Shown here: positions 1-64,000 of the stretch, piece after piece
Layout: each line of letters begins with the position of its first letter
How positions within the stretch are numbered: the first letter of the stretch is position 1
Assembly (NCBI RefSeq): GCF_013282155.1
Contig: NZ_BLWI01000001.1
Location: 1-64,000 of the forward strand
Source: Sulfitobacter sp. HGT1
GTDB lineage: Bacteria > Pseudomonadota > Alphaproteobacteria > Rhodobacterales > Rhodobacteraceae
DNA length: 64,000 nt
Reading direction: 5' to 3'
The notes under the pieces: model-generated
The model's database searches: none
Seen by the model: the letters and a program-made list of their open reading frames with translations, nothing else
What the model was told of the DNA's origin: nothing
Made by a program: the position numbers and the translations under genes

Positions 1-63
1 TTTACTTGGGGAATGCGGGGTAAAGCCAAGGGTGAATGCCAAATTTATGCAGAAAAACAATGG

Positions 64-87
64 GGAAATAGGCCTATAGGCATTTCC
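64..87. promoter_or_regulatory. Palindromic operator-like site upstream of the ABC operon
   Basis: GGAAAT and ATTTCC form 6-bp outer arms of a 24-bp element, and a perfect 10-bp palindrome (ATAGGCCTAT) sits inside it at 68-77. It lies about 115 bp before the proposed start of the first transport gene. Position and symmetry fit a repressor or activator site for the operon, but no regulator gene is visible in the window and the real operon start may be further left. The role is inferred. Confidence 0.3.
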
Positions 88-200
88 TATATCCTTTATA
101 AAAACTTCGATATGTCGCGAGGCGTCTTCATCGCCCTAAGGTAATCCCAAGCAAAGTGCGCATTGTTTCGTGCTGCGGATATCTCGGGAGGGGATGGTCG

Positions 201-1187
201 GTGTCTATTAAACGTTGGTTGGGTAATCTTAGCCAAGAAAAAATCGTGCTTTTGATCACGGTGACATTGTTTGTCACCTTTTCCGTTTCGCTGAACGGAT
301 TCATCGGGGCAAACAACATACTGGCATTGCTCAGGAATGTCGCTGTATTGGGTATTCTCGGGCTGGGAATGCTTATTGTTGTCCTGGGGCGCGGCATTGA
401 TCTGTCGATGGTTGCGATCATGGCAATTTCGGTCGCATGGACAATCCAGCTTGTGGGCGAAGGTACGCCGTTGGGTCTGGCACTTGCCATGGGCTATGGA
501 TTTGCGCTGGCGATGAGCTGCATATCTGGCATCCTTGTCGCCTAAGCCGAAATTCCCGCAATTTTCGCAACGCTCGCGATGGGGACCTTTGTCTATGGTT
601 TCGGCCGGGCGCATCTGATCACCGGGACGGATGTTGTCTATCTGCCCGCCAGCTTTGGCTGGGCCAGTCAAATCGGCCAGGGGCAGCTTTGGGGCATTCC
701 AATTCCAATCATCTTGGCGGTCTGTCTGGCCTTTGTCGTGTTCCTGTTCCTGCGCTTTTCAAAGCACGGATGGAATACCTACAACATTGGCGACAACACG
801 CCCGCTGCCCGCGTTACCGGTATTCCGGTCCGCCCGACGATGGTGATGCAATACATGATGAGCGGAACAGCCGCCTATCTGGCAGGCTTGATCACCGCAA
901 CCGCCGTTCAGTCGATGAATACGCGGATCGTGAATTCCAACATGATCTATGACGTCATCCTGATCGTTGTCCTTGGCGGTGTGAGCCTGTCGGGGGGGCG
1001 CGGCAACGTGCGCAATGTGATCGTCGGGACGCTGCTTATCGGCGTTCTCGTCAACGGGATGACCATCATGGACATCCAGTACACGATTCAGAACGTGATC
1101 AAGAGCTTGATCCTTCTGCTTGCCATTATTTCAGACAGCATAATCAACCCGCGTGATGAACAGACCGGTCAACAGGGCGACATCTAA
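201..1187 (+). pseudogene. Sugar ABC transporter permease (RbsC-like), interrupted by an in-frame TAA
   Basis: This would encode an inner-membrane channel subunit of a ribose/rhamnose-type ABC importer (BPD_transp_2 family). I chose GTG at 201 because a GGAGGGG sequence lies about 8 nt upstream; an in-frame GTG at 156 also exists. The reading frame is family-like on both sides of a TAA at 543-545: before it come several hydrophobic segments and the GRGIDLS motif, after it comes the rest of the permease including LGGVSLSGGRGN. The two halves share one frame, so a single base change in one codon explains the break. Homologues usually have a tyrosine-like residue there (GILVAY-AEIPAIFATLA). The ATG at 579 has no good ribosome-binding site. 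Unless the stop is read through, the product is a truncated channel of about 114 residues. A sequencing error is possible. Confidence 0.85.
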
Positions 1188-1239
1188 AGACCCGCGGCAA
1201 CGTCACTAACCCAATCAAACCAACCAGGAGGAAAATACT

Positions 1240-2259
1240 ATGGAATGGAAAGTTCTTAAACATTCAATGAAATTGGCCACATTGGCGATCGGATTTTCAG
1301 GCGCTCTGTATGCGCAGGAAACCAACGATCCGTTCCGTGGCCCGGCGCTTGATGCTCTCGAAGGCAAGTGGGTTGCGTATCTGCCCATCTCAGCCGGTTT
1401 CGACCTTGCCCAAGCATGGGGCGGTGTCGTCAAGGAGGAAGCCGAGCGTTACGGGATGAAGTTTACCATCCAGGACCCGAACTGGTCGACGGATGCGATG
1501 GCTCAGGGGATGACGTCACTGATTGCCGAAGGGCCTGATGTGATCGTGACGCAGAACCCTGACACACAATCGCTGGCGCGACTGATGGTGCAGGCGAACC
1601 GTGCAGGCATCGCTGTCGTTCAGATGAATATGCAGGGTGCCGTTCAAACGGATGCCTTTGTCGGGCCTGACTATATTGCGATGGGGCGCCAGTTGGCAAA
1701 TATGGCCATCGAGAAATGCGGCGGCGAAACCGATACGTCGCACAAGGTATCGATCGTGCAAGGCGTGATCACGGGCGGCGTAAGCTATTTCCAGGTTCAG
1801 GGCATTATGGAAGTGCTGAGCGAACGGGATGACATCGAAATCGTATCTAGCCAGGCCGCCGACTGGGACGCGTCCAAGGCGCGTGCGATCACAGAAACCG
1901 TGCTTCAGCAGCACCCCGATCTCTGCGCGATCCTGGACATGTGGGATGGTCAGGCCATCGGCACGGGTGCCGCGGTCAAGCAAGCAGGCCTTGCCGATAC
2001 GGTTTCCGTTATCACCTCGGGTGGTGGTGCCGCCAGCACATGTGATTTGATCCGGGACGACACGTTTGATGTGGTCGTGAACTACGACGCACCGGGCATG
2101 GGCCGCGACGCCTGGACTGCGATCATGATCGCAATGCAGAACGGTGGCGGTGGCAAGATGAAGACGCAGGTCTTCTCGCCTACCTATGTCATGTCGAAGG
2201 ACAATGTCGAATCCGCGTCCTGCTGGGACCCCGAGCAATACGCCGCGCGTCTACGTTAA
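1240..2259 (+). CDS. Sugar ABC transporter periplasmic substrate-binding protein
   Basis: A 339-residue protein of the ribose/rhamnose-binding family (Peripla_BP_4). Residues 1 to about 25 form a signal peptide with likely cleavage after LYA, so the mature protein is periplasmic. The body shows the two-lobe pattern, with GKWVAYLPIS starting lobe one, VIVTQNPDTQSLARLMVQANRAGIAVV typical of the hinge region split over two strands, and SIVQGVITGG in lobe two. The start is supported by AGGAGGAAAA about 6 nt upstream. It lies 52 bp after the broken permease and is followed by a strong hairpin. The ligand cannot be named from sequence; a sugar, sugar acid or sugar lactone is plausible given the lactonase-like neighbours. 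Confidence 0.9.
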   Translation: MEWKVLKHSMKLATLAIGFSGALYAQETNDPFRGPALDALEGKWVAYLPISAGFDLAQAWGGVVKEEAERYGMKFTIQDPNWSTDAMAQGMTSLIAEGPDVIVTQNPDTQSLARLMVQANRAGIAVVQMNMQGAVQTDAFVGPDYIAMGRQLANMAIEKCGGETDTSHKVSIVQGVITGGVSYFQVQGIMEVLSERDDIEIVSSQAADWDASKARAITETVLQQHPDLCAILDMWDGQAIGTGAAVKQAGLADTVSVITSGGGAASTCDLIRDDTFDVVVNYDAPGMGRDAWTAIMIAMQNGGGGKMKTQVFSPTYVMSKDNVESASCWDPEQYAARLR

Positions 2260-2277
2260 GCCGCTCGCATAAAGACC

Positions 2278-2306
2278 AAAGCAGCGGCACAGGATGCCGC
2301 TGCTTT
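2278..2306 (+). terminator. Strong hairpin between binding-protein and permease genes
   Basis: A perfect 12-bp stem (AAAGCAGCGGCA pairing with TGCCGCTGCTTT) closes a 5-nt loop in the 104-bp spacer after the binding-protein gene. The descending arm ends in only three T residues, so it may be a partial terminator or an mRNA-end stabiliser rather than a full stop. In many importer operons such hairpins keep binding-protein mRNA more abundant than permease mRNA; that role here is inferred. Confidence 0.65.
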
Positions 2307-2363
2307 CCGGTCAAACCCGAACACGCCTCAACTCCCAGAAGTTTCATAAGAAAGTGACGCGCT

Positions 2364-4493
2364 ATGTCATTGGCAAGCAGTATTAAAAAAGCCCGGTACC
2401 GCTGGCTTCCCGATCACGTTTTTGGCGAATTGCTCTCGAAGAGCTGGATCGACAACGCCATCCCATTCACAATTATGATTATTGTGGTCGGGGTTGTCGG
2501 GTCTTTGCTGCCCAATTTCTTTACTGGAAGTAATATCGGCATTCTGGCCCGCCAATATGGGGAACTTGCCCTTGTCGTTCTGGCGATGACCACTGTGATA
2601 CTGGTCGGGGGGATCGACCTTTCGGTCGGGTCGAACTTTGCGCTCGGCAACTTCTTGATGCTGTACTTTCTCAACCTTGCGGATCTTCCGGTCGGGCTGG
2701 CTGCTGGCCTTGTTGTGCTCATCTGCGGATCGGTGGGATTGGTGAATGGCGTATTGATCGGCTATCTGAGGTTGCGGGCATTTCTTACAACGCTTGTGAC
2801 GCTGATCATTGTGCGCGCCATCGTAGACCTTTTGCTGCTTGAATACGCCCAAGACATGTCGATGTCTTTTTACTCGTCTCCTCTTTGGGATCTGATGGGG
2901 CTGGGCAACGTTTCAATCTTTCCGTTCAGCTTTGTGATCCTGGTGATCGTCGCGGTCATCGCACATGTCATCTTTAGCCGGTCGGGGCCGGGCTGGCGTC
3001 TTCTGGCGATTGGTGGATCACGCCGGTCGGCCTATAATATGGGCCTGCCTGTGAAACGGATCGTTTGTCTGGCTTATGTCGTTTCGGGGATGTTGGTCGG
3101 TATGGCCGGCATTCTATACGCCGCCCGCCTGAGCGGTGCCGGCACAGACACCGGTCTTGGTCTCGAGGTCCTCGTGCTGACGGCAGCGATACTTGGGGGC
3201 AATTCCCTTGGCGGCGGTCGCGGTTCGGTGACCAAGGCCATGATGGGGGCGGTCACGGTGCTGGTGCTAACCAACGGTGTTCTGCGTCTTGGCCTTAACA
3301 GTGGTTCGGGGCCAATGGTGCTGGGGCTGGCATTGCTTTTCGCCGTGTTCGTCGACGTGCGCTGGATGAAAAACCGTCACAAGCTTTTGAACACGGTCTA
3401 TGTGTCGCCCACTTTGATGGAGATGCCAGAGCCACGCACAACCGATGAGGGTCCGTTCAAGGTGAATGACCGCTTGTCCAAAGTCGACGTGATCGGTCTG
3501 GGAGACGTGGAAAGCCCCGAGGACGTTATCCTTGATGACGAGGATTACCTGTATTGCGGCAACCGCCACGGGGACATCGTCCGGTTTACACCGCCTGAAT
3601 ACAAGACCTACGAAATCTACGCCCATATCGGCGGTGCCCCCTTGGGTATGAGCTTTGATAAAGACGGGAACCTGTTGGTCTGCGTCGGTGGCATGGGGCT
3701 TTATATGGTCGCAAAGAAAGACAGAGCGGTCACCTTGGTGACAGACGAAACCAACCGGTCTTTCTTTTCCATCATCGACGACAGCCGCCTGCGTCTTGCG
3801 GATGATCTGGATGTTGCCCCAGACGGCAAGATCTATTTCTCTGAGGCGACGGTGCGCTACGAGATGCACGACTGGCCTGTCGATGCTTTGGAAAGCCGCG
3901 GCAATGGTCGTATCGTTTGCTATGATCCCAAAACCAAAAAGACACGGACTGTCGTGCGCAACTTGGTATTTCCCAACGGGGTTTGCACATCCCATGACGG
4001 TAAATCGATCTTGTTTGCGGAAAGCTGGGGCTGCCGGATCAACCGCTACTGGCTTGAGGGCCCCAAGAAAGGCACGGTTGAGGTGCTTGCCGACAAACTT
4101 CCCGGGTATCCCGATAACATCAACCGCGCGTCTGACGGCACCTATTGGGTCGCGATCATGGGGATGCGTTCGCCCGCGCTGGATCTGGCGCTTCGGATGC
4201 CCGATTTCAGACGTCGGATGGCGCGCCGCATGGCCGCTGATCAATGGCTGTTCCCCAACCTCAATATCGGTTGCGTTGCGCGCTTTGATGACGACGGAGA
4301 GATCATTGAATCCCTATGGGATCGCAAAGCTGCCAATCACCCGATGATTACATCCATGCGCGAGCACAAAGGCTGGCTGTATCTGGGGGGCATCACCAAC
4401 AACCGTATCGGCCGTATTCGCCTTGAGGGGCAGAATAATCGCTGGACCGGATGGTCAAGCTATTGGGGCAAGAAATCGGGGGAAAACGCGTGA
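2364..4493 (+). CDS. Sugar ABC permease fused to a strictosidine-synthase/SMP-30-like beta-propeller
   Basis: A 709-residue two-domain protein. Residues about 30-335 are a complete BPD_transp_2 permease with 8 to 10 membrane segments and the family motifs GGIDLSVGS (82-90) and LGGNSLGGGRGS (277-288). After a short linker, residues about 370-705 form a soluble six-bladed-propeller hydrolase of the strictosidine synthase/SMP-30/gluconolactonase superfamily. Candidate metal ligands are present: E386 in SPED, N538 in FPNG and D584 in YPDN, with D480-D481 in LADDLD. Family topology puts the permease C-terminus in the cytoplasm, so the hydrolase would meet the substrate as it enters; this is inference. 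The frame is open throughout with no stop between domains. The hydrolase may open a lactone ring, but substrate and activity are unknown. Confidence 0.88.
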   Translation: MSLASSIKKARYRWLPDHVFGELLSKSWIDNAIPFTIMIIVVGVVGSLLPNFFTGSNIGILARQYGELALVVLAMTTVILVGGIDLSVGSNFALGNFLMLYFLNLADLPVGLAAGLVVLICGSVGLVNGVLIGYLRLRAFLTTLVTLIIVRAIVDLLLLEYAQDMSMSFYSSPLWDLMGLGNVSIFPFSFVILVIVAVIAHVIFSRSGPGWRLLAIGGSRRSAYNMGLPVKRIVCLAYVVSGMLVGMAGILYAARLSGAGTDTGLGLEVLVLTAAILGGNSLGGGRGSVTKAMMGAVTVLVLTNGVLRLGLNSGSGPMVLGLALLFAVFVDVRWMKNRHKLLNTVYVSPTLMEMPEPRTTDEGPFKVNDRLSKVDVIGLGDVESPEDVILDDEDYLYCGNRHGDIVRFTPPEYKTYEIYAHIGGAPLGMSFDKDGNLLVCVGGMGLYMVAKKDRAVTLVTDETNRSFFSIIDDSRLRLADDLDVAPDGKIYFSEATVRYEMHDWPVDALESRGNGRIVCYDPKTKKTRTVVRNLVFPNGVCTSHDGKSILFAESWGCRINRYWLEGPKKGTVEVLADKLPGYPDNINRASDGTYWVAIMGMRSPALDLALRMPDFRRRMARRMAADQWLFPNLNIGCVARFDDDGEIIESLWDRKAANHPMITSMREHKGWLYLGGITNNRIGRIRLEGQNNRWTGWSSYWGKKSGENA

Positions 4494-5569
4494 AACACTC
4501 TATGATTTCCCGTATCTTTGACAACCTCCTTGGGCGTGGATCCGCTGCGGTCACCGTCCCGCCGATGGATGGCGCGCTCAAGCCGAACAACCAGCTAGAG
4601 AACCTCCAACCCGGAATCCCGGCCGCTCAGGTGGATGATATCGTTGAGTGGAAAGGGGAGCCTCTTTGGTCAGACGGTGCCACGCTGGTTTCACGCTCGG
4701 GTGTTCAGGCAGAGCTGCCGTCGGTGATCACCGCCCTTGCCGCGCTGGATGATACATTGGTTGTGGCAACCCTTGACGATGGCCTCATTTTGCTTGGCGG
4801 TGATTACCAGAGGGCCGAAATCGCGTGGGCCACTCCGATCACAAATGTGACGGCAATATCGGTGGACCAAAGCTGCGATATTCTATTTTGCACCGGTTCA
4901 CAGACAAATGCGCCCAACGAATGGCGGCGCGATCTGATGGAGACAAACCAATCGGGCATGATCGGTCGGGCCAATCCCAAGACCGGCGAGGTGCGCATCT
5001 TGGCGAAAAACCTTCGGTACCCGTCCGGGATCGCAACCACTGCCAGTGGGTCAATTGTTTACAGCGAAGCATGGGCATCTCACATCGTTGAAATGTCGGC
5101 AGACGGATCAAACGCGCAGATCATTTTTGACGAAATCCCAGGCTATCCCGGCCGCCTTTGCCGGCAGGAAAATGGCACCTTCTGGCTAAGTGTTTTTGCA
5201 CCACGAAACCCCCTGATCGAATTCGTCTTGCGCGAACCGGCCTACCGCAAGGCAATGTTGCAAGAAGTCGCGCCCGAGTTCTGGATCGCACCGCATTTCT
5301 ATAGCGGGAGATATTTCAACGAACCCATGCAGGGCGGGGCGCTCAAACAAATGGGGATCCTCAAGCCATGGGCACCGACCCGTTCATATGGCTTGGTCAT
5401 AGAGTTGAGCAGCACCTTCATTCCTTTGCGCAGCTTTCACAGCCGAACAGGCGGGTCCCGCCACGGAATTACATCCGCATTGCAATCGGGGAACACACTT
5501 AGGATGGCCTGCCGCGGGAACGGCGAGATTCTGGAGATGCAACTGGTGGAAAAAGGAAAAGCGCTATGA
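4490..5569 (+). CDS. Strictosidine-synthase/SMP-30-like protein with degenerate metal site
   Basis: A 359-residue stand-alone paralogue of the propeller domain encoded just upstream. I chose GTG at 4490 because it overlaps the preceding stop by four bases (GTGA) and GGGGG sits about 7 nt before it; an ATG at 4451 would overlap by 43 bases and lacks this support. The region from about residue 155 to 270 aligns clearly with the fused domain: GRANPKTGEVRILAKNLRYP, then YSEAW, then IPGYP. However the FPNG asparagine is S179 here (YPSG), the YPDN aspartate is G221 (YPGR), and the LADDLD motif is absent. It is therefore probably not a metal-dependent hydrolase and may have a binding or regulatory role. 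No signal peptide is evident. It sits in the middle of the transport operon. Confidence 0.78.
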   Translation: MKHSMISRIFDNLLGRGSAAVTVPPMDGALKPNNQLENLQPGIPAAQVDDIVEWKGEPLWSDGATLVSRSGVQAELPSVITALAALDDTLVVATLDDGLILLGGDYQRAEIAWATPITNVTAISVDQSCDILFCTGSQTNAPNEWRRDLMETNQSGMIGRANPKTGEVRILAKNLRYPSGIATTASGSIVYSEAWASHIVEMSADGSNAQIIFDEIPGYPGRLCRQENGTFWLSVFAPRNPLIEFVLREPAYRKAMLQEVAPEFWIAPHFYSGRYFNEPMQGGALKQMGILKPWAPTRSYGLVIELSSTFIPLRSFHSRTGGSRHGITSALQSGNTLRMACRGNGEILEMQLVEKGKAL

Positions 5570-7068
5570 CCGTCCCTGTTGTAGAAATGTTGGACGTAAC
5601 AAAAGAATTCCACGGAAATCCGGCGATCCGAAATGTCTCTTTTGATTTGCGCCCCGGTGAAATCCACTCTCTTTTGGGGGAAAACGGTGCAGGCAAGTCG
5701 ACGCTGACAAAAATGATTGCAGGCGTACACGAGCCAACCAAAGGGCAGGTGCAATACCTTGGCAAGCCGGTCTCTTTCAGCAGTCCCCAAGAGGCGCTGG
5801 AGAATGGCATCGCGATGGTGTTTCAGGAAACCAATCTGGTGCCGTCTTTGACCGTGGCGCAGAACCTAGAACTGGGCAATGAAAAGCTGCTGAACCGGTT
5901 GCGCGGGCTTTACATATCGGCCCAACAATTCCTGCAATCCCTCAGCTTCGAAGTCGATCCAACGGCGCTTGTGTCCCAGCTTGGGGCGGCACAAAAACAA
6001 ATGGTCGAAATCGCACGCGCCGTGCGCCACAACGCACGCGTTATCATTTTCGACGAACCCACCGCGACGCTTACCCCCGAAGAAAAGCACCACTTTTTCA
6101 ATTTGGTCGAGCGTCTTAAAAACGATGGCGTATCCATCATCTTCATCAGCCACGCCCTTGAAGAGGCGTTGAATATTTCCGACCGGATTACGATTCTGCG
6201 CGACGGGATGCATGTGATCACGGATGATGCGTCAAATTTCGATCGCGACACGATCATTCAGCACATGGTCGGGCGAAACCTTACGGACGAGCTTTATGGC
6301 AAGGACAAGGTCAAAAGGCAGACGCGCCCCTTGGGAAAACGTGTGCTGTCGGTCCAAAACCTGTCGATGGGTTCTATGGTCAGGAATACGTCGTTTTCGG
6401 TTTTTGAGGGGCAGGTTACCGGGGTCTTTGGGTTGATCGGGTCCGGACGAACCGAAACATTCAAGATCGTCGCAGGCGTGAACAAACGCAATTTGTTCCA
6501 TGGCGGAGAAGTGCGCCTTGATGGCAAGCCCGTGCGCTACCGCGTCCCGAGGCAGGCGATCCTTGACGGGATCGTCTACGTTACCGAAGACCGCAAGATC
6601 GAAGGCTTCTTTGAAACCAAGTCGATTGCCGAAAACATCTATTCGGGGCTGATCGGGGCTGATCTGAACCAGAAATCTGTGGTCAGCTATTCGGAAATGG
6701 CTGCGCTTGCCAAAACCTGGACGGATCGCCTGAACGTCAAAGCGATCGACAACAAATCGAAAGTGATCGAGCTTTCGGGCGGGAACCAGCAAAAGGTCGT
6801 TTTGGCCAAGGCCTTGGTTCAAAAACCCAAGTTGATTATTCTGGATGAACCCACGCGCGGCGTCGACGTTGGCGCAATCGCCGAAATTCACGAGCTGATC
6901 CATGAACTGGCCACATCCGGTTTGCCCGTGGTGGTGATCTCATCCTATTTGCCGGAAATCCTGAGCCTTTCCGACCGGATTCTGGTTTCCCGCCAAGGCC
7001 GCATCGTCGAGGAATTCTCGATTGACGACGCGACTGAAGAGCGGATCATGTATGCTGCTGTCCATTAG
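5566..7068 (+). CDS. Sugar ABC transporter ATP-binding protein (RbsA/MglA type)
   Basis: A 500-residue tandem ABC ATPase that powers sugar import from the cytoplasmic face. The first domain has Walker A GENGAGKST (38-46), signature LGAAQKQMVEIARA and Walker B VIIFDEPTA. The second has the degenerate Walker A usual for this family (GLIGSGRTE), signature LSGGNQQKVVLAKAL and LIILDEPTRGVDVG. The start overlaps the stop of the preceding gene (ATGA), so it is translationally coupled to it. It is the last gene of the operon. No sugar kinase, isomerase or regulator gene follows. Confidence 0.93.
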   Translation: MTVPVVEMLDVTKEFHGNPAIRNVSFDLRPGEIHSLLGENGAGKSTLTKMIAGVHEPTKGQVQYLGKPVSFSSPQEALENGIAMVFQETNLVPSLTVAQNLELGNEKLLNRLRGLYISAQQFLQSLSFEVDPTALVSQLGAAQKQMVEIARAVRHNARVIIFDEPTATLTPEEKHHFFNLVERLKNDGVSIIFISHALEEALNISDRITILRDGMHVITDDASNFDRDTIIQHMVGRNLTDELYGKDKVKRQTRPLGKRVLSVQNLSMGSMVRNTSFSVFEGQVTGVFGLIGSGRTETFKIVAGVNKRNLFHGGEVRLDGKPVRYRVPRQAILDGIVYVTEDRKIEGFFETKSIAENIYSGLIGADLNQKSVVSYSEMAALAKTWTDRLNVKAIDNKSKVIELSGGNQQKVVLAKALVQKPKLIILDEPTRGVDVGAIAEIHELIHELATSGLPVVVISSYLPEILSLSDRILVSRQGRIVEEFSIDDATEERIMYAAVH

Positions 7069-7107
7069 GGCCGCCGTGTCGATGTGACCCGGCAAGTGAT
7101 GGATCAA

Positions 7108-7140
7108 CGGACGCAGCAGGCATGATACCTTCTGCGTCCG
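7108..7140 (+). terminator. Hairpin at the end of the ABC transporter operon
   Basis: CGGACGCAG (7108-7116) pairs perfectly with CTGCGTCCG (7132-7140) across a 15-nt loop, 40 bp after the ATPase stop. No T-run follows, so it is a weak intrinsic terminator at best. It also lies downstream of the convergent DUF1244 gene. Confidence 0.45.
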
Positions 7141-7186
7141 GATGCCCGCCTTGAAATGCAGTCAGCTTTTACAAAGCGCAAAGACC

Positions 7187-7498
7187 TTATTTCTTGCCTA
7201 CGTTTTCTTCAAAGGCGACCTTGAACGCTTCTTGCTTTTCGGGAGTGGCATCCGTCTGGTAGTTGGCTTTCCATTCATCCATCGTCATGCCGTAATACAG
7301 CTCGCGGGCCTCTTCTTTGCCCATCTCGATGCCGCGCTCGTTCGCGGCTTCTTGGTACCAGCGCGACAGGCAGTTGCGGCAAAATCCTGTGAGGTTCATC
7401 ATGTCGATGTTCTGCACATCGGTGCGGTCTTGCATCAGGTGTTGTTGCAGGCGGCGAAAGGCGGCGGCTTGCAGTTCGATCTCGGTTTGTGTGGGCAT
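7187..7498 (-). CDS. DUF1244 domain-containing protein
   Basis: A 103-residue small soluble protein of the DUF1244 family, common in proteobacteria and without an assigned role. The hallmark block is NIDMMNLTGFCRNCLSRWY, with two cysteines three residues apart, followed by EEARELYYGMTMDEWK. I set the start at MPTQTEIE because GGAG lies about 7 nt upstream; an in-frame ATG eight codons earlier has no ribosome-binding site. It begins 20 bp after the N-formylglutamate hydrolase gene and is probably co-transcribed with it. Confidence 0.85.
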   Translation of the reverse strand: MPTQTEIELQAAAFRRLQQHLMQDRTDVQNIDMMNLTGFCRNCLSRWYQEAANERGIEMGKEEARELYYGMTMDEWKANYQTDATPEKQEAFKVAFEENVGKK

Positions 7499-7518
7499 GG
7501 TGTCTCTCCTGTTTGAGA

Positions 7519-8256
7519 TCAAAGTTGGGTCTGGGCGAGCGTGGTTTCAAGGATGGGCGCCAAAAGCTCGGCCCAGGCCTGCTGGCCTTTGGCATCGGCA
7601 ATCAGATCACTGCGCAGTTCAATCAGCACATTGGGCCGCCCCTGTTGAAGCGCGTGCCGGTCGATCGTGTCGCCGGGCAAATGGCCGCTATAGGGTTCAT
7701 TGTCGCCCACTGTCAGGCCGGCTTCCTGCCGCAGCCGGTCCATCAGCGGGACGGCAAGGCGCGCGTCACGGGCGTATAGCACACCGATTTCCCACGGGCG
7801 CTTTGGCTTGCCGCGCAGTTGCGGGGTAAAGCTGTGGATTGAAACGATGACGGTCGCAGGGCGTGCGGCCAGTTTGGCCAGCGCATCGTGATAGGGGCGG
7901 TAGCAGGTGTTCAGCCGGTGTTCGCGTTCGCCATGGTCAGCGTTCCGGTTGGCTGGAATGATGGTCCCATCATAGAGCTTCATCAAAAGCGTCGGGTCGT
8001 CTTCGCCGCGGTTGGGGTCAATGACCAGACGCGAGAAATTGCTGAATATCGCGGGCCCGTTCAGCCGTTCGGCCAAGGCATGTGACACACCTGCCGCCCC
8101 GATATCATAGGCGATGTGGCGCTCCATGTCTGCGCCGTCCAGCCCCAGCGTCCCGCCCGCAATGCAGTCCGGAACCGTATTGGCGGCATGGTCGCAGATC
8201 ACCAACCAGCGGCCGGGGCGATCCGCGCCATCAATCGAAAATGGGGTATAAGTCAT
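7519..8256 (-). CDS. N-formylglutamate amidohydrolase family protein
   Basis: A 245-residue cytoplasmic protein of the N-formylglutamate amidohydrolase family (PF05013), which removes the formyl group at the end of one histidine-degradation route. Recognisable blocks are LVICDHAANTVP near the N-terminus, SRLVIDPNR, IVSIHSFTP and the C-terminal LIELRSDLI. The start MTYTPFS has AGAGGT about 9 nt upstream; a longer in-frame start 14 codons earlier is less likely. No hut genes are adjacent, so the true substrate may be a different N-formyl or N-acyl amino acid. It is upstream of and probably co-transcribed with the DUF1244 gene. Confidence 0.85.
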   Translation of the reverse strand: MTYTPFSIDGADRPGRWLVICDHAANTVPDCIAGGTLGLDGADMERHIAYDIGAAGVSHALAERLNGPAIFSNFSRLVIDPNRGEDDPTLLMKLYDGTIIPANRNADHGEREHRLNTCYRPYHDALAKLAARPATVIVSIHSFTPQLRGKPKRPWEIGVLYARDARLAVPLMDRLRQEAGLTVGDNEPYSGHLPGDTIDRHALQQGRPNVLIELRSDLIADAKGQQAWAELLAPILETTLAQTQL

Positions 8257-8332
8257 ATTGCTGAAACCTCTTGCGAGATATCTGTAGGCGAGGGACATGT
8301 GAATGAAAATCCGGCAGAACGCAGAAATTCGA

Positions 8333-8346
8333 TGTTATCGCTAACA
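8333..8346. promoter_or_regulatory. LacI-type operator upstream of pyruvate kinase
   Basis: TGTTATCGCTAACA is a near-perfect 14-bp palindrome with the central CG typical of LacI-family operators, 101 bp before the pyk start. In Rhodobacter sphaeroides the LacI-type regulator CceR controls central carbon genes including glycolytic ones; I propose the same here by position and shape. I cannot confirm the exact CceR consensus from memory. Confidence 0.5.
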
Positions 8347-8447
8347 CATTTGCTATCCACTCTGGGCTACACCCATGCTAGACAGGAAATAACAGGGATA
8401 AACTGCGGCCAAGAACCGGCCCAATCTGACGAAGGATGACGCACAAG

Positions 8448-9893
8448 ATGAGACGCACACGCAATGTAAAAGTAGTCGCCACTTTGGGGCCAGCCTCGGA
8501 CACACACGAGATGATATCGGCTTTGCATGCGGCGGGTGCGGATGTGTTTCGCCTGAACATGAGCCACGGCAGCCATGACGAAATCCGGATCAAGCACAAG
8601 ATCATCCGCCAGATCGAAAAAGAAACCGGATCGACAATCGGGATTCTTGCCGACCTTCAGGGGCCAAAGCTGCGCGTTGGTGTGTTTTCGGGCGACAGTG
8701 AGCAGTTGGTCGAAGGTGCCTCCTTCCGCTTGGATTTGGACGAAGCCGAAGGCAATGCCGACCGCGTTTGTCTGCCCCACCCCGAGATTTTCCAGGCGTT
8801 GGAGCCCGGCGCAAGTCTTTTGGTCAATGACGGTAAAATCCGTCTCAAGGTCAAGGACTGCGGTCCCGACTTTGCCGATTGCGAGGTGGTTATCGGTGGT
8901 GTGATTTCCAACCGCAAAGGCGTGAACGTGCCTGATGTGGTGCTGCCGCTTGCCGCGCTGTCAGACAAGGACCGGGCGGATCTGGAATTTGTCTGCGACT
9001 TGGGTGTCGACTGGCTGGCGCTCAGCTTTGTGCAGCGTCCCGAAGATGTGCTTGAGGCGCGCGAGCTGTCAAAAGGGCGCGCCGCGTTGTTGTCCAAGAT
9101 CGAAAAACCATCCGCCGTTGCGCGGTTCGATGATATCCTTGCGGTCAGTGACGGTATCATGGTTGCGCGTGGCGATCTGGGGGTTGAACTGCCCATCCAG
9201 AATGTTCCGCCGATCCAGAAACGGCTGGTGCGTAAATGTCGTGCGGCAGCCAAGCCGGTGATCGTTGCCACGCAGATGCTGGAATCGATGATCGAAAGCC
9301 CGATGCCGACTCGCGCAGAGGTCTCTGATGTTGCGACAGCGATTTACGAGGGGGCCGATGCGGTCATGTTGTCTGCTGAATCCGCCGCCGGAGCCTATCC
9401 GATCGAAGCGGTACGGACGATGAACAATGTCGCCACCGAAGTCGAGATGGACCCGACCTATACCCAGATCATCGAAGCGTCGCGTACCGCTGACCGGATG
9501 ACCGTGGCTGATGGTATCGTTGCCGCCGCACGGGAAATTGCCGAAACCACAAACATCAAAGCGATCTGTTGTTTCACCCAAAGCGGCACCACGGCCCTGC
9601 TGATTGCCCGCGAACGGCCACGGGTGCCGATCATCGCGCTGACCCCGCTGGCCAAGACCGCAGGGCGTCTGACACTAAGCTGGGGCACCAATTGCGTTCT
9701 GACCGAACGGCTGGAGCGGTTCAAGATGGCCGTGGTCAGTGCGGCACGTGCCGCCCGCGAGGAAGGCTATGCCGAACCCGAAGATATGGTGGTGGTCGTG
9801 GCCGGTGTGCCGTTCAACGTGGAAGGCAGCACGAATATCTTGCGCGTGGCCCCTTGCGACGAACGTTTGATTTATAGTGCCGATCCGGAGTAG
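8448..9893 (+). CDS. pyk: Pyruvate kinase
   Basis: A 481-residue enzyme that makes pyruvate and ATP from phosphoenolpyruvate and ADP in the cytoplasm. The N-terminus KVVATLGPAS, the substrate-loop LSKIEKPSA, the metal-site block MVARGDLGVELP and the following MLESMIESPMPTRAEVSDVATAI are all diagnostic. The C-terminal domain (about 350-481) carries a GTTALLIARERPRVPI allosteric-domain block. I prefer MRRTRN at 8448 over the ATG at 8436, because the AAGGA site is 11 nt from the former and touches the latter. Length is normal. The LacI-type operator upstream suggests control by carbon source. Confidence 0.97.
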   Translation: MRRTRNVKVVATLGPASDTHEMISALHAAGADVFRLNMSHGSHDEIRIKHKIIRQIEKETGSTIGILADLQGPKLRVGVFSGDSEQLVEGASFRLDLDEAEGNADRVCLPHPEIFQALEPGASLLVNDGKIRLKVKDCGPDFADCEVVIGGVISNRKGVNVPDVVLPLAALSDKDRADLEFVCDLGVDWLALSFVQRPEDVLEARELSKGRAALLSKIEKPSAVARFDDILAVSDGIMVARGDLGVELPIQNVPPIQKRLVRKCRAAAKPVIVATQMLESMIESPMPTRAEVSDVATAIYEGADAVMLSAESAAGAYPIEAVRTMNNVATEVEMDPTYTQIIEASRTADRMTVADGIVAAAREIAETTNIKAICCFTQSGTTALLIARERPRVPIIALTPLAKTAGRLTLSWGTNCVLTERLERFKMAVVSAARAAREEGYAEPEDMVVVVAGVPFNVEGSTNILRVAPCDERLIYSADPE

Positions 9894-9936
9894 CGTTACC
9901 TAACGGAAATGAATTCTTCTTAGGGATGTGTGGAAT

Positions 9937-10164
9937 ATGGACTCTGATCTTGCTCTGGTTCTCGGTCTTGCCCTCGCTGCGTTGTCTGTTCCATCCATCG
10001 TTTCGGCGTTTTCCGACAGCCGCGCACCGCGTGCGTCTGTCTTGACCGTGCTGATTGCCGGGGGGTTGATTGTGTACGCGATCCGCAGCCATCCCGGCGG
10101 CTATGCGCTGGAGGATATTCCAGATGCCATCTTGCATGTGATCGCGCGCTACAGGTTCTGGTAG
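9937..10164 (+). CDS. Small conserved membrane protein of unknown function
   Basis: A 75-residue protein with two hydrophobic stretches, about residues 4-23 (DLALVLGLALAALSVPSIV) and 37-52 (VLTVLIAGGLIVYAI), separated by a short basic loop, so both ends should lie on the same side of the inner membrane. AGGGA lies about 10 nt before ATG 9937; a GTG at 9928 is an alternative. It follows pyk by 43 bp and precedes rpmI. I do not recognise a named family. Confidence 0.7.
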   Translation: MDSDLALVLGLALAALSVPSIVSAFSDSRAPRASVLTVLIAGGLIVYAIRSHPGGYALEDIPDAILHVIARYRFW

Positions 10165-10175
10165 CGCTTTTACGC

Positions 10176-10204
10176 TTGCGATATTTTTCTGTCCGACCTA
10201 TACG
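10176..10204 (+). promoter_or_regulatory. Probable sigma-70 promoter for rpmI-rplT
   Basis: TTGCGA and TATACG are spaced by 17 nt, leaving a leader of about 75 nt before rpmI. Ribosomal protein L20 represses this operon through its leader RNA in other bacteria; I could not identify a clear L20-binding structure here. Confidence 0.4.
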
Positions 10205-10281
10205 CCAGCTTCGTTCCGCGCGTCCGGCCCACGTGGCATGCCGAGTCGCGCATCTACCGAACTCAAGTCAAGGAGACGGAA

Positions 10282-10482
10282 ATGCCCAAGATGAAGACCA
10301 AGTCGAGCGCTAAAAAGCGCTTTAAAGTATCGGCGACCGGTAAGGTCATCGGCAGTCAGGCCGGCAAGCAGCACGGCATGATCAAGCGGAGCAACAAGTT
10401 CCTGCGCAACGCACGCGGCACGACAGCATTGTCTGCGCCAGATGCAAAGATCATCAAGGGCTTCATGCCCTACGACCGCTAA
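10282..10482 (+). CDS. rpmI: 50S ribosomal protein L35
   Basis: A 66-residue highly basic protein of the large ribosomal subunit. [15 protein letters not shown] at the N-terminus and [16 protein letters not shown] are characteristic of bacterial L35, and the length is normal. AAGGAG lies upstream of the ATG. It is directly followed by rplT, the usual bacterial order; infC is not adjacent. Confidence 0.98.
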
Positions 10483-10497
10483 GATAGGAGAGCCGAT

Positions 10498-10863
10498 ATG
10501 TCCCGTACAAAAGGTGGTGTCGTCACCCACGCCCGTCACAAAAAGGTAATTAAAGCAGCCAAAGGTTACTATGGCCGCCGCAAGAATACCTTTAAAGTCG
10601 CGCGTCAAGCCGTCGACAAAGCAAACCAATATGCAACCCGTGACCGCAAGAATCGCAAGCGCAACTTCCGCGCATTGTGGATCCAGCGGATCAACGCTGC
10701 CGTGCGCAGCCATGACGAAGCGCTGACATACAGCCGTTTCATCAATGGTCTGTCCCTTGCAGGCATCGAAGTAGACCGCAAAGTTCTGGCCGATCTGGCC
10801 GTGAACGAACCTGCGTCGTTCGGTGCGATTGTTAAGCAAGCACAAGACGCACTGGCCGCATAA
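10498..10863 (+). CDS. rplT: 50S ribosomal protein L20
   Basis: A 121-residue basic protein that binds 23S rRNA early in large-subunit assembly. The N-terminus [28 protein letters not shown] is split here into its two familiar parts, [16 protein letters not shown] and [11 protein letters not shown], followed by the globular block [16 protein letters not shown] precedes the start. It is 15 bp downstream of rpmI, and an intrinsic terminator follows 25 bp after the stop. Confidence 0.98.
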
Positions 10864-10888
10864 GCGCCCTAGGCTTCTTAGAAGTTCG

Positions 10889-10919
10889 AAACGCCGCTCT
10901 GATATCAGGGCGGCGTTTT
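10889..10919 (+). terminator. Intrinsic terminator of rpmI-rplT
   Basis: AAACGCCG pairs with CGGCGTTTT around a 14-nt loop, ending in a T-run. Because the A-run on the other side is matched, it can also serve the convergent MFS gene that ends at 10924. Confidence 0.8.
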
Positions 10920-10923
10920 GCGT

Positions 10924-12126
10924 TTAAGGGTCCAGCGGCTTTTGGAATGCAGCCAGAAATGCACCGGTCAGCAGGATCGCCGCAGCCACCAGCAGGCCTG
11001 ACCCGATATCGCCGGTCGCATCCCCGATGGCTCCGGCGGCAAAGGGGCCAACCGTCTGCGCAACCGCAAACACCACAGTGAACAGGCTCATCGTGGCGGC
11101 CCAGCTTTCAGGGGGCAGGTTCTGGCGGATGAAATTGGTGATCGCGCCGGGTGCCATGAACACGCACAACCCAAAGACAACGGCCGAGATCACGACGGCA
11201 CCCCCAGCAGGCAGCACGACGGGCAGGGCGGACCCGATGGCGATACCCGTCAGGATCATCGCCAGTGGTCGCCCTGATTTATGCCGCGCAAAGACACCGC
11301 GCCAGACAAAGGGCGATAGGATAAGGGCCACGCCCAGGATGATCCAAACCCCGGCGATCAAACCAGCCGAGGCCTGTTGATCCGTCATCCATGCCCCCAG
11401 AAACGTCAGATACACGATGTAGCCCATGGCAAATCCCGCATAGCCGGCCAATTCGCGCCAGATACGGCGCAGCGCCAGCCCACCCGCCGCCGTGTTGCGC
11501 GACGCTGGTACATGCAGCGCACGGGCCGACCACAAGCCAAGCGGTGCTGCAATCACGCTGAGAATGCCAATGATGTACCAGCCAAAGCGCCAGGAGGACG
11601 GCCCCCAAGTCTCGAGCATCAGGGGCAGGGATGCGCCAGCCAGCATGATGCCAAGCCCGCCACCGGTGCCAAACAGGATCGCAATCGCAAGGGCGTTGCG
11701 CTTGGCGTCACCCGGAAACAGCCGTGCGGTCAAAACGCTGGCGGTGGAAAAAGACATCGCCCCGAATACCCCCGCCGCAATACGCCAGAACGTCTGCCAG
11801 CCCATCGTCGCCTCGTAACCTGTTGCCAGCAGGCTTAGCGTGGTGGCCACCAGCCCGAAACTGAACAGCCGCGACGGGGCGACCCGCCCGATCAACAGCA
11901 GCGTGAGTACCGCCCCCACAACATATCCCAACGCATTGGCCGTGTTCAGCCATCCGGCCTGCGCATAGGTCCAGCCCAATTCGGATTTCATCGCGGGCAG
12001 GATCAGACCGTAGGCAAACCGCGCAAAGCCGTTGGTGATCATCACACCCAGGGTCAGACCGGCCAATGCCAGCCACGGGCGATCAACGGGTCGGGGCAAG
12101 CCGGGGCTGTTTGGGGTGTCCGTCAT
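10924..12126 (-). CDS. MFS transporter (YbfB/YjiJ family)
   Basis: A 400-residue inner-membrane carrier with about 12 membrane helices. The block [22 protein letters not shown] near the N-terminus (in two parts, [14 protein letters not shown] and the following [20 protein letters not shown]) marks the YbfB/YjiJ branch of the major facilitator superfamily (MFS_4). I set the start at MTDTPNSPG because GGAGG lies 7 nt upstream; the frame stays open further but that stretch runs antisense through pheS. Substrate unknown; relatives are usually annotated as exporters. It is divergent from pheS across 135 bp and convergent with rplT. Confidence 0.88.
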
Positions 12127-12261
12127 CTGTGTCCTCCGACCTGTCGGGGTCACTATGTGCGCAGGGATCGGGCTGCACAAGCACGGCATCGGGTGGCGCT
12201 GCGACTTGTATTCGGGCATAATTCTGCTAGCACCAGCCAGAACAAAAGACATGAGGCAGAT

Positions 12262-13335
12262 ATGGACGACCTGAAAGCGAAATATCTGGGCCAGATCGCT
12301 GGTGCCGCCGACGAAGCCGCGTTGGAAGACATCCGTTTGACCGCCGTGGGTAAAAAAGGCGAAGTTGCGCTGAAAATGCGCGAGCTGGGCAAGATGACCC
12401 CCGAAGAACGCCAAACCGCTGGCCCCGCGCTGAACGCGCTCAAGGACGAGATCAATTCGGCGCTTGCCGCCAAGAAGGCCGCGTTGGGCGATGCCGCGCT
12501 GGATGAACGCCTGCGCAGTGAATGGCTGGACGTTACCCTGCCGACCCGTCCGACCCGTCAGGGCACGATCCACCCGGTCAGCCAGGTGACCGAAGAGGTC
12601 ACCGCGATCTTTGCCGAGCTTGGGTTTTCCGTTGCCGAAGGGCCGCGTATCGACACCGACTGGTATAACTTTGACGCGCTGAACATCCCCGGCCACCACC
12701 CCGCCCGCGCCGAGATGGACACGTTTTACATGGCCCGCGCCGAGGGCGACGACCGCCCGCCGCATGTCTTGCGCACCCATACCTCGCCCGTGCAAATCCG
12801 CACGATGGAAGCACAAGGCGCGCCGCTGCGCATCATTTGTCCCGGCGGTGTGTACCGCGCCGATTACGACCAGACCCACACGCCGATGTTCCATCAGGTC
12901 GAAGGTCTGGCGATCGACAAAGACATCTCGATGGCGAACCTGAAATGGACGCTGGAAGAATTCTTTGCCGCGTTCTTTGAGGTCGACGGCATCAAAACCC
13001 GTTTCCGCGCCTCGCATTTCCCGTTCACCGAACCATCGGCCGAGGTCGACATCCAGTGTTCCTGGGTCGACGGCCAGTTGCGCATCGGCGAAGGCGACGG
13101 CTGGATGGAAGTCCTTGGGTCCGGCATGGTTCACCCAAAGGTGCTGCAAGCGGGTGGGATCGACCCGAACGACTGGCAGGGCTTTGCCTTTGGCATGGGG
13201 ATCGACCGGATCGCGATGCTGAAATACGGCATCCCCGATCTGCGCGCCTTCTTTGATTCAGACCTGCGCTGGCTGCGCCACTATGGGTTTGCCAGCCTGG
13301 ATCAGCCGAATTTGCATGGCGGTTTGAGCAGGTAA
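12262..13335 (+). CDS. pheS: Phenylalanine--tRNA ligase alpha subunit
   Basis: A 357-residue class II aminoacyl-tRNA synthetase subunit that forms an alpha2-beta2 enzyme with PheT and charges tRNA-Phe. An N-terminal coiled-coil arm (about 1-85) leads into the catalytic core, with motif 2 around [19 protein letters not shown] and motif 3 [17 protein letters not shown]. The start [10 protein letters not shown] has GAGG 6 nt upstream, and the length is standard. pheT does not follow directly; a secreted esterase gene lies in between. Confidence 0.97.
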
Positions 13336-13420
13336 GCGGAAAGCGCGGCCCAAAAGGAACTGGCGGGGAGCGTTTCGCGTTCCCCACGGATTTAGTGACT
13401 TTCAAGGTTGGAGTGGCTTC

Positions 13421-14212
13421 ATGATGCGCTGGTTGTTGTTTGTTCTGTTTCTGTTGCCAGCATTCGCTGCCCCCGCCTCCGCCCAAACCTGCGGCGGTGA
13501 TATCCCCTGCAAGATCGGCGACCGCGAGTACAACATCCTGCTGCCCGATGACTGGGACGGGGTAACTCCTCTGCCAGTGATGATGCATTTTCACGCCTTC
13601 CTGCGGCGCGGCAAGACGGTGGTGAACCATCCGCGTATCGGGGTTGAGACGAAACCCCGTGGGGTCATGTTGATCGGCCCTTCAGCGCAGAACAGGGCGT
13701 GGCGGTTCTGGCAGGACGATCCGGCGGATATTGATTTTGCCGATGCGGTGCTGGCCGATGTGGCGAAACGCTATCCGGTGGATCAAAGCCAGATTTACAT
13801 CTCGGGGTTTTCGTTCGGGGCGGCGATGGCGTGGCGCTATGCTTGTGCGCGCGGCGATAGGGTTGCGGGGCTGATGACCATGTCGGGCACGATCCCGCAG
13901 GCAACGACCTGTCCTAATCCGCCCAATCAGGTGCGCCATGTGCACGGCCTGAATGACATCTGGATGAGCCTGCCGCGTGGCCAGGGCCATGACGCCACCA
14001 ATGCCGTTGCCCTGTGGCGCAAGGCGTTTCGCTGTGGCCAGGGGCGCATTTCCGAACATTGGTTGATCCGCGCTGGTACCCCCGCCACAAATATCGTTTG
14101 GGATAATTGCACTGCCGGTCGCAAAGTGACGCTGGATGTGCATTCAGGCGGGCATTTTATTCCGGAACGCTGGCTGGGTATCCAGCTGGATGATCTGATG
14201 GGGCGTGAATGA
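13421..14212 (+). CDS. Secreted alpha/beta-hydrolase (poly-hydroxybutyrate depolymerase/LpqC-like esterase)
   Basis: A 263-residue protein with an N-terminal signal peptide (cleavage near ASAQ, residue 22), so periplasmic or secreted. The nucleophile elbow GFSFGAAMA, an aspartate in HGLNDIW and a histidine in HSGGHFIP make a plausible Ser-Asp-His triad, as in polyhydroxybutyrate depolymerase/feruloyl esterase-type hydrolases (LpqC family). The N-terminal Cys-rich TCGGDIPCKIGDREYNI may form a disulfide. The substrate is unknown. It separates pheS from pheT in the same orientation and may share their transcript. Confidence 0.8.
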   Translation: MMRWLLFVLFLLPAFAAPASAQTCGGDIPCKIGDREYNILLPDDWDGVTPLPVMMHFHAFLRRGKTVVNHPRIGVETKPRGVMLIGPSAQNRAWRFWQDDPADIDFADAVLADVAKRYPVDQSQIYISGFSFGAAMAWRYACARGDRVAGLMTMSGTIPQATTCPNPPNQVRHVHGLNDIWMSLPRGQGHDATNAVALWRKAFRCGQGRISEHWLIRAGTPATNIVWDNCTAGRKVTLDVHSGGHFIPERWLGIQLDDLMGRE

Positions 14213-14286
14213 CGCGCTAACCGCATTGAACCCGCGCAGATTAAGCGCTACGCCCTAGCCCAAGCATTTGCACGAGGATTGACCCG

Positions 14287-16686
14287 ATGAAATTCACACT
14301 CTCTTGGCTAAAGGATCATCTCGACACCACGGCGTCGATTGATGAAATCACCTATGCGTTGACCGATCTGGGTCTTGAGGTTGAAGGCGTTGAAGATCGC
14401 GGTGCCAAGCTGGCGGATTTCACCCTAGGCTATGTCAAATCAGCCGAGAAGCACCCGGATGCCGACCGTCTGCGCGTCTGTCAGGTGGACACGGACGAGG
14501 GCGTTCAGCAGATTATTTGCGGTGCCCCCAATGCCCGCGAAGGGATCACGGTGGTTGTTGCCAAGCCGGGCGTCTATGTGCCGGGTATCGACACGACGAT
14601 TGGTGTCGGCAAAATCCGTGGCATCGAAAGCTTTGGCATGATGGCCTCCGAGCGCGAGCTGGAACTGTCCGAAGAGCATGACGGCATTATCGAGCTGCCA
14701 TCGGGCAATGTCGGTGATCGCTTCATCGACTGGCTTGCCGAAAATGATCCTGCCAAGGTCGATCCGGTGATCGAGATCGCGATTACCCCCAACCGCCCCG
14801 ATGCGTTGGGCGTGCGCGGTATTGCGCGTGATCTGGCGGCCCGTGGTCTGGGCACATTGAAAAAACGCGACACGCCTGCGGTCGAGGGCATGTTCCCTTG
14901 CCCGATCAGCGTTTCCATCGACGAAGACACGCTGGATCAATGCCCGGTGTTTTACGGTCGCGTGATCCGTGGCGTGAAAAACGGCCCGTCGCCCGTCTGG
15001 TTGCAAGATGCATTGCGGGCCATCGGGTTGCGCCCGATTTCGTTCCTTGTCGATGTGACCAACTTCTTTACCTATGACCGCAACCGTCCTTTGCACGTCT
15101 TTGATGCAGACAAGGTTGCCGGAAACATGCTGCGCGTTCATCGTGCCAAAGGCGGCGAGACCCTGATGGGTCTGGACGACAAGGAATACACATTTACCGA
15201 AGGCATGACGTTGATCTCGGACGCTGAAAAGGTCGAAAGCATCGCGGGTGTCATGGGCGGAGCCGAGACCGGCTGTTCCATGGATACCGTGAATGTCTTT
15301 GTCGAAGCGGCGTATTTCGATCCGGTGCGCACCGCCTATACCGGTCGCGCGCTCAAGATCAATTCGGATGCACGGTATCGTTTCGAGCGCGGTATCGACC
15401 CTGAATGGACGCCTTACGCGATTGAACATGCCACGCGGATGATCCTTGATAATGCAGGCGGCGAAGCGTCCGAAGTTGTGGTCGCTGGCAAGGTGCCTGA
15501 TTTCTCGCGGGCATATAAGCTGGATGCAGCGCGGGTGCAGTCGCTTGTTGGCATGACCATTTCCGAAGCCGACCAGCGCAAGACATTGACATCGCTTGGC
15601 TTCCGCCTTGAAGGCAATATGGCGCATGTGCCCAGCTGGCGCCCCGATGTGCAGGGCGAGGCCGATCTGGTCGAAGAAGTCGCGCGCATTGCATCCCTGA
15701 CCAAGCTGGAAGGGCGTCCCTTGCCGCGTCTGACGGCGGGTATTCCCAAGCCGGTTCTGTCACCGATGCAGCGCCGCGAGGCCGCAGCCCGCAGGGCTTG
15801 TGCCGCCTTGGGGTATAATGAATGCGTTTCCTATAGCTTTATCGATCAGCCTTCTGCTGCGTTGTTCGGTGGCGGCACCGATGAAACCCGTCTGGAAAAC
15901 CCGATCAGCAATGACATGAGCCACATGCGCCCGGCCTTGCTGCCCGCGTTGTTGCAGGCGGCTGCACGCAATCAGGCACGCGGTTTCCCTGACATGGCCC
16001 TGTTCGAGGTCGGTCCGGTGTTCACCGGTGGCGAACCCGGCGAGCAGCACATGCAGATCAGTGGCGTATTGGTCGGGCGTACCGGTCCGAAGGATGTGCA
16101 TGGCGCGTCCCGCCCTGTCGATGTGTTCGACATCAAAGCCGATATCGAAGCGGTGCTTTCTGCCATCGGCGCACCCGCCAAGGTGCAGATCAACCGCAAC
16201 GGTGCCGAATGGTGGCATCCGGGTCGTCATGGTCAGATCTGTCTCGGCCCGAAAAAGGTGCTGGGTGTGTTTGGTGAAATTCACCCTCGCGTATTGGCCG
16301 CACTGGATGTCAAAGGCCCTGCCATGGGCTTTACCATCTGGCCCGCCGAGGTGCCTTTGCCGCGCAAGTCCGGTGCGACGCGTCCTGCGTTGAAAACCAG
16401 CAGCTTGCAGGCGGTTGAGCGCGATTTCGCATTCGTCGTGGATGCCGACATTGACGCGATCACCTTGGTGAACGCGGCGATGGGTGCGGATAAGGCGTTG
16501 ATCGACGATGTCCGCGTGTTCGATGAATTCATCGGCGGCGCGTTAGGCGAGGGCAAGAAATCTCTGGGCCTGACCGTGCGGATGCAGCCAACCGATAAAA
16601 CGCTGAAAGATGCCGATATCGAAGCGGTCGGGGCCAAGGTCATCGAGAAAGTCACCAAAGCCACAGGCGGTGTTCTGCGCGGCTAA
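14287..16686 (+). CDS. pheT: Phenylalanine--tRNA ligase beta subunit
   Basis: A 799-residue subunit that provides tRNA binding and editing for PheRS. Domains in order: N-terminal tRNA-binding OB fold (about 40-150; AEKHPDADRLRVCQVD), B3/B4 editing region (ITPNRPDALGVRGIARDLAARG and the FLVDVTNFFTYD block, about 155-400), B5 DNA-binding-like domain, the catalytic-like domain (YNECVSYSFIDQ; SNDMSHMRPALLPALL), and the C-terminal ferredoxin-fold anticodon-binding domain (about 705-799; VERDFAFVVD). Length is typical for bacteria. ytoQ follows by 15 bp. Confidence 0.97.
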   Translation: MKFTLSWLKDHLDTTASIDEITYALTDLGLEVEGVEDRGAKLADFTLGYVKSAEKHPDADRLRVCQVDTDEGVQQIICGAPNAREGITVVVAKPGVYVPGIDTTIGVGKIRGIESFGMMASERELELSEEHDGIIELPSGNVGDRFIDWLAENDPAKVDPVIEIAITPNRPDALGVRGIARDLAARGLGTLKKRDTPAVEGMFPCPISVSIDEDTLDQCPVFYGRVIRGVKNGPSPVWLQDALRAIGLRPISFLVDVTNFFTYDRNRPLHVFDADKVAGNMLRVHRAKGGETLMGLDDKEYTFTEGMTLISDAEKVESIAGVMGGAETGCSMDTVNVFVEAAYFDPVRTAYTGRALKINSDARYRFERGIDPEWTPYAIEHATRMILDNAGGEASEVVVAGKVPDFSRAYKLDAARVQSLVGMTISEADQRKTLTSLGFRLEGNMAHVPSWRPDVQGEADLVEEVARIASLTKLEGRPLPRLTAGIPKPVLSPMQRREAAARRACAALGYNECVSYSFIDQPSAALFGGGTDETRLENPISNDMSHMRPALLPALLQAAARNQARGFPDMALFEVGPVFTGGEPGEQHMQISGVLVGRTGPKDVHGASRPVDVFDIKADIEAVLSAIGAPAKVQINRNGAEWWHPGRHGQICLGPKKVLGVFGEIHPRVLAALDVKGPAMGFTIWPAEVPLPRKSGATRPALKTSSLQAVERDFAFVVDADIDAITLVNAAMGADKALIDDVRVFDEFIGGALGEGKKSLGLTVRMQPTDKTLKDADIEAVGAKVIEKVTKATGGVLRG

Positions 16687-16701
16687 AGGGAGTAATTCGA
16701 T

Positions 16702-17151
16702 ATGACGTTGAATGTATATCTGTCCGGTGAAATCCACACGGATTGGCGCGAACAGATCATCGACGGCGCGTCCGGTCTGGATGTCAGCTTTGACGGGCCT
16801 GTTACCGATCACGCTGCCAGTGATGATTGCGGCGTTGCCATCATGGGGGCCGAAGCGGACAAGTTTTGGCATGACCGCAAAGGCGCGCAGCTGAACGCGA
16901 TCCGCACGCGCAAGGGCATCGAAATGGCCGACGTGGTCGTTGTCCGGTTCGGGGATCAGTACAAACAGTGGAACGCCGCTTTTGATGCGGGCTATGCGGC
17001 TGCACTGGGCAAATCGCTGGTTATTCTGCATGGCCCCGATCATGCTCACGCCCTCAAGGAAGTGGATGCCGCAGCGCTGGCTGTTGCCCAAGAACCCGCT
17101 CAGGTTGTTCAGATCTTGCGCTATGTCTTGACCGGAAAGCTGCCCGAATAG
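16702..17151 (+). CDS. YtoQ family protein
   Basis: A 149-residue soluble protein of the YtoQ family, distantly related to nucleoside 2-deoxyribosyltransferases. Diagnostic blocks are VYLSGEIHTDWRE at the N-terminus, DRKGAQLNAIRTRKGIEMADVVVVRFG in the middle (in two parts around RTRKGIE) and QWNAAFDAGYAAALGK. Function is unproven. It begins 15 bp after pheT with GGGAGT before the start, so it is probably in the same transcript. Confidence 0.85.
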   Translation: MTLNVYLSGEIHTDWREQIIDGASGLDVSFDGPVTDHAASDDCGVAIMGAEADKFWHDRKGAQLNAIRTRKGIEMADVVVVRFGDQYKQWNAAFDAGYAAALGKSLVILHGPDHAHALKEVDAAALAVAQEPAQVVQILRYVLTGKLPE

Positions 17152-17229
17152 CCCCTATTAGGGGTTGAAACGGGAGAATGGGCAATTTTACCCTCGATTT
17201 TGCACGTTTGGTGAATATTATGCTCGCTA

Positions 17230-17248
17230 TTAGCACAACCTGTGCTAA
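17230..17248. promoter_or_regulatory. Perfect inverted repeat upstream of mscL
   Basis: TTAGCACA and TGTGCTAA form a perfect 8-bp inverted repeat with a 3-nt spacer, 60 bp before the mscL start. Its size and position fit a dimeric repressor or activator site. No matching regulator is known to me. Confidence 0.45.
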
Positions 17249-17307
17249 CGGGCTGCAATGAAGCGCTCACAATGTAAGGGCGCAAATAAAACAACGAGGG
17301 ACACGCT

Positions 17308-17739
17308 ATGCTTCAAGAATTTAAGGACTTCATTGCCAAGGGCAATGTTATGGATCTGGCCGTTGGTATCATCATCGGTGCCGCGTTCACTGCGATCGTA
17401 AGCTCGCTGGTAAGCGACCTGATCAACCCAATCATCGGCCTGGTCTTGGGCGGCGCTGACTTTACCAGCCTCTATGTTGCTCTGTCCGGTGATGTGCCGG
17501 CTGGCGTTGGCCTTGATGCCGCACGCGAAACAGGTGCAGCGATCTTTGCTTACGGCGCGTTCATCACTGCCTGCATCAACTTCCTGATCATCGCATTTGT
17601 TGTGTTCATGCTGGTTAAGGCCGTGAACAAACTGAAATCCGCAGCAGAGAGCCCACAGGAAGTCGCGCCAGAAGTCGATACCGGCCCATCCGAGCTGGAC
17701 GTTCTTCTGCAAATCCGCGACTCGCTCGCCAAGAAGTAA
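17308..17739 (+). CDS. mscL: Large-conductance mechanosensitive channel
   Basis: A 143-residue inner-membrane channel that opens under membrane tension and protects cells from osmotic downshock. The N-terminal amphipathic helix and pore-lining TM1 are seen as [23 protein letters not shown], quoted here in two parts: [15 protein letters not shown] and [18 protein letters not shown]2 is at about 78-102, with the basic cluster KAVNKLK after it and a C-terminal bundle helix. Length is normal. GAGGGA precedes the start. It is probably a single-gene unit with its own terminator. Confidence 0.97.
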
Positions 17740-17764
17740 TTTCGTCAACTTCGGACGGAAACAA

Positions 17765-17794
17765 AAAAGGCTCGCAGTCACCTGCGGGCCTTTT
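17765..17794 (+). terminator. Intrinsic terminator of mscL
   Basis: A 13-bp stem (AAAAGGCTCGCAG with CTGCGGGCCTTTT, one mismatch) around a 4-nt loop, 26 bp after the stop. It can work in both directions and probably serves the convergent ald gene as well. Confidence 0.85.
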
Positions 17795-17813
17795 GCGTTC
17801 CAGTGCCGATGGA

Positions 17814-18932
17814 TTAACCGGCAATCGCCTCGTCGGCCGTGATGTAGCTCATGCCAAGCGCTTCGCCGACGGCCGCATAGGTCAGCTGGCCCTCATGCAC
17901 GTTCAGGCCCGCCTTGAGATGCGCATCGTCTGAACAGGCTTTCTTCCAGCCCTTATTGGCCAGCGACAGCATGAAGGGCATCGTCGCATTGCCAAGGGCA
18001 ATCGTTGACGTGCGTGCAACCGCACCCGGCATGTTGGCAACGCAATAGTGCATAATGCCGTCGACGTCGTAAATCGGGTCATGGTGTGTGGTGGCTTTGG
18101 ATGTTTCAAAGCAGCCACCCTGGTCAATGGCCACATCGACCAGCACCGCGCCGGGCTTGAGCTCGGACAGTTGTGCGCGGCTGATCAGTTTCGGGGCAGC
18201 TGCACCCGGGATCAGCACGGCACCGACGATCATGTCGGCTTCGCGGGCCAGTTCGATTGTGTTGCCCGCAGACGCATAAGACGTGTTGAACACGCCGCCA
18301 AAGACATCGTCCAGATAGCGCAAACGCGGCAGGGAACGGTCAAGCACGGTAACATCCGCACCCATGCCCGCGGCAATCCGCGCGGCATGTGTACCAACAA
18401 CGCCGCCGCCAATCACAACAACCCGCGCAGGACCAACGCCAGGAACGCCGCCCATCAATACGCCGCGTCCGCCATTCGCCTTTTGCAGGGTCCATGCGCC
18501 AACCTGTGGGGCCAAGCGGCCCGCAACTTCGGACATCGGGGCCAGCAAGGGCAGGCCACCACTGCGGTCTGTGACGGTTTCATAAGCAATGCAGGTCGCA
18601 CCGGAAGCCAGCAGGTCTTTGGTCTGCTCAGGGTCGGGGGCAAGGTGCAGGTAGGTGAACAGGATTTGCCCTTTGCGCAGCATCTTCCGCTCGACGGCTT
18701 GGGGTTCCTTGACCTTAACGATCATGTCGGCGGTTTCGAATACTTCAGCGGCGGTGGCGATGATCGAGGCACCTGCGTCGATATAGGCGGCATCGTCAAA
18801 ACCGGCACCAACACCGGCACCTGTTTCAATGATAACTTCGTGGCCGTGGTTTGCGGCCTCGAAGGCGGCATTCGGCGTCATACCGACGCGAAATTCCTGT
18901 GGCTTGATCTCTTTTGGGCAACCGATTTTCAT
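17814..18932 (-). CDS. ald: Alanine dehydrogenase
   Basis: A 372-residue NAD-dependent enzyme that interconverts L-alanine and pyruvate plus ammonia. The N-terminus MKIGCPKEIKPQEFRVGMTP, the substrate-side KVKEPQ and the nucleotide-binding VVIGGGVVGTHAARIAAGMGA are diagnostic of the AlaDH/PNT family, and the 372-residue length matches Ald. It is divergently transcribed from an Lrp/AsnC regulator across a 142-bp A/T-rich spacer, the arrangement seen for alanine-responsive AldR-type activators. Confidence 0.96.
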   Translation of the reverse strand: MKIGCPKEIKPQEFRVGMTPNAAFEAANHGHEVIIETGAGVGAGFDDAAYIDAGASIIATAAEVFETADMIVKVKEPQAVERKMLRKGQILFTYLHLAPDPEQTKDLLASGATCIAYETVTDRSGGLPLLAPMSEVAGRLAPQVGAWTLQKANGGRGVLMGGVPGVGPARVVVIGGGVVGTHAARIAAGMGADVTVLDRSLPRLRYLDDVFGGVFNTSYASAGNTIELAREADMIVGAVLIPGAAAPKLISRAQLSELKPGAVLVDVAIDQGGCFETSKATTHHDPIYDVDGIMHYCVANMPGAVARTSTIALGNATMPFMLSLANKGWKKACSDDAHLKAGLNVHEGQLTYAAVGEALGMSYITADEAIAG

Positions 18933-19074
18933 GGGGTATTTCCTAGGTTATGGGCTCTTGCAAATAATATAATCCGAAAAAAACGAAATTTGGCACCGAT
19001 TATGGGTCGCGTTTTGATGATAAGTTAGAATAAAACACGGTGAATTAGACAAATAGCGAGAGAGTATTGCGCAG

Positions 19075-19533
19075 ATGGCCCTTGATGACATTGACCGCCG
19101 CATTCTGACTGCCCTTCAACGCAAAGGGCGGATGTCGAATTCAGATCTTTCAGAGCAGGTGCATTTGTCGCCTTCCGCATGCCACAGGCGCGTGCAACAA
19201 CTTGAAACAGACGGATATATTCAGGGGTATGTCGCCCTGCTGAACGCCCGAAAGATGGGGGTTCCGACCACAGTTTTCGTCGAGATCACGTTGCAGGGGC
19301 AAGCCGATGAAGTCCTCGATTCGTTCGAAAAAGCGGTGTCGCTGATACCAGCCGTGCTTGAGTGCCATTTGATGGCTGGTTCTGCGGATTATTTGTTGAA
19401 AGTGGTCGCCGAAGACACCGAAGATTTCGCGCGTATCCACCGTCAATTTCTGGCCCGTCTGCCAGGTGTGGGGCAGATGCAATCCAGCTTTGCCTTGCGC
19501 ACGGTCCGCAACACCACCGCCTTGCCGGTCTGA
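19075..19533 (+). CDS. Lrp/AsnC family transcriptional regulator, probable regulator of ald
   Basis: A 152-residue regulator: an AsnC-type winged helix at about 3-62 (LDDIDRRILTALQRKGRMSNSDLSEQVHLS, seen here as DRRILTALQRKGRMSNSDL) and an RAM ligand-binding domain at about 70-145 (HLMAGSADYLLKVVAED). Divergent placement opposite ald suggests that it senses alanine or another amino acid and controls ald. The intervening DNA is A/T-rich as expected for Lrp-type sites. The ribosome-binding site is weak (GAGAG). Confidence 0.92.
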   Translation: MALDDIDRRILTALQRKGRMSNSDLSEQVHLSPSACHRRVQQLETDGYIQGYVALLNARKMGVPTTVFVEITLQGQADEVLDSFEKAVSLIPAVLECHLMAGSADYLLKVVAEDTEDFARIHRQFLARLPGVGQMQSSFALRTVRNTTALPV

Positions 19534-19614
19534 CCGGCGGCGTGTTGATCTGCGTCAATGCGTGGGATCTCTAAAGGCTTAACATGATTGTATAATCCTA
19601 AAGGAGAATCGACA

Positions 19615-20343
19615 ATGATCGACGTCAAATCTGGAACGCAGGAAGGCCTGCTAGAGGTGCATATGTCAGCACCCATCACCGACAAAGACTATGCCGATGT
19701 GCTGATGCCAGCCATTGATGCGGCCCTCGCCAAAGGGGAAAAATTGCGCATGTTGGTGGTCATGAATGCGGACCTGACCGACTTTACCATGGGGGCGTTG
19801 TGGGACGACGCAAAGCTGGGAATCGGTAACTGGCGTGGATTCGAGCGAATCGCCATCGTGACAGCCAACAAAGCGATGACCCGACTGGTGCGCGCCTTCT
19901 CTATTTTGATGCCTTGTCCGGTGTCGGTGTTCGGAAAATGGCACGAAGACGAGGCCCGACTGTGGCTTTTCGAGTCACTTGGGGCGATTCACCAGACCGA
20001 TTTGGGTGCCGGTGCGCTGCATCTTGAAATGTTGGGCAAGATCGACGCCGATGTTTACGCATCGGAGACCGAAGATCTGAACGCGTTTGTGCGCAAGAAC
20101 GACCGCTTTCGCCTGCTGTTGGACATCAGACGCTTTGACGGCTGGCAGGGTTTGGGCGCAATGGCGTCGCATTTCAAGCTTGTGCGCGACCACGTAGGCC
20201 AGTTGGACCGCGCCGCAATCGTCGGAGAATCGAAGTGGGAGGCGATGGTTGTTCAGGTGGTCAAACGTCTGGTCGGCAAAGAGGCGCGGTATTTCGACAA
20301 GAACGACTTTGAGGCGGCCAAGGCCTGGATCACCGCCGACTGA
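19615..20343 (+). CDS. Tandem SpoIIAA-like (STAS superfamily) protein
   Basis: A 242-residue soluble protein made of two SpoIIAA-like domains (PF11964), residues about 1-122 and 123-242. Each shows the pattern beta-strand, acidic loop, LRMLVVM or FRLLLDI strand, then WRGFERIAIVT or LDRAAIVGESKWE. AAGGAG lies 8 nt before the chosen ATG. Single-domain members are common, so the duplication is less usual. Function is unknown: they are thought to bind lipids or partners rather than act as sporulation factors. It is probably monocistronic. Confidence 0.8.
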   Translation: MIDVKSGTQEGLLEVHMSAPITDKDYADVLMPAIDAALAKGEKLRMLVVMNADLTDFTMGALWDDAKLGIGNWRGFERIAIVTANKAMTRLVRAFSILMPCPVSVFGKWHEDEARLWLFESLGAIHQTDLGAGALHLEMLGKIDADVYASETEDLNAFVRKNDRFRLLLDIRRFDGWQGLGAMASHFKLVRDHVGQLDRAAIVGESKWEAMVVQVVKRLVGKEARYFDKNDFEAAKAWITAD

Positions 20344-20378
20344 AACCGGTTAGATAGAAAATCCGTCAGACAAAATAA

Positions 20379-20408
20379 AACCCCCGGCACCTGATGGTAT
20401 CGGGGGTT
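20379..20408 (-). terminator. Intrinsic terminator of rpsU
   Basis: AACCCCCG pairs with CGGGGGTT around a 14-nt loop. Read on the minus strand the hairpin is followed by TTTTATTTTG, so it most likely ends rpsU; the plus-strand side has no T-run but may still slow transcription from the STAS gene. Confidence 0.75.
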
Positions 20409-20436
20409 CGTATTCTTATGCGTCGCTTGGAATGAT

Positions 20437-20643
20437 TTACATCATACCTTCGCGCTGCAATTTTTTCCGCGCCAGTTTCCGGGAACGGCGGATCGCTTCG
20501 GCTTTCTCGCGTGCTTTTTTGACGGAAGGTTTCTCGAAATGCTGCTTAAGCTTCATTTCACGAAACACACCTTCGCGCTGAAGTTTTTTCTTCAGGGCGC
20601 GCAGCGCTTGATCGACGTTGTTATCGCGAACACTAACCTGCAT
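20437..20643 (-). CDS. rpsU: 30S ribosomal protein S21
   Basis: A 68-residue very basic small-subunit protein. [20 protein letters not shown], the following [11 protein letters not shown] and the C-terminal [12 protein letters not shown] are typical of alphaproteobacterial S21. AAAGGTGG lies upstream of the start. It is divergent from COQ9. Confidence 0.97.
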
Positions 20644-20696
20644 GTGGTTTTCACCACCTTTCTAGTTTGAAGTTGCAAGGATTTGCAGGAACTGGC

Positions 20697-20725
20697 CATA
20701 TAGCAACGAAGACCTATATTGTCTA
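20697..20725 (-). promoter_or_regulatory. Probable sigma-70 promoter of rpsU
   Basis: On the minus strand TAGACA and TATATG are separated by exactly 17 nt, leaving a leader of about 50 nt before the rpsU start. Confidence 0.4.
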
Positions 20726-20758
20726 GTGCAAAGCCATTGACCGCTAAGGAGGCCCGCC

Positions 20759-21457
20759 ATGACCGAAACCACCCAAAACCCCAAGGATCAACTGCTGGAA
20801 GCCGCATTAATGCATGTTCCTTTTGATGGTTGGTCAGAGGCGACATTTCAGGCCGCCATCGCGGATACAGGTGTTGATTCGACCATTGCCCGCGCCGTTT
20901 GCCCCCGTGGGTCGGTTGATCTGGCTGTCGCCTTTCACAAGCAGGGCGATGCCAAGATGCTTGAGCGGATGAAATCCGAAGACCTGAGCGAGATGAAATT
21001 CCGCGACAAGATCGCTGCAATGGTCAGGTTCCGCCTTGAGGTGGTGACGGACAAGGAAGTCGTGCGGCGTGGGACGACCCTGTTTGCCTTGCCCCAACAT
21101 GCCCCCGATGGTGCCAAGCTGGTTTGGGGCACATGCGATGCCATATGGGATGCCTTGGGCGATACGTCAGATGATGTAAACTGGTATACGAAACGGGCAA
21201 CGCTTAGTGCGGTCTATTCCGCTACCGTGTTGTTCTGGTTGGGCGACACCAGCGACGGCCATCAAGCAACATGGGAATTCCTCGACCGTCGCATTGAAAA
21301 CGTGATGCAGATCGAAAAGCTAAAGGCGCAGGTGAACAACAGCCCGACATTGAGCAGGCTTATGGCGGGCCCGAACTGGCTGCTGTCCCATGTAAAAGCG
21401 CCGAACCGGTTGCCCAAAATGAATCTGCCGGGCAGTTGGACCAGCCCGCGGCGCTAG
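20759..21457 (+). CDS. COQ9 family protein
   Basis: A 232-residue member of the COQ9 family, a TetR-like helical fold that binds lipids and assists the hydroxylation steps of ubiquinone biosynthesis. The N-terminal helix-turn-helix-like part (VPFDGWSEATFQAAIADTGVD) and the C-terminal COQ9 domain (YTKRATLSAVYSATVLFWLGD, DRRIENVMQIEK) are recognisable. TAAGGAGG precedes the start. The family is restricted mainly to alphaproteobacteria and mitochondria. Confidence 0.92.
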   Translation: MTETTQNPKDQLLEAALMHVPFDGWSEATFQAAIADTGVDSTIARAVCPRGSVDLAVAFHKQGDAKMLERMKSEDLSEMKFRDKIAAMVRFRLEVVTDKEVVRRGTTLFALPQHAPDGAKLVWGTCDAIWDALGDTSDDVNWYTKRATLSAVYSATVLFWLGDTSDGHQATWEFLDRRIENVMQIEKLKAQVNNSPTLSRLMAGPNWLLSHVKAPNRLPKMNLPGSWTSPRR

Positions 21458-21542
21458 GCTGGCTTCACACTGACTTTCAGACCTGATAGCCCCCGACGGG
21501 TTCGCATTTTCCGCTTACCTGAAATGTTGGTGTCTGGGTATA

Positions 21543-22268
21543 ATGTCCATTCCTTTGATTGATCTGAATGCTGTGTCCTTTGCCCCCGGCGGCGTTGCGG
21601 TGTTGCATGATGTAACCTTGCAGGCGAACGAGCGGCGGATCGGTGTCGTTGGTCGAAACGGATCAGGCAAGACCTCGCTGGCGCGGGTTTTGGCCGGGTT
21701 GGTTTCCCCCGCAGCAGGGCAGGTGCGCATTGCAGGCGTGGATGTCGCAAAAGACCGCAAGGCCGCTTTGCGCACCGTCGGCATTCTGTTTCAAAACCCC
21801 GATCATCAGATCATCTTTCCCACGGTCGAAGAAGAAATCAGCTTTGGCCTGACCCAGCTTGGCCAATCCGGCACTGACGCCGCGCAAAACACGACTGCGA
21901 TGCTGGCCCAATTTGACCGGACCCACTGGGCCAAAGCGGCGATCCACCAATTGTCGCAGGGCCAACGCCAACTGGTGTGTCTGATGTCAATCTTGGCGAT
22001 GCGACCCAAACTGATCATTCTGGACGAACCCTTTGCGGGCCTCGATATTCCGACAACGCTGCACCTGACCCGCGTGTTGTCACAGCTTGATGCGCATCTG
22101 GTGCACATCACCCATGACCCGCAACATCTGGCTGGCTACGACCGCGTCATCTGGATCGACGAAGGGCGCGTCGCCCGGGACGGTGCCGGCCAAACAGTGA
22201 TACCGGCCTTTATGACCCGGATGCAGCAGTTGGGAGAGCAGGATGATTTCACTCACCTCTCCGGTTAA
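21543..22268 (+). CDS. bioM: Biotin ECF transporter ATPase BioM
   Basis: A 241-residue ABC ATPase of an energy-coupling-factor importer. Walker A GRNGSGKTS (about 38-46), Q-loop LFQNPDHQIIF, signature LSQGQRQLV and Walker B LIILDEPFAG are all present. FQNPDHQ is the ECF-type Q-loop. It overlaps the EcfT-type gene downstream by 26 bp, as in bioMN operons of alphaproteobacteria. No bioY (substrate-binding membrane protein) is adjacent, so the biotin assignment rests on similarity of the pair. Confidence 0.85.
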   Translation: MSIPLIDLNAVSFAPGGVAVLHDVTLQANERRIGVVGRNGSGKTSLARVLAGLVSPAAGQVRIAGVDVAKDRKAALRTVGILFQNPDHQIIFPTVEEEISFGLTQLGQSGTDAAQNTTAMLAQFDRTHWAKAAIHQLSQGQRQLVCLMSILAMRPKLIILDEPFAGLDIPTTLHLTRVLSQLDAHLVHITHDPQHLAGYDRVIWIDEGRVARDGAGQTVIPAFMTRMQQLGEQDDFTHLSG

Positions 22269-22839
22269 AACCCGCGCCCATGGTTGGCCTGCCGGGGCCA
22301 AGCTGGCGGCACTTTGCGCGGCAACGCTGATCTTGTTCAGCTTCACCGCGCTTTGGTTTCAGATCGCGACGCTCACGGCGACACTGACACTCTATGCGCT
22401 GCCGGGATGGGCGTTTTTCAAGACAGGCATGGCACGGCTGCGAATCCTTTGGCCCTTTATGGCGCTGATCCTGATATGGCATGTGGCGACCGATGACCTT
22501 GGAAACGGTGCGGTGATCGCTTTGCGCATGGTCAGCGCTGTTGGAATTGCCAATCTGGTGACAATGACGACCAAGCTGTCGCAGATGGTCGATGTGGTGA
22601 CATGGCTGACCACACCGCTGCGCAAGATCGGCCTCAAGACCCGTAGCCTTGAACTGGGGATCGCCCTGGTCATCCGCTTTATTCCGGTGCTGGTGGAAAA
22701 GGGCCAGATGCTGGCACAGTCATGGCGGGCAAGATCGGCCAAACGGCTGGGCTGGCGGACGATTATTCCCTTTGCCGTGCTTGCCCTTGATGATGCGGAA
22801 CATGTGGCCGAGGCCCTGCGCGCCCGTGGCGGTCTTTAG
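22243..22839 (+). CDS. bioN: Biotin ECF transporter transmembrane protein BioN
   Basis: A 198-residue integral membrane coupling protein (EcfT/CbiQ family) that links the ATPases to the substrate-binding subunit. About four to five hydrophobic helices are visible, and the C-terminal half carries the coupling-helix signature around SWRARSAKRLG. It overlaps bioM by 26 bp and has GGAG before the start within the bioM coding region, indicating translational coupling. Confidence 0.85.
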   Translation: MISLTSPVKTRAHGWPAGAKLAALCAATLILFSFTALWFQIATLTATLTLYALPGWAFFKTGMARLRILWPFMALILIWHVATDDLGNGAVIALRMVSAVGIANLVTMTTKLSQMVDVVTWLTTPLRKIGLKTRSLELGIALVIRFIPVLVEKGQMLAQSWRARSAKRLGWRTIIPFAVLALDDAEHVAEALRARGGL

Positions 22840-22930
22840 CAAGCTCCTGACGTTTATCAGTTCGCTCTGTACGTCCCCTTTGGTTGGCCTATGTTGAACG
22901 CAACACAGACACCCGAGGAGGCACCACATC

Positions 22931-23917
22931 ATGTCAGACGTCATGCGCGCGATTGAAATCACCAAACCCGGCGGGCCCGAAGTCCTGCAACCGGTTGAAC
23001 GCCCGATTCCACAACCTGCCCACGGTCAGGTCGTGATCAAGGTTGCCTATGCCGGTGTGAACCGCCCCGACGCCTTGCAACGCGCCGGCATGTACGCCCC
23101 ACCCCCGACAGCCAGCGATCTGCCGGGCCTCGAGGCGTCAGGCGAAATCTTCGCGATCGGCGAAGGCGTTTCGGGCATGTCCATCGGCGACAAAGTCTGC
23201 GCCTTGCTGCCCGGTGGCGGCTATGCCGAATATGTGGCCACACCTGCGGCGCATTGCCTGCCGGTGCCCAACGGAATGGGCATGAAGGAAGCGGCCTGCC
23301 TGCCCGAAACATTCTTTACGGTCTGGTCCAACGTTTTCATGCGCGGAGGCCTAAAGGCGGGCGAACGGTTTCTGGTCCACGGCGGGTCGTCGGGCATCGG
23401 GACGACAGCCATCCAGCTTGCCCGCGAATTTGGCGCACGTGTCTTTGCAACAGCAGGGACCGACAGCAAATGCGCAGCCTGTGCCAAATTGGGGGCCGAA
23501 GCCGCGATCAACTATCGCGATACCGATTTTGTGGATGTGCTGAAAGCCGAAGGCGGCGCTGACCTGATCCTCGATATGGTGGGCGGCGATTACATCCCGC
23601 GCAACCTGCAAGCGCTGGCCGAAGATGGCCGTCTTGTGCAAATCGCCTTCCTCAGCGGCCCCAAGGTCGAGGTGAATTTTGCCACGTTGATGACCCGCCG
23701 GTTGACCATGACAGGCAGCACCCTGCGCCCGCAAAGCGATCTGGCCAAAGCCCGGATCGCAGACCAGTTGCGTGAACATGTCTGGCCGCTGCTGGACGCT
23801 GGCAAAATCGCACCCGTGATGGACAGCGAATATGAATTCGAACAGGCCAGCGATGCCCATGCCCGCATGGAGACCAGTGGCCATATCGGAAAAATTGTAC
23901 TCAAGGTAAATGGATAG
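22931..23917 (+). CDS. NAD(P)H-quinone oxidoreductase, PIG3 family
   Basis: A 328-residue zinc-free medium-chain dehydrogenase/reductase. The N-terminal GroES-like domain has VAYAGVNRPDALQRAGMYAPP (in two parts, YAGVNRPDALQRAG and MYAPPP), and the nucleotide-binding domain has FLVHGGSSGIGTTAIQLAREFG, typical of the TP53I3/PIG3 subgroup. AGGAGG is 9 nt before the start. NADPH-dependent one- or two-electron quinone reduction is the family activity. A second quinone oxidoreductase follows 9 bp downstream. Confidence 0.9.
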   Translation: MSDVMRAIEITKPGGPEVLQPVERPIPQPAHGQVVIKVAYAGVNRPDALQRAGMYAPPPTASDLPGLEASGEIFAIGEGVSGMSIGDKVCALLPGGGYAEYVATPAAHCLPVPNGMGMKEAACLPETFFTVWSNVFMRGGLKAGERFLVHGGSSGIGTTAIQLAREFGARVFATAGTDSKCAACAKLGAEAAINYRDTDFVDVLKAEGGADLILDMVGGDYIPRNLQALAEDGRLVQIAFLSGPKVEVNFATLMTRRLTMTGSTLRPQSDLAKARIADQLREHVWPLLDAGKIAPVMDSEYEFEQASDAHARMETSGHIGKIVLKVNG

Positions 23918-23926
23918 GAAACCGTC

Positions 23927-24901
23927 ATGGCACTAACAGCAATAATCGAGGCCCACGGCGGCCCCGAGCAATTCAAGCTTGTGGATATCGAGGTCGGCGA
24001 ACCCGGCCCCAATGAAGTCCGTATCGCCCATAAGGCCATTGGACTTAACTTTATCGACGTCTACCAGCGCACCGGCCTGTACCCGATGAAACTGCCCCAT
24101 GCGATGGGGATGGAAGCCGCAGGCATCATCGAAGCGGTTGGCGAAGGGGTGACCCACCTCAAGGTCGGCGACCGCGCGGCCTATGCCTCGCAACCCCCCG
24201 GTGCCTATACCGAAGCGCGCGTGATGCCCGCAGCTCAAGTATGCCCGCTGCCCGACGGCATATCGTTCGAAGAAGGTGCCGCAATGATGCTCAAGGGCAT
24301 GACGGTAGAATATCTTTTCCACCGCACCACCCCGCTCAAGCGGGGCGATACGGTTCTGTTTCATGCCGCGGCCGGTGGCGTCGGCCTGATTGCCTGCCAA
24401 TGGGCAAAGTCCGAAGGGATCACCCTGATCGGCACAGCAGGAACAGACGAGAAATGCCAACTGGCCCTGGATCACGGGGCCGCCCATTGCATCAATTACC
24501 GGACGACGGACTGGGTCGCGCGCGTGGCTGAACTGACAGGTGGCGTGGGCGTTGATGCGGTGATGGATGCAGTGGGCGCTGACACATTCGAAGGGTCGCT
24601 TGACAGCCTGAAACCATTGGGAATGATGATCTCATTCGGAAACGCATCCGGCCCGGTACCCCCCTTCAGCGTTGGCATTCTGGGGGCGAAAGGGTCGCTG
24701 AAAATCACGCGCCCTACGATCTTTACGCATATTGGCGATCACGCAACCTGTCAGGCAATGGCCAAGCATTTGGCAGACAAGGTGATGTCCGGTGACGTGA
24801 AAATAAACATCGGCCAGCGTTTTGCGTTGCAAGATGTCGCCAAGGCCCATGTCGCACTTGAAGCGCGCCAGACGACTGGCAGCACGATCCTCGAGATCTA
24901 A
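23927..24901 (+). CDS. Quinone oxidoreductase, QOR1 family
   Basis: A 324-residue NADPH:quinone reductase of the zeta-crystallin/QorA subgroup. IGLNFIDVYQRTGLYP, the cofactor region VLFHAAAGGVGLIACQWAK and GVGVDAVMDAVG are diagnostic. It begins 9 bp after a PIG3-type paralogue and is surely co-transcribed. The two proteins belong to different subgroups, so this is not a recent duplication. A long inverted repeat follows the stop. Confidence 0.93.
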   Translation: MALTAIIEAHGGPEQFKLVDIEVGEPGPNEVRIAHKAIGLNFIDVYQRTGLYPMKLPHAMGMEAAGIIEAVGEGVTHLKVGDRAAYASQPPGAYTEARVMPAAQVCPLPDGISFEEGAAMMLKGMTVEYLFHRTTPLKRGDTVLFHAAAGGVGLIACQWAKSEGITLIGTAGTDEKCQLALDHGAAHCINYRTTDWVARVAELTGGVGVDAVMDAVGADTFEGSLDSLKPLGMMISFGNASGPVPPFSVGILGAKGSLKITRPTIFTHIGDHATCQAMAKHLADKVMSGDVKINIGQRFALQDVAKAHVALEARQTTGSTILEI

Positions 24902-24926
24902 GACAAATCGCCGCTATCGCGTCGCT

Positions 24927-25010
24927 GCCTCCGGCGGGGATATTTAGAAAGCCAGAGAAGGGGAAGGACGTCCCTGTCTTCTCTGGCTCTTAAATATCCT
25001 CGCCGAAGGC
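24927..25010. terminator. Long imperfect inverted repeat, bidirectional terminator
   Basis: Two 33-34-nt arms (24927-24960 and 24978-25010) match with only a few mismatches; each arm holds GCCT(C/T)CGGCG, then GGATATTTA, then GCCAGAGAAG. It lies between the convergent qor and RNase T2 genes and should form a very stable RNA hairpin from either strand. A smaller perfect hairpin (ATCGCTC-ATT-GAGCGAT) follows at 25012-25028. Related sequences occur at 38854, 53910 and 58317. Confidence 0.75.
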
Positions 25011-25032
25011 CATCGCTCATTGAGCGATCGTG

Positions 25033-25677
25033 CTATTTTATCGGCGCGAAAAGCGCGTTGTTAAGTGTGCAGTCCTTGATCACATCACGCCCGCACGGTA
25101 CGGGCGCAAGGGTTTTGGAGAGGCAGATGCGGACCTCTTGAATGTAGCCGTTTTTGCATGTGACTGTGACGCCGTCTGCCGACATTTCAGGATTTGATTT
25201 TAGAAATGCCGCCTCAACCACCGAGGCGGGGAGTGTGATGCCTTTGGTAAGTTTCCGGAAGACGGCCGGGCGTTGGACTGTGGCATAGGCCTCTCGCGAG
25301 GTTTCGAAGTAGGTTGCGGCAGAAAGCCCTGTGCAACTGCCGTGCTTTTTCCATTGATGCCATGCGAGGCCCGGGGTGCCCATAATATCGGCCATCGTAG
25401 CGGTCATTCCGCGGGACGGGGGCCGTTCAACGGTGTGGCAAAACGATGGGTAGCCGCGATGGAACTGCGGCCACAGCCCATGCATGATCCAGCCGTGGTC
25501 TTGGGACGCGTCGCATTGGGGCGAGCGGCGCGCATCCCCTTCAAGGGCGCACCAGTTCGGCGACCAGCTGAGGGACAGAACATAATAGTCGAACTCTCCG
25601 GCTATTTCGCCTTCGGCGGCGGCCCCGCGGGGGGAAACCGCAAGAAGTGTCACAAGGCACAGGATCAGCAAACGCAT
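25033..25677 (-). CDS. Secreted ribonuclease T2 family protein
   Basis: A 214-residue protein with a signal peptide (residues 1-21, AAA-E), so periplasmic or secreted. It carries both RNase T2 active-site motifs: CAS1 as WIMHGLWPQ (H66) and CAS2 as WHQWKKHGSC (H107, K111, H112). In the fungal prototype the residue after the CAS2 first histidine is a catalytic glutamate; here it is Q108. Several cysteines are positioned for disulfides. The likely role is degradation of external RNA for nutrients. It appears to be a single-gene unit. Confidence 0.9.
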   Translation of the reverse strand: MRLLILCLVTLLAVSPRGAAAEGEIAGEFDYYVLSLSWSPNWCALEGDARRSPQCDASQDHGWIMHGLWPQFHRGYPSFCHTVERPPSRGMTATMADIMGTPGLAWHQWKKHGSCTGLSAATYFETSREAYATVQRPAVFRKLTKGITLPASVVEAAFLKSNPEMSADGVTVTCKNGYIQEVRICLSKTLAPVPCGRDVIKDCTLNNALFAPIK

Positions 25678-25806
25678 TGGGGTCTTTCCTTATTCAGCTT
25701 GGATCACTATATAAGCTGTAAGTTCCCCCACAATGGAAACCGTTCTGCCCCGGCAGGACAGCCAATTTCAGGCGACGGGGAAGGTGTGTTTTAAGGAGAG
25801 ACCGAT

Positions 25807-26571
25807 ATGGCAAAACCAATTATGGCCCGTGCGACTGCCGTTTGGCTGGTGGACAACACGACCCTTAGCTTTAAGCAGATCGCGGATTTCGTCGGGATGC
25901 ACGAGTTGGAAGTTCAAGGCATCGCTGACGGCGATGTGGCGCAGGGGGTCAAGGGGTTTGATCCGATTGCCAACAACCAATTGACCGAAGAAGAGATCGA
26001 AAAGGCGCAGGCAAATCCACTGCACAAGCTGGCGCTGAAGTACAACGCCGCTGCCGAAGGCGAAGAGAAACGCCGTGGTCCGCGCTATACGCCATTGTCC
26101 AAGCGTCAGGACCGGCCCGCGTCGATCTATTGGCTGGTCAAGTTCCACCCCGAATTGTCCGATGGTCAGATCAGCAAGCTGGTTGGCACAACCAAGCCGA
26201 CCATTCAGGCGATCCGCGAGCGGACGCATTGGAACATCTCTAACATCCAGCCGATTGATCCGGTTGCTTTGGGTCTGTGCAAGCAGTCCGAACTGGATGC
26301 CGCCGTTCAGAAAGCCGCAGCCAAGAAAGCCGCTGAAGGGGGCTTGATGACTGACGACGAACGTCGCCGTCTGGTCAGCACCGAGCAATCGCTGGGCATG
26401 GATACTGAATCCAGAATGCCATCGGCCATTGAGGGCCTTGAGACATTCACATTGTCTGGCAACCCTGCGGATGATGATGATCGTGATCGCGGCGACTATT
26501 CCGATGCGGACAGCTTCTTTAAGCTGCCCGAGAATGGCGCGGATGATGACGACGAAGACGATAACAAATAA
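25807..26571 (+). CDS. trcR: Cell cycle transcriptional regulator TrcR (DUF1013)
   Basis: A 254-residue DUF1013 protein, conserved across alphaproteobacteria and named TrcR for its link to the CtrA-GcrA cell-cycle network. Residues about 1-50 and 105-150 look like two helix-turn-helix-type DNA-binding regions (SFKQIADFVGMHELEVQGIADG, given as SFKQIADFVGMHELEV; and LSDGQISKLVGTTKPTIQAI). The C-terminal 40 residues are strongly acidic with runs of aspartate. AAGGAGAG precedes the start. DNA-binding targets are not known from sequence. Confidence 0.88.
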   Translation: MAKPIMARATAVWLVDNTTLSFKQIADFVGMHELEVQGIADGDVAQGVKGFDPIANNQLTEEEIEKAQANPLHKLALKYNAAAEGEEKRRGPRYTPLSKRQDRPASIYWLVKFHPELSDGQISKLVGTTKPTIQAIRERTHWNISNIQPIDPVALGLCKQSELDAAVQKAAAKKAAEGGLMTDDERRRLVSTEQSLGMDTESRMPSAIEGLETFTLSGNPADDDDRDRGDYSDADSFFKLPENGADDDDEDDNK

Positions 26572-26695
26572 ACTGCTTGGCCTTTCATCAGGCCAAAGCG
26601 GAACCAAAGCGGCCAGCGGATCGTTGGTCATCGGGTGGAGGGGTCATGCCCTTCACCCGTTGTTGTTTTGACGGATCGAAAAGGATCAATTCCGG

Positions 26696-27796
26696 ATGCC
26701 GTTGCTACACTATTTATTCTGGTTCGGTGTCGCGTTTTTGTTTCTGGCAAGTGTGCTGCCTTTTAGCCGGATTGCACATGGGGCCATTCGTGGCCTTGCC
26801 TTTCCGCGCCAGCAGTTTTTTGTCCTGACCCTAGCCATGATCCCCGTGGCGCTTGTTGGTACGGCACCGCAGACGGGGGTATTTGCCATTGCCGTATTGG
26901 TTATCTCTGCGGCGGTGCACGTCGGATATATCGTGAAATTCACACCTGTCTGGTCGCAGCAATCGATGGCTGCCAACTTGGCCGAGCTTGGGGATACTGA
27001 CACCCACATCACCTTGATCGCTGCAAATGTGAAGCAATCAAACCGTGATTATCAGAAACTGATTGATCTGATTATCAGCGAAAAGCCGGATATCGCCACG
27101 GCCCTTGAGGTAGACCAGGCGTGGATGGACGCCATTTATGCCGGATTGAAAGACCATTACGCCCATTGGGTCAAAGTACCCAAAAGCAATTCCTACGGCA
27201 TTGTGCTGATGTCGAACCTGCCCCTGTCAGAGACGCAAGTGCGCGAGTTGCTGGTCGAGGATGTGCCGTCAATACGGACGCGGGTGCAAACCAGATCAGG
27301 CCGCGACTGGCGGTTGTACATCATCCATCCCGAACCGCCCGTGCCAAACCATGATACCAAAGGGCGCGATGGCGAAATTGCATTGACCGGGATCGAGGCA
27401 GGTCAAGACGAGCTGCCCGTTGTCGTCACCGGAGATTTGAATGATGTCGCCTGGTCTGCGCCGACCCGGCGATTTCAGCGGTTGTCCGGTCTGCTTGATC
27501 CGCGCGTTGGTCGGGGTTTGTACAATACGTTTCATGCCGGCATTCCGTTTTTGCGCTGGCCCTTGGATCATCTCTTTCACAGTGCCGATTTCCGCCTGAT
27601 CCGTATGGATCGCTTGCGCCATATCGGGTCCGACCATTTTCCTATCCTGTTTACTTTGGCGCTAACACGCACCAAGCTTGCCAATTCGACACCCGGCCCG
27701 AGTGACGCCGCAGAGCGTGATGAGGTCAGGGAAATCGTACAAGAAGAACTGCAAAATGAAAGACAAGCGATCGGGACTGACTGGGAAAAGGACTGA
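26696..27796 (+). CDS. Membrane-anchored endonuclease/exonuclease/phosphatase family protein
   Basis: A 366-residue protein with two to three N-terminal membrane helices (about 4-85) followed by an EEP-fold domain. The catalytic pattern is visible: IAANVKQSN, DIATALEVD, VVTGDLND, DHLFHS and GSDHFPI, giving the metal-binding Glu, the Asp-Asn pair and the final His. The C-terminal 40 residues are charged and rich in Glu. The domain probably faces the periplasm. Family members hydrolyse phosphodiesters in nucleic acids or lipids; the substrate here is unknown. Confidence 0.82.
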   Translation: MPLLHYLFWFGVAFLFLASVLPFSRIAHGAIRGLAFPRQQFFVLTLAMIPVALVGTAPQTGVFAIAVLVISAAVHVGYIVKFTPVWSQQSMAANLAELGDTDTHITLIAANVKQSNRDYQKLIDLIISEKPDIATALEVDQAWMDAIYAGLKDHYAHWVKVPKSNSYGIVLMSNLPLSETQVRELLVEDVPSIRTRVQTRSGRDWRLYIIHPEPPVPNHDTKGRDGEIALTGIEAGQDELPVVVTGDLNDVAWSAPTRRFQRLSGLLDPRVGRGLYNTFHAGIPFLRWPLDHLFHSADFRLIRMDRLRHIGSDHFPILFTLALTRTKLANSTPGPSDAAERDEVREIVQEELQNERQAIGTDWEKD

Positions 27797-28034
27797 TGCG
27801 CGCCCTTTCGATAGAGACGGCCAGACCACGTGATAAACTATTCTGTGCAATGTCATAATTGGCTCTTGTACGAATCTCAAAACACGCTAAATGCGCCTTC
27901 ACAGACGCCAACGCACGCGCCTCTGGCCGGTCAGATTTCTTGCTGATTGACCCGCGTTTATGCAGCGACGGTAACGTCTCTTAAAACGACACGTTGGGGT
28001 GCTCCCGCCCCGCCCTGCTCTTTGGAGATGACCC

Positions 28035-29207
28035 ATGAACGCCACGAAAACCACCGGCCTTAATACGTCCGCCAAATCCAATTTTGACGAGGCTGCAGAC
28101 TATATCTGGAACAACAGCTTTGATAGACCGACCCTTGTGATCAGTCGCGAGCGTGTCGGCATCCAATACGATGCGCTGAGCGCGGGTCTGGGGGATGCGA
28201 ATATCCACTATGCTGTCAAAGCAAACCCTGCGCCGGAAATTATCCGTCTGCTGGTCGAGCGTGGCTCGGGCTTTGATGCGGCATCGCGTCAGGAAATCGA
28301 ACTGTGTCTGTCCCAGGGGGCTGATCCTGCAAAGATCTCGTTCGGCAACACCATCAAGCGCGGCGTTGACATTGCATTTGCCCATTCCATCGGCGTGACC
28401 CTTTTTGCTGCCGATTGCGAGGCCGAGCTGGACAAGATTGCCGCCCATGCCCCCGGCGCGCGCGTCTATATCCGCCTGATCGTTGAAAATTCGCTGGCCG
28501 ACTGGCCGTTGACCCGAAAATTCGGCTGCGCAGATACGTTGCTGCCGTCCTTGCTAGATTACGCCAAATCGCTTGGTCTTGTGCCTTATGGTCTGTCGTT
28601 CCATGTCGGGTCGCAAACCCGCAAGGCGGAATACTGGAACCCTGTTCTGGATCAGGTGGCCCCCCTGTGGCACGCCGCCAATGCTGCGGGTCACGACCTG
28701 CAATTGCTCAACATCGGGGGCGGTTTCCCCGCCTATCACGGCGATCCGGTTGATGCGCCACGGGGCTATGCCGCCGCCGTTATGGCTGCCGTCAAAGACC
28801 GCTTCGGGCACATCCCCTATGTGATGGCAGAACCGGGGCGCGGTATGGTGGCTGAGGCTGGTCATATCGCCGCCGAAGTCCTGCTGGTGTCGCGCAAATC
28901 AACCGAGGCGCTGCGCCGCTGGGTTTATTTGGACATTGGCCGTTTTTCCGGTCTGGCCGAAACCGAAGGCGAGGCGATCCGCTACGAGTTTGTGACTGCG
29001 CGTGACGGTAGCCCCACAGGCCCCTGCGTTCTGGCAGGCCCGTCTTGCGATTCCGCAGATATCCTGTATGAGAAGAACCCAGTTGATCTGCCGCTTGACC
29101 TTCGCGATGGTGACAAGATCATGATCAAGAATTGTGGTGCCTATACCAGCTCTTACAGCTCGGTTGGGTTCAACGGATTTCCGCCGCTTGATGTGTTGGT
29201 TCTGTAA
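28035..29207 (+). CDS. Ornithine (lysine) decarboxylase, PLP fold type III
   Basis: A 390-residue decarboxylase that starts polyamine synthesis by making putrescine from ornithine (or cadaverine from lysine). The PLP lysine is in YAVKANP, the phosphate-binding glycines in NIGGGFPAYH, EPGRGMVAEAG follows, and the catalytic cysteine is in GPSCDSAD. FHVGSQT is also typical. GGAG lies 9 nt before the start. The 238-bp upstream region has no other gene and could hold a long leader, but I see no specific riboswitch. A strong terminator follows. Confidence 0.93.
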   Translation: MNATKTTGLNTSAKSNFDEAADYIWNNSFDRPTLVISRERVGIQYDALSAGLGDANIHYAVKANPAPEIIRLLVERGSGFDAASRQEIELCLSQGADPAKISFGNTIKRGVDIAFAHSIGVTLFAADCEAELDKIAAHAPGARVYIRLIVENSLADWPLTRKFGCADTLLPSLLDYAKSLGLVPYGLSFHVGSQTRKAEYWNPVLDQVAPLWHAANAAGHDLQLLNIGGGFPAYHGDPVDAPRGYAAAVMAAVKDRFGHIPYVMAEPGRGMVAEAGHIAAEVLLVSRKSTEALRRWVYLDIGRFSGLAETEGEAIRYEFVTARDGSPTGPCVLAGPSCDSADILYEKNPVDLPLDLRDGDKIMIKNCGAYTSSYSSVGFNGFPPLDVLVL

Positions 29208-29232
29208 AGAACCGAAAACGTCGCGCGGGAAG

Positions 29233-29272
29233 GACCGCCTGCTTTGGGAGGAGCAGGCGGTCTAATTTTTTC
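29233..29272 (+). terminator. Intrinsic terminator of the ornithine decarboxylase gene
   Basis: An 11-bp perfect stem (GACCGCCTGCT with AGCAGGCGGTC) around an 8-nt loop, followed by TAATTTTTT. This is a classic strong intrinsic terminator. Confidence 0.93.
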
Positions 29273-29318
29273 CAACCAGCCAAAACGGCCAAGAATGGCG
29301 GTATTTTACGGGAAAGTC

Positions 29319-29347
29319 TTGACTTCCCCGGCCCCAAACGGTGTACC
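29319..29347 (+). promoter_or_regulatory. Probable sigma-70 promoter of aspS
   Basis: TTGACT is followed 17 nt later by TGTACC, leaving about 30 nt of leader before aspS. The -35 box is strong and the -10 box is weak. Confidence 0.4.
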
Positions 29348-29384
29348 TGCGACGAGCAAATTCAGCCCTAGGAAGGGACCCGTC

Positions 29385-31235
29385 ATGCACGCATATCGCA
29401 GCCACACATGCGCCGATCTGAGCAAATCAAACGTAGGCGACAAGGTCCGCCTGTCCGGTTGGGTACACCGCGTGCGCGATCACGGCGGTATCCTGTTCAT
29501 CGACTTGCGCGATCACTACGGCATGACCCAAGTGCTGTGCGACCCTGATTCAGCAGCTTTTGCCGATGTTGAAAAGGTCCGTTCGGAATGGTGCATTCGC
29601 ATCGACGGCGAGGTCAAAGCCCGTGCCGATGATCTGGTGAACGCGAAAATCCCGACCGGCGAAATCGAAGTCTTCGTGCGCGATATCGAAGTTTTGGGAG
29701 CCTCCAAAGAGCTGCCTTTACAAGTGTTCGGCGATCAGGAATACCCCGAAGAAACGCGCCTGCGCTATCGCTACCTTGATCTGCGTCGCGAAAAGATGCA
29801 GGCGAACATGATCCTGCGCTCTGATGTGGTGTCGTCGATCCGCCGCCGCATGTGGGACCGCAAGTTCAAAGAATTCCAGACGCCGATCATCACCGCATCT
29901 TCCCCCGAAGGCGCGCGCGATTTCTTGGTGCCATCGCGATTGCACCCCGGCAAATTCTACGCGCTGCCCCAGGCACCGCAGCAGTTCAAACAACTGTTGA
30001 TGGTGTCCGGCTTTGACAAGTATTTCCAGATTGCCCCGTGTTTCCGTGACGAAGACCCGCGCGCCGACCGGTCGCCCACGGATTTCTACCAGCTCGACCT
30101 CGAGATGTCCTTTGTTGAGCAGCAAGACGTGTTTGACACGATCCAGCCCGTTCTGACCGGTATCTTCGAAGAATTCGGTGGCGGTAAAGCCGTCGATCAG
30201 GAATGGCCGCAGATTTCCTACAAGGACGCGGCGCTTTGGTATGGGTCGGACAAGCCCGACCTGCGCAACCCGATCAAGATGCAGGTTGTCTCCGAACATT
30301 TCGCGGGCTCCGGCTTTGCGATCTTTGCCAAGCTGCTGGAGCAGGAAGGCACGCAAATCCGCGCCATCCCGGCCCCGACCGGTGGCTCGCGCAAGTTCTG
30401 TGACCGCATGAACGCCTTTGCGCAAAAAGAAGGCCTGCCCGGCATGGGGTATATCTTCTGGCGCGAAAAGACTGCCGACAGCGTCGCGCAAGAACTGGGT
30501 ATTCCGGTGAAGGAAGCCCAGGCAAAGTTGAAATCCGGCGAAGTCGAAGGCGGCATGGAAGCGGCAGGCCCATTGGCCAAGAACATCGGACCAGAGCGTA
30601 CCGAAGCGATCCGCCAGCAGCTTGGCCTGACGGTCGGCGATGCGGCGTTCTTCCTTGGTGGCAAGCCCAAGGCGTTTGAAGGCGTCGCAGGACGTGCCCG
30701 CAATGTGATCGGTTCCGAACTGGGCCTGACGGATGAAAACCGCTTTGCCTTTGCATGGATCGTCGATTTCCCGATCTACGAAAAAGACGCGGAATCCGGC
30801 AAGATCGACTTTGAACACAACCCGTTCTCCATGCCTCAGGGCGGGATGGACGCGCTGATGGGCGACCCGCTCGAGGTGCTGGGCTATCAGTACGACCTTG
30901 CCTGCAACGGCTATGAATTGGTGTCCGGTGCGATCCGGAACCACAAGCCAGAGATCATGTTCAAGGCGTTTGAAATCGCGGGATACGGCAAGGAAGAAGT
31001 CGAGAAGCGTTTCGGCGGTATGGTTAATGCCTTCCAATACGGTGCCCCGCCCCACGGTGGTTGTGCCGCCGGTATCGACCGCATCGTGATGCTGCTGGCC
31101 GAAGAAGCGAACATTCGCGAAGTCATCCTGTTCCCGATGAACCAGCGCGCCGAAGACCTGATGATGAACGCGCCGAATGATCCGATGCCGGACCAGTTGA
31201 TGGAACTTGGCCTGCGGGTGATCCCGCAAGACTAA
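29385..31235 (+). CDS. aspS: Aspartate--tRNA ligase
   Basis: A 616-residue class II synthetase that charges tRNA-Asp. The N-terminal OB-fold anticodon-binding domain (about 1-110; [15 protein letters not shown]) precedes the catalytic core with [22 protein letters not shown] (two parts, [10 protein letters not shown] and [11 protein letters not shown]), motif 2 at [10 protein letters not shown] and motif 3 at [16 protein letters not shown] insertion domain lies at about 290-430. I chose MHAYRSH with GGAAGGG upstream; an open frame continues to 29244 but is not coding. Length is typical. Confidence 0.97.
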
Positions 31236-31253
31236 GCCGCCCGAATGGAATTG

Positions 31254-31291
31254 AAAAAGCCCGCCACCGATGATCCGGGGGCGGGCTTTTT
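31254..31291 (+). terminator. Intrinsic terminator of aspS
   Basis: AAAAAGCCCGCC pairs with GGCGGGCTTTTT around a 14-nt loop, 18 bp after the stop. The matched A- and T-runs make it bidirectional, so it can also end the small minus-strand gene at 31412. Confidence 0.92.
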
Positions 31292-31411
31292 GCTGTCTTC
31301 AAAGCGATTGCCTGAGGCGTCATTGTGTTCCCCCTTCACGTTTCGAAAGGAAAACGCCGGACATCAAACCTGGTTCCCCGTCAGGGGGCGGGCCGGGTCG
31401 GACGGGGCGCG

Positions 31412-31588
31412 TTAAAACAGTGCCGTGGCAATCTGAATCCCGACCTCGGGTGCCTGATCCGCGATCCGTGCGTTTGCGAATGCCAAGGCGACAATCGCCA
31501 CGCCCACAGCATCGGCGGCCAAAATGACCCAGTCGATCCGAGCCTCGTCGCGATATATCAGGCGCGCTGCTTTAAGCTTGGCCAGCAT
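31412..31588 (-). CDS. Small single-pass membrane protein (58 residues), roseobacter pilin-like
   Basis: A 58-residue reading frame, below the usual calling limit. The start MLAKLKAARL has AAGGA about 9 nt upstream, and the sequence has the layout basic N-terminus, RDEARIDWVILAADAVG, then the hydrophobic VGVAIVALAFA. An acidic DW(V/I)xL motif before a membrane helix is reminiscent of small Flp-pilin-like proteins in Rhodobacteraceae, but without the prepilin cleavage site clearly present. It runs opposite to aspS and GNAT in an otherwise empty 500-bp space, where codon use looks protein-coding. Function unknown. Confidence 0.6.
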   Translation of the reverse strand: MLAKLKAARLIYRDEARIDWVILAADAVGVAIVALAFANARIADQAPEVGIQIATALF

Positions 31589-31735
31589 ATGTCGGGATCC
31601 TTTGACGCATGAGGGGTTTCATATCGATCAGATTGCCAAGGGTTTGTGTCCAAAGTTTGGTCAAACTAAGAGCGGTCTTAGACACGCCAGACGCGTTTTA
31701 CAGGCTTGGCGTTGGTGCCGGTTGGTCGTAACGTA

Positions 31736-32467
31736 ATGCTTATGAAAGAAAATGCGCCCTCATCACCGCCCCTTGGCTTTGCTGTTCCGGATTTTGTCCA
31801 GCCCCCCTTGCCCCCGCGCGACGGCTTGTCGGGGACATATGCCAAATTGGAACCGTTAACGGCACAGGCCCATGCGGCATTGCTGTTCGGCGCGTTCGAA
31901 GGGCAGGACGATCTGTGGCACTATATGTATGACGGGCCATTCTCCTCGTCCTCGCAGTTCCATCGTTGGGTGCGCGAAACGGAAACCCGCGATGATCCGC
32001 TGTTCTATGCGATCAAGAACCTTGAGACAGGGCATTGGGAAGGCGTCGCAAGCTATATGCGCATTGCCCCCGCTGCCGGTTCAATCGAGGTGGGGTCGAT
32101 TGCTTTCAGCCCCGCATTGCAACGCACGCGCGCCGCGACAGAGGCGATGTATCTGATGATGGCTTGGGCGTTTGAGGCGGGGTACCGGCGCTATGAATGG
32201 AAATGCAATGCGCTGAACATGCCATCGCGCCGGGCGGCACAGCGGCTTGGGTTCAGCTACGAGGGTGTTTTTCGTCAGGCAGCGGTTGTGAAAGGGCGCA
32301 ACCGCGACACGGCATGGTTTGCGGCCATCGATTCCGAATGGTCCAGCTTGAAAGAGGCGTTTGAAGCGTGGCTTGCCCCCAGTAATTTTGACGACCAAGG
32401 CCAGCAGCGAGAGAGCCTTTCCGATCTGACAAGACTGGTGCGCGTGGCCAGCGACCCGCTGGTCTAG
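31736..32467 (+). CDS. GNAT family N-acetyltransferase (RimJ/RimL-like)
   Basis: A 243-residue acetyltransferase. A GNAT_3/RimL-type fold is seen in AKLEPLTAQAHAALLFGAFEG, quoted as AKLEPLTAQAHAALL, then GVASYMRIAPAAGSIEVGSIAFSP and the acetyl-CoA region RTRAATEAMYLMMAWAFEAGYRRYEWKCN (in part), followed by NMPSRRAAQRLGFSYEGVFRQA, typical of RimJ/RimL proteins. Neither candidate start (ATG 31736 or 31742) has a strong ribosome-binding site. The acceptor may be a ribosomal-type N-terminus, an amino acid or an antibiotic and cannot be told. It is convergent with the response regulator gene. Confidence 0.85.
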   Translation: MLMKENAPSSPPLGFAVPDFVQPPLPPRDGLSGTYAKLEPLTAQAHAALLFGAFEGQDDLWHYMYDGPFSSSSQFHRWVRETETRDDPLFYAIKNLETGHWEGVASYMRIAPAAGSIEVGSIAFSPALQRTRAATEAMYLMMAWAFEAGYRRYEWKCNALNMPSRRAAQRLGFSYEGVFRQAAVVKGRNRDTAWFAAIDSEWSSLKEAFEAWLAPSNFDDQGQQRESLSDLTRLVRVASDPLV

Positions 32468-32478
32468 GGGCGGTTGAT

Positions 32479-33198
32479 CTAAATCGCGATGCGTTGCGCC
32501 AGCCGGGTTTGCACCAACCCCGCGATTGCGGCTTTTTCCGTTTCTGTCGGTTGGCCCAATGCGCGTTTATGCGCCAGTGCCAGCGCGGCTTTTTCCAGCG
32601 CGGTATCACAGACGCCACGCGCAACGCCCCCTAGAAACTGTGCGATATAATCCAGCGTAACCGTGTCTGCGGTATCGTCCAGAATATCCGCGATATGTGC
32701 CATGTCGTCCTGAAAGGCGATTTCATCGGGCTGCACCGTTTCATCGGTCAAGACCCGCACCCCCTGGGGTTGTCGGTCGGCGGGCAAAGCGGCCAGCACG
32801 GCCTGTTGAAAGTGGCAGAGCGAGTTCAGCGGTTTTTCAATAAACCCGTCGGCACCTGCCGCCAAGGCATCGCCGGCAAGATGGGTATCGCCCGAAATCG
32901 CCAGCAGGGCGTCAACACGCGGCTGCGCGCGCGCCAGTTCCTGTATCAGGTCGATGCCGTTGCCGTCCGGCAGCCCCAGATCGGCAATCACCACCGAGGG
33001 GCGGTAAACCTGCAAATGCCGTCGCGCCGCGCGCATGCAATCGGCCCGTCTGATCCGCGCACCTGACCGCAGGCACAACAGGCGCATCGCCTCGCAGGCG
33101 TAACGGCTGTCTTCGATCACCAAAACCGTCAGGCCCAGCAAAGGCCGGTCGGCCGTGGGGCTTGGAAGGGTATCTGTCTGTACGCCCAGCTTGTCCAT
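32479..33198 (-). CDS. Response regulator with receiver domain and helical C-terminus
   Basis: A 239-residue protein. Residues about 20-140 are a CheY-like receiver: acidic pair in VLVIEDSR, the phospho-acceptor aspartate in VVIADLGLPDGNG, the conserved Thr/Ser position in AISGD and the lysine in IEKPL. The C-terminal 90 residues are predicted helical, with no DNA-binding or enzyme motif I recognise (HxxxD-type dimer or Hpt domains not evident). GGAGAAGG precedes MDKLGV; an earlier in-frame ATG lacks this. No histidine kinase is adjacent, so the partner is encoded elsewhere. Confidence 0.85.
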   Translation of the reverse strand: MDKLGVQTDTLPSPTADRPLLGLTVLVIEDSRYACEAMRLLCLRSGARIRRADCMRAARRHLQVYRPSVVIADLGLPDGNGIDLIQELARAQPRVDALLAISGDTHLAGDALAAGADGFIEKPLNSLCHFQQAVLAALPADRQPQGVRVLTDETVQPDEIAFQDDMAHIADILDDTADTVTLDYIAQFLGGVARGVCDTALEKAALALAHKRALGQPTETEKAAIAGLVQTRLAQRIAI

Positions 33199-33331
33199 TT
33201 TAGCCTTCTCCAAAAGATTCCGATGACTCAATGGTTAGGCGTGCTTGGCTAATAGGACGTTAACGTGACGCATTGCTCTTGCGTCAAACCCGGCCCATAA
33301 CCTGACAAAGTTTAAGAAACGCAGGAGAAAT

Positions 33332-33739
33332 ATGATGATCGGTCGTCTTAACCACGTAGCCATTGCTGTGCCAGATTTGGAAGCCGCCGCGAACCAGTAC
33401 CGCAACGCCCTTGGTGCCAATGTCGGCCCGGCGCAGGATGAACCCGATCACGGTGTGACGGTGATCTTTATCGAACTGCCGAACACCAAGATCGAACTGC
33501 TGTATCCGCTGGGCGATGACAGCCCGATCAACGGCTTTCTGGAAAAGAACCCCGCGGGTGGTATCCACCATATCTGCTACGAGGTCGACGACATCATCGC
33601 GGCGCGGGATCACCTTAAATCCACCGGTGCCCGCGTTCTGGGCAACGGAGAGCCCAAGATAGGGGCCCACGGCAAACCGGTAATCTTCCTGCACCCCAAA
33701 GACTTTAACGGTGCGCTGGTCGAACTGGAGCAGGTGTAA
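33332..33739 (+). CDS. mce: Methylmalonyl-CoA epimerase
   Basis: A 135-residue VOC-fold enzyme that racemises methylmalonyl-CoA between propionyl-CoA carboxylase and methylmalonyl-CoA mutase. IGRLNHVAIAVPDLEAA, the central GIHHICYEVDDI and the C-terminal FLHPKDFNGALVELEQ are typical; metal-binding histidine and glutamate residues lie in NHVAIAV, HHICYEV and VELEQ. GGAG precedes the start. A DUF1467 gene follows by 2 bp, an association common in rhodobacters. Confidence 0.93.
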   Translation: MMIGRLNHVAIAVPDLEAAANQYRNALGANVGPAQDEPDHGVTVIFIELPNTKIELLYPLGDDSPINGFLEKNPAGGIHHICYEVDDIIAARDHLKSTGARVLGNGEPKIGAHGKPVIFLHPKDFNGALVELEQV

Positions 33740-33741
33740 TC

Positions 33742-34035
33742 ATGGGCGTTACATCAGCCTTGGTTCTGTTTGCCGTGATCTGGTCAATGACCTTTCTGAT
33801 CGCGCTGCCTATCCGGGTGAAAACCCAAGGGGATCTGGGAGAGATCGTTGAAGGCACACATGCCGGCGCACCAGAGCATCATCACCTCAAGACAAAGGCG
33901 TGGTGGACAACGGGCATTACGATCGTGCTTTGGGCGTTTACTGTCTGGTTCATCCTGTCGGGGTTGGTCACCGTGGCGGATATTGAATATTGGCTGCACG
34001 GGGATCTGACACCAATTGGTGGAACAGGTGGGTAA
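33742..34035 (+). CDS. DUF1467 family membrane protein
   Basis: A 97-residue protein with two membrane helices (about 3-22 and 53-75). The signature RVKTQGDLGEIVEGTHAGAP between the helices identifies DUF1467, found mainly in alphaproteobacteria. Function unknown. It starts 2 bp after mce, and its 3' end overlaps the convergent EI24 gene by 68 bp. Confidence 0.88.
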   Translation: MGVTSALVLFAVIWSMTFLIALPIRVKTQGDLGEIVEGTHAGAPEHHHLKTKAWWTTGITIVLWAFTVWFILSGLVTVADIEYWLHGDLTPIGGTGG

Positions 34036-34702
34036 AGGTCGCCGCCCCTAAAATCGGAATAACAAGGTTTAGCAGGGGGATCGACAATGGCATCGCCATC
34101 AGCACCCCTGCGACCCAGATTGTGCCCATGTGACGGCGTCTGAGCTTTTTCGCCTCGACCCTGCCGACACGCCTGATCGCTGCCAGTGTGAAATATTCAC
34201 GGCCCAGTAAGAACCCGTTCACCGTCCAAAAGATCAGCGGCGCAAGCGGCGCGAACAGGATGTACAGGATCAGTGCCAACAGGTTGACGCCAATCAGCAC
34301 CCCCATGAAATTCACCGTGTCGCGCACCGCATCGCCAAAAGGCACGCGGTTTGCTGCGGGCAGGTGGGGGTAATGCTCCGCCTCGACCGCATCGGCCACG
34401 TCGTCCAGAAACATCGACGTGATCGCGGACGCGACCGGGATCATCAAAAAGACCGACAGCGCCATCAACAACAGCCCCGCCCCCCAGCTGAACAGGTCGT
34501 CCAGCCACGTCACCTCGCCCACCCAGGGGATCGATGTGGCGTCACCCGCCAACCAGCCAACAAGCCAGACAAAGGCCGCCGCAATGCCGATCAGCAGAAC
34601 CAGCGCCAGCCCGATGCCCATAAAGAACACCTTGCGAAACCGCAGGTCGCTGAGCTGTCCAACGGCAAGGCCGATCGCCTTGAAAATCTCGGTCACAGCC
34701 AT
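33968..34702 (-). CDS. EI24 domain-containing membrane protein (CysZ-like)
   Basis: A 244-residue inner-membrane protein with about five to six helices and the EI24/CysZ fold (PF07264). Blocks such as FMGIGLALVLLIGIA, LLLMALSVFLMIPVASAITSMFLDDVADAVE (in part, IPVASAITSMFLDDVADAVE) and GREYFTLAAIRR are typical. CysZ members carry sulfate, but no sulfate-assimilation gene is adjacent, so substrate assignment is unsafe. It overlaps the upstream nitroreductase gene by 10 bp and the convergent DUF1467 gene by 68 bp. Confidence 0.85.
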   Translation of the reverse strand: MAVTEIFKAIGLAVGQLSDLRFRKVFFMGIGLALVLLIGIAAAFVWLVGWLAGDATSIPWVGEVTWLDDLFSWGAGLLLMALSVFLMIPVASAITSMFLDDVADAVEAEHYPHLPAANRVPFGDAVRDTVNFMGVLIGVNLLALILYILFAPLAPLIFWTVNGFLLGREYFTLAAIRRVGRVEAKKLRRRHMGTIWVAGVLMAMPLSIPLLNLVIPILGAATFTHLFHQLVSDPRAANIQYPPR

Positions 34703-35265
34703 GTGGTCAGTGCCGCGATGTCAGGACGAGGACGTTCTGGCGGGGCAGAGGTTTCAGTGCCGATGTGGATGATGCCCGCGATCCGTTCGTTGTCGGCCAA
34801 TCCGAACCCTTTTTTCATAAATTCGCGGTCGTGGCTGACCCAGCCGCTTAGCCAGTTTGCGCCCCAACCCGCAGCCAAGGCCGCATTGGTCAGCGCAAGG
34901 CACACGGCCCCGGCAGAGTACGTCTGTTCAATCGCGGGGATCTTGGGCGACGGTTTTTGCACCTCGACCACGACCACGGCCAGATGGCCCTGATCAAACT
35001 GGCCGCGGCCTTTCTGGACCTGTTCGTCGTCAAGGCCCAAGGCCTCTCCGCGGGCCTGCGCGATATCCGCCAAACGCCCCATCGCGGGCTTGTCGATCAC
35101 GATAAAACGCCACGGTTCCAGCTTGCCATGATCGGGTGTGCGCGCAGCGGCCGTAAGCAGGGGCAGCAGCGTGTCGCGGTCCGGCACGGGGATGGTCAGC
35201 GTCTTGGCAGGCCGGGACCGGCGTGTTTGCAGGAAATGCAGTGCGTCTGGGTTTGGTGTCGGCAT
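34693..35265 (-). CDS. Nitroreductase family protein (YdjA-like)
   Basis: A 190-residue flavoprotein. TRRSRPAKTL near the N-terminus, APDHGKLEPWRFIVI-like ARTPDHGKLEPWRFIV, and GAVCLALTNAALAAGWGANWLSG are diagnostic for small FMN-dependent nitroreductases of the YdjA group. It probably reduces nitro-compounds or quinones using NAD(P)H. It lies in an operon-like run HDAC, nitroreductase, EI24, with 10-bp spacing and a 10-bp overlap. Confidence 0.9.
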   Translation of the reverse strand: MPTPNPDALHFLQTRRSRPAKTLTIPVPDRDTLLPLLTAAARTPDHGKLEPWRFIVIDKPAMGRLADIAQARGEALGLDDEQVQKGRGQFDQGHLAVVVVEVQKPSPKIPAIEQTYSAGAVCLALTNAALAAGWGANWLSGWVSHDREFMKKGFGLADNERIAGIIHIGTETSAPPERPRPDIAALTTWL

Positions 35266-35275
35266 TGGGTCTCTC

Positions 35276-36382
35276 TTACAGGTTCAGCTCTTGCGCCATC
35301 TCATCAATGGAGCAGCGCAGGAAGGCGTCAAATTTGGGGCTGGGCTGGCGGATGTGATAGTTCTCCGCGTGCGGATCTGGCGCGATGATATCACTGTCTG
35401 CGAGGGCTGCGATGGTGGCGTGGCCACAGAACGGGACATAGGCCTCTGAATAGCCGCCTTCGTGGACAAGCACCAGCTTGCCATCGCAAAGTTTTTGCGC
35501 AGTCGCTTTGATTTTGCGGGTCATGGCGGCAAAGGTTTTGGCCGTGGCCTGCATCCGCGCCAGCGGGTCCACGATTGCGGCGTCAAAGCCACAGGCGACA
35601 ATGATCATATCGGGCTGGAACGCCTCAAGCGCGGGGATCACGATGCGGTCCAGCGCGTGCAGATAGGCCGTATGCCCCGATCCGGCATGGAGCGGCAGGT
35701 TGATGTTATACCCTTCGCCCGCCCCCTTGCCCCGATCCGCCAGCGCGCCTGTATCCAGCGGATAGTTGCCTTCCTGATGCAGTGAAATCGTTAGCACGTC
35801 GTCGCGGTGATAGAATATCGCTTCGGTGCCATTGCCATGGTGCACATCCCAATCCAGCACAGCAACGCGGTTTACCAGCCCCTTGGCCTTGGCGGCTTCG
35901 ATCGCGATGGCGATGTTTGCCAGCAGGCAGAACCCGTTGGGGAAATCAGGCAGGGCGTGGTGACCGGGGGGGCGGGAAAGCGCATAGGCGTTTTGCAGAT
36001 CACCCGATGCAACCGCTTCGACAGCGGCGATGGACAGTCCGGCAGACAGGGCAGCGATCTCGAACCCGCCAGCAGCAAAGGGGGTGCGCAGGCCCAGTTC
36101 ACCACCGCCCGTGTCAGAGAGACGTTTGAAGTCGTCCAGATAGGCAGCAGGGTGAACACGCAACAGATCGTCGCGTGTGGCTTGCTGCGCGCTGCGCACG
36201 TCCAACTCGGCCATTAGGCCGGTAACTTCCATCAAATTGCGCAGCCGCCGCTTGGTTTCGGGGTTTTCGGGCAACCCGCCTGACGCCAAGGGCTGCACCA
36301 GCCCGCCGATGGGCATGGTAAAGGCATAGTTGCCCCCCGCATGCCAGAAACAGCGTTCATCCATGAAAAAGCCGGTGGTCAT
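35276..36382 (-). CDS. Histone deacetylase family protein (class II-like amidohydrolase)
   Basis: A 368-residue zinc-dependent deacetylase. RPPGHHALPDFPNGFCLLANIA carries the histidine pair, DWDVHHGNGTEAIFYHR carries the zinc-binding Asp and His, and ACGFDAAIVDPLARM holds the second zinc aspartate. Bacterial relatives remove acetyl groups from polyamines, acetoin-system substrates or proteins. It sits first in a three-gene run with a nitroreductase and EI24 protein, which does not reveal its substrate. Confidence 0.92.
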   Translation of the reverse strand: MTTGFFMDERCFWHAGGNYAFTMPIGGLVQPLASGGLPENPETKRRLRNLMEVTGLMAELDVRSAQQATRDDLLRVHPAAYLDDFKRLSDTGGGELGLRTPFAAGGFEIAALSAGLSIAAVEAVASGDLQNAYALSRPPGHHALPDFPNGFCLLANIAIAIEAAKAKGLVNRVAVLDWDVHHGNGTEAIFYHRDDVLTISLHQEGNYPLDTGALADRGKGAGEGYNINLPLHAGSGHTAYLHALDRIVIPALEAFQPDMIIVACGFDAAIVDPLARMQATAKTFAAMTRKIKATAQKLCDGKLVLVHEGGYSEAYVPFCGHATIAALADSDIIAPDPHAENYHIRQPSPKFDAFLRCSIDEMAQELNL

Positions 36383-36445
36383 CCTGTCATTCCCCTTGTT
36401 GTCTGTCTGGAAACTGACGCGACACGGCGGGATTGTCCATGATCC

Positions 36446-36919
36446 TTAGGCGGGGGCCTCGGCCAGCAGGGCGTTCAGATCAAGCGGGGCATTTACCATC
36501 TTGAGCCCGCCATGCGCGTCACGGGGCCAATCCTGCTCGGCGCGGTCGCGGTATATCTCGACCCCGTTATTGTCAGGATCACGCAGGTATATCGCCTCGC
36601 TCACGCCATGATCGGCAGCCCCGTCCAGCGGAATGCCCGCAGCAACAATGCGTTTCAGAACGGCGGCCAAGGCGGGGCGGTCGGGGTACAGAAACGCCGA
36701 ATGATACAGCCCGGTGTGACCTTCGGGCGGGGGCGTCGCGCCGGCGCTTTCCCATGTATTCAGACCGATGTGGTGGTGATACCCGCCCGCACCAAGAAAG
36801 GCGGCCTGCGTGCCGAATTTCTGGTTCAGATCGAACCCGAGAATGTCGCGGTAAAACGTGATCGCCCGCTCAAGATCCGCGACCTTGAGGTGAACGTGAC
36901 CGACTGAGGCATGAGCCAT
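36446..36919 (-). CDS. VOC family protein (glyoxalase/dioxygenase-like)
   Basis: A 157-residue single VOC-fold protein resembling one half of catechol-2,3-dioxygenase (CatE). VGHVHLKVADLERAITFYRDILGFDL is split here as VGHVHLKVADLERAITF and YRDILGFDL; later GGYHHHIGLNTWES and YLRDPDNNGVEIYRD provide candidate metal ligands His and Glu. I set the start at MAHASVGH, where AAGG sits about 8 nt upstream, rather than at the longer in-frame ATG. The substrate is unknown. Confidence 0.83.
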   Translation of the reverse strand: MAHASVGHVHLKVADLERAITFYRDILGFDLNQKFGTQAAFLGAGGYHHHIGLNTWESAGATPPPEGHTGLYHSAFLYPDRPALAAVLKRIVAAGIPLDGAADHGVSEAIYLRDPDNNGVEIYRDRAEQDWPRDAHGGLKMVNAPLDLNALLAEAPA

Positions 36920-37053
36920 GAGATGCGCCTTTCTTCTTGCGATGACTGCAAGATGGCGACATCGCGCCCGCAAAGCCAGAGCGGCTGGCGCGCGCCGCCT
37001 GTGCAAAAATGCGCAGCCCCATCGGCGCGGGTATGATCGGGTGGCGTGCTGCC

Positions 37054-38076
37054 TTAGCCAACCATCCCGACAATATCATAGGTTTTTCTCAGGATCGGCG
37101 CAGTGATCTCGCGGGCCTGGGTGGCACCGTTTGCAAGGATGCGGTCAATCTCGGCTGTGTCGGCCATCAGTTCGGCCATGCGCGTGCTGATCGGCGACAT
37201 TTTGGCGACGGCCAGATCGGCCAACAGCGGCTTGAAGGTGCCGAATTGCTGACCACCGACTTCGGCCAGCACCTGTTCAACGGTCTGGTCGTTGAGCGCG
37301 GCATAGATGTTCACCAGATTGCGCGCCTCGGGGCGGTCCTTCAGGCCTTCGATCTCGGAGGGCAAAGCATCGGGATCGGTCTTGGCCTTGCGGATCTTTT
37401 TGGCGATTGTGTCGGCATCGTCGGTCAGGTTGATCCGGCTGGCATCCGATGGATCGGATTTCGACATCTTTTTCGACCCGTCGCGCAAGGACATCACGCG
37501 GGTTGCGGCACCTTCGATCACCGGTTCGGTCAGCGGAAAGAAATCAACGCCGTAGTCATGGTTGAACTTGGCCGCGATGTCGCGGGTCAGTTCCAGATGC
37601 TGCTTTTGGTCTTCGCCCACGGGCACATGGGTGGCGTGGTAAATCAGAATGTCGGCGGCCATCAGCGCGGGATAGGCAAACAGGCCCAAGGAAGCGGTCT
37701 CGGCGTTTTTGCCGGCCTTGTCTTTCCACTGGGTCATGCGGCCCATCCAGCCCATGCGGGCAACACAGTTAAAGATCCACGCAAGCTGTGCATGCTCGGG
37801 AACCTGGGATTGATTGATCAGAATGGATTTCTGCGGATCAACGCCCGCTGCAATAAATCCGGCGGCCAGTTCGCGTGTGTTGTGGCGCAAGGTGGCGGGG
37901 TCTTGAAGCTTGGCCGTGATCGCGTGCAGGTCCACCATGCAATAGATGGTCTGATATGACCCTTCATCCTGCATGTCGACGAAACGCTTCATCGCGCCCA
38001 GATAATTGCCAAGGGTCAGGCCGCCGGACGGCTGAATGCCCGAGAACACGCGCGGGGTGAATTGGGTGTCGGTCAT
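37054..38076 (-). CDS. trpS: Tryptophan--tRNA ligase
   Basis: A 340-residue class I synthetase that charges tRNA-Trp. The HIGH-type region is [20 protein letters not shown] (TLGN), and the KMSKS loop is intact as [29 protein letters not shown] is also typical. Length is normal. It is divergent from the rhomboid-like gene across 76 bp. Confidence 0.97.
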
Positions 38077-38152
38077 GGCAACGCTCCGATAAGGCTGGAA
38101 AAGACGGCACGATGGGCTTACCCATGCGCACCAACCCCGTCAAGGAGCCGCT

Positions 38153-38839
38153 ATGGAAGACCCTGATTTTCAACCACCCGTAAACCCGATGCCTGCCGTG
38201 GTTACAGTGGTGTTTCTGGCCATCGCCGGTATCGAGGCAGGGCTGTCCCTGGCCGAGGCGGGTATTATCGGCGGCCCCGGTGCCATCGGCTGGCGACTGG
38301 CATTGATCCGCGATTACGGATTTTCGAACGACATCTTTGACTGGATGATCGCCAACTGGCGCTTCCCTGTGTCGGAGACATTGCGCGCCGTGAGCTATTC
38401 ATTTGTGCATCTGGGGTTCACCCATGCGCTTTTTGCCATGGTGCTATTGTTGGCCCTTGGCAAAATGGTGGCCGAGGCCTTGGGGCAGCTGGCGTTTCTG
38501 GCGATATTCTTTGTCTCGGGGATCATCGGGGCGGTTCTCTATGCGCTGGCCCTGAATGATCCGGTTTGGCTGGTCGGGGCCTATCCGAATGTTTACGGGC
38601 TGATCGGGGCCTATTCCTTTGTCATGTGGCGCAGATTGTCAGGGCTGGGCGCGCAGCAATTGCGTGCGTTTTCGCTGATTGCGGTGTTGATGGGGATACA
38701 GCTTTTGTGGGGCGTGTTCTTTGAGGCGGGCACCCAATGGCTGGCGGACCTTTTCGGGTTCTTCGTGGGCTTTGGATTGTGCTTTGTCCTGGCTCCCGGT
38801 GAATGGTTGAAATTGCGCAACCGTGTCCGGCATCGTTGA
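38153..38839 (+). CDS. Rhomboid-fold membrane protein lacking the catalytic residues
   Basis: A 228-residue protein with six membrane segments in the rhomboid order. The fold is recognisable by the first-TM loop and the segment FTHALFAMVLLLALGKMV, which matches the rhomboid HxxxN helix with H91 present but the Asn replaced by A95. The catalytic GxSG is G142-A-Y144-P (GAYPNVYGLIG), so the nucleophile serine is Tyr. The last-helix catalytic His position is D199 (ADLFGFFVG). It should thus be a pseudo-protease, possibly binding or steering other membrane proteins. Confidence 0.8.
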   Translation: MEDPDFQPPVNPMPAVVTVVFLAIAGIEAGLSLAEAGIIGGPGAIGWRLALIRDYGFSNDIFDWMIANWRFPVSETLRAVSYSFVHLGFTHALFAMVLLLALGKMVAEALGQLAFLAIFFVSGIIGAVLYALALNDPVWLVGAYPNVYGLIGAYSFVMWRRLSGLGAQQLRAFSLIAVLMGIQLLWGVFFEAGTQWLADLFGFFVGFGLCFVLAPGEWLKLRNRVRHR

Positions 38840-38853
38840 TTTCATGCGCAAGG

Positions 38854-38873
38854 CAGGGGGGCCAGCCCCCCTG
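38854..38873. terminator. GC-rich perfect hairpin between rhomboid and murJ
   Basis: CAGGGGGGC pairs with GCCCCCCTG around a 2-nt loop, followed by ACCCCCCGGGATTTTG and AACCATTTGGAA. It separates two convergent genes. The downstream part resembles intergenic sequence at 53920-53940. Confidence 0.65.
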
Positions 38874-38907
38874 ACCCCCCGGGATTTTGAACCATTTGGA
38901 AATCAGG

Positions 38908-40500
38908 TCAGCCGCGTTTCAATGCGCGTTTGAATTCGCCCAGTTTGAAGGCTCCGATGATCTGGCCAGAGCCGAAGTAGCTGATGGCCGCGATCAGGAT
39001 TAGCAGCAGAAGCCCGATGCCGCGCCACCAGGACTGACCCAGCAGCGGTTGCATCGCGACATTGCCGATCCACAAGGCAACCCCCATGATTGCGGAGGCC
39101 GCAAGGATACGCCAAATGCGTTTGTGAAAGCGGGCATCGAATTTCGCGGCCAGGCCAAAGCCGCGTGCGCCATAGGCCAGCAGCCCGAACATGGCCCAAC
39201 CGGCGAGGGTCGTCGCGATCGCCGGGGCGAACCAGCCGATAAAGGGGCTGAGGCCCACGGCCAGCACCACATTCACGATCATTGCCACAACGGCAAAATA
39301 GAACGGGCGTTTGGTGTCTTCGCGGGCATAATACAGCGGTTGCAGGATTTTTTGCAGGACAAAGGCGGGCAGGCCGAGGCCGTAGATCGCCACCGCAATG
39401 GCAATCGCCGCCGCATCGTCGACGGTTGTGGCACCACGTTGAAACAGGACCGATGCCAGAGTGAAGGGGATTACCATCAAGGCCACGGCAGAGGGGATTG
39501 TCAGGGCAAGGGAGACTTCGGCGGCGCGGCTGATCTGGGTGTGCGATCCCTGTTCATCCCCGGCCTTGAGGCGGCGCGACAGATCGGGAAGCAGGACCAC
39601 GCCGATGGCAATGCCCACCACGCCAAGCGGCAGTTGGTACAAGCGATCGGCGTAGTTGAGCCAGGCCACGGCCCCTTCGTAAAAGCTGGCCACCTGACGA
39701 CCGACCAGCAGGTTGATCTGCATCACACCGCCCGCCAGTGCGGCCGGGGCTGCGATGATGGCCAGGCGTTTCAATTCCGGCGTCATGCGGGGTCTGCGGT
39801 TGAAGCCCAAGGTGAAGCCCGCGCGTTTGGCGGCCCACCACACCAGCGCCAGTTGCGCAATGCCCGCAATCGGCACGGACAGGGCCAGTGTGTTGCCGAT
39901 ATGCAGGCCGAGGGCCTTGTCGATGCCGAGGCCCAACGCCTCTGATCCGTCGCGGCCAAGGGCGGCCCCAACGAGCACGGCAATGATAAAGATGATGTTC
40001 AGCACGACAGGCGCAGCCGCAGCAGCCATAAAGCGCCCCGTGGCATTCAATACCCCCGATACCAGTGCCGCGAGCGAGATGAAAAGGATATAGGGAAAGG
40101 CAAGCCGCCCGTATTCAACGGCCAGATCAAAGCGTTCGTCCCCTTTGAACCCCGACGCCATCAGCAACACCAGACCGGGCATGGCGATGATGCCGATGAG
40201 GGTGAACAGGGTCAGGATAAACGCCATACCGACAAAGGCATCCTGGGCGAACTCCTCGGGGCCGTCGCCGCTTTCGAGCTTTTTCGAGAACATCGGCACA
40301 AAGGCCATGTTGAACGCGCCTTCGGCAAAGAAGCGGCGAAACATGTTGGGCAGGGAAAACGCCACCAAGAAGGCTTCGGCTGCGGGGCCGGAGCCGAGAT
40401 ATCCAGCAACCATCACATCGCGAATGAACCCCATGACGCGGCTGAGAAGGGTCCATATTCCGACGGTGAAAAAGCCGGACATCAGGCGGATTGGTTTCAT
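38908..40500 (-). CDS. murJ: Lipid II flippase MurJ (MviN)
   Basis: A 530-residue inner-membrane protein of the MviN/MurJ family with about 14 helices that flips lipid II for peptidoglycan synthesis. The N-terminus GIWTLLSRVMGFIRDVMVAGYLG and SLPNMFRRFFAEGAFNMAFVP (quoted in part as PNMFRRFFAEGAFNMAFVP) are diagnostic, with functionally important arginines in RDV and RRFFAEG. I chose MKPIRLMSG at 40500; the ribosome-binding site there is poor, and the frame remains open further upstream. It lies downstream of glnD on the same strand, as in several rhodobacters. Confidence 0.95.
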   Translation of the reverse strand: MKPIRLMSGFFTVGIWTLLSRVMGFIRDVMVAGYLGSGPAAEAFLVAFSLPNMFRRFFAEGAFNMAFVPMFSKKLESGDGPEEFAQDAFVGMAFILTLFTLIGIIAMPGLVLLMASGFKGDERFDLAVEYGRLAFPYILFISLAALVSGVLNATGRFMAAAAAPVVLNIIFIIAVLVGAALGRDGSEALGLGIDKALGLHIGNTLALSVPIAGIAQLALVWWAAKRAGFTLGFNRRPRMTPELKRLAIIAAPAALAGGVMQINLLVGRQVASFYEGAVAWLNYADRLYQLPLGVVGIAIGVVLLPDLSRRLKAGDEQGSHTQISRAAEVSLALTIPSAVALMVIPFTLASVLFQRGATTVDDAAAIAIAVAIYGLGLPAFVLQKILQPLYYAREDTKRPFYFAVVAMIVNVVLAVGLSPFIGWFAPAIATTLAGWAMFGLLAYGARGFGLAAKFDARFHKRIWRILAASAIMGVALWIGNVAMQPLLGQSWWRGIGLLLLILIAAISYFGSGQIIGAFKLGEFKRALKRG

Positions 40501-40651
40501 TGGAATGCTTGCCCTGTGAGTGCGATGCAAATGGCCTACCGTTTGGCGTGCCATAGCGCAATTGTTGATGTGCGGCGGGCAATGGCCGGCAACGGGAAGC
40601 CGCCGGCCCTGTTTTCGCCTGCTGGCTGAGGCGGGCGCGCGTGGTCCGGCG

Positions 40652-43438
40652 TTAATCGGCGGCCCGCTCGACCCCTTCGGCAATCGCAAGGCGGAGACGT
40701 TTTTCAAGGGTCCGCTGCTTGCTTTCGGTGTAATATTTCAGCCCGAACATATCTTTGACATAGAAGGTATCGACCACCTGTTCGCCATAGGTCGCGATGA
40801 CTGCATTGGCGATATAGACGTTCGATTCGGCCAGGCTGCGCGCCAGATCGTATAGCAAACCGGGGCGATCGCGGGTGTCGACTTCGATGATGGTATAGAT
40901 TTCAGAGCCATCATTATCAAAGGTGATGTGGGTCGGGACCTTGAATGCCCTTTCGCGTTTTTTGACCTTGTCGCGGGATTTCAGGGCCTCGCGGGCCAGG
41001 ATCTCTCCCTTGAGGGTTTTCGAGATCATCTGCCTGAGGCGGGGCAGGCGGGCAGCGTCATAGGGGTTGCCTTCGGCATCCTGTATCCAGAACGCATCGG
41101 TGACATAGCCGTCTTTGGTCGTGTAGCTGCGGGCGTCGACCACATTGGCACCCACCAGCGCCAGCGCCCCTGCAAGACGTGCAAAGATACCGGGGTGATC
41201 TGCCATGACAAAACACGCACGGGTGGCATCGCGGTCCTCGTCTGGGTGCAGGTCGATGCGAATTTCGCCATCCTTGATATCACGCAGCAACTGGGCAAAC
41301 ACGACATGGGCCGTGATGTGCAGCCCTTGCCAATAGGGCGGATAGTGGCGTGCGGTTTCGGTCTGCAAATCCTTGCGCGGCCAATCGGCAAGGGCTGCAC
41401 GCAAGGTCTTTTTCGCCTCGTCGCCGCGGTTCGCACGGTTCAGATCCTCAAGCCCTGTTTCAAGGGCTTTCTTGGTTTGGCGGTACAGGCCACGGATCAG
41501 CACGGCCTTCCAGTTGTTCCAGGTGTTCGGCCCGACGCCGCGAATATCGCAAACGGTCAACACACACAGCAGATCAAGCCGCTTGACCGTCTGTACCGCT
41601 TTGGCGAAGTCACGCACGGTGCGCGGGTCGGCAATATCGCGTTTCTGGGCCATGTCCGACATCAGCAGGTGATAGCGCACCAGCCATTCGACAGTATCGA
41701 CTTCGGTCTTGTTCAGCCCCAGCCGTGGCGCGATCTTGCGGGCCATTTGGGCCCCAAGGATCGAATGGTCTTCGGGGCGCCCCTTGGCGATATCGTGCAA
41801 AAGCAGGGCCACATAAATGACTTTGCGGTTCACGCCGCGTTTCAGGATATTCGACGCGACCGGCAGGTCTTCCTCAAGCTCGCCCTTTTCAATGAGGGCA
41901 AGGTTGGTGATGCACTGGATCGTATGTTCGTCGACGGTGTAGCTGTGATACATATTGAACTGCATCATCGCGACGATGTTTTCGAATTCGGGAATAAAGG
42001 CAGACAGAACGCCCAGTTCGTTCATCCGGCGCAGGCCGCGTTCGGGGTTGCCGTGTTTGAGCATCAGATCAAGGAAAATGCGCTGCGCTTCGGCATTGTT
42101 GCGCATGTCGTCGTCGATCAGGTTCAGGTTGCGTTTCACCAGCCGCATGGCGTCCGGGTGGATCAACATGCCGGTCCGCAACGCTTCCTCGAAGATGCGC
42201 AACAGGTTCAGCTTGTCCGAAATGAACGCAGCATCATCGACAATCGCAAGCCGGCCCACGACGACTTCGTAGCCGTCGCGCATCTTGGGGCGGCGGCGGA
42301 ATATGCGTTCCAGCAGGGGTTCTGCCTTGATGTGGATGCTTTCCAGCTTGGTCAGGAAGATGCGGGTCAGCTCGCCCACTTGGGTGGCGTGGCGGAAATA
42401 GGCCTGCATGAACACTTCGACACCGCGTCTGCCGCCCGTATCCGTATAGCCCATCGCCTCGGCGACGGCGACCTGCATGTCAAAGGTCAGCTGTTCGGTT
42501 GCGCGCCCAGACAACAAATGCAGGTGCCCGCGTACCGCCCAAAGAAAATCCTCGGCGGCGACGAAGGTTTTGAATTCTTCTTCCAGAAAGATGCCGCGCT
42601 CCACCAGATCGGCAGCGTTTTCGACGTTGTAAATATGCTTGGCGATCCAGAACAGGGATTGCAAATCGCGTAGGCCCCCCTTGGCTTCCTTGACGTTCGG
42701 TTCAACCTGATAGCGCAGACCCTGTTTGCGGTGGCGCAGGGCGCGCTCTTCCAGCTTGGCCTCGATGAAACTACGGCCCGAACCGGAAAAAAGATCGGTC
42801 TTCAGCGTCTTGTCCAGCTCGGCGGTCAGTTCAAGGTCGCCCGCGATAAACCGGTGTTCGAGCAAGGCGGTCTGGATGGTGAAATCCTCGGCCCCAAGGC
42901 GCACGCAATCACGGATCGTGCGGGTGGAATGGCCAACCTTCAGCTTCAAATCCCACAGCATATACAGCATGGATTCGATCACGCTTTCGGTCCAGGCGGT
43001 CGCTTTGTAGGGGATCAAAAACAGCAGATCAACGTCCGAGAACGGGGCCATTTCGCCCCTGCCATACCCGCCGACGCCGATCACCGCCAAGCGTTCGCCC
43101 GACGTCGGGTTGGGCTTGGGATGCAATTTCTGCACCGCAATCTGCAACGTGCTGCGGACCAGCTGATCTGTCAAAAAACAATAGGCGGAGGTCATTGCGC
43201 GCGCGTCAAACGGTGTCGCGGCAAAGGCGCGGGCGATTTCAGCGCGGCCTGCTTTCTGGGCATTCCCAAGAATACGCACAGCCGCTGCACGGACCTGGCT
43301 GCTATCCGATGCTTCTTCGAATGCCACAGTCAGGGCGTCGGCGATGGCGTCTTCGTCAAAGATCAACTCGGGGGCGCTGATCAGGTGAAGCGCTGTAGCT
43401 TCACCTGTCTCTGCTTGTGCAGCTAATGGTTTTACCAC
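40652..43438 (-). CDS. glnD: [Protein-PII] uridylyltransferase/uridylyl-removing enzyme GlnD
   Basis: A 928-residue nitrogen sensor that uridylylates PII proteins when glutamine is low and removes UMP when it is high. Domains in order: nucleotidyltransferase with GVGGYGRGEMAPFSDVDLLFL (seen as GYGRGEMAPFSDVDLLF; active-site Asp pair DVD), then an HD domain with VALLLHDIAKGRPEDHS, and two C-terminal ACT domains (about 735-820 and 845-928) for glutamine sensing. Length is standard. It follows the LpoA-like lipoprotein gene by 10 bp on the same strand. Confidence 0.96.
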   Translation of the reverse strand: MVKPLAAQAETGEATALHLISAPELIFDEDAIADALTVAFEEASDSSQVRAAAVRILGNAQKAGRAEIARAFAATPFDARAMTSAYCFLTDQLVRSTLQIAVQKLHPKPNPTSGERLAVIGVGGYGRGEMAPFSDVDLLFLIPYKATAWTESVIESMLYMLWDLKLKVGHSTRTIRDCVRLGAEDFTIQTALLEHRFIAGDLELTAELDKTLKTDLFSGSGRSFIEAKLEERALRHRKQGLRYQVEPNVKEAKGGLRDLQSLFWIAKHIYNVENAADLVERGIFLEEEFKTFVAAEDFLWAVRGHLHLLSGRATEQLTFDMQVAVAEAMGYTDTGGRRGVEVFMQAYFRHATQVGELTRIFLTKLESIHIKAEPLLERIFRRRPKMRDGYEVVVGRLAIVDDAAFISDKLNLLRIFEEALRTGMLIHPDAMRLVKRNLNLIDDDMRNNAEAQRIFLDLMLKHGNPERGLRRMNELGVLSAFIPEFENIVAMMQFNMYHSYTVDEHTIQCITNLALIEKGELEEDLPVASNILKRGVNRKVIYVALLLHDIAKGRPEDHSILGAQMARKIAPRLGLNKTEVDTVEWLVRYHLLMSDMAQKRDIADPRTVRDFAKAVQTVKRLDLLCVLTVCDIRGVGPNTWNNWKAVLIRGLYRQTKKALETGLEDLNRANRGDEAKKTLRAALADWPRKDLQTETARHYPPYWQGLHITAHVVFAQLLRDIKDGEIRIDLHPDEDRDATRACFVMADHPGIFARLAGALALVGANVVDARSYTTKDGYVTDAFWIQDAEGNPYDAARLPRLRQMISKTLKGEILAREALKSRDKVKKRERAFKVPTHITFDNDGSEIYTIIEVDTRDRPGLLYDLARSLAESNVYIANAVIATYGEQVVDTFYVKDMFGLKYYTESKQRTLEKRLRLAIAEGVERAAD

Positions 43439-43448
43439 TTAGTGTCCT

Positions 43449-44633
43449 TTAGAAACCAGCGCCGCCGAAACCTTGGGGGGCGGGATCAATAATCACAACG
43501 GAGTTGTTGCGCACGGTTGCGATGGCCAGGCCGTGCTCGGTTGTGCCATCCGTTTTTAAACGGAACACACCGTTGGCCCCGCGGAAACCTGCGCCTTGTG
43601 TCAGATTCGCAGTCGACAGTGCATTCGATTTACCCGATCGCGCCAATGCGCCCACAGCGGCAATGCCATCAAACGCAAGGCCGGCAATAGGACCAGGTGT
43701 CTTGCCATAAGCCGCTGAATAGCGTTGCGAGAACGCGGCGGTTGCGGAGGGGTCAGGCATCGCAAACCAGCCGCCTTGAACGCCGGGCAGTGCCAGTGTC
43801 TGGGCTGGAATGTCCCAGCGGGTCAGGCCGATATATTGCGTTGATGTGGTAAGCACGCCTGCTTCTGGCAATAGTTGCGCAAACAGGGGCAGGGCGCTGG
43901 CCGATGATGTTGTCAAAAAGATCGCGTTGGCACCATTGGCTTCTACGGCCGCTTTCACGCGCGGCACGGCGGCGATGACCGATTCCTGGCTCAGGGAATA
44001 GTCGACGGCACCAGCAGAGGTCGCACCATTTTGCGCAATCGCGTTCATGATGGCATTGCGGCCCAACTGGCCTGCAACATCATTGCTGTGCAGGACCAGA
44101 ATTTTGTCTTTACCCGTGGCTTTTGCAAAGCGCACCAGACGGCTTGACGTGTCGTCAAAGCCTTGGCCCATGACAAAGACGTTGCCGCCGGCAATGCTGG
44201 CATTATTCGAGAAGGACAGCACATTGACGCCTTGCGCGGCCACGGCATTGCCTGCGGCATTTGCAGCCTCGCCATAAAGCGGGCCGACGATGATCTGCGC
44301 GCCTTCGTTCACGGCTTGGGATGCAGCTGTGGCGGCCAGGGCAGCACTGCCGCCTGTGCCATAGACCCGCAGGTCGATTTGCACGCCTGCAAGGTCACGG
44401 ATCGCCAGACGGGCCGCGTTCTCGAGCTCTTGCGCAAGCAGGTTGTCACTGGCAGAACCGCCGCGTGGCACCAAAAGAGCCACTGGAATGGGCTTGCTGG
44501 TATCCACCTTGGGGCCTTTGCTAGACCCTGTATTGGTCATCAATCCCGGCTCGCAGGCGGCCAGTGCAAACGCCACAAAGGGCAGAATCAAAAGCCGCAG
44601 TGGCTTGCGAAGGGTGTCGAAAACGGCGAACAT
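43449..44633 (-). CDS. Penicillin-binding protein activator (LpoA-like lipoprotein)
   Basis: A 394-residue predicted lipoprotein: the signal peptide ends in FALAAC, with lipidation of that cysteine near residue 27. The mature part has a periplasmic binding-protein type I fold (Peripla_BP_6/LpoA C-terminal-like; IPVALLVPRGG, GAQIIVGPLYGEAANAAG, VLSFSNNASIAGGNVFVMG). In enterobacteria LpoA stimulates PBP1a; the alphaproteobacterial role is inferred. I set the start at MFAVFD, with GGAG about 8 nt upstream. It is divergent from rsmI. Confidence 0.87.
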   Translation of the reverse strand: MFAVFDTLRKPLRLLILPFVAFALAACEPGLMTNTGSSKGPKVDTSKPIPVALLVPRGGSASDNLLAQELENAARLAIRDLAGVQIDLRVYGTGGSAALAATAASQAVNEGAQIIVGPLYGEAANAAGNAVAAQGVNVLSFSNNASIAGGNVFVMGQGFDDTSSRLVRFAKATGKDKILVLHSNDVAGQLGRNAIMNAIAQNGATSAGAVDYSLSQESVIAAVPRVKAAVEANGANAIFLTTSSASALPLFAQLLPEAGVLTTSTQYIGLTRWDIPAQTLALPGVQGGWFAMPDPSATAAFSQRYSAAYGKTPGPIAGLAFDGIAAVGALARSGKSNALSTANLTQGAGFRGANGVFRLKTDGTTEHGLAIATVRNNSVVIIDPAPQGFGGAGF

Positions 44634-44721
44634 AGCAGTGTCACTCCATAAGTGGCAGGTCGGCGGCAATAGCCCATGAACAGATGCACCGATCATAGAG
44701 GGTGCGAAAGGCGGGTCCAGC

Positions 44722-45585
44722 TTGAATTATCAAAAGGTACCGCTCTCTGCGGGGCTTTACTTTGTCGGCGTCCCGATTGGAACCGCCCGTGACATTACCT
44801 TGCGTGCGCTTGACGTCTTGGCTTCGGCTGATGTTTTGGCGGCCGAAGATACGCGAAGCTTACGTAGATTAATGGAAATTCACGGCGTGCCGCTGGACGG
44901 TCGCAGGGTGCTTGCGCTGCATGACCATTCGGGCGCGGGCGTGCAGGACAAGCTGTTGGCGGCCATTCGCGATGGGCGATCGGTCGCCTATGCCTCCGAA
45001 GCGGGGATGCCGCTGATTGCCGATCCGGGTTTCGAATTGTCCCGTGCGGTATCGCAGGCGGGCCTGATGCTGACCTGCGCACCGGGGCCATCGGCGGTGC
45101 TGACGGCGCTTGCTTTGGGCGGGTTGCCGACAGACGCATTTTTCTTTGCCGGGTTCCTGCCAAATGCGACATCGGCGCGTCTGACGGCCCTGCAAAAGCT
45201 CAAAGACATCCAAGGCACGCTGGTTTTTTACGAATCGCCCAAGCGTGTGGCGGCGATGTTGCGCGATGCGGCCAAAGCGTTGGGCGAAGAACGCCCCGCC
45301 GCTGTCTGCCGCGAGCTGACGAAGAAATTCGAGGAAATCCGCCGGGGGACCTTGGCAGAGCTGCAAGAATATTATGCCGACAAATCCCCCAAGGGCGAGA
45401 TCGTCGTGCTGATTGACCGTGGCCGTTTACAGTCGGTTAGCGAAAGTGACCTAACCTCTGATCTGGCATCGGCGCTGGAAACCATGTCGATGCGCGATGC
45501 CGTCGATATGGTGGCGCAGGCGCATAACCTGCCGCGCAGGCAGGTGTATCAGGCCGCATTGGAGCAGGGCAAAGGGAACGGGTAA
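44722..45585 (+). CDS. rsmI: 16S rRNA (cytidine-1402-2'-O)-methyltransferase
   Basis: A 287-residue tetrapyrrole-methylase-fold enzyme that methylates the ribose of C1402 in 16S rRNA. GLYFVGVPIGTARDITLRAL, AAEDTRSLRRLM, YASEAGMPLIADPG and ALPTD-type GLPTDAFFFAGFLP are diagnostic. The start is a TTG at 44722; no ATG or GTG in frame lies between the upstream stop and this position, and AAAGG is about 10 nt before it. yraN follows by 2 bp, a common pairing. Confidence 0.94.
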   Translation: MNYQKVPLSAGLYFVGVPIGTARDITLRALDVLASADVLAAEDTRSLRRLMEIHGVPLDGRRVLALHDHSGAGVQDKLLAAIRDGRSVAYASEAGMPLIADPGFELSRAVSQAGLMLTCAPGPSAVLTALALGGLPTDAFFFAGFLPNATSARLTALQKLKDIQGTLVFYESPKRVAAMLRDAAKALGEERPAAVCRELTKKFEEIRRGTLAELQEYYADKSPKGEIVVLIDRGRLQSVSESDLTSDLASALETMSMRDAVDMVAQAHNLPRRQVYQAALEQGKGNG

Positions 45586-45587
45586 TC

Positions 45588-45962
45588 ATGTCTGTGGCAA
45601 AGCAAATTCAGGGCTCGGTCAGCTATCACGCCGGTCAGGCCGCTGAAAATGCTGTGGCCCGGGATTATATCCGCCGCGGGTTCACCCTGGCCCGCGAAAG
45701 ATGGCGGGGCAAACGCGGCGAAATCGACCTGATCATGCGCGACGGCCCTGATCTGGTATTTGTCGAGGTCAAGAAAAGCACAAGCTTTGAGCAGGCCGCC
45801 TTGCGGATCACCCGCCGCCAGATCGACAGGATCTTGGGATCAGCCGAAGAATTCATCGCCAATGAACCAAATGGCAGCCTTACCAACCTGCGTTTTGACG
45901 TGGCTTTGGTTGATGAAACAGGCCAGTTACGCATCGTCGAAAACGCGTTTGGCCACGACTGA
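45588..45962 (+). CDS. YraN family protein (predicted endonuclease-fold)
   Basis: A 124-residue protein with the restriction-endonuclease-like fold (UPF0102). AENAVARDYIRRGFTLARERWRGKRGEIDLIMRD (given as RRGFTLARERWRGKRGEID) and LVFVEVKKS show the conserved GEIDLI and EVK elements of the fold's active-site strand. Biological role unproven; relatives are found next to rsmI and gshB, as here. Confidence 0.9.
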   Translation: MSVAKQIQGSVSYHAGQAAENAVARDYIRRGFTLARERWRGKRGEIDLIMRDGPDLVFVEVKKSTSFEQAALRITRRQIDRILGSAEEFIANEPNGSLTNLRFDVALVDETGQLRIVENAFGHD

Positions 45963-46020
45963 CCCATTGCACCCCGCGCCGTGCTGCGTCATCTAATGAG
46001 CAACAGCACGGAGATCTGGT

Positions 46021-46956
46021 ATGAAAATCGCCTTTCAAATGGACCCGATCGGGGCCGTCAATATCAACGCCGACAGCACCTTTCGCATCGCCGAAGAGGC
46101 GCAAGCCCGCGGTCACACGCTTTTCTACTACACGCCTGACCATCTGGCCTATCAAGAGGGCCGGATTACCGCGCGCGGTCACGATCTGACAGTGCAGCGC
46201 GTGCAGGGTGATCACGCCACGCTGGGCCCCGTTCGCGAGGTTGATCTGGCAGATTTTGACGTGGTCTGGCTGCGGCAGGACCCGCCATTTGACATGCATT
46301 ACATCACATCGACGCATCTTCTCGACCGCCTCAAGAAAACAACGCTTGTTGTGAATGACCCGTTCTGGGTGCGCAATTTTCCCGAAAAACTGATGTGTCT
46401 GGATTTCCCTGACCTGATCCCGCCGACGACCATCGCGCGTGACCTTTCAACGATCAAAGCCTTTAAGGCCAAATATGGTGACGTGATCCTGAAGCCGCTT
46501 TATGGCAACGGCGGCGCGGGGGTTTTCCGGCTTGATGACAACGACCGCAACCTTGGGTCGCTTTATGAGCTGTTTACCGGTTTCTCGCGCGAGCCGCTGA
46601 TCGTTCAGCAATTCCTGCCCGCGGTGTCCAAGGGTGACAAACGTGTGATTCTGGTCGATGGCGAAGCCGTCGGTGCGATCAACCGCGTCCCTGCCGCAGG
46701 CGAGACCCGTTCGAATATGCATGTAGGCGGACGCCCCGAAAAGGTCGGCCTGACCGAGCGTGATCTTGAGATCTGCGCGACGATTGGCCCTGTCCTGAAG
46801 GAAAAAGGCCAGGTCTTTGTCGGTATCGACGTGATCGGGGATTATCTGACGGAAATCAACGTAACCTCGCCCACCGGTATTCAGGAACTTGAACGGTTCG
46901 ACGGCACCAATATAGCGGCCAAAATCTGGGAAGCAATCGAAGCCCGCCGCGCATGA
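46021..46956 (+). CDS. gshB: Glutathione synthetase
   Basis: A 311-residue ATP-grasp enzyme that joins gamma-glutamylcysteine and glycine. The N-terminal pre-ATP-grasp [33 protein letters not shown], the ATP-binding [16 protein letters not shown] and the C-terminal [19 protein letters not shown] are family signatures. Length is normal. The next gene's start overlaps its stop (ATGA). Confidence 0.97.
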
Positions 46957-47870
46957 GCCTGATCCGTCCGGTTCTGAATACCTATTTACGGCTCGTCGAA
47001 AAACGCCGGATGCGGCGCACGAAAGAGCCGGCTAACCTGCGCCGGCACCTTGAGCAAAACGCGCGGCTGTTTTTCCGCGCGCCGCGCGGCACGACAATGG
47101 CCAAGATCACCCTTGCGGGGGGTGTTGAGGCGCTGACGGTCACGCCAAAGCGCCTGCACTCTGATATCGTGATCTTCTACATTCACGGGGGTGGCTTTGT
47201 TTTCGGCAGCCCCGAAACCCATGCCGCAATGCTGGGCCAGCTGGCAGCGCGGTCGGGGGCACGGGTGGTCATGCCGCGATACCGCCTTGCGCCGGAATTT
47301 ACGTTTCCTGCGGCAGCGGATGATGTGGAAAGCGCCTATCGCGACCTGATCGCATCGGGCGTTGCTGCGCAGAATATCGTGATCGGTGGCGATAGCGCGG
47401 GGGGCGGGCTGGCCTTTGGATTATTATCCGAAATTCTGGCCAAAAAGCTGCCCGCGCCACGCGGTGTTTTCGGTTTCTCGCCTTTCGTTGATTTCAAACG
47501 CCAGGGGGCAAGCCTTGTCGAGAACGCACAGCGCGAAGCGATGCTGCCGCCGGAACGTGCAGAGGACATGTTGGATATGTATCTGGCCGATGCCGACCGC
47601 GATGATCCCAGATTGAACACGCTGACTGCCGATTTTGCCGGTGCCCCGCCTGTGTGGATTTGCGTGGGCGATACGGAAATTCTGCGCGATGATGCCCGCG
47701 CGCTTTTCCAGCATCTGAAAGGCTGTGATGTGCCCGTCATGTTCCACGAGGAACATGATCTGCCACATGTCTGGCCGATCTTTCACAATGTCCTGCCCGA
47801 AGGGCGGCAGACCTTGGACGACCTTGCGGGGTGGATCAAAGAATTGCCGACGCCGGTATCCGGAAACTAA
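46953..47870 (+). CDS. Alpha/beta hydrolase (hormone-sensitive lipase family)
   Basis: A 305-residue esterase of the HSL/steryl acetyl hydrolase group. The oxyanion motif [16 protein letters not shown] and nucleophile elbow [12 protein letters not shown] are intact; an aspartate in [11 protein letters not shown] and a histidine in [12 protein letters not shown] complete a plausible triad. It overlaps the gshB stop by four bases, and its 3' end overlaps the convergent comM gene by 35 bp. Substrate unknown. No signal peptide is evident. Confidence 0.9.
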
Positions 47871-49350
47871 GCGCTTCTGCCAGATGGTGCTTTTGCACCG
47901 TCTTTTCCCCGTCAAGATCGGCAATCGTGCGCGCGACCCGCAAAACCCGGTGATAACCGCGGGCAGAAAGATGAAACCGCTCTGCTGCGCGGATCAGCAA
48001 CGCACGCGCGTCCGGGGCAGGCGTGGCGATGCTTTCCAGCAGGTCGCCTTCGGCATCCGCATTCAAATGCGCATCGGGGGTTTGGGCAAAACGGGCTTCT
48101 TGGGTCAGGCGCGCATCGGCCACCCGTGCGGCGACCTGCGATGATCCTTCGCCGTCGCAAGGCAGGTCCAGATCGGTAAAGGCAACCGGGGGGACATCGA
48201 CGCGCAAATCAAACCGGTCCATCAAAGGCCCCGAAATGCGGGCCATATAGTCTTCGCCGCAGGCGGGCGCACGGCTGCAGGCGCGCGCCGGATCGCTTAG
48301 ATACCCGCATTTGCACGGGTTCGCGGCAGCAACCAGCATGAACTGGCAAGGATATTTCACATGGGCATTCGCGCGGGCGATCATGACTTCGCCGGTTTCG
48401 ACGGGCTGGCGCAGCGTTTCAAGAACCATGCGGGGAAATTCGGGGAATTCATCCATGAACAACACGCCGTTATGGGCCAGACTGACCTCGCCGGGTTTGG
48501 CCTGTCGTCCGCCACCAATGATCGCGGCCATTGATGCGGTGTGATGGGGCTCGCGAAAGGGGCGGGTGCGCGATATGCCGCCTTCGACCAGCAGCCCGGC
48601 AAGGGAATGGATCATCGACGTGCTCAACGCCTCGCGCGGGGTCAGCGGCGGGAGGATCGACGGCAGCCGTGCCGCGAGCATGGATTTTCCCGACCCCGGT
48701 GTGCCCACAAACATCAGATGGTGCCGGCCTGCCGCCGCAATCTCCAATGCACGTTTTGCCCGCTCCTGCCCTTTGACGTCACGCAGGTCCTTGGTTTGCC
48801 GGGGGGCCGATACTTCGCCCGGATCCGCGGGGCTGATCGGGACTTGGCCCGTGTAATGGCGCACGACAGCGCCGAGGGAGCTTGCCGCGATCACCTGCGT
48901 GTTGCCGACCCAGGCCGCCTCGGCACCGGACGCTTCGGGACATAACAGGCCACGGTTCTGTTCCGCCGCCGACATCGCAGCGGGCAACGCGCCGATGACC
49001 GGGATCAATGTACCATCCAAGGATAATTCGCCCAAAGCGACGACAGACTGGATCGCATCATCGGGCAGGATATCAATCGCACATAGCAGGGCCAAAGCGA
49101 TCGGCAGGTCGAAATGGCTGCCCTCCTTGGGCAGGTCGGCTGGGCTGAGATTGATGGTGATCCGTTTGCTGGGCAATGCAATCGCCATGGAAGAAAGTGC
49201 GGCCCGCACCCGGTCGCGCGCTTCCGAGACCGCCTTGTCAGGGAGGCCGACAATTGAGAAGGCAGGCAGCCCCGCCGAAACCGCGCATTGCACTTCGACA
49301 ATGCGGGCTTCGACGCCCTGAAATGCAACTGTATATGCGCGCGCAACCAT
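47836..49350 (-). CDS. comM: YifB/ComM family Mg-chelatase-like AAA+ ATPase
   Basis: A 504-residue hexameric helicase-like ATPase; ComM promotes branch migration during natural transformation. The N-terminal Lon-like domain (about 1-170; VEVQCAVSAGLPAFSIVGLPDKAVSEARDRV, quoted as GLPAFSIVGLPDKAVSEAR) precedes the AAA+ core with Walker A GTPGSGKSMLA, Walker B GVLFMDEFPEF and an inserted zinc-binding-like region ANPCKCGYLSDPARACSRAP (20-residue cysteine-rich block). The start MVARAYTV at 49350 is typical for the family; a longer in-frame start exists. No other competence genes are nearby. Confidence 0.93.
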   Translation of the reverse strand: MVARAYTVAFQGVEARIVEVQCAVSAGLPAFSIVGLPDKAVSEARDRVRAALSSMAIALPSKRITINLSPADLPKEGSHFDLPIALALLCAIDILPDDAIQSVVALGELSLDGTLIPVIGALPAAMSAAEQNRGLLCPEASGAEAAWVGNTQVIAASSLGAVVRHYTGQVPISPADPGEVSAPRQTKDLRDVKGQERAKRALEIAAAGRHHLMFVGTPGSGKSMLAARLPSILPPLTPREALSTSMIHSLAGLLVEGGISRTRPFREPHHTASMAAIIGGGRQAKPGEVSLAHNGVLFMDEFPEFPRMVLETLRQPVETGEVMIARANAHVKYPCQFMLVAAANPCKCGYLSDPARACSRAPACGEDYMARISGPLMDRFDLRVDVPPVAFTDLDLPCDGEGSSQVAARVADARLTQEARFAQTPDAHLNADAEGDLLESIATPAPDARALLIRAAERFHLSARGYHRVLRVARTIADLDGEKTVQKHHLAEALSFRIPASAIL

Positions 49351-49425
49351 AGGGGCCCTTTGCAAGCCAAGATGGTTAATGCGTAGGTCCGGGGTGTTTA
49401 AGAAGCGTTAACGCGCGTTGCGATG

Positions 49426-49460
49426 GCGGGATTTGAGTTTATTTTGCAAAATGAAACGGG
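49426..49460. repeat. Intergenic repeat copy (related to 58371-58396)
   Basis: The stretch ATTTGAGTTTATTT, one varying base, then GCAAAATGAAA is repeated in reverse orientation at 58371-58396 with a single mismatch. Both lie in intergenic spaces after unrelated genes and have GCGGG sequence to one side, suggesting a dispersed intergenic element. Confidence 0.5.
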
Positions 49461-49467
49461 TGGAGGG

Positions 49468-50151
49468 TCAGGCCACGGGCCAGGGTGATGTGGGGCAACC
49501 CATGTCATAGGGGAAGGGGTCATAGGTGACTTTGAGACCCTCTGCGCGCCAGGTTTTGAAGGCGGGATCGTTCAGGGTCGTCTGACAATACTCGCGAGCT
49601 GATTGGGACACCGATAGATCATATCCGACGATCCGCGCGCAGACGGGGGCGTAGAACACATCCGCAAGGCTATAGCTGCCGAAAAGCCACGGGCCTTTGC
49701 CGTCGGAGGCGTCCTTCGCATAGTCCCACAGTTCTTGCAGGCGGGCGAGATCATTGGCCAAGGCTTCGGAAACTGGGAACCCTTTGTTCACATGTTGAAG
49801 CTGCATGGGGCATTCGCCGCGCAGGGTTGAGAACCCGGCCGTCATTGCCGCACAGAGCCAGCGCGCGCGGGCGCGGGTGGACGGGTCTGTCGGCCAAAGT
49901 GCTTTGTCTGGGTGCCGTTCTGCCAGGGTTTCGGCCATGGCAAGGGTTTCGCCAATGATGTCGCCTTGGGGCGTTTTCAGGGCCGGCACCAGTTTGGCGG
50001 GGGCAAGATCAGCCATATCCTGCGCCATGGTGCCGCCATAGAGGCCCACCATATGGCTGCGATATGGCAGACCGAATTTTTCAAGCATCAGCCAGCCGCG
50101 TAGTGACCAGCTGGAGAAGGTTTTATCGCCGATATAAAGTTCATATGTCAT
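49468..50151 (-). CDS. Glutathione S-transferase family protein
   Basis: A 227-residue cytosolic GST. The N-terminal thioredoxin-like domain has YELYIGDKTFSSWSLRGWLM, with the catalytic Ser/Tyr region SSWSLR, and VPALKTPQGDIIGETLAMAETLA, quoted as LKTPQGDIIGETLAM, provides the glutathione-gamma-glutamyl site. The C-terminal helical domain spans about 90-215. It is in the same region as gshB but not in an operon with it. Substrate unknown. Confidence 0.9.
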   Translation of the reverse strand: MTYELYIGDKTFSSWSLRGWLMLEKFGLPYRSHMVGLYGGTMAQDMADLAPAKLVPALKTPQGDIIGETLAMAETLAERHPDKALWPTDPSTRARARWLCAAMTAGFSTLRGECPMQLQHVNKGFPVSEALANDLARLQELWDYAKDASDGKGPWLFGSYSLADVFYAPVCARIVGYDLSVSQSAREYCQTTLNDPAFKTWRAEGLKVTYDPFPYDMGCPTSPWPVA

Positions 50152-50210
50152 GCGGGATTTCTAGCCAGCCAATGAGGGACTGTGCAAATTCTATTTTGTG
50201 GCGCGCGCCA

Positions 50211-50792
50211 TCACGGAGAATGATTGATGTGGGTCACATCCCACCGCGCAGGCGACACCGTGATCTGGGTGGCTGACAGATTGTCAATTTTATGGTTGAA
50301 TGCGGCTTTTGCGCTGATGTTCAAGGCGCGCTGGACCTGCGTGAGGATGACGCCAAAATGGGCAACCGCAATGATATGCTCATTCGGATACATCACGTTC
50401 AGGCGATCCACAGCGGCATTGATACGCCGGGCTGCCATGTTCCAGCTTTCACCGTTCGGGGCGGCAATGTCGCCGGGGGTGGTCCAATAAGCTTTGCTGA
50501 GCTCTGGATGATGCTTTGACACGTCGCTTGCATGCATGCCGTCCCACAGGCCGAAATCCAGCTCTCGTAATTCTGGCTTGTGAGGCAGGCGCTGGCGTTC
50601 GGGGTGCCCCAGCACATCTGCCGTTGCAGTCGCACGGACCAGATCGGAGGACACAAGAATGGCACGCTGCGGTAGATGTGCATTCAGGCGGGCGATTTGG
50701 GCTGTGTCCGACAGATCGGCGGGAACATCGCGCCATCCGACGAGGGTTTCTTCATGGGTGGGCCCGTGCCTGATCCAGTGCCATGTTGTCAT
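50211..50792 (-). CDS. Histidine phosphatase family protein
   Basis: A 193-residue phosphoglycerate-mutase-like phosphatase. The phospho-acceptor motif is WHWIRHGPTHEE (RHG at residues 8-10), with SDLVRATATADVLG and a C-terminal VAHFGVILTQV providing the second histidine. ELDFGLWDGM supplies the catalytic glutamate/aspartate. Relatives include alpha-ribazole phosphatase (CobC); no cobalamin genes are adjacent. Confidence 0.9.
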   Translation of the reverse strand: MTTWHWIRHGPTHEETLVGWRDVPADLSDTAQIARLNAHLPQRAILVSSDLVRATATADVLGHPERQRLPHKPELRELDFGLWDGMHASDVSKHHPELSKAYWTTPGDIAAPNGESWNMAARRINAAVDRLNVMYPNEHIIAVAHFGVILTQVQRALNISAKAAFNHKIDNLSATQITVSPARWDVTHINHSP

Positions 50793-50958
50793 GCGATTTC
50801 CCCCCCTTAGCCCCGAATTATTTCACCTGATCCTAGCGCCGGGTTCCTAGTCCTCAAGGTTTTGTGAACAGAAATCGAAAAAAGTTTTGAACCAAAGCGC
50901 CGCCCGAAGCGTTGCTAAAATAAAGAACCAAAATTTCGTTTATCAGGGGGTGATAACT

Positions 50959-51837
50959 GTGGCACTAACTCAAGCGCGTGAATTTTCGTTGACCCGTACC
51001 GCCATGAAGGCCGAGCTTTTGGATGCGGAAACCGAATTGAAGCTGGCCTATGCCTGGCGCGACCAGCGGGACGAGGAGGCACTGCATCGGTTGATCACCG
51101 CCTACATGCGGTTGGCGATCTCGATGGCGAGTAAATTCAAGCGTTACGGCGCGCCGATGAACGACCTTATTCAAGAAGCAAGCCTTGGCCTGATGAAGGC
51201 CGCTGACAAATTCGACCCGGACCGCGGTGTGCGGTTTTCGACCTATGCGGTTTGGTGGATCAAGGCGAGCATTCAGGACCACGTGATGCGCAACTGGTCG
51301 ATGGTGCGCACGGGGTCCACGTCATCGCAGAAGTCGCTGTTTTTCAACATGCGCCGCGTGCAGGCCCGTCTTGAGCGTGAAGCCCAGGTTGCGGGCGAGG
51401 CACTGGACAAGCACCAGCTGCGGCAAATGATCTCGACCGAGATTGGCGTGCCGATGCATGACGTTGAAATGATGGAAGGACGTTTGTCCGGTTCTGATTA
51501 TTCGTTGAACGCGACCCAATCTTCGGAAGACGAGGGGCGCGAGTGGATTGATGCGTTGGTCGATGACAGTGCGCAGGCCGCCGAAAAGGTGGAGGAAAGT
51601 CACGACATCACCACGCTTCGCAACTGGTTGCTGGGCGCGATGCATGCCTTGAGCGAACGCGAGCAGTTTATTGTGCGCGAGCGCAAGCTGCGCGACCAGC
51701 CCCGCACATTGGAAAGCCTTGGCGAGGAATTGAACCTGTCCAAAGAACGGGTGCGCCAGCTTGAGGCTGCGGCCTTTGGCAAGATGCGCAAAACGCTTGA
51801 GACGCAGTCCTCCGAAGTTCATCACTTCTTGATGTGA
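50959..51837 (+). CDS. rpoH2: RNA polymerase sigma factor RpoH, RpoH(II) type
   Basis: A 292-residue alternative sigma-32-family factor. Region 2 is seen as HRLITAYMRLAISMASKFKRYG and the RpoH box-region includes GLMKAADKFDPDRGVRFSTYAVWWIKASIQD (in part), with region 4 ending RTLESLGEELNLSKERVRQLEAAAFGKMR, quoted as LSKERVRQLEAAAFGKM. RNWSMVRTGSTSSQKSLFFN matches the RpoH(II) subgroup described in Rhodobacter sphaeroides for photo-oxidative stress. I chose GTG at 50959 with AGGGGG 8 nt upstream. chaN overlaps its stop by four bases. Confidence 0.92.
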   Translation: MALTQAREFSLTRTAMKAELLDAETELKLAYAWRDQRDEEALHRLITAYMRLAISMASKFKRYGAPMNDLIQEASLGLMKAADKFDPDRGVRFSTYAVWWIKASIQDHVMRNWSMVRTGSTSSQKSLFFNMRRVQARLEREAQVAGEALDKHQLRQMISTEIGVPMHDVEMMEGRLSGSDYSLNATQSSEDEGREWIDALVDDSAQAAEKVEESHDITTLRNWLLGAMHALSEREQFIVRERKLRDQPRTLESLGEELNLSKERVRQLEAAAFGKMRKTLETQSSEVHHFLM

Positions 51838-52640
51838 TCAGGTTTTTAGCGGCCTTTATACTGTTCCCGATCATCGCCATGGCGCAACCCCTTGGCGATG
51901 ATGGATTTGCGCGGCTCGCTGCTGCGCAAATTGTCGTTCTGGGGGAAAGCCATGATAACCCGGCCCACCATCAGACGCAGGCAGATATCATTGCGCGTAA
52001 GTCCCCCACAGCTGTGGTTTATGAAATGCTGACTGCCGATCAAGCTGCCGTGGTGCGGGCGGATCTGGTTGGTGATCAAAGCGCGTTGGAACAGGCGCTG
52101 GGCTGGAACGGAACGGGCTGGCCGGATTTTTCGATGTATTACCCGATATTTGCGGCGTCCCCCTTGGCTGCGGTCTATGGGGCGGCTGTCCCACGAGAGA
52201 CGGCGCGCCAAGCCATGAAAGACGGCATTTTTGCTGCGTTCGGGGCGGATGCCGGCACATACGGGCTGGACGTTCCGTTGACCGATGAGCAGCAAGCCAC
52301 ACGCGAGGCTTTGCAGATGGCGGCCCATTGCGATGCCCTGCCACCCGAGCTGTTGCCTGCGATGGTCGATGTGCAGCGCCTGCGCGATGCGCGGTTGGCG
52401 CAAACCGCGCTGCGGGCGCTGAACGAAACTGGCGGTCCGGTTGTGGTGATCACCGGCAATGGCCATGCGCGTGCCGATTGGGGTGTTCCGGCGGCAATCA
52501 AGACGGCCCGGCCTGATGTGACCACTGTGTCTGTGGGGCAGGGCGAAGACGGGGCCGCACCCGAGGGGCGTTTCGATCTTGTCTTGCAGTCCCCGTCTGT
52601 CGCGCGCGAAGACCCTTGTCTGGGATTTACCAAGCAGTGA
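51834..52640 (+). CDS. ChaN family heme-binding/uptake protein
   Basis: A 268-residue protein with an N-terminal signal peptide (residues 1-17, IAMA-Q). The ChaN fold is indicated by VLGESHDNPAHHQTQADII, where the heme-ligand tyrosine/histidine region lies, and VVITGNGHARADWGVP. It starts with a GTG overlapping the rpoH stop (GTGA), so translation is coupled. Coupling to RpoH(II) suggests a role in heme or iron handling during oxidative stress, which is inference. Confidence 0.88.
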   Translation: MIRFLAAFILFPIIAMAQPLGDDGFARLAAAQIVVLGESHDNPAHHQTQADIIARKSPTAVVYEMLTADQAAVVRADLVGDQSALEQALGWNGTGWPDFSMYYPIFAASPLAAVYGAAVPRETARQAMKDGIFAAFGADAGTYGLDVPLTDEQQATREALQMAAHCDALPPELLPAMVDVQRLRDARLAQTALRALNETGGPVVVITGNGHARADWGVPAAIKTARPDVTTVSVGQGEDGAAPEGRFDLVLQSPSVAREDPCLGFTKQ

Positions 52641-52705
52641 TGGGGCTGGCAGAACCGGCGCTTGCAGCTTATGGTTCAGCCTGATTGCGTTAAAAAGGGC
52701 TGAAC

Positions 52706-53899
52706 ATGCTGGCTGGCAAACATATTCTGCTGATTATCGGTGGCGGTATCGCGGCGTTCAAATCACTGGATCTGATCCGCCGTTTGCGCGAACGCGGCGC
52801 AACCGTGACCCCCGTTCTGACCCGCGCAGGCGAAGAGTTTGTGACCCCCTTGTCCGTGTCCGCATTGGCGGGGCAAAGGCTTTATCGCGACCTGTTCGAT
52901 CTGGGGGACGAAGCCGAGATGGGGCATATCCAGCTGAGCCGTGTAGCGGATTTGGTGGTCGTGGCACCGGCAACGGCTGATTTGATGGCCAAGATGGCGG
53001 GCGGATTGGCAAACGATCTTGCATCGACCTTGTTGCTTGCCACGGATACGCCGGTGATGATTGCACCTGCGATGAACGTGCGCATGTGGGAACACGCGGC
53101 CACGCAGCGCAACCTTGCCACGTTGCGCGGTGACGGGATTACCGTTGTCGGCCCCAATGACGGCGACATGGCCTGTGGTGAATTCGGCCCCGGCCGGATG
53201 TCGGAACCGCTCGAGATCGTGGCGGCGATTGAAGCCCGGCTGAACGATGGCCCGCTGAACGGGCGGCGTATTCTGGTCACGTCAGGCCCGACCCATGAAC
53301 CGATTGATCCCGTTCGCTATATCGCGAACCGGTCTTCCGGTGCGCAAGGAACGGCGATTGCCAGCGCCCTGGCGGCGTTGGGGGCCGATGTTGTGTTCGT
53401 CACCGGCCCCGCCGATGTGCCGCCGCCAAGCGGTGTGCAGGTCGTGCGCGTCGAGACGGCGCTCCAGATGCAGGAAGCCGTGAATGCGGCGTTGCCCGTG
53501 GATGCGGGGGTCTTTGCCGCCGCGGTGGCCGATTGGCGGGTGACATCGGCCAGCGACCGCAAATTGAAGAAATCCAAAGACGGTTTGCCAATGCTCGAGT
53601 TTGCGGAAAACCCCGACATCCTGAAGTCGGTCAGCCAGATGACGCAAGGACGGCCCAAACTGGTTGTCGGCTTTGCCGCCGAAACGAATGACGTGATTGA
53701 AAACGCCACGGCGAAACGTCTGCGCAAGGGATGTGACTGGATCGTGGCAAATGATGTGTCACCCGCCACAGGGATCATGGGCGGCGGTGAAAATGCAGTG
53801 ACCCTGATCAGTGACGACGGGGCAGAAGACTGGCCGCGTATGGGCAAGGATCAGGTGGCCAAGCAGTTGGCCGCACGCATTGCCGAGGCGTTGAAGTAA
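52706..53899 (+). CDS. coaBC: Bifunctional phosphopantothenoylcysteine decarboxylase/phosphopantothenate--cysteine ligase
   Basis: A 397-residue enzyme for two coenzyme A steps. The CoaC flavoprotein domain (about 1-180) has GKHILLIIGGGIAAFKSLDL and the active-site MNVRMWEH with the catalytic histidine in HIQLSRVAD. The CoaB ligase domain (about 185-397) has RILVTSGPTHEPIDPVRYIANRSSG (in part, GPTHEPIDPVRYIANRSSG) and VVGFAAETND. Length is normal. dut follows 75 bp later on the same strand. Confidence 0.97.
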   Translation: MLAGKHILLIIGGGIAAFKSLDLIRRLRERGATVTPVLTRAGEEFVTPLSVSALAGQRLYRDLFDLGDEAEMGHIQLSRVADLVVVAPATADLMAKMAGGLANDLASTLLLATDTPVMIAPAMNVRMWEHAATQRNLATLRGDGITVVGPNDGDMACGEFGPGRMSEPLEIVAAIEARLNDGPLNGRRILVTSGPTHEPIDPVRYIANRSSGAQGTAIASALAALGADVVFVTGPADVPPPSGVQVVRVETALQMQEAVNAALPVDAGVFAAAVADWRVTSASDRKLKKSKDGLPMLEFAENPDILKSVSQMTQGRPKLVVGFAAETNDVIENATAKRLRKGCDWIVANDVSPATGIMGGGENAVTLISDDGAEDWPRMGKDQVAKQLAARIAEALK

Positions 53900-53909
53900 A
53901 AGATTCTAT

Positions 53910-53940
53910 GCCTTCGGCGAGGATTTGGAACCATTTGGAA
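53910..53940. repeat. Intergenic repeat copy (CCTTCGGCGAGGATTTGGAACC)
   Basis: Between coaBC and dut, TGCCTTCGGCGAG is followed by GATTTGGAACCATTTGGAAG. The first half recurs at 25000-25010 (reverse) and 58317-58329; the second half recurs at 38884-38902 with one-base differences. This is consistent with a dispersed intergenic element in this genome. Confidence 0.5.
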
Positions 53941-53974
53941 GCATTTGCTGCGTCACGGTTTGTGAGGAATGAAT

Positions 53975-54424
53975 ATGTCTGAAATCAAGTTTATGCGGGT
54001 TGCCGGGAATGCGGATTTGCCGTTACCCGGATATGAAACCGCTGGCGCGGCGGGGATGGATCTGCGGGCGTTTCTGCCTGAGGGGCCGATGGTGTTTGCA
54101 AAGGGCGATATCAAGCTGATTTCGACCGGGTTTCATGTTGAGCTGCCCCGCGGCACGGAAATGCAGATACGGCCACGTTCTGGCCTGGCGCTAAAGCACG
54201 GGTTTTTGATCCCCAATGCCCCCGGCACGGTAGACGAGGATTATCGCGGCGTGGTGATGGTGGGGCTGTACTATGTTGGCGATGCCCCGTTCGAGATACA
54301 GCATGGGGACAGGATTGCGCAGGCGGTGATTGCCCAAGTTACACGCTATGCCACGGCCGAGGTGACAGAATTGTCGGATAGTGAACGTGGGGCAGGCGGG
54401 TTCGGATCGACCGGCCTGAAATAG
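53975..54424 (+). CDS. dut: Deoxyuridine 5'-triphosphate nucleotidohydrolase
   Basis: A 149-residue trimeric dUTPase that removes dUTP and supplies dUMP. All five motifs are present: AAGMDLRA, RSGLALKHG-type PRSGLALKHG, GTVDEDYRG, GDRIAQAVI and the C-terminal RGAGGFGSTGLK. I set the start at MSEIKFM because GAGGA is 7 nt upstream; an ATG two codons earlier touches the ribosome-binding site. Pairing with coaBC is common in proteobacteria. Confidence 0.96.
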   Translation: MSEIKFMRVAGNADLPLPGYETAGAAGMDLRAFLPEGPMVFAKGDIKLISTGFHVELPRGTEMQIRPRSGLALKHGFLIPNAPGTVDEDYRGVVMVGLYYVGDAPFEIQHGDRIAQAVIAQVTRYATAEVTELSDSERGAGGFGSTGLK

Positions 54425-54515
54425 CAAGGGCCGGGCTTTTTGGGTTGGTGTCGGCGGAAAAATGCTTAGGTTGCGGATCTGTTGCAGCCACATAATCAGA
54501 TGAATTCGGGGCCAG

Positions 54516-55559
54516 ATGTTACTTGTTGTTATTCTTGCGGCCGTGATCTGGGGCGTCGGTGCCGCGATGGGCCGGTCGCGTGAGAGCCGGCTGAAACTGT
54601 TGGGCGTCTTGCTGGGCGCCGTGATTGGCGTGAATCTATTGCTGCCGGACGGGCATCCTTTGCGTGAAGCGACAGGTGCAACTGCGGCACCCTGGTTGCT
54701 TTTGACCGGATTCGTCTTGCTGGTTTTCGGCTATGGCTGGGGGGTGAAATATCTGCGTGGCCGGAGCGCAGCGGTTCAAGACACCCCGATCCCGCAATCG
54801 GGAAGTTTCTCGGAGACCGAACTGAACCGATATGCCCGCCATATCGTGCTGCGCGAGGTCGGCGGTGCCGGTCAAAAGGCGCTGAAAAACGCCAAGGTTC
54901 TGGTTGTCGGCGCCGGTGGTCTGGGCGCGCCGGTTTTGCAATATCTTGCAGCGGCTGGTGTCGGTACGATCGGGGTGATTGACGACGATGTGGTCGACAA
55001 TGCGAACCTGCAACGTCAGGTCATTCACAAAGACCGCAACATCGGCATGCCCAAGGTGTTCTCGGCGCAGGCCGAGCTGGAGGCGCAGAACCCTTTCGTC
55101 ACTGTGCACCCCTATAACCGCCGGTTGGACGATGACATCGCCGCCACCTTGATCGCTGAATACGATATCGTTCTGGACGGAACCGATAATTTCGACACCC
55201 GCTATCTGGTAAACCGTGCCTGCGTCGCTGCCGGTGTTCCGTTGGTCTCGGGCGCGCTGAGCCAATGGGAGGGTCAGCTGAGCGTCTTTGACCCTGCCAA
55301 GGGTGCGCCATGTTATCAATGTGTGTTTCCCCAAGCCCCCGCCGCCCATCTGGCACCGTCTTGTGCGCAGGCCGGGGTGATCGGGCCCTTGCCCGGCGTC
55401 ATCGGGTCTATGATGGCGGTCGAGGCGATCAAGGTGATCACAGGGGCCGGTGCGCCGTTGCGTGGCCAGATGGTGATGTATGATGCGCTTTATGGGGAAA
55501 ACCGCGTGATCGGTGTCAGCAAGCGCGATGATTGCCCGGTGTGTGGTACCCCATCTTAA
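54516..55559 (+). CDS. Membrane-anchored E1-like (MoeB/ThiF family) protein
   Basis: A 347-residue protein. Residues 1-80 contain three hydrophobic helices, so it is tethered to the inner membrane; the rest is a HesA/MoeB/ThiF adenylyltransferase. ATP site: VLVVGAGGLGAPVLQYLAAAG (in part, GAGGLGAPVLQYLAAAG). VIDDDVVDNANLQRQVIH, LDGTDNFDTRYLVN and SCAQAGVIGPLPGVIGS follow. Zinc cysteine pairs CYQC and CPVC are intact. It adenylates and perhaps thiolates a ubiquitin-like sulfur carrier; the membrane anchor is not usual for MoeB. A periplasmic DsrE-type protein is next downstream. Confidence 0.88.
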   Translation: MLLVVILAAVIWGVGAAMGRSRESRLKLLGVLLGAVIGVNLLLPDGHPLREATGATAAPWLLLTGFVLLVFGYGWGVKYLRGRSAAVQDTPIPQSGSFSETELNRYARHIVLREVGGAGQKALKNAKVLVVGAGGLGAPVLQYLAAAGVGTIGVIDDDVVDNANLQRQVIHKDRNIGMPKVFSAQAELEAQNPFVTVHPYNRRLDDDIAATLIAEYDIVLDGTDNFDTRYLVNRACVAAGVPLVSGALSQWEGQLSVFDPAKGAPCYQCVFPQAPAAHLAPSCAQAGVIGPLPGVIGSMMAVEAIKVITGAGAPLRGQMVMYDALYGENRVIGVSKRDDCPVCGTPS

Positions 55560-55617
55560 ATGCGGCACGGATCAAAAACAGCGCTACACTGATCACAGTC
55601 CAAATGAGGAGGAATTC

Positions 55618-56049
55618 ATGAAACGATTCGCACTTGCCGCCGTTGTGGCCTTTGCTCCGCTTGCGGTATTCGCCGAAGGCGTGGCGCATAAGGTTGCCAT
55701 TCACGTCGACCAAAATGACCCACAGGTGATGAACATGGCGCTGAATAACGCTGCAAACGTCGCCAGCTATTATGAAAGCCAAGGCGATACAGTCACCATT
55801 GAAATGGTGACCTATGGCCCCGGTCTGAACATGTTGATCGCTGACAAAAGCCCGGTCGCGCAACGTATTTCCGCGATGTCCCTGGAAATGGACAACATCA
55901 GTTTTTCGGCCTGTGCAAATACGATGGCCGGCATGAAGAAAAAGACAGGTCACGATGTTGTTTTGCTATCTGAGGCAACCGTTGTGCCCTCAGGTGTGGT
56001 TCGGTTGATCGAATTGCAAGAAGACGGGTTCGCATACGTGCGCCCATGA
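55618..56049 (+). CDS. Periplasmic DsrE family protein
   Basis: A 143-residue protein with a signal peptide (cleavage near VFA-E, residue 19). The mature part has the DsrE/DsrF sulfur-relay fold; VAIHVDQNDPQVMNMALNNA and the conserved cysteine in FSACANTMAG match DsrE proteins, where that Cys carries the persulfide. AGGAGGAATTC precedes the ATG. It is 58 bp after the membrane E1-like gene. A role in periplasmic sulfur trafficking is inference; a single cysteine and a secreted location are what the sequence shows. Confidence 0.82.
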   Translation: MKRFALAAVVAFAPLAVFAEGVAHKVAIHVDQNDPQVMNMALNNAANVASYYESQGDTVTIEMVTYGPGLNMLIADKSPVAQRISAMSLEMDNISFSACANTMAGMKKKTGHDVVLLSEATVVPSGVVRLIELQEDGFAYVRP

Positions 56050-56056
56050 ATAGTGA

Positions 56057-56097
56057 CCGGCCCCAGGGTGTATCCATGTGCCCGGGGTCGGGTTTTC
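56057..56097 (+). terminator. Probable intrinsic terminator after the DsrE gene
   Basis: An imperfect GC-rich stem (CCGGCCCCAGGG with CCCGGGGTCGG) is followed by GTTTTCT, 8 bp after the stop. Confidence 0.65.
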
Positions 56098-56289
56098 TAC
56101 ACGCCTAGACCCTTGTTATTTCGGTTTCGGAACGGGTTCCTGCATCCGCAACATGATAAGTCCCCTGACACTGCTGGATACGGCGGGTCATTTTTGCCCC
56201 CATTTTGCCTTTGGTCATGTCTGCGTATCCACGCAGACGATTGCAACCTTCCGCCCCGAACCCTACCTTGTTCGGCAAAGGAGAATACC

Positions 56290-58305
56290 ATGACAAACCC
56301 CTTGCTTCAGGACTGGGATACGCCGTTTGAACTGGCCCCGTTTGACAAGATTTCAGACAGCAATTTCGAGCCCGCGCTGGATGAGGCGCTGACCACGCAC
56401 CGCATGGAGATTGATGCGATCGCCAGCTGCGATGTCGCGCCGACATTCGGCAACACGATTGAGGCGCTGGAAGAGGCGGGCAGCCAGCTTGACCGCGTGC
56501 TGGGGGTGTTTTTCACCGTGGCGGGCGCAGACAGCAATCCGCTTCGCGAAGAATTGCAGCGCAGGTTTTCCCCGCTTCTGGCGGCGCATTTTTCCGAGAT
56601 ATCAAGCAACAAGGCATTGTTCGCCCGTGTGGCCGAGGTGTGGGCCAAGCGCGACAGCTTTGATTTGACCCCAGAGCAAGCCCGCGTGCTGATGCTGACC
56701 CATCGCGGGTTTGTACGCTCTGGTGCCGCCTTGGAAGGTGCCGAGGATGCGCGAATGAAGGAAATCAAGGGTCGGTTGGCGGTGCTTGGTACGCAATTCA
56801 CCCAGAACCTTTTGGCAGATGAACGGTCATGGTTCATGAAGCTTGAGGAAGCCGACCTTGAGGGGTTGCCCGAGTTCGTCATTGACGCCGCGCGCAATGC
56901 GGGCGCGGAAAAAGACGCAGGCGGCCCGGTCATTACGCTGTCTCGGTCACTGATCGTGCCGTTCCTGCAATTCTCGCCCCGCCGCGACCTGCGCGAAAAG
57001 GCGTTTCTGGCGTGGCAGGCACGTGGAGCCAACGAGGGCGATACGGATAACCGCGCCATCGCCGCTGAAACACTGGCATTGCGCGAAGAACGCGCCAAGC
57101 TGCTGGGCTATAAGAATTTCGCAGCCTTCAAGTTGGAAACCGAAATGGCAAAGACGCCGGATGCCGTCCGGCAGTTGTTGATGGATGTGTGGGCCCCGGC
57201 CAAGGCGCAGGCCGAGGCGGATGGTGCCGTGCTGACTGAGATGATGCATGCGGATGGCGTGAACGCGGATCTGGCCCCCTGGGATTGGCGGTATTACGCG
57301 GAAAAACGGCGCATGGCCGAACATGACCTCGATGAAGCCGCGTTGAAACCGTATTTCCAGTTGGACCGTATGATTGACGCGGCCTTTAGCTGCGCCACGC
57401 GTTTGTTCTCTCTCGAATTCGCGCCCCTTGATGTGCCGCTCTATCATCCGGATTGTCGCGCCTGGGAAGTGACGCGGAACGGGAAGCATGTTGCCGTGTT
57501 CATCGGTGACTATTTCGCCCGCGGATCAAAGCGGTCGGGTGCGTGGTGTTCCGCCATGCGCGCTCAGGCCAAGTTCCCGGCCGAGCAATCGCCGATCGTG
57601 ATCAACGTTTGCAACTTTGCCAAAGGGTCACCCGCACTTTTGTCCTATGACGATGCGCGGACCTTGTTTCACGAGTTCGGCCACGCATTGCATCAGATGT
57701 TGTCGAATGTAACCTATGAATCCGTGAGCGGGACATCGGTCGCCCGCGACTTTGTGGAGCTGCCAAGCCAGCTGTACGAGCACTGGCTGGAAGTGCCCGA
57801 GGTGCTGGGCGAATTTGCGGTCCACGCCAAAACCGGCGAAGCCATGCCCAAAGATATGCTGGACAAAGTTCTGGGTGCAGCCAACTTTGACATGGGATTT
57901 TCGACTGTAGAATATGTCGCGTCCGCCCTGGTTGACCTGGAGTTTCATGATGCGCCACCACCTGGCGATCCGATGGTCAAGCAGGCGGAAATTCTGGCGG
58001 GTTTGGGCATGCCACCCGCGATCACCATGCGCCATGCGACACCGCAATTCGCGCATGTCTTTTCCGGGGACGGATATTCCAGCGGATATTATAGCTATAT
58101 GTGGTCCGAAGTGATGGATGCAGATGCGTTCCAGGCGTTCGAAGAAAAGGGAAATGCATTTGACCCCGAAAGGGCCAAGGCGCTCGAAGAGCATATCCTT
58201 TCCACAGGCGGCAGTCGCGACGCGGCAGAGCTCTATACGGCGTTTAGAGGGCGGTTGCCGGGTGTTGAGGCATTGCTGAAAGGGCGCGGGTTAATCGCGG
58301 CTTGA
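56290..58305 (+). CDS. M3 family metallopeptidase (oligopeptidase/peptidyl-dipeptidase)
   Basis: A 671-residue cytosolic zinc peptidase of the M3 family (thimet oligopeptidase/Dcp type). The zinc motif is TLFHEFGHALHQM (HEFGH) at about 456-460, with a downstream glutamate in the following helix and FSGDGYSSGYYSYMWSEVMDAD, quoted as DGYSSGYYSYMWSEVMDAD, as expected for the substrate-binding region. Helical N-terminal half about 1-420. I chose MTNPLLQDW with AAAGGAGA upstream; the frame is open further up but that stretch is the 240-bp intergenic space. Degrades short peptides. Confidence 0.93.
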   Translation: MTNPLLQDWDTPFELAPFDKISDSNFEPALDEALTTHRMEIDAIASCDVAPTFGNTIEALEEAGSQLDRVLGVFFTVAGADSNPLREELQRRFSPLLAAHFSEISSNKALFARVAEVWAKRDSFDLTPEQARVLMLTHRGFVRSGAALEGAEDARMKEIKGRLAVLGTQFTQNLLADERSWFMKLEEADLEGLPEFVIDAARNAGAEKDAGGPVITLSRSLIVPFLQFSPRRDLREKAFLAWQARGANEGDTDNRAIAAETLALREERAKLLGYKNFAAFKLETEMAKTPDAVRQLLMDVWAPAKAQAEADGAVLTEMMHADGVNADLAPWDWRYYAEKRRMAEHDLDEAALKPYFQLDRMIDAAFSCATRLFSLEFAPLDVPLYHPDCRAWEVTRNGKHVAVFIGDYFARGSKRSGAWCSAMRAQAKFPAEQSPIVINVCNFAKGSPALLSYDDARTLFHEFGHALHQMLSNVTYESVSGTSVARDFVELPSQLYEHWLEVPEVLGEFAVHAKTGEAMPKDMLDKVLGAANFDMGFSTVEYVASALVDLEFHDAPPPGDPMVKQAEILAGLGMPPAITMRHATPQFAHVFSGDGYSSGYYSYMWSEVMDADAFQAFEEKGNAFDPERAKALEEHILSTGGSRDAAELYTAFRGRLPGVEALLKGRGLIAA

Positions 58306-58329
58306 AAAAGAACTTTTTGCCTTCGGCGA

Positions 58330-58392
58330 GAGTTTAAGGGCAAAATGAAAAACGGGGCAGACCGCTCTGATTTCATTTTGCCAAATAAACTC
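58330..58392. terminator. Inverted repeat between oligopeptidase and ghrA genes
   Basis: Arms 58330-58350 and 58371-58392 match as GAGTTTA, then a variable 4-5 nt, then CAAAATGAAA. It is preceded by TGCCTTCGGCGAG at 58317-58329. It lies between convergent genes and shares its right arm with the element at 49426. Likely a bidirectional terminator that belongs to a repeat family. Confidence 0.6.
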
Positions 58393-58418
58393 AAATTCCA
58401 CCCGCAAGGCAGGGGCCA

Positions 58419-59351
58419 TCAATAGCCTAAAGTGCGATCGACCAGATGCAGGAAACCTTGGCCGGTTTCTCCGCGTTGGATGTTTTCGACGATCACCTGT
58501 GAGGCTGTCACGGCGCGGGTTTCTGCGGCGATATGGGGGGTCACGGTGACATGTGGATGTGCCCAGTAGGGATGCTCTGCGGGTAAGGGTTCGATACGGA
58601 ACACGTCTAGGGTGGCATGTGCAATCTTGCCGCTATCAAGTGCGCCGATGAGCGCATCATCGTCGATCAAGGGTCCGCGGCCGGGGTTGATGATGAAGGC
58701 CCCATCCGGCATCGCTGCCAATGCGGCCTTGTTGATTATGTTTTCGGTCGCGGGCGTGTCGGGCAGCAAAAGCACCAGTATTTCGCTGCGTGCAAGGACG
58801 TCTTGCAGGCCCTGATCCCCGTGAAAGCATTTTACACCCGGTTCGGACTTGGCGCTGCGTGACCAGCCGGCCACATCGAACCCCAGATTGACGAGCGTTC
58901 TGGCGGTCTCGGCACCCAGTGCCCCCATGCCCAGAATGCCGACTTTGCGTTCCTGTGCGAGCGGCGGCGTGCGCGGTGTCCAGTCGGTGCCTGTGTGCAG
59001 AATGTCGATATCCAGCCCAAGGTGATAGCGCATGACGTGCCCGGTCACCCATTCGACCATCCCTTTGGTGAGGCCCGGGTCCACCATGCGGGCCAGCGGG
59101 ATATGCAGCGTCGTGTTGCCGGTGATCTTTTCGACGCCTGCCCACAGGTTCAACACAGCTTTGGCGCGGGTGTAGGGGGTGAAATCCTGCAAGGTGCTGT
59201 TTGGGGCATAGACGATATAGTCGACTTCGGAAGGGGGGATATCCAGCTTTAGCTTCGCGGTAATCCCTGCTGCACGCAGCGCATCGCGCAAGGGTTGTTC
59301 ATAGACCGTCCAGCGTTCGGGGCGTGCGGCGAATAGGATGTTCAGGGACAT
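58419..59351 (-). CDS. ghrA: Glyoxylate/hydroxypyruvate reductase A
   Basis: A 310-residue D-2-hydroxyacid dehydrogenase that reduces glyoxylate and hydroxypyruvate. The Rossmann region has VGILGMGALGAETARTLVNLGFDVAGWSRS (in part, GILGMGALGAETARTLVNLG), followed by LLPDTPATENIIN, INPGRGPLIDDDAL and a catalytic histidine in VTVTPHIAAET; the C-terminal residues close the substrate domain. It begins 6 bp after rodA and is likely the last gene of the cell-shape operon, an unusual place for it. Confidence 0.93.
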   Translation of the reverse strand: MSLNILFAARPERWTVYEQPLRDALRAAGITAKLKLDIPPSEVDYIVYAPNSTLQDFTPYTRAKAVLNLWAGVEKITGNTTLHIPLARMVDPGLTKGMVEWVTGHVMRYHLGLDIDILHTGTDWTPRTPPLAQERKVGILGMGALGAETARTLVNLGFDVAGWSRSAKSEPGVKCFHGDQGLQDVLARSEILVLLLPDTPATENIINKAALAAMPDGAFIINPGRGPLIDDDALIGALDSGKIAHATLDVFRIEPLPAEHPYWAHPHVTVTPHIAAETRAVTASQVIVENIQRGETGQGFLHLVDRTLGY

Positions 59352-59357
59352 TCAGAC

Positions 59358-60497
59358 CTACCTTGGGCGATGGACATGTGCGGATTGGACCAGCCCGAAG
59401 GCAAGCAAGAGAACAAGCATCGCCGAGCCGCCGTAGCTGACCAGTGGCAGTGGCACGCCCACGACGGGGGCCATGCCCATCACCATCGACATGTTGACCG
59501 CAAAGAACAAAAAGAAGTTCAGCGCAATGCCCAAGGTGAGCAGGGAGGAAAAGCGATCCTTGTTGATCACCGCAGCGGCGATGCAGAAAATGATGATCAG
59601 GGCATAGAGGCCCAGCAATGAAAAGCCACCGATGAACCCGAATTCTTCGGCCAGGGTGGTAAAGATGAAATCGGTGTGTTTCTCGGGCAGGAAGTTCAGG
59701 CGCGATTGCGTCCCTTGCATAAAGCCGCGCCCTGTCCAGCCACCTGATCCCAGGGCAATCTTGGATTGGGTGATGTGATACCCTGCGCCCAACGGGTCTG
59801 TGCTGGGGTCAATAAAGGTGTCGATCCGGCGGAACTGATAATCCTTGAGCAATTGCCACGGCGTTCCGCGCGACTGAAATACGGCGGTGACCAAGCCGAT
59901 ACCTGCCGTGATGACGACGGCAAAATAGGCCCAATGCACGCCGGCTAGAAACATGAGCCCGCCGCCTGCGAACATCAGCAAAAGCGCGGTGCCAAGATCG
60001 GGCTGCTTGAGCACCAGGGCCGTGGGGACAAGGATCATGACGATCGGAATGAATACCCAGATCGGGCGCGATGTCCGCTTGGCGGGCAGCCAGTCGTAAT
60101 AGGCGGCCAGCATCATCACCAAGGTGATCTTCATCAGTTCCGAGGGTTGCAGCCGGAACGACCCCAATTCGATCCAGCGCTGTGCGCCCATTCCGACAGA
60201 CCCGAAAAGTTCAACCCCGATGAGCAGCACCACCGTCCCGAGATAGGCAACGCCAGCAAGGTTGCGCCACATCCAGATGGGCACCATGCCAACCGCGATC
60301 ATCAAGCTAAGCCCGAGGGCAAAGCGTTTCATCTGCGGTTCGGCCCAAGGTGTGAAGGTGCCCCCCGCGACGGAATAGAGCATCAGGAAACCGACACAGG
60401 ACACGGCGATCAGCAAGATCGTCAGCGGCCAGTTCAGGTGCAGTATTTTCCGCAATCCCGTGGGGACGTGTTTGACGGTATATTCAAGATAACTCAT
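59358..60497 (-). CDS. rodA: Rod shape-determining protein RodA
   Basis: A 379-residue SEDS-family glycosyltransferase that polymerises lipid II for elongation, with PBP2 as its transpeptidase partner. About ten membrane helices are visible. WIELGSFRLQPSELMKITLVMMLA (in part, GSFRLQPSELMKITLV), KQPDLGTALLLMFAGG and the late MGMAPVVGVPLPLVSYGGSAML, quoted as VVGVPLPLVSYGGSAML, are diagnostic. The start overlaps the mrdA stop (ATGA). Confidence 0.96.
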   Translation of the reverse strand: MSYLEYTVKHVPTGLRKILHLNWPLTILLIAVSCVGFLMLYSVAGGTFTPWAEPQMKRFALGLSLMIAVGMVPIWMWRNLAGVAYLGTVVLLIGVELFGSVGMGAQRWIELGSFRLQPSELMKITLVMMLAAYYDWLPAKRTSRPIWVFIPIVMILVPTALVLKQPDLGTALLLMFAGGGLMFLAGVHWAYFAVVITAGIGLVTAVFQSRGTPWQLLKDYQFRRIDTFIDPSTDPLGAGYHITQSKIALGSGGWTGRGFMQGTQSRLNFLPEKHTDFIFTTLAEEFGFIGGFSLLGLYALIIIFCIAAAVINKDRFSSLLTLGIALNFFLFFAVNMSMVMGMAPVVGVPLPLVSYGGSAMLVLLLAFGLVQSAHVHRPR

Positions 60498-62437
60498 GCC
60501 TGATCTTTACCCTTAATCGTGGCCTGAGGCTGCACGTCACGCAGTTCCTTTTGTTGCGCGGCAATTCTGCCCCTATCGGCTGTAGGGTAAGCATCCAGGG
60601 GCGGCTCTCCGTCATAGAGCGCTTGCAACAGGACGTCGCGGGCAATGGGTGCGGCGGCGGTCGATCCGCCCCCGCCATGTTCGACCAGAACAGAGACGGC
60701 ATAGCGCGGTTTGTCTGAGGGGGCAAAGGCCACGAAAAGCGCGTGGTCGCGGCGTTCCCATGGCAGGTCCTCGTTTCGGCTTACACCGCGTGCGCGTTCG
60801 GCCGTGGTAATATTTCGCACCTGACTTGTACCGGTCTTGCCGGCCATCCGCATGCCTTCGGCAATGATGCGGGACCGGTACCCGGTCCCCCTGCGATCAT
60901 TGACGACCACATGCATCCCCTTGCGAATTTTGCGCAGGTTGTTTTCGTTCATCCCCAGCGGTTCGCCCCCGCCCGAGGGTTGTTCAATGCCGTCGATGGA
61001 TTTGATGAGGCGCGGCGTAACCATGCGGTTTGTGGCCATCCGCGCCGTCATCACCGCCAATTGCAACGGCGAGCTGAGGGTAAACCCCTGACCGATCGAG
61101 GCGTTGACGGTGTCGCCGATCACCCAGTCCGCGCCGCGGGTTGTGGCTTTCCATTCTTTGGTGGGCGCAAGGCCGGCCGCCACTGAGGACAGGGGCAGGT
61201 CGTGACGGATGCCCAGACCGAACCGCTTGGCGATTTCCGATATCTTCTCGATCCCGACTTTGAGCGCCAGATCATAGTAATAAACGTCACACGACTGCTT
61301 GAGCGAGTTTTCAAGATCGACCCACCCATGACCGGCACGCTTCCAGCAATGGAACTTGCGGCCCCCGACCTCGAGGTGACCGGGGCAATAGACGGTTTCG
61401 TCTGGCCCGATGATACCTTCCTCCAAGGCCGCCATCGCGACGACCATTTTATAGGTCGAACCGGGCGGATAGGTGCCTTGGACAGTTTTGTTCACCAGCG
61501 GGCGGTACTTCGATTCAAGCATCGGATTGTAATCGGCCGATGAAATGCCGCCGATGAACAGGTTCGGATCATAGCTGGGCGAGGACGCGTTCGCCACCAG
61601 ATCACCGTTTTCGCAATCAATGATAACGACCGCAGCGCTTTCGTTGCCAAGCCGTGCCTGAACATAGTTTTGCAGCTTGGAATCGATGGTCAGCTGGATG
61701 TCGGCACCTGATTGGCCTTCGCGCCGGGACAGTTCGCGCATCACACGGCCTGTTGCGTTCACCTCGACCTGCTTTGTGCCAGCGACCCCGCGCAGCAACC
61801 CTTCCTCGCGGGCTTCGACATTAATGCGGCCGATTTGAAAGCGGGGGATGCGCAGCACGGCATCGGGTATTTCCTGAGCATCCAGATCGGATTGGCTCAC
61901 GCGGCCGACGCGCCCGACGATATGGGCAAAATCCGACCCGCGCGGATAGACCCGTGTCAGGCCGACCTCTGGGCTGACACCGGGCAATGCGGGGGCATTC
62001 ACGGAAACGCGGCTCAGGTCATCCCAGCTGACGTTATCGGCCACGGTGACCGGCAAGAACCGTTCGGCGGCTTTTACCTCGGCAATGGCGCGGTCCCGCG
62101 CTTCGGGGTCCAGCCGGAGGACTTTGGCCAGCCGGTGCATCACCTCTTCGACATCGCCGACTTCCTCGCGGACCATGACAATGCGGTAGGACGGGACGTT
62201 CTGGGCCAGTTGCACACCATTGCGGTCGAAAATTTCGCCGCGTGTCGGAGGGATCAGGCGGATGTTGATCCGGTTTTCTTCGGCCAGCAGCAAATATTGA
62301 TCGGCCTGATCGACCTGGAGATAGTTCATGCGTGCAGCAAGGCCGCCCATGAACAGCAATTGCACGCCGCCCAACAGTGCGGCACGGCGGCTCAGCTTGG
62401 CTTGGCTGGCGTCTGATTCTGCTCTGCTGCGTCTCAT
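60494..62437 (-). CDS. mrdA: Penicillin-binding protein 2
   Basis: A 647-residue class B transpeptidase of the elongasome. A single N-terminal membrane helix (about 20-40) anchors it; the dimerisation/pedestal domain covers about 50-240 and the transpeptidase domain about 245-600. The active-site serine is in PPGSTYK (S327), with SCD as the SxN-type motif and KTGTSQV as the third box. I chose MRRSRAE with GGAG 7 nt upstream; an earlier in-frame start lies within mreD. rodA overlaps its stop by four bases. Confidence 0.96.
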   Translation of the reverse strand: MRRSRAESDASQAKLSRRAALLGGVQLLFMGGLAARMNYLQVDQADQYLLLAEENRINIRLIPPTRGEIFDRNGVQLAQNVPSYRIVMVREEVGDVEEVMHRLAKVLRLDPEARDRAIAEVKAAERFLPVTVADNVSWDDLSRVSVNAPALPGVSPEVGLTRVYPRGSDFAHIVGRVGRVSQSDLDAQEIPDAVLRIPRFQIGRINVEAREEGLLRGVAGTKQVEVNATGRVMRELSRREGQSGADIQLTIDSKLQNYVQARLGNESAAVVIIDCENGDLVANASSPSYDPNLFIGGISSADYNPMLESKYRPLVNKTVQGTYPPGSTYKMVVAMAALEEGIIGPDETVYCPGHLEVGGRKFHCWKRAGHGWVDLENSLKQSCDVYYYDLALKVGIEKISEIAKRFGLGIRHDLPLSSVAAGLAPTKEWKATTRGADWVIGDTVNASIGQGFTLSSPLQLAVMTARMATNRMVTPRLIKSIDGIEQPSGGGEPLGMNENNLRKIRKGMHVVVNDRRGTGYRSRIIAEGMRMAGKTGTSQVRNITTAERARGVSRNEDLPWERRDHALFVAFAPSDKPRYAVSVLVEHGGGGSTAAAPIARDVLLQALYDGEPPLDAYPTADRGRIAAQQKELRDVQPQATIKGKDQA

Positions 62438-62447
62438 TCCAGTCTCC

Positions 62448-63080
62448 TCACGCGCGGCCGCCGATGCTGTCGAAATCGCCCGGTGTCGCTTTGCGCACGC
62501 CCATGAAAACATGGGTGATCAAAACCACAACGGGATAGATCAAAACCGTCAATGCCAGCTCGATCAGGCTTAGCTTCAGGTCGGGCCGCGGGACCAGTAC
62601 CAATGATAGCACTATGCGGTTCAACAGCAAAATCGCGAAAAGCCAAATTGTCACTGCCACCCATTCAGGCCCAAAGCTACTGTCGCGCAATGTTCGCCCG
62701 CGCAGCTTCAGGTTCTCGCACGCGATCAACGCCAGCAAGGCCCAAAGCCCCGGGGGGCGTTGAAGCAGCAGATCGGTCAGCAAAAATATGGCACACAGCA
62801 AGACCGCAGGCACATAATCAGGCCGCCGCACGGACCATGCAAAGGCAAAGGCGATCAGAAAATCAGGCGCAATAAGGTACCGCGCGCCGCTTTGGTTCAG
62901 CAAATCGCGCAACCGCGCCTCGGCGGGGTCGATGCTGGCCAGTGGCGGCAGCAGATCAACCTGAAACAAGGCCACAGGTTGGGTTTCAATCGGCAAAAGG
63001 TGGAAAAACAACAAGATCAACGCAAGCAGCAAGAACACCGCGCGCATCATCCACAGGCGAAGAGGCGACAGCGTATCCAT
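62448..63080 (-). CDS. mreD: Rod shape-determining protein MreD
   Basis: A 210-residue inner-membrane protein with about five helices. Sequence identity of MreD is low across species, but the position between mreC and mrdA, the size and the hydrophobic pattern (MRAVFLLLALILLFFHLLPIE, quoted as RAVFLLLALILLFFHLL; then AVLLCAIFLLTDLLLQRPPG) support the call. RPPGLWALLALIACENLKLR is typical of alphaproteobacterial MreD. It overlaps the mreC stop by one base (TAATG) and is 10 bp upstream of mrdA. Confidence 0.88.
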   Translation of the reverse strand: MDTLSPLRLWMMRAVFLLLALILLFFHLLPIETQPVALFQVDLLPPLASIDPAEARLRDLLNQSGARYLIAPDFLIAFAFAWSVRRPDYVPAVLLCAIFLLTDLLLQRPPGLWALLALIACENLKLRGRTLRDSSFGPEWVAVTIWLFAILLLNRIVLSLVLVPRPDLKLSLIELALTVLIYPVVVLITHVFMGVRKATPGDFDSIGGRA

Positions 63081-63985
63081 TATTCGCCAGGGGGCACGGG
63101 GATAGCCGGAGCCACGGCGGGCAAACGACCATCCAGAATGACAGAGCCCCCTTCGGTCACCGTTTCGGCACCGTGATCGCGCAACACCCGCAAGAATTCC
63201 AGCCGCTCAAAGTCGGCAGCAAGCCGCACGCGCAACCGCCCTCCGGGATCAGCCGCAACTTGGCCGATCAACAGACCCGCGGGAAAAACACCCCCGTCGC
63301 CCGAGCTGATTACACGGTCGCCGGGACGCACAAGATCGGGGTTTTCCAGAAAATCAATCGGCGGTGCCGAGGAGTTATCGCCCGCAATGATCGCGCGTTG
63401 GCCCGAAGGCTGGATCGTTGCGGGGATACGGCTGGACGTGTCGGTTACCAGAATGACCCGTGCGGTGTCTTGCCCGACCCCCGATATCCGCCCGACAAGG
63501 CCGATGCCATCAACAGTGGCCCAGCCTTCGACGATGCCGTCCCGTGCGCCGACGTTCAGCAATACCGATTGCCGGAAAGGCGAGCCGGAATCGGCCAGCA
63601 CCACGCCGGTGATATAGGTCAAACGCGGATCAAGCCGCACCTTGTTCAGGTCCAGCAAGCGCGCGTTTTCCTGTTCAAGCTGAAGGGCGGCTTCCTTCCA
63701 AGTCTGCATCTTGCGCAGTTCGGACCGCAGTTCCTGGTTTTGCACAGTCAGCCGCTGATAGCTTTGATAGTCGCGCAGCAGGTTCACGGCACCGGTTACC
63801 GGGGCCATGGCCCAATCCAGATTGGGCACGATCCTGTCAGTGATTTGTGCGCGAAACCGCTCAACACGCGGGCTGTCTATCCGCCACAAAAGGAACACGC
63901 CAAACAGCAGCAAAATCAGCACAGCCATCATGATCCGGCGCAAGGGCCGGCCAAAATCGTTGGAGGATGATCTGTCTATGGCCAT
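63080..63985 (-). CDS. mreC: Rod shape-determining protein MreC
   Basis: A 301-residue elongasome scaffold: cytoplasmic N-terminus, one membrane helix (about 18-36), a coiled coil (about 75-115; LTVQNQELRSELRKMQTWKE and LQLEQENARLL), then two periplasmic beta domains with VVLADSGSPFRQSVLLNVG and VGQDTARVILVTDTSSRIP. It acts with MreB, MreD, PBP2 and RodA. The start MAIDRSSSND is 15 bp from the window end, so mreB upstream is not visible. Confidence 0.95.
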   Translation of the reverse strand: MAIDRSSSNDFGRPLRRIMMAVLILLLFGVFLLWRIDSPRVERFRAQITDRIVPNLDWAMAPVTGAVNLLRDYQSYQRLTVQNQELRSELRKMQTWKEAALQLEQENARLLDLNKVRLDPRLTYITGVVLADSGSPFRQSVLLNVGARDGIVEGWATVDGIGLVGRISGVGQDTARVILVTDTSSRIPATIQPSGQRAIIAGDNSSAPPIDFLENPDLVRPGDRVISSGDGGVFPAGLLIGQVAADPGGRLRVRLAADFERLEFLRVLRDHGAETVTEGGSVILDGRLPAVAPAIPVPPGE

Positions 63986-64000
63986 GTCGTGACGTGTATC

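Follow-up and report, generated by a model that had tools for sequence, protein, structure and literature searches.

A clade of putative rhomboid pseudoproteases beside trpS in the Rhodobacteraceae

What does a rhomboid do in the membrane when the residues with which its relatives cut are no longer there? This question is raised by one gene of Sulfitobacter sp. HGT1, found in a stretch of 64,000 nucleotides (contig NZ_BLWI01000001.1, positions 1 to 64,000) that was analysed as a whole and is called the window here. The gene stands between trpS and murJ, and its surroundings are arranged as follows:

37054 to 38076, minus strand: trpS, the divergent neighbour (NCBIfam TIGR00233, 325.5 bits against a cut-off of 176.75)
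38077 to 38152, no strand: the 76 bp gap between the divergent start codons of trpS and the pseudo-rhomboid gene
38153 to 38839, plus strand: the pseudo-rhomboid gene, an open reading frame with an ATG start, 228 amino acids and a Pfam Rhomboid match
38908 to 40527, minus strand: murJ, the convergent neighbour (NCBIfam TIGR01695, 374.6 bits against a cut-off of 235.55); its start was set by the analysts, and the listed frame reaches 40707
40652 to 43438, minus strand: glnD, the next gene past murJ (NCBIfam NF003467, 1273.3 bits against a cut-off of 959)

That the product belongs to the rhomboid superfamily is not a matter of chance. The Pfam Rhomboid profile (PF01694) matches it with 73.6 bits against a cut-off of 22.6 (E 2.4e-20), and all 53 members of its group that were aligned match the same profile at E 0.01 or better. 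Among these 53 there was no confident match to any other Pfam family, a single sub-threshold row, for YdjM, belonging to the window protein. The initial annotation had called the product a pseudo-rhomboid, with the three features of the active site replaced and the framework of six helices retained, and had asked whether the replacements are conserved in the Rhodobacteraceae. The codons concerned, and what relatives have at the same positions, are these:

38234 to 38236, plus strand: E28, in the first helix; Glu in 136 of 136 relatives and in seven of the eight active rhomboids at the locus
38291 to 38296, plus strand: W47-R48, the WR motif of loop 1; W-R in 127 of 136, R48 in 136 of 136
38435 to 38437, plus strand: A95, at the Asn position of HxxxN; Asn in 0 of 136
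38582 to 38587, plus strand: Y144-P145 (Y144 at 38582 to 38584), where GxSG has Ser-Gly; the first is aromatic in 127 of 136, the second Pro in 132 of 136
38747 to 38749, plus strand: D199, at the position of the catalytic His; acidic (Asp or Glu) in 133 of 136 and His in none
38756 to 38770, plus strand: G202-xxx-G206, the GxxxG of the last helix; [G/A]xxxG in 135 of 136, strict GxxxG in 125 of 136

All three replacements are thus borne out by the codons, and Y144, D199 and A95 fail the GxSG serine, the last-helix histidine and the HxxxN motif that would mark an active rhomboid protease. The counts refer to the conserved REPLACEMENTS, for which 145 sequences were read; nine of them repeated the core of another exactly, being genes that had been fetched twice, and without these the set comprises 136. 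This set was drawn from the better-scoring listed matches of the family search, from 14 of 30 weaker ones that were searched again, and from L203; matches of the family search for which no coordinates were listed are under-sampled in it. Outside the set stand the active rhomboids of the locus, the remnants, the unlinked rhomboids and L040.

Within the set, the same kinds of replacement are kept. The Ser position is occupied by Phe, Tyr or Trp in 127 members and by Ser in two, and the aromatic residue, the Pro and the acid occur all together in 124 of the 136. A canonical Ser with His is present in none of the 136, and none has Ser, His and Asn together. Columns 144 and 199, on the other hand, are Ser and His in every one of 45 comparison rhomboid frames (27 from other families of the class and 18 second copies from Rhodobacteraceae), and column 95 is Asn in all eight active rhomboids of the trpS-murJ locus. 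The His of HxxxN is kept in the window protein (H91) and in 81 of the 136 relatives. Invariant throughout the set are E28, R48, G103 and G142, while Y148 is kept in 128; across the 53 aligned members there are seven invariant columns. When the 228 columns are ranked by conservation, P145 comes 14th, the acid at 199 comes 53rd and the aromatic residue at 144 comes 89th, so that P145 is the most constrained of the replacements. The typical signature of the clade is G[GA][FY]PxxYGLIG with W[VIL]A[DE]xxGF, as read off the alignments and not counted as a whole pattern. To judge from these alignments, the protease site has been replaced by a conserved pair of an aromatic residue and Pro together with an acid, and the WR and GxxxG motifs have been kept.

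A few other traits of these proteins deserve a word. The C-terminal tail, residues 215 to 228, is conserved and basic (consensus PGGxxRxxxxLRxR, with R226 in 126 of 136), and is a possible candidate for a contact site in the cytosol. Two proteins, L102 (genome G059) and L106 (G209), keep Ser at GxSG while the His site is D or N, and L100 has Thr; they may represent a stepwise loss of the active site or a Ser that was regained, and they would hint that His was lost first. One frame, at L040:4001-4498 in a metagenome-assembled genome, is cut at 166 amino acids, either by error or by a real truncation. Another, L095 (G032:C51:40602-41279), stands at the usual place with an in-frame TGA and was counted in the set of 136 without its last motif.

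Does the protein still fold as a rhomboid? The AlphaFold2 model, built on the alignment of 53 sequences, has a pLDDT of 91.0 and a pTM of 0.85. It contains six long helices (residues 15-35, 89-110, 112-133, 144-165, 169-190 and 196-213) and further helices in loop 1, and when it was compared by Foldseek/VIA-align with GlpG (5f5j) the result was Z 18.9 with an rmsd of 3.1 over 176 residues; the retained six-helix framework of the initial annotation is therefore upheld in the model. The same comparison gave Z 18.4 and an rmsd of 3.6 over 201 residues for iRhom1 (9xy4). For Derlin-1 (7y4w) it gave Z 11.2 and an rmsd of 5.1 over 185; at scores under about 13, a match between helical bundles may reflect no more than their arrangement.

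With this fold at hand, one can ask whether another pair of residues does the cutting. A cryptic protease with an alternative Ser-His pair would have to draw on residues such as H86, which is kept in 118 of the 136, and the best partner found for it is a Ser, Thr or Cys at residue 155, present together with H86 in 113. But no combination of Ser, Thr or Cys with His is universal in the set, and the canonical Ser, His and Asn are together in none of the 136. Moreover, according to the available text of PMC3149277, a Pro placed just before the Ser virtually abolishes the activity of AarA; here the Pro comes just after that position. Hidden proteolysis of this kind is very improbable.

A second thought is that the old site has taken up a new chemistry or a new ligand, be it an ion, a lipid or a metal, by way of the acid at 199, the invariant E28 and the conserved Y148. 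The figures in its favour are the acid at the lost His (133 of 136), E28 (136 of 136) and Y148 (128 of 136). E28, however, is found also in seven of the eight active rhomboids of the locus and so cannot be a product of the loss; residue 199 is only 53rd of 228 in conservation, and the 53 members give no confident match to another family. We regard this explanation as improbable, though less so than hidden proteolysis.

How widespread is the pseudo-rhomboid? When 295 genomes of the Rhodobacteraceae, from 294 genera, were searched with the protein, 281 gave a match. The match is strong (E 1e-22 or better) in 264 of the 295, and 134 of these were read residue by residue. The 17 weaker matches (E worse than 1e-22) were all examined: seven are active rhomboids at the same locus, the doubtful L120 among them; seven more are active with no trpS or murJ in the DNA read; two are remnants beside trpS; and the last is L106. 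For the order, 121 genomes from 58 genera were searched with a profile; all 121 gave a match, and one of these, G745, is an active copy at the locus. In a sample of the class, 109 of 385 genomes had a match at E 1e-8, the best one outside the family scoring 79 bits, and the 25 best loci outside the family hold 27 open reading frames, all with Ser and His. Among the alphaproteobacterial loci read, the inactive type has so far turned up only in the Rhodobacteraceae.

The family is not uniform in this respect. Fourteen genomes gave no match. Nine of them have trpS, and the wide surroundings of six were read without finding a rhomboid in any of the six; the other five have no match for trpS either, possibly because the assemblies are incomplete. 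The absence of a copy near trpS in some genera means that the pseudo-rhomboid is dispensable in some lineages. Degraded remnants of it lie beside trpS at L229 (G157) and at L231/L256 (G167). They may come from genera that are losing the gene, and since G157 is an 80% complete draft, an assembly error is possible there.

Is the gene then simply on its way out? Compared with nine relatives of the Sulfitobacter group by the Nei-Gojobori method, the pseudo-rhomboid has a dN/dS of 0.065-0.165, next to 0.021-0.100 for trpS and 0.042-0.173 for murJ (the latter in the eight relatives that have it); dS exceeds 1 in several of the comparisons, which makes the values rough. Even so, purifying selection on the pseudo-rhomboid is clear, if a little less strict than on trpS. 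A decaying remnant kept by chance could appeal to the remnants at the locus in G157 and G167 (L229, L231 and L256) and to the genera without a copy, but against it stand the dN/dS, the seven invariant columns across 53 members and the strong match in 264 of 295 genomes, and its probability is negligible. For the window's own lineage a pseudogene is ruled out by the same dN/dS of 0.065-0.165. This strong selection, combined with retention at the same spot in most of the genera sampled, makes it very probable that the protein has a job in the membrane that involves no cutting; the handling of other membrane proteins is perhaps that job.

Another intriguing question is where this protein came from, and its locus gives a good part of the answer. 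The gene is divergent from trpS in all 40 loci read with wide surroundings, and murJ is convergent to it in 33 of them; trpS adjoins it as well in each of 18 named genome contigs, most of them from Sulfitobacter and Roseobacter. In six of six families outside the Rhodobacteraceae, murJ and trpS lie together with the rhomboid absent, and glnD is there in four of the six. This arrangement implies that the rhomboid gene came to stand between murJ and trpS on the strand opposite to theirs. Eight Rhodobacteraceae stretches likewise have glnD, murJ and trpS with no rhomboid (L259, L261, L262, L264, L265, L269, L270 and L274). Such empty sites occur in scattered genera, and those eight are either losses or places where the gene was never gained.

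At this same place some Rhodobacteraceae have a rhomboid that is still intact. Beside trpS, L104, L105, L108, L110, L111, L113 and L202 all have Ser, His and Asn. The eighth and doubtful case, L120, is adjacent to murJ and has the three residues as well. In the DNA read for it (L120/L227) there are murJ and glnD and no trpS; the protein is without E28 and R48 and clusters with the outside families, and may accordingly be a rhomboid of another kind. The active rhomboids of the locus share with the pseudo-rhomboid the chromosomal place, the superfamily and, in seven of eight, E28 and R48, and differ from it in keeping Ser, His and Asn.

Trees of the neighbouring proteins and of the rhomboids themselves put this in order. 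In the tree of TrpS, MurJ and GlnD, a branch with a support of 100 sets the eight genera with an active locus apart from 55 other rows. If the six outside families are taken as the root of the neighbour-protein tree, all but one of the eight active genera fall below the crown (support 100) that holds the inactive copies. The one in conflict is L224 (the gene copy also listed as L110, active, with TrpS data only), which lies inside the inactive-bearing crown beside long-branched empty-site genera; the conflict is absent from the neighbour-protein tree built without the empty-site genera. The genera with an active locus are mostly early-branching. In the rhomboid tree, with the columns of the active site masked, the 30 inactive rows form one clade (100/98). 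The simplest account is that the active site was lost once, at the trpS-murJ locus.

In what manner the loss occurred can be told in two ways. On the rhomboid tree, two of the syntenic active copies, L105 and L108, cluster with unlinked active copies, which makes possible a duplication before the loss: one copy would have stayed and lost its site, and the other would have moved and remained active. Three candidate sisters of the inactive clade were compared by AU tests (L105 with L108; the other five active copies that are syntenic; all seven), and none was rejected (p 0.236, 0.368 and 0.155 in that order), so that a single copy at the locus may have been converted outright, or a duplication may have come first. 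In either case a protease gene would have settled between murJ and trpS and then lost its active site; the descent from an active protease gene lying there is well supported.

Having lost the protease site, to which of the known dead rhomboids does this protein come close? The iRhoms are similar in having a dead rhomboid fold and a conserved Pro beside the lost Ser. As defined in the available text of PMC3149277, they have a large homology domain between helices 1 and 2, a long N terminus and a Pro before the Ser site. The pseudo-rhomboid, with 228 amino acids, a helix at 15-35 and the next long helix from 89, has no large domain and no long N terminus. At the place of the iRhom GPx motif it has A143; Pro is found at 143 in two of 136 relatives, and after the Ser site in 132 of 136. 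The derlins (Der1, Dfm1 and Derlin-1) also have a dead rhomboid-like fold, and WR and GxxxG are kept as in Dfm1, with a lower fold score. The derlin motifs are present in the clade (WR in 127 of 136, [G/A]xxxG in 135 of 136), though they are general rhomboid motifs too, and no DER1 row was obtained among the 53 members (Pfam, E 0.01). GlpG has a like fold (Z 18.9) and differs in its active Ser201-His254 dyad; the NCBIfam model for GlpG gave 17 bits against a cut-off of 250, and that for rhombosortase 22.3 against 84. By its profile match the protein is of the rhomboid superfamily, by its defining residues it is no protease, and the defining features of iRhoms and derlins are wanting; on this sequence evidence it belongs to a separate bacterial clade of predicted rhomboid pseudoproteases, neither iRhom nor derlin.

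A role like that of the iRhoms can be considered even so. In this explanation the pseudo-rhomboid would be a regulator that competes for, or shields, the substrates of one or more active rhomboids in the same cell. A possible partner is at hand: L001, the one other Pfam Rhomboid match in the window's genome, retains Ser, His and Asn. In 18 genomes of other genera a second match was fetched (L189-L201 and L204-L208), and each of the 18 is a rhomboid that has Ser and His, present in addition to a strong match at the main locus and with trpS and murJ absent from the fetched DNA. The fold, too, is equally near to iRhom1 and GlpG (Z 18.4 and 18.9, a tie). Yet the iRhom homology domain is missing, the N terminus is short, the Pro stands after rather than before the Ser site, and the window's genome has no second member of the nearer active group. 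Such a regulator is unlikely, although it deserves more credit than a new ligand.

The reading preferred here is that of a rhomboid which has lost catalysis, became fixed in the Rhodobacteraceae crown, derives from an active protease and most likely holds its clients without cutting them; taken as a whole, we would stake on it neither more nor less than against it. The pseudo-rhomboid would bind membrane proteins as clients and leave them uncut; FtsH or another processive protease would then take these over, or the pseudo-rhomboid would shield them in the manner of a chaperone. The chaperone or quality-control role suggested in the initial annotation can be argued by analogy, from the yeast-derlin motifs that are kept and from the two peptidase-M41 (FtsH-type) matches in the window's genome. 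A more specific form of the idea, a bacterial counterpart of the derlins, that is, a dedicated, family-wide pseudoprotease of one-lineage origin that recognises membrane clients and either retains them or delivers them to FtsH, while living relatives still have the active type at the same locus, is conceivable, and we are inclined to doubt it.

The closest precedent in bacteria is YqgP (GluP) of Bacillus subtilis, a rhomboid with a protease-independent role as an adaptor of FtsH: in the available text of PMC7231995, the active-site mutant of YqgP still presents MgtE to FtsH. YqgP, however, is itself proteolytically active and bears an N-terminal domain in the cytosol, and the pseudo-rhomboid has neither feature; no added cytosolic domain is present, and its first helix begins at residue 15. 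The same source states that the adaptor role requires an unobstructed active site, and against the parallel is the fact that an aromatic residue and Pro occupy the Ser-Gly site here. The aromatic-Pro pair at the old site suggests that clients would be held outside the old catalytic groove, unlike in YqgP.

The motifs that are kept point to where such contacts may lie. In the available text of PMC8641752, yeast Dfm1 requires WR and GxxxG, which are not sufficient, and WR serves the binding of clients by this derlin (PMC8641752, PMC12615303). The latter source, as far as its text is available, also places WR in about 80% of rhomboids and finds GxxxG to matter for stability; with WR so widespread and GxxxG stabilising, the retention of both could reflect the fold alone. 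The full W-R pair is found in 127 of 136 inactive members but in only two of the eight active rhomboids at the locus, seven of which have the Arg. Such an enrichment would fit a role for W-R, though the loop is aligned with some uncertainty in this comparison.

As for what has been reported before, the available literature presents rhomboid pseudoproteases as otherwise eukaryotic (iRhoms and derlins), the bacterial case being an active enzyme, YqgP, with a second role as adaptor. No report on a natural dead rhomboid of the Rhodobacteraceae was recognised in the literature searched, and older surveys (Lemberg and Freeman 2007; Kinch and Grishin 2013) may mention inactive bacterial members. One practical consequence concerns annotation: members of this clade that are called proteases from a Rhomboid match alone would be misnamed.

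The Rhodobacteraceae include cultured and genetically tractable members. With a dead rhomboid in most of the genera sampled, and a live version at the same place in their relatives, the family offers a natural pair of before and after. This pair lets one ask what rhomboids do when they are not cutting, and in the window's genome one can ask it with only one other rhomboid present.
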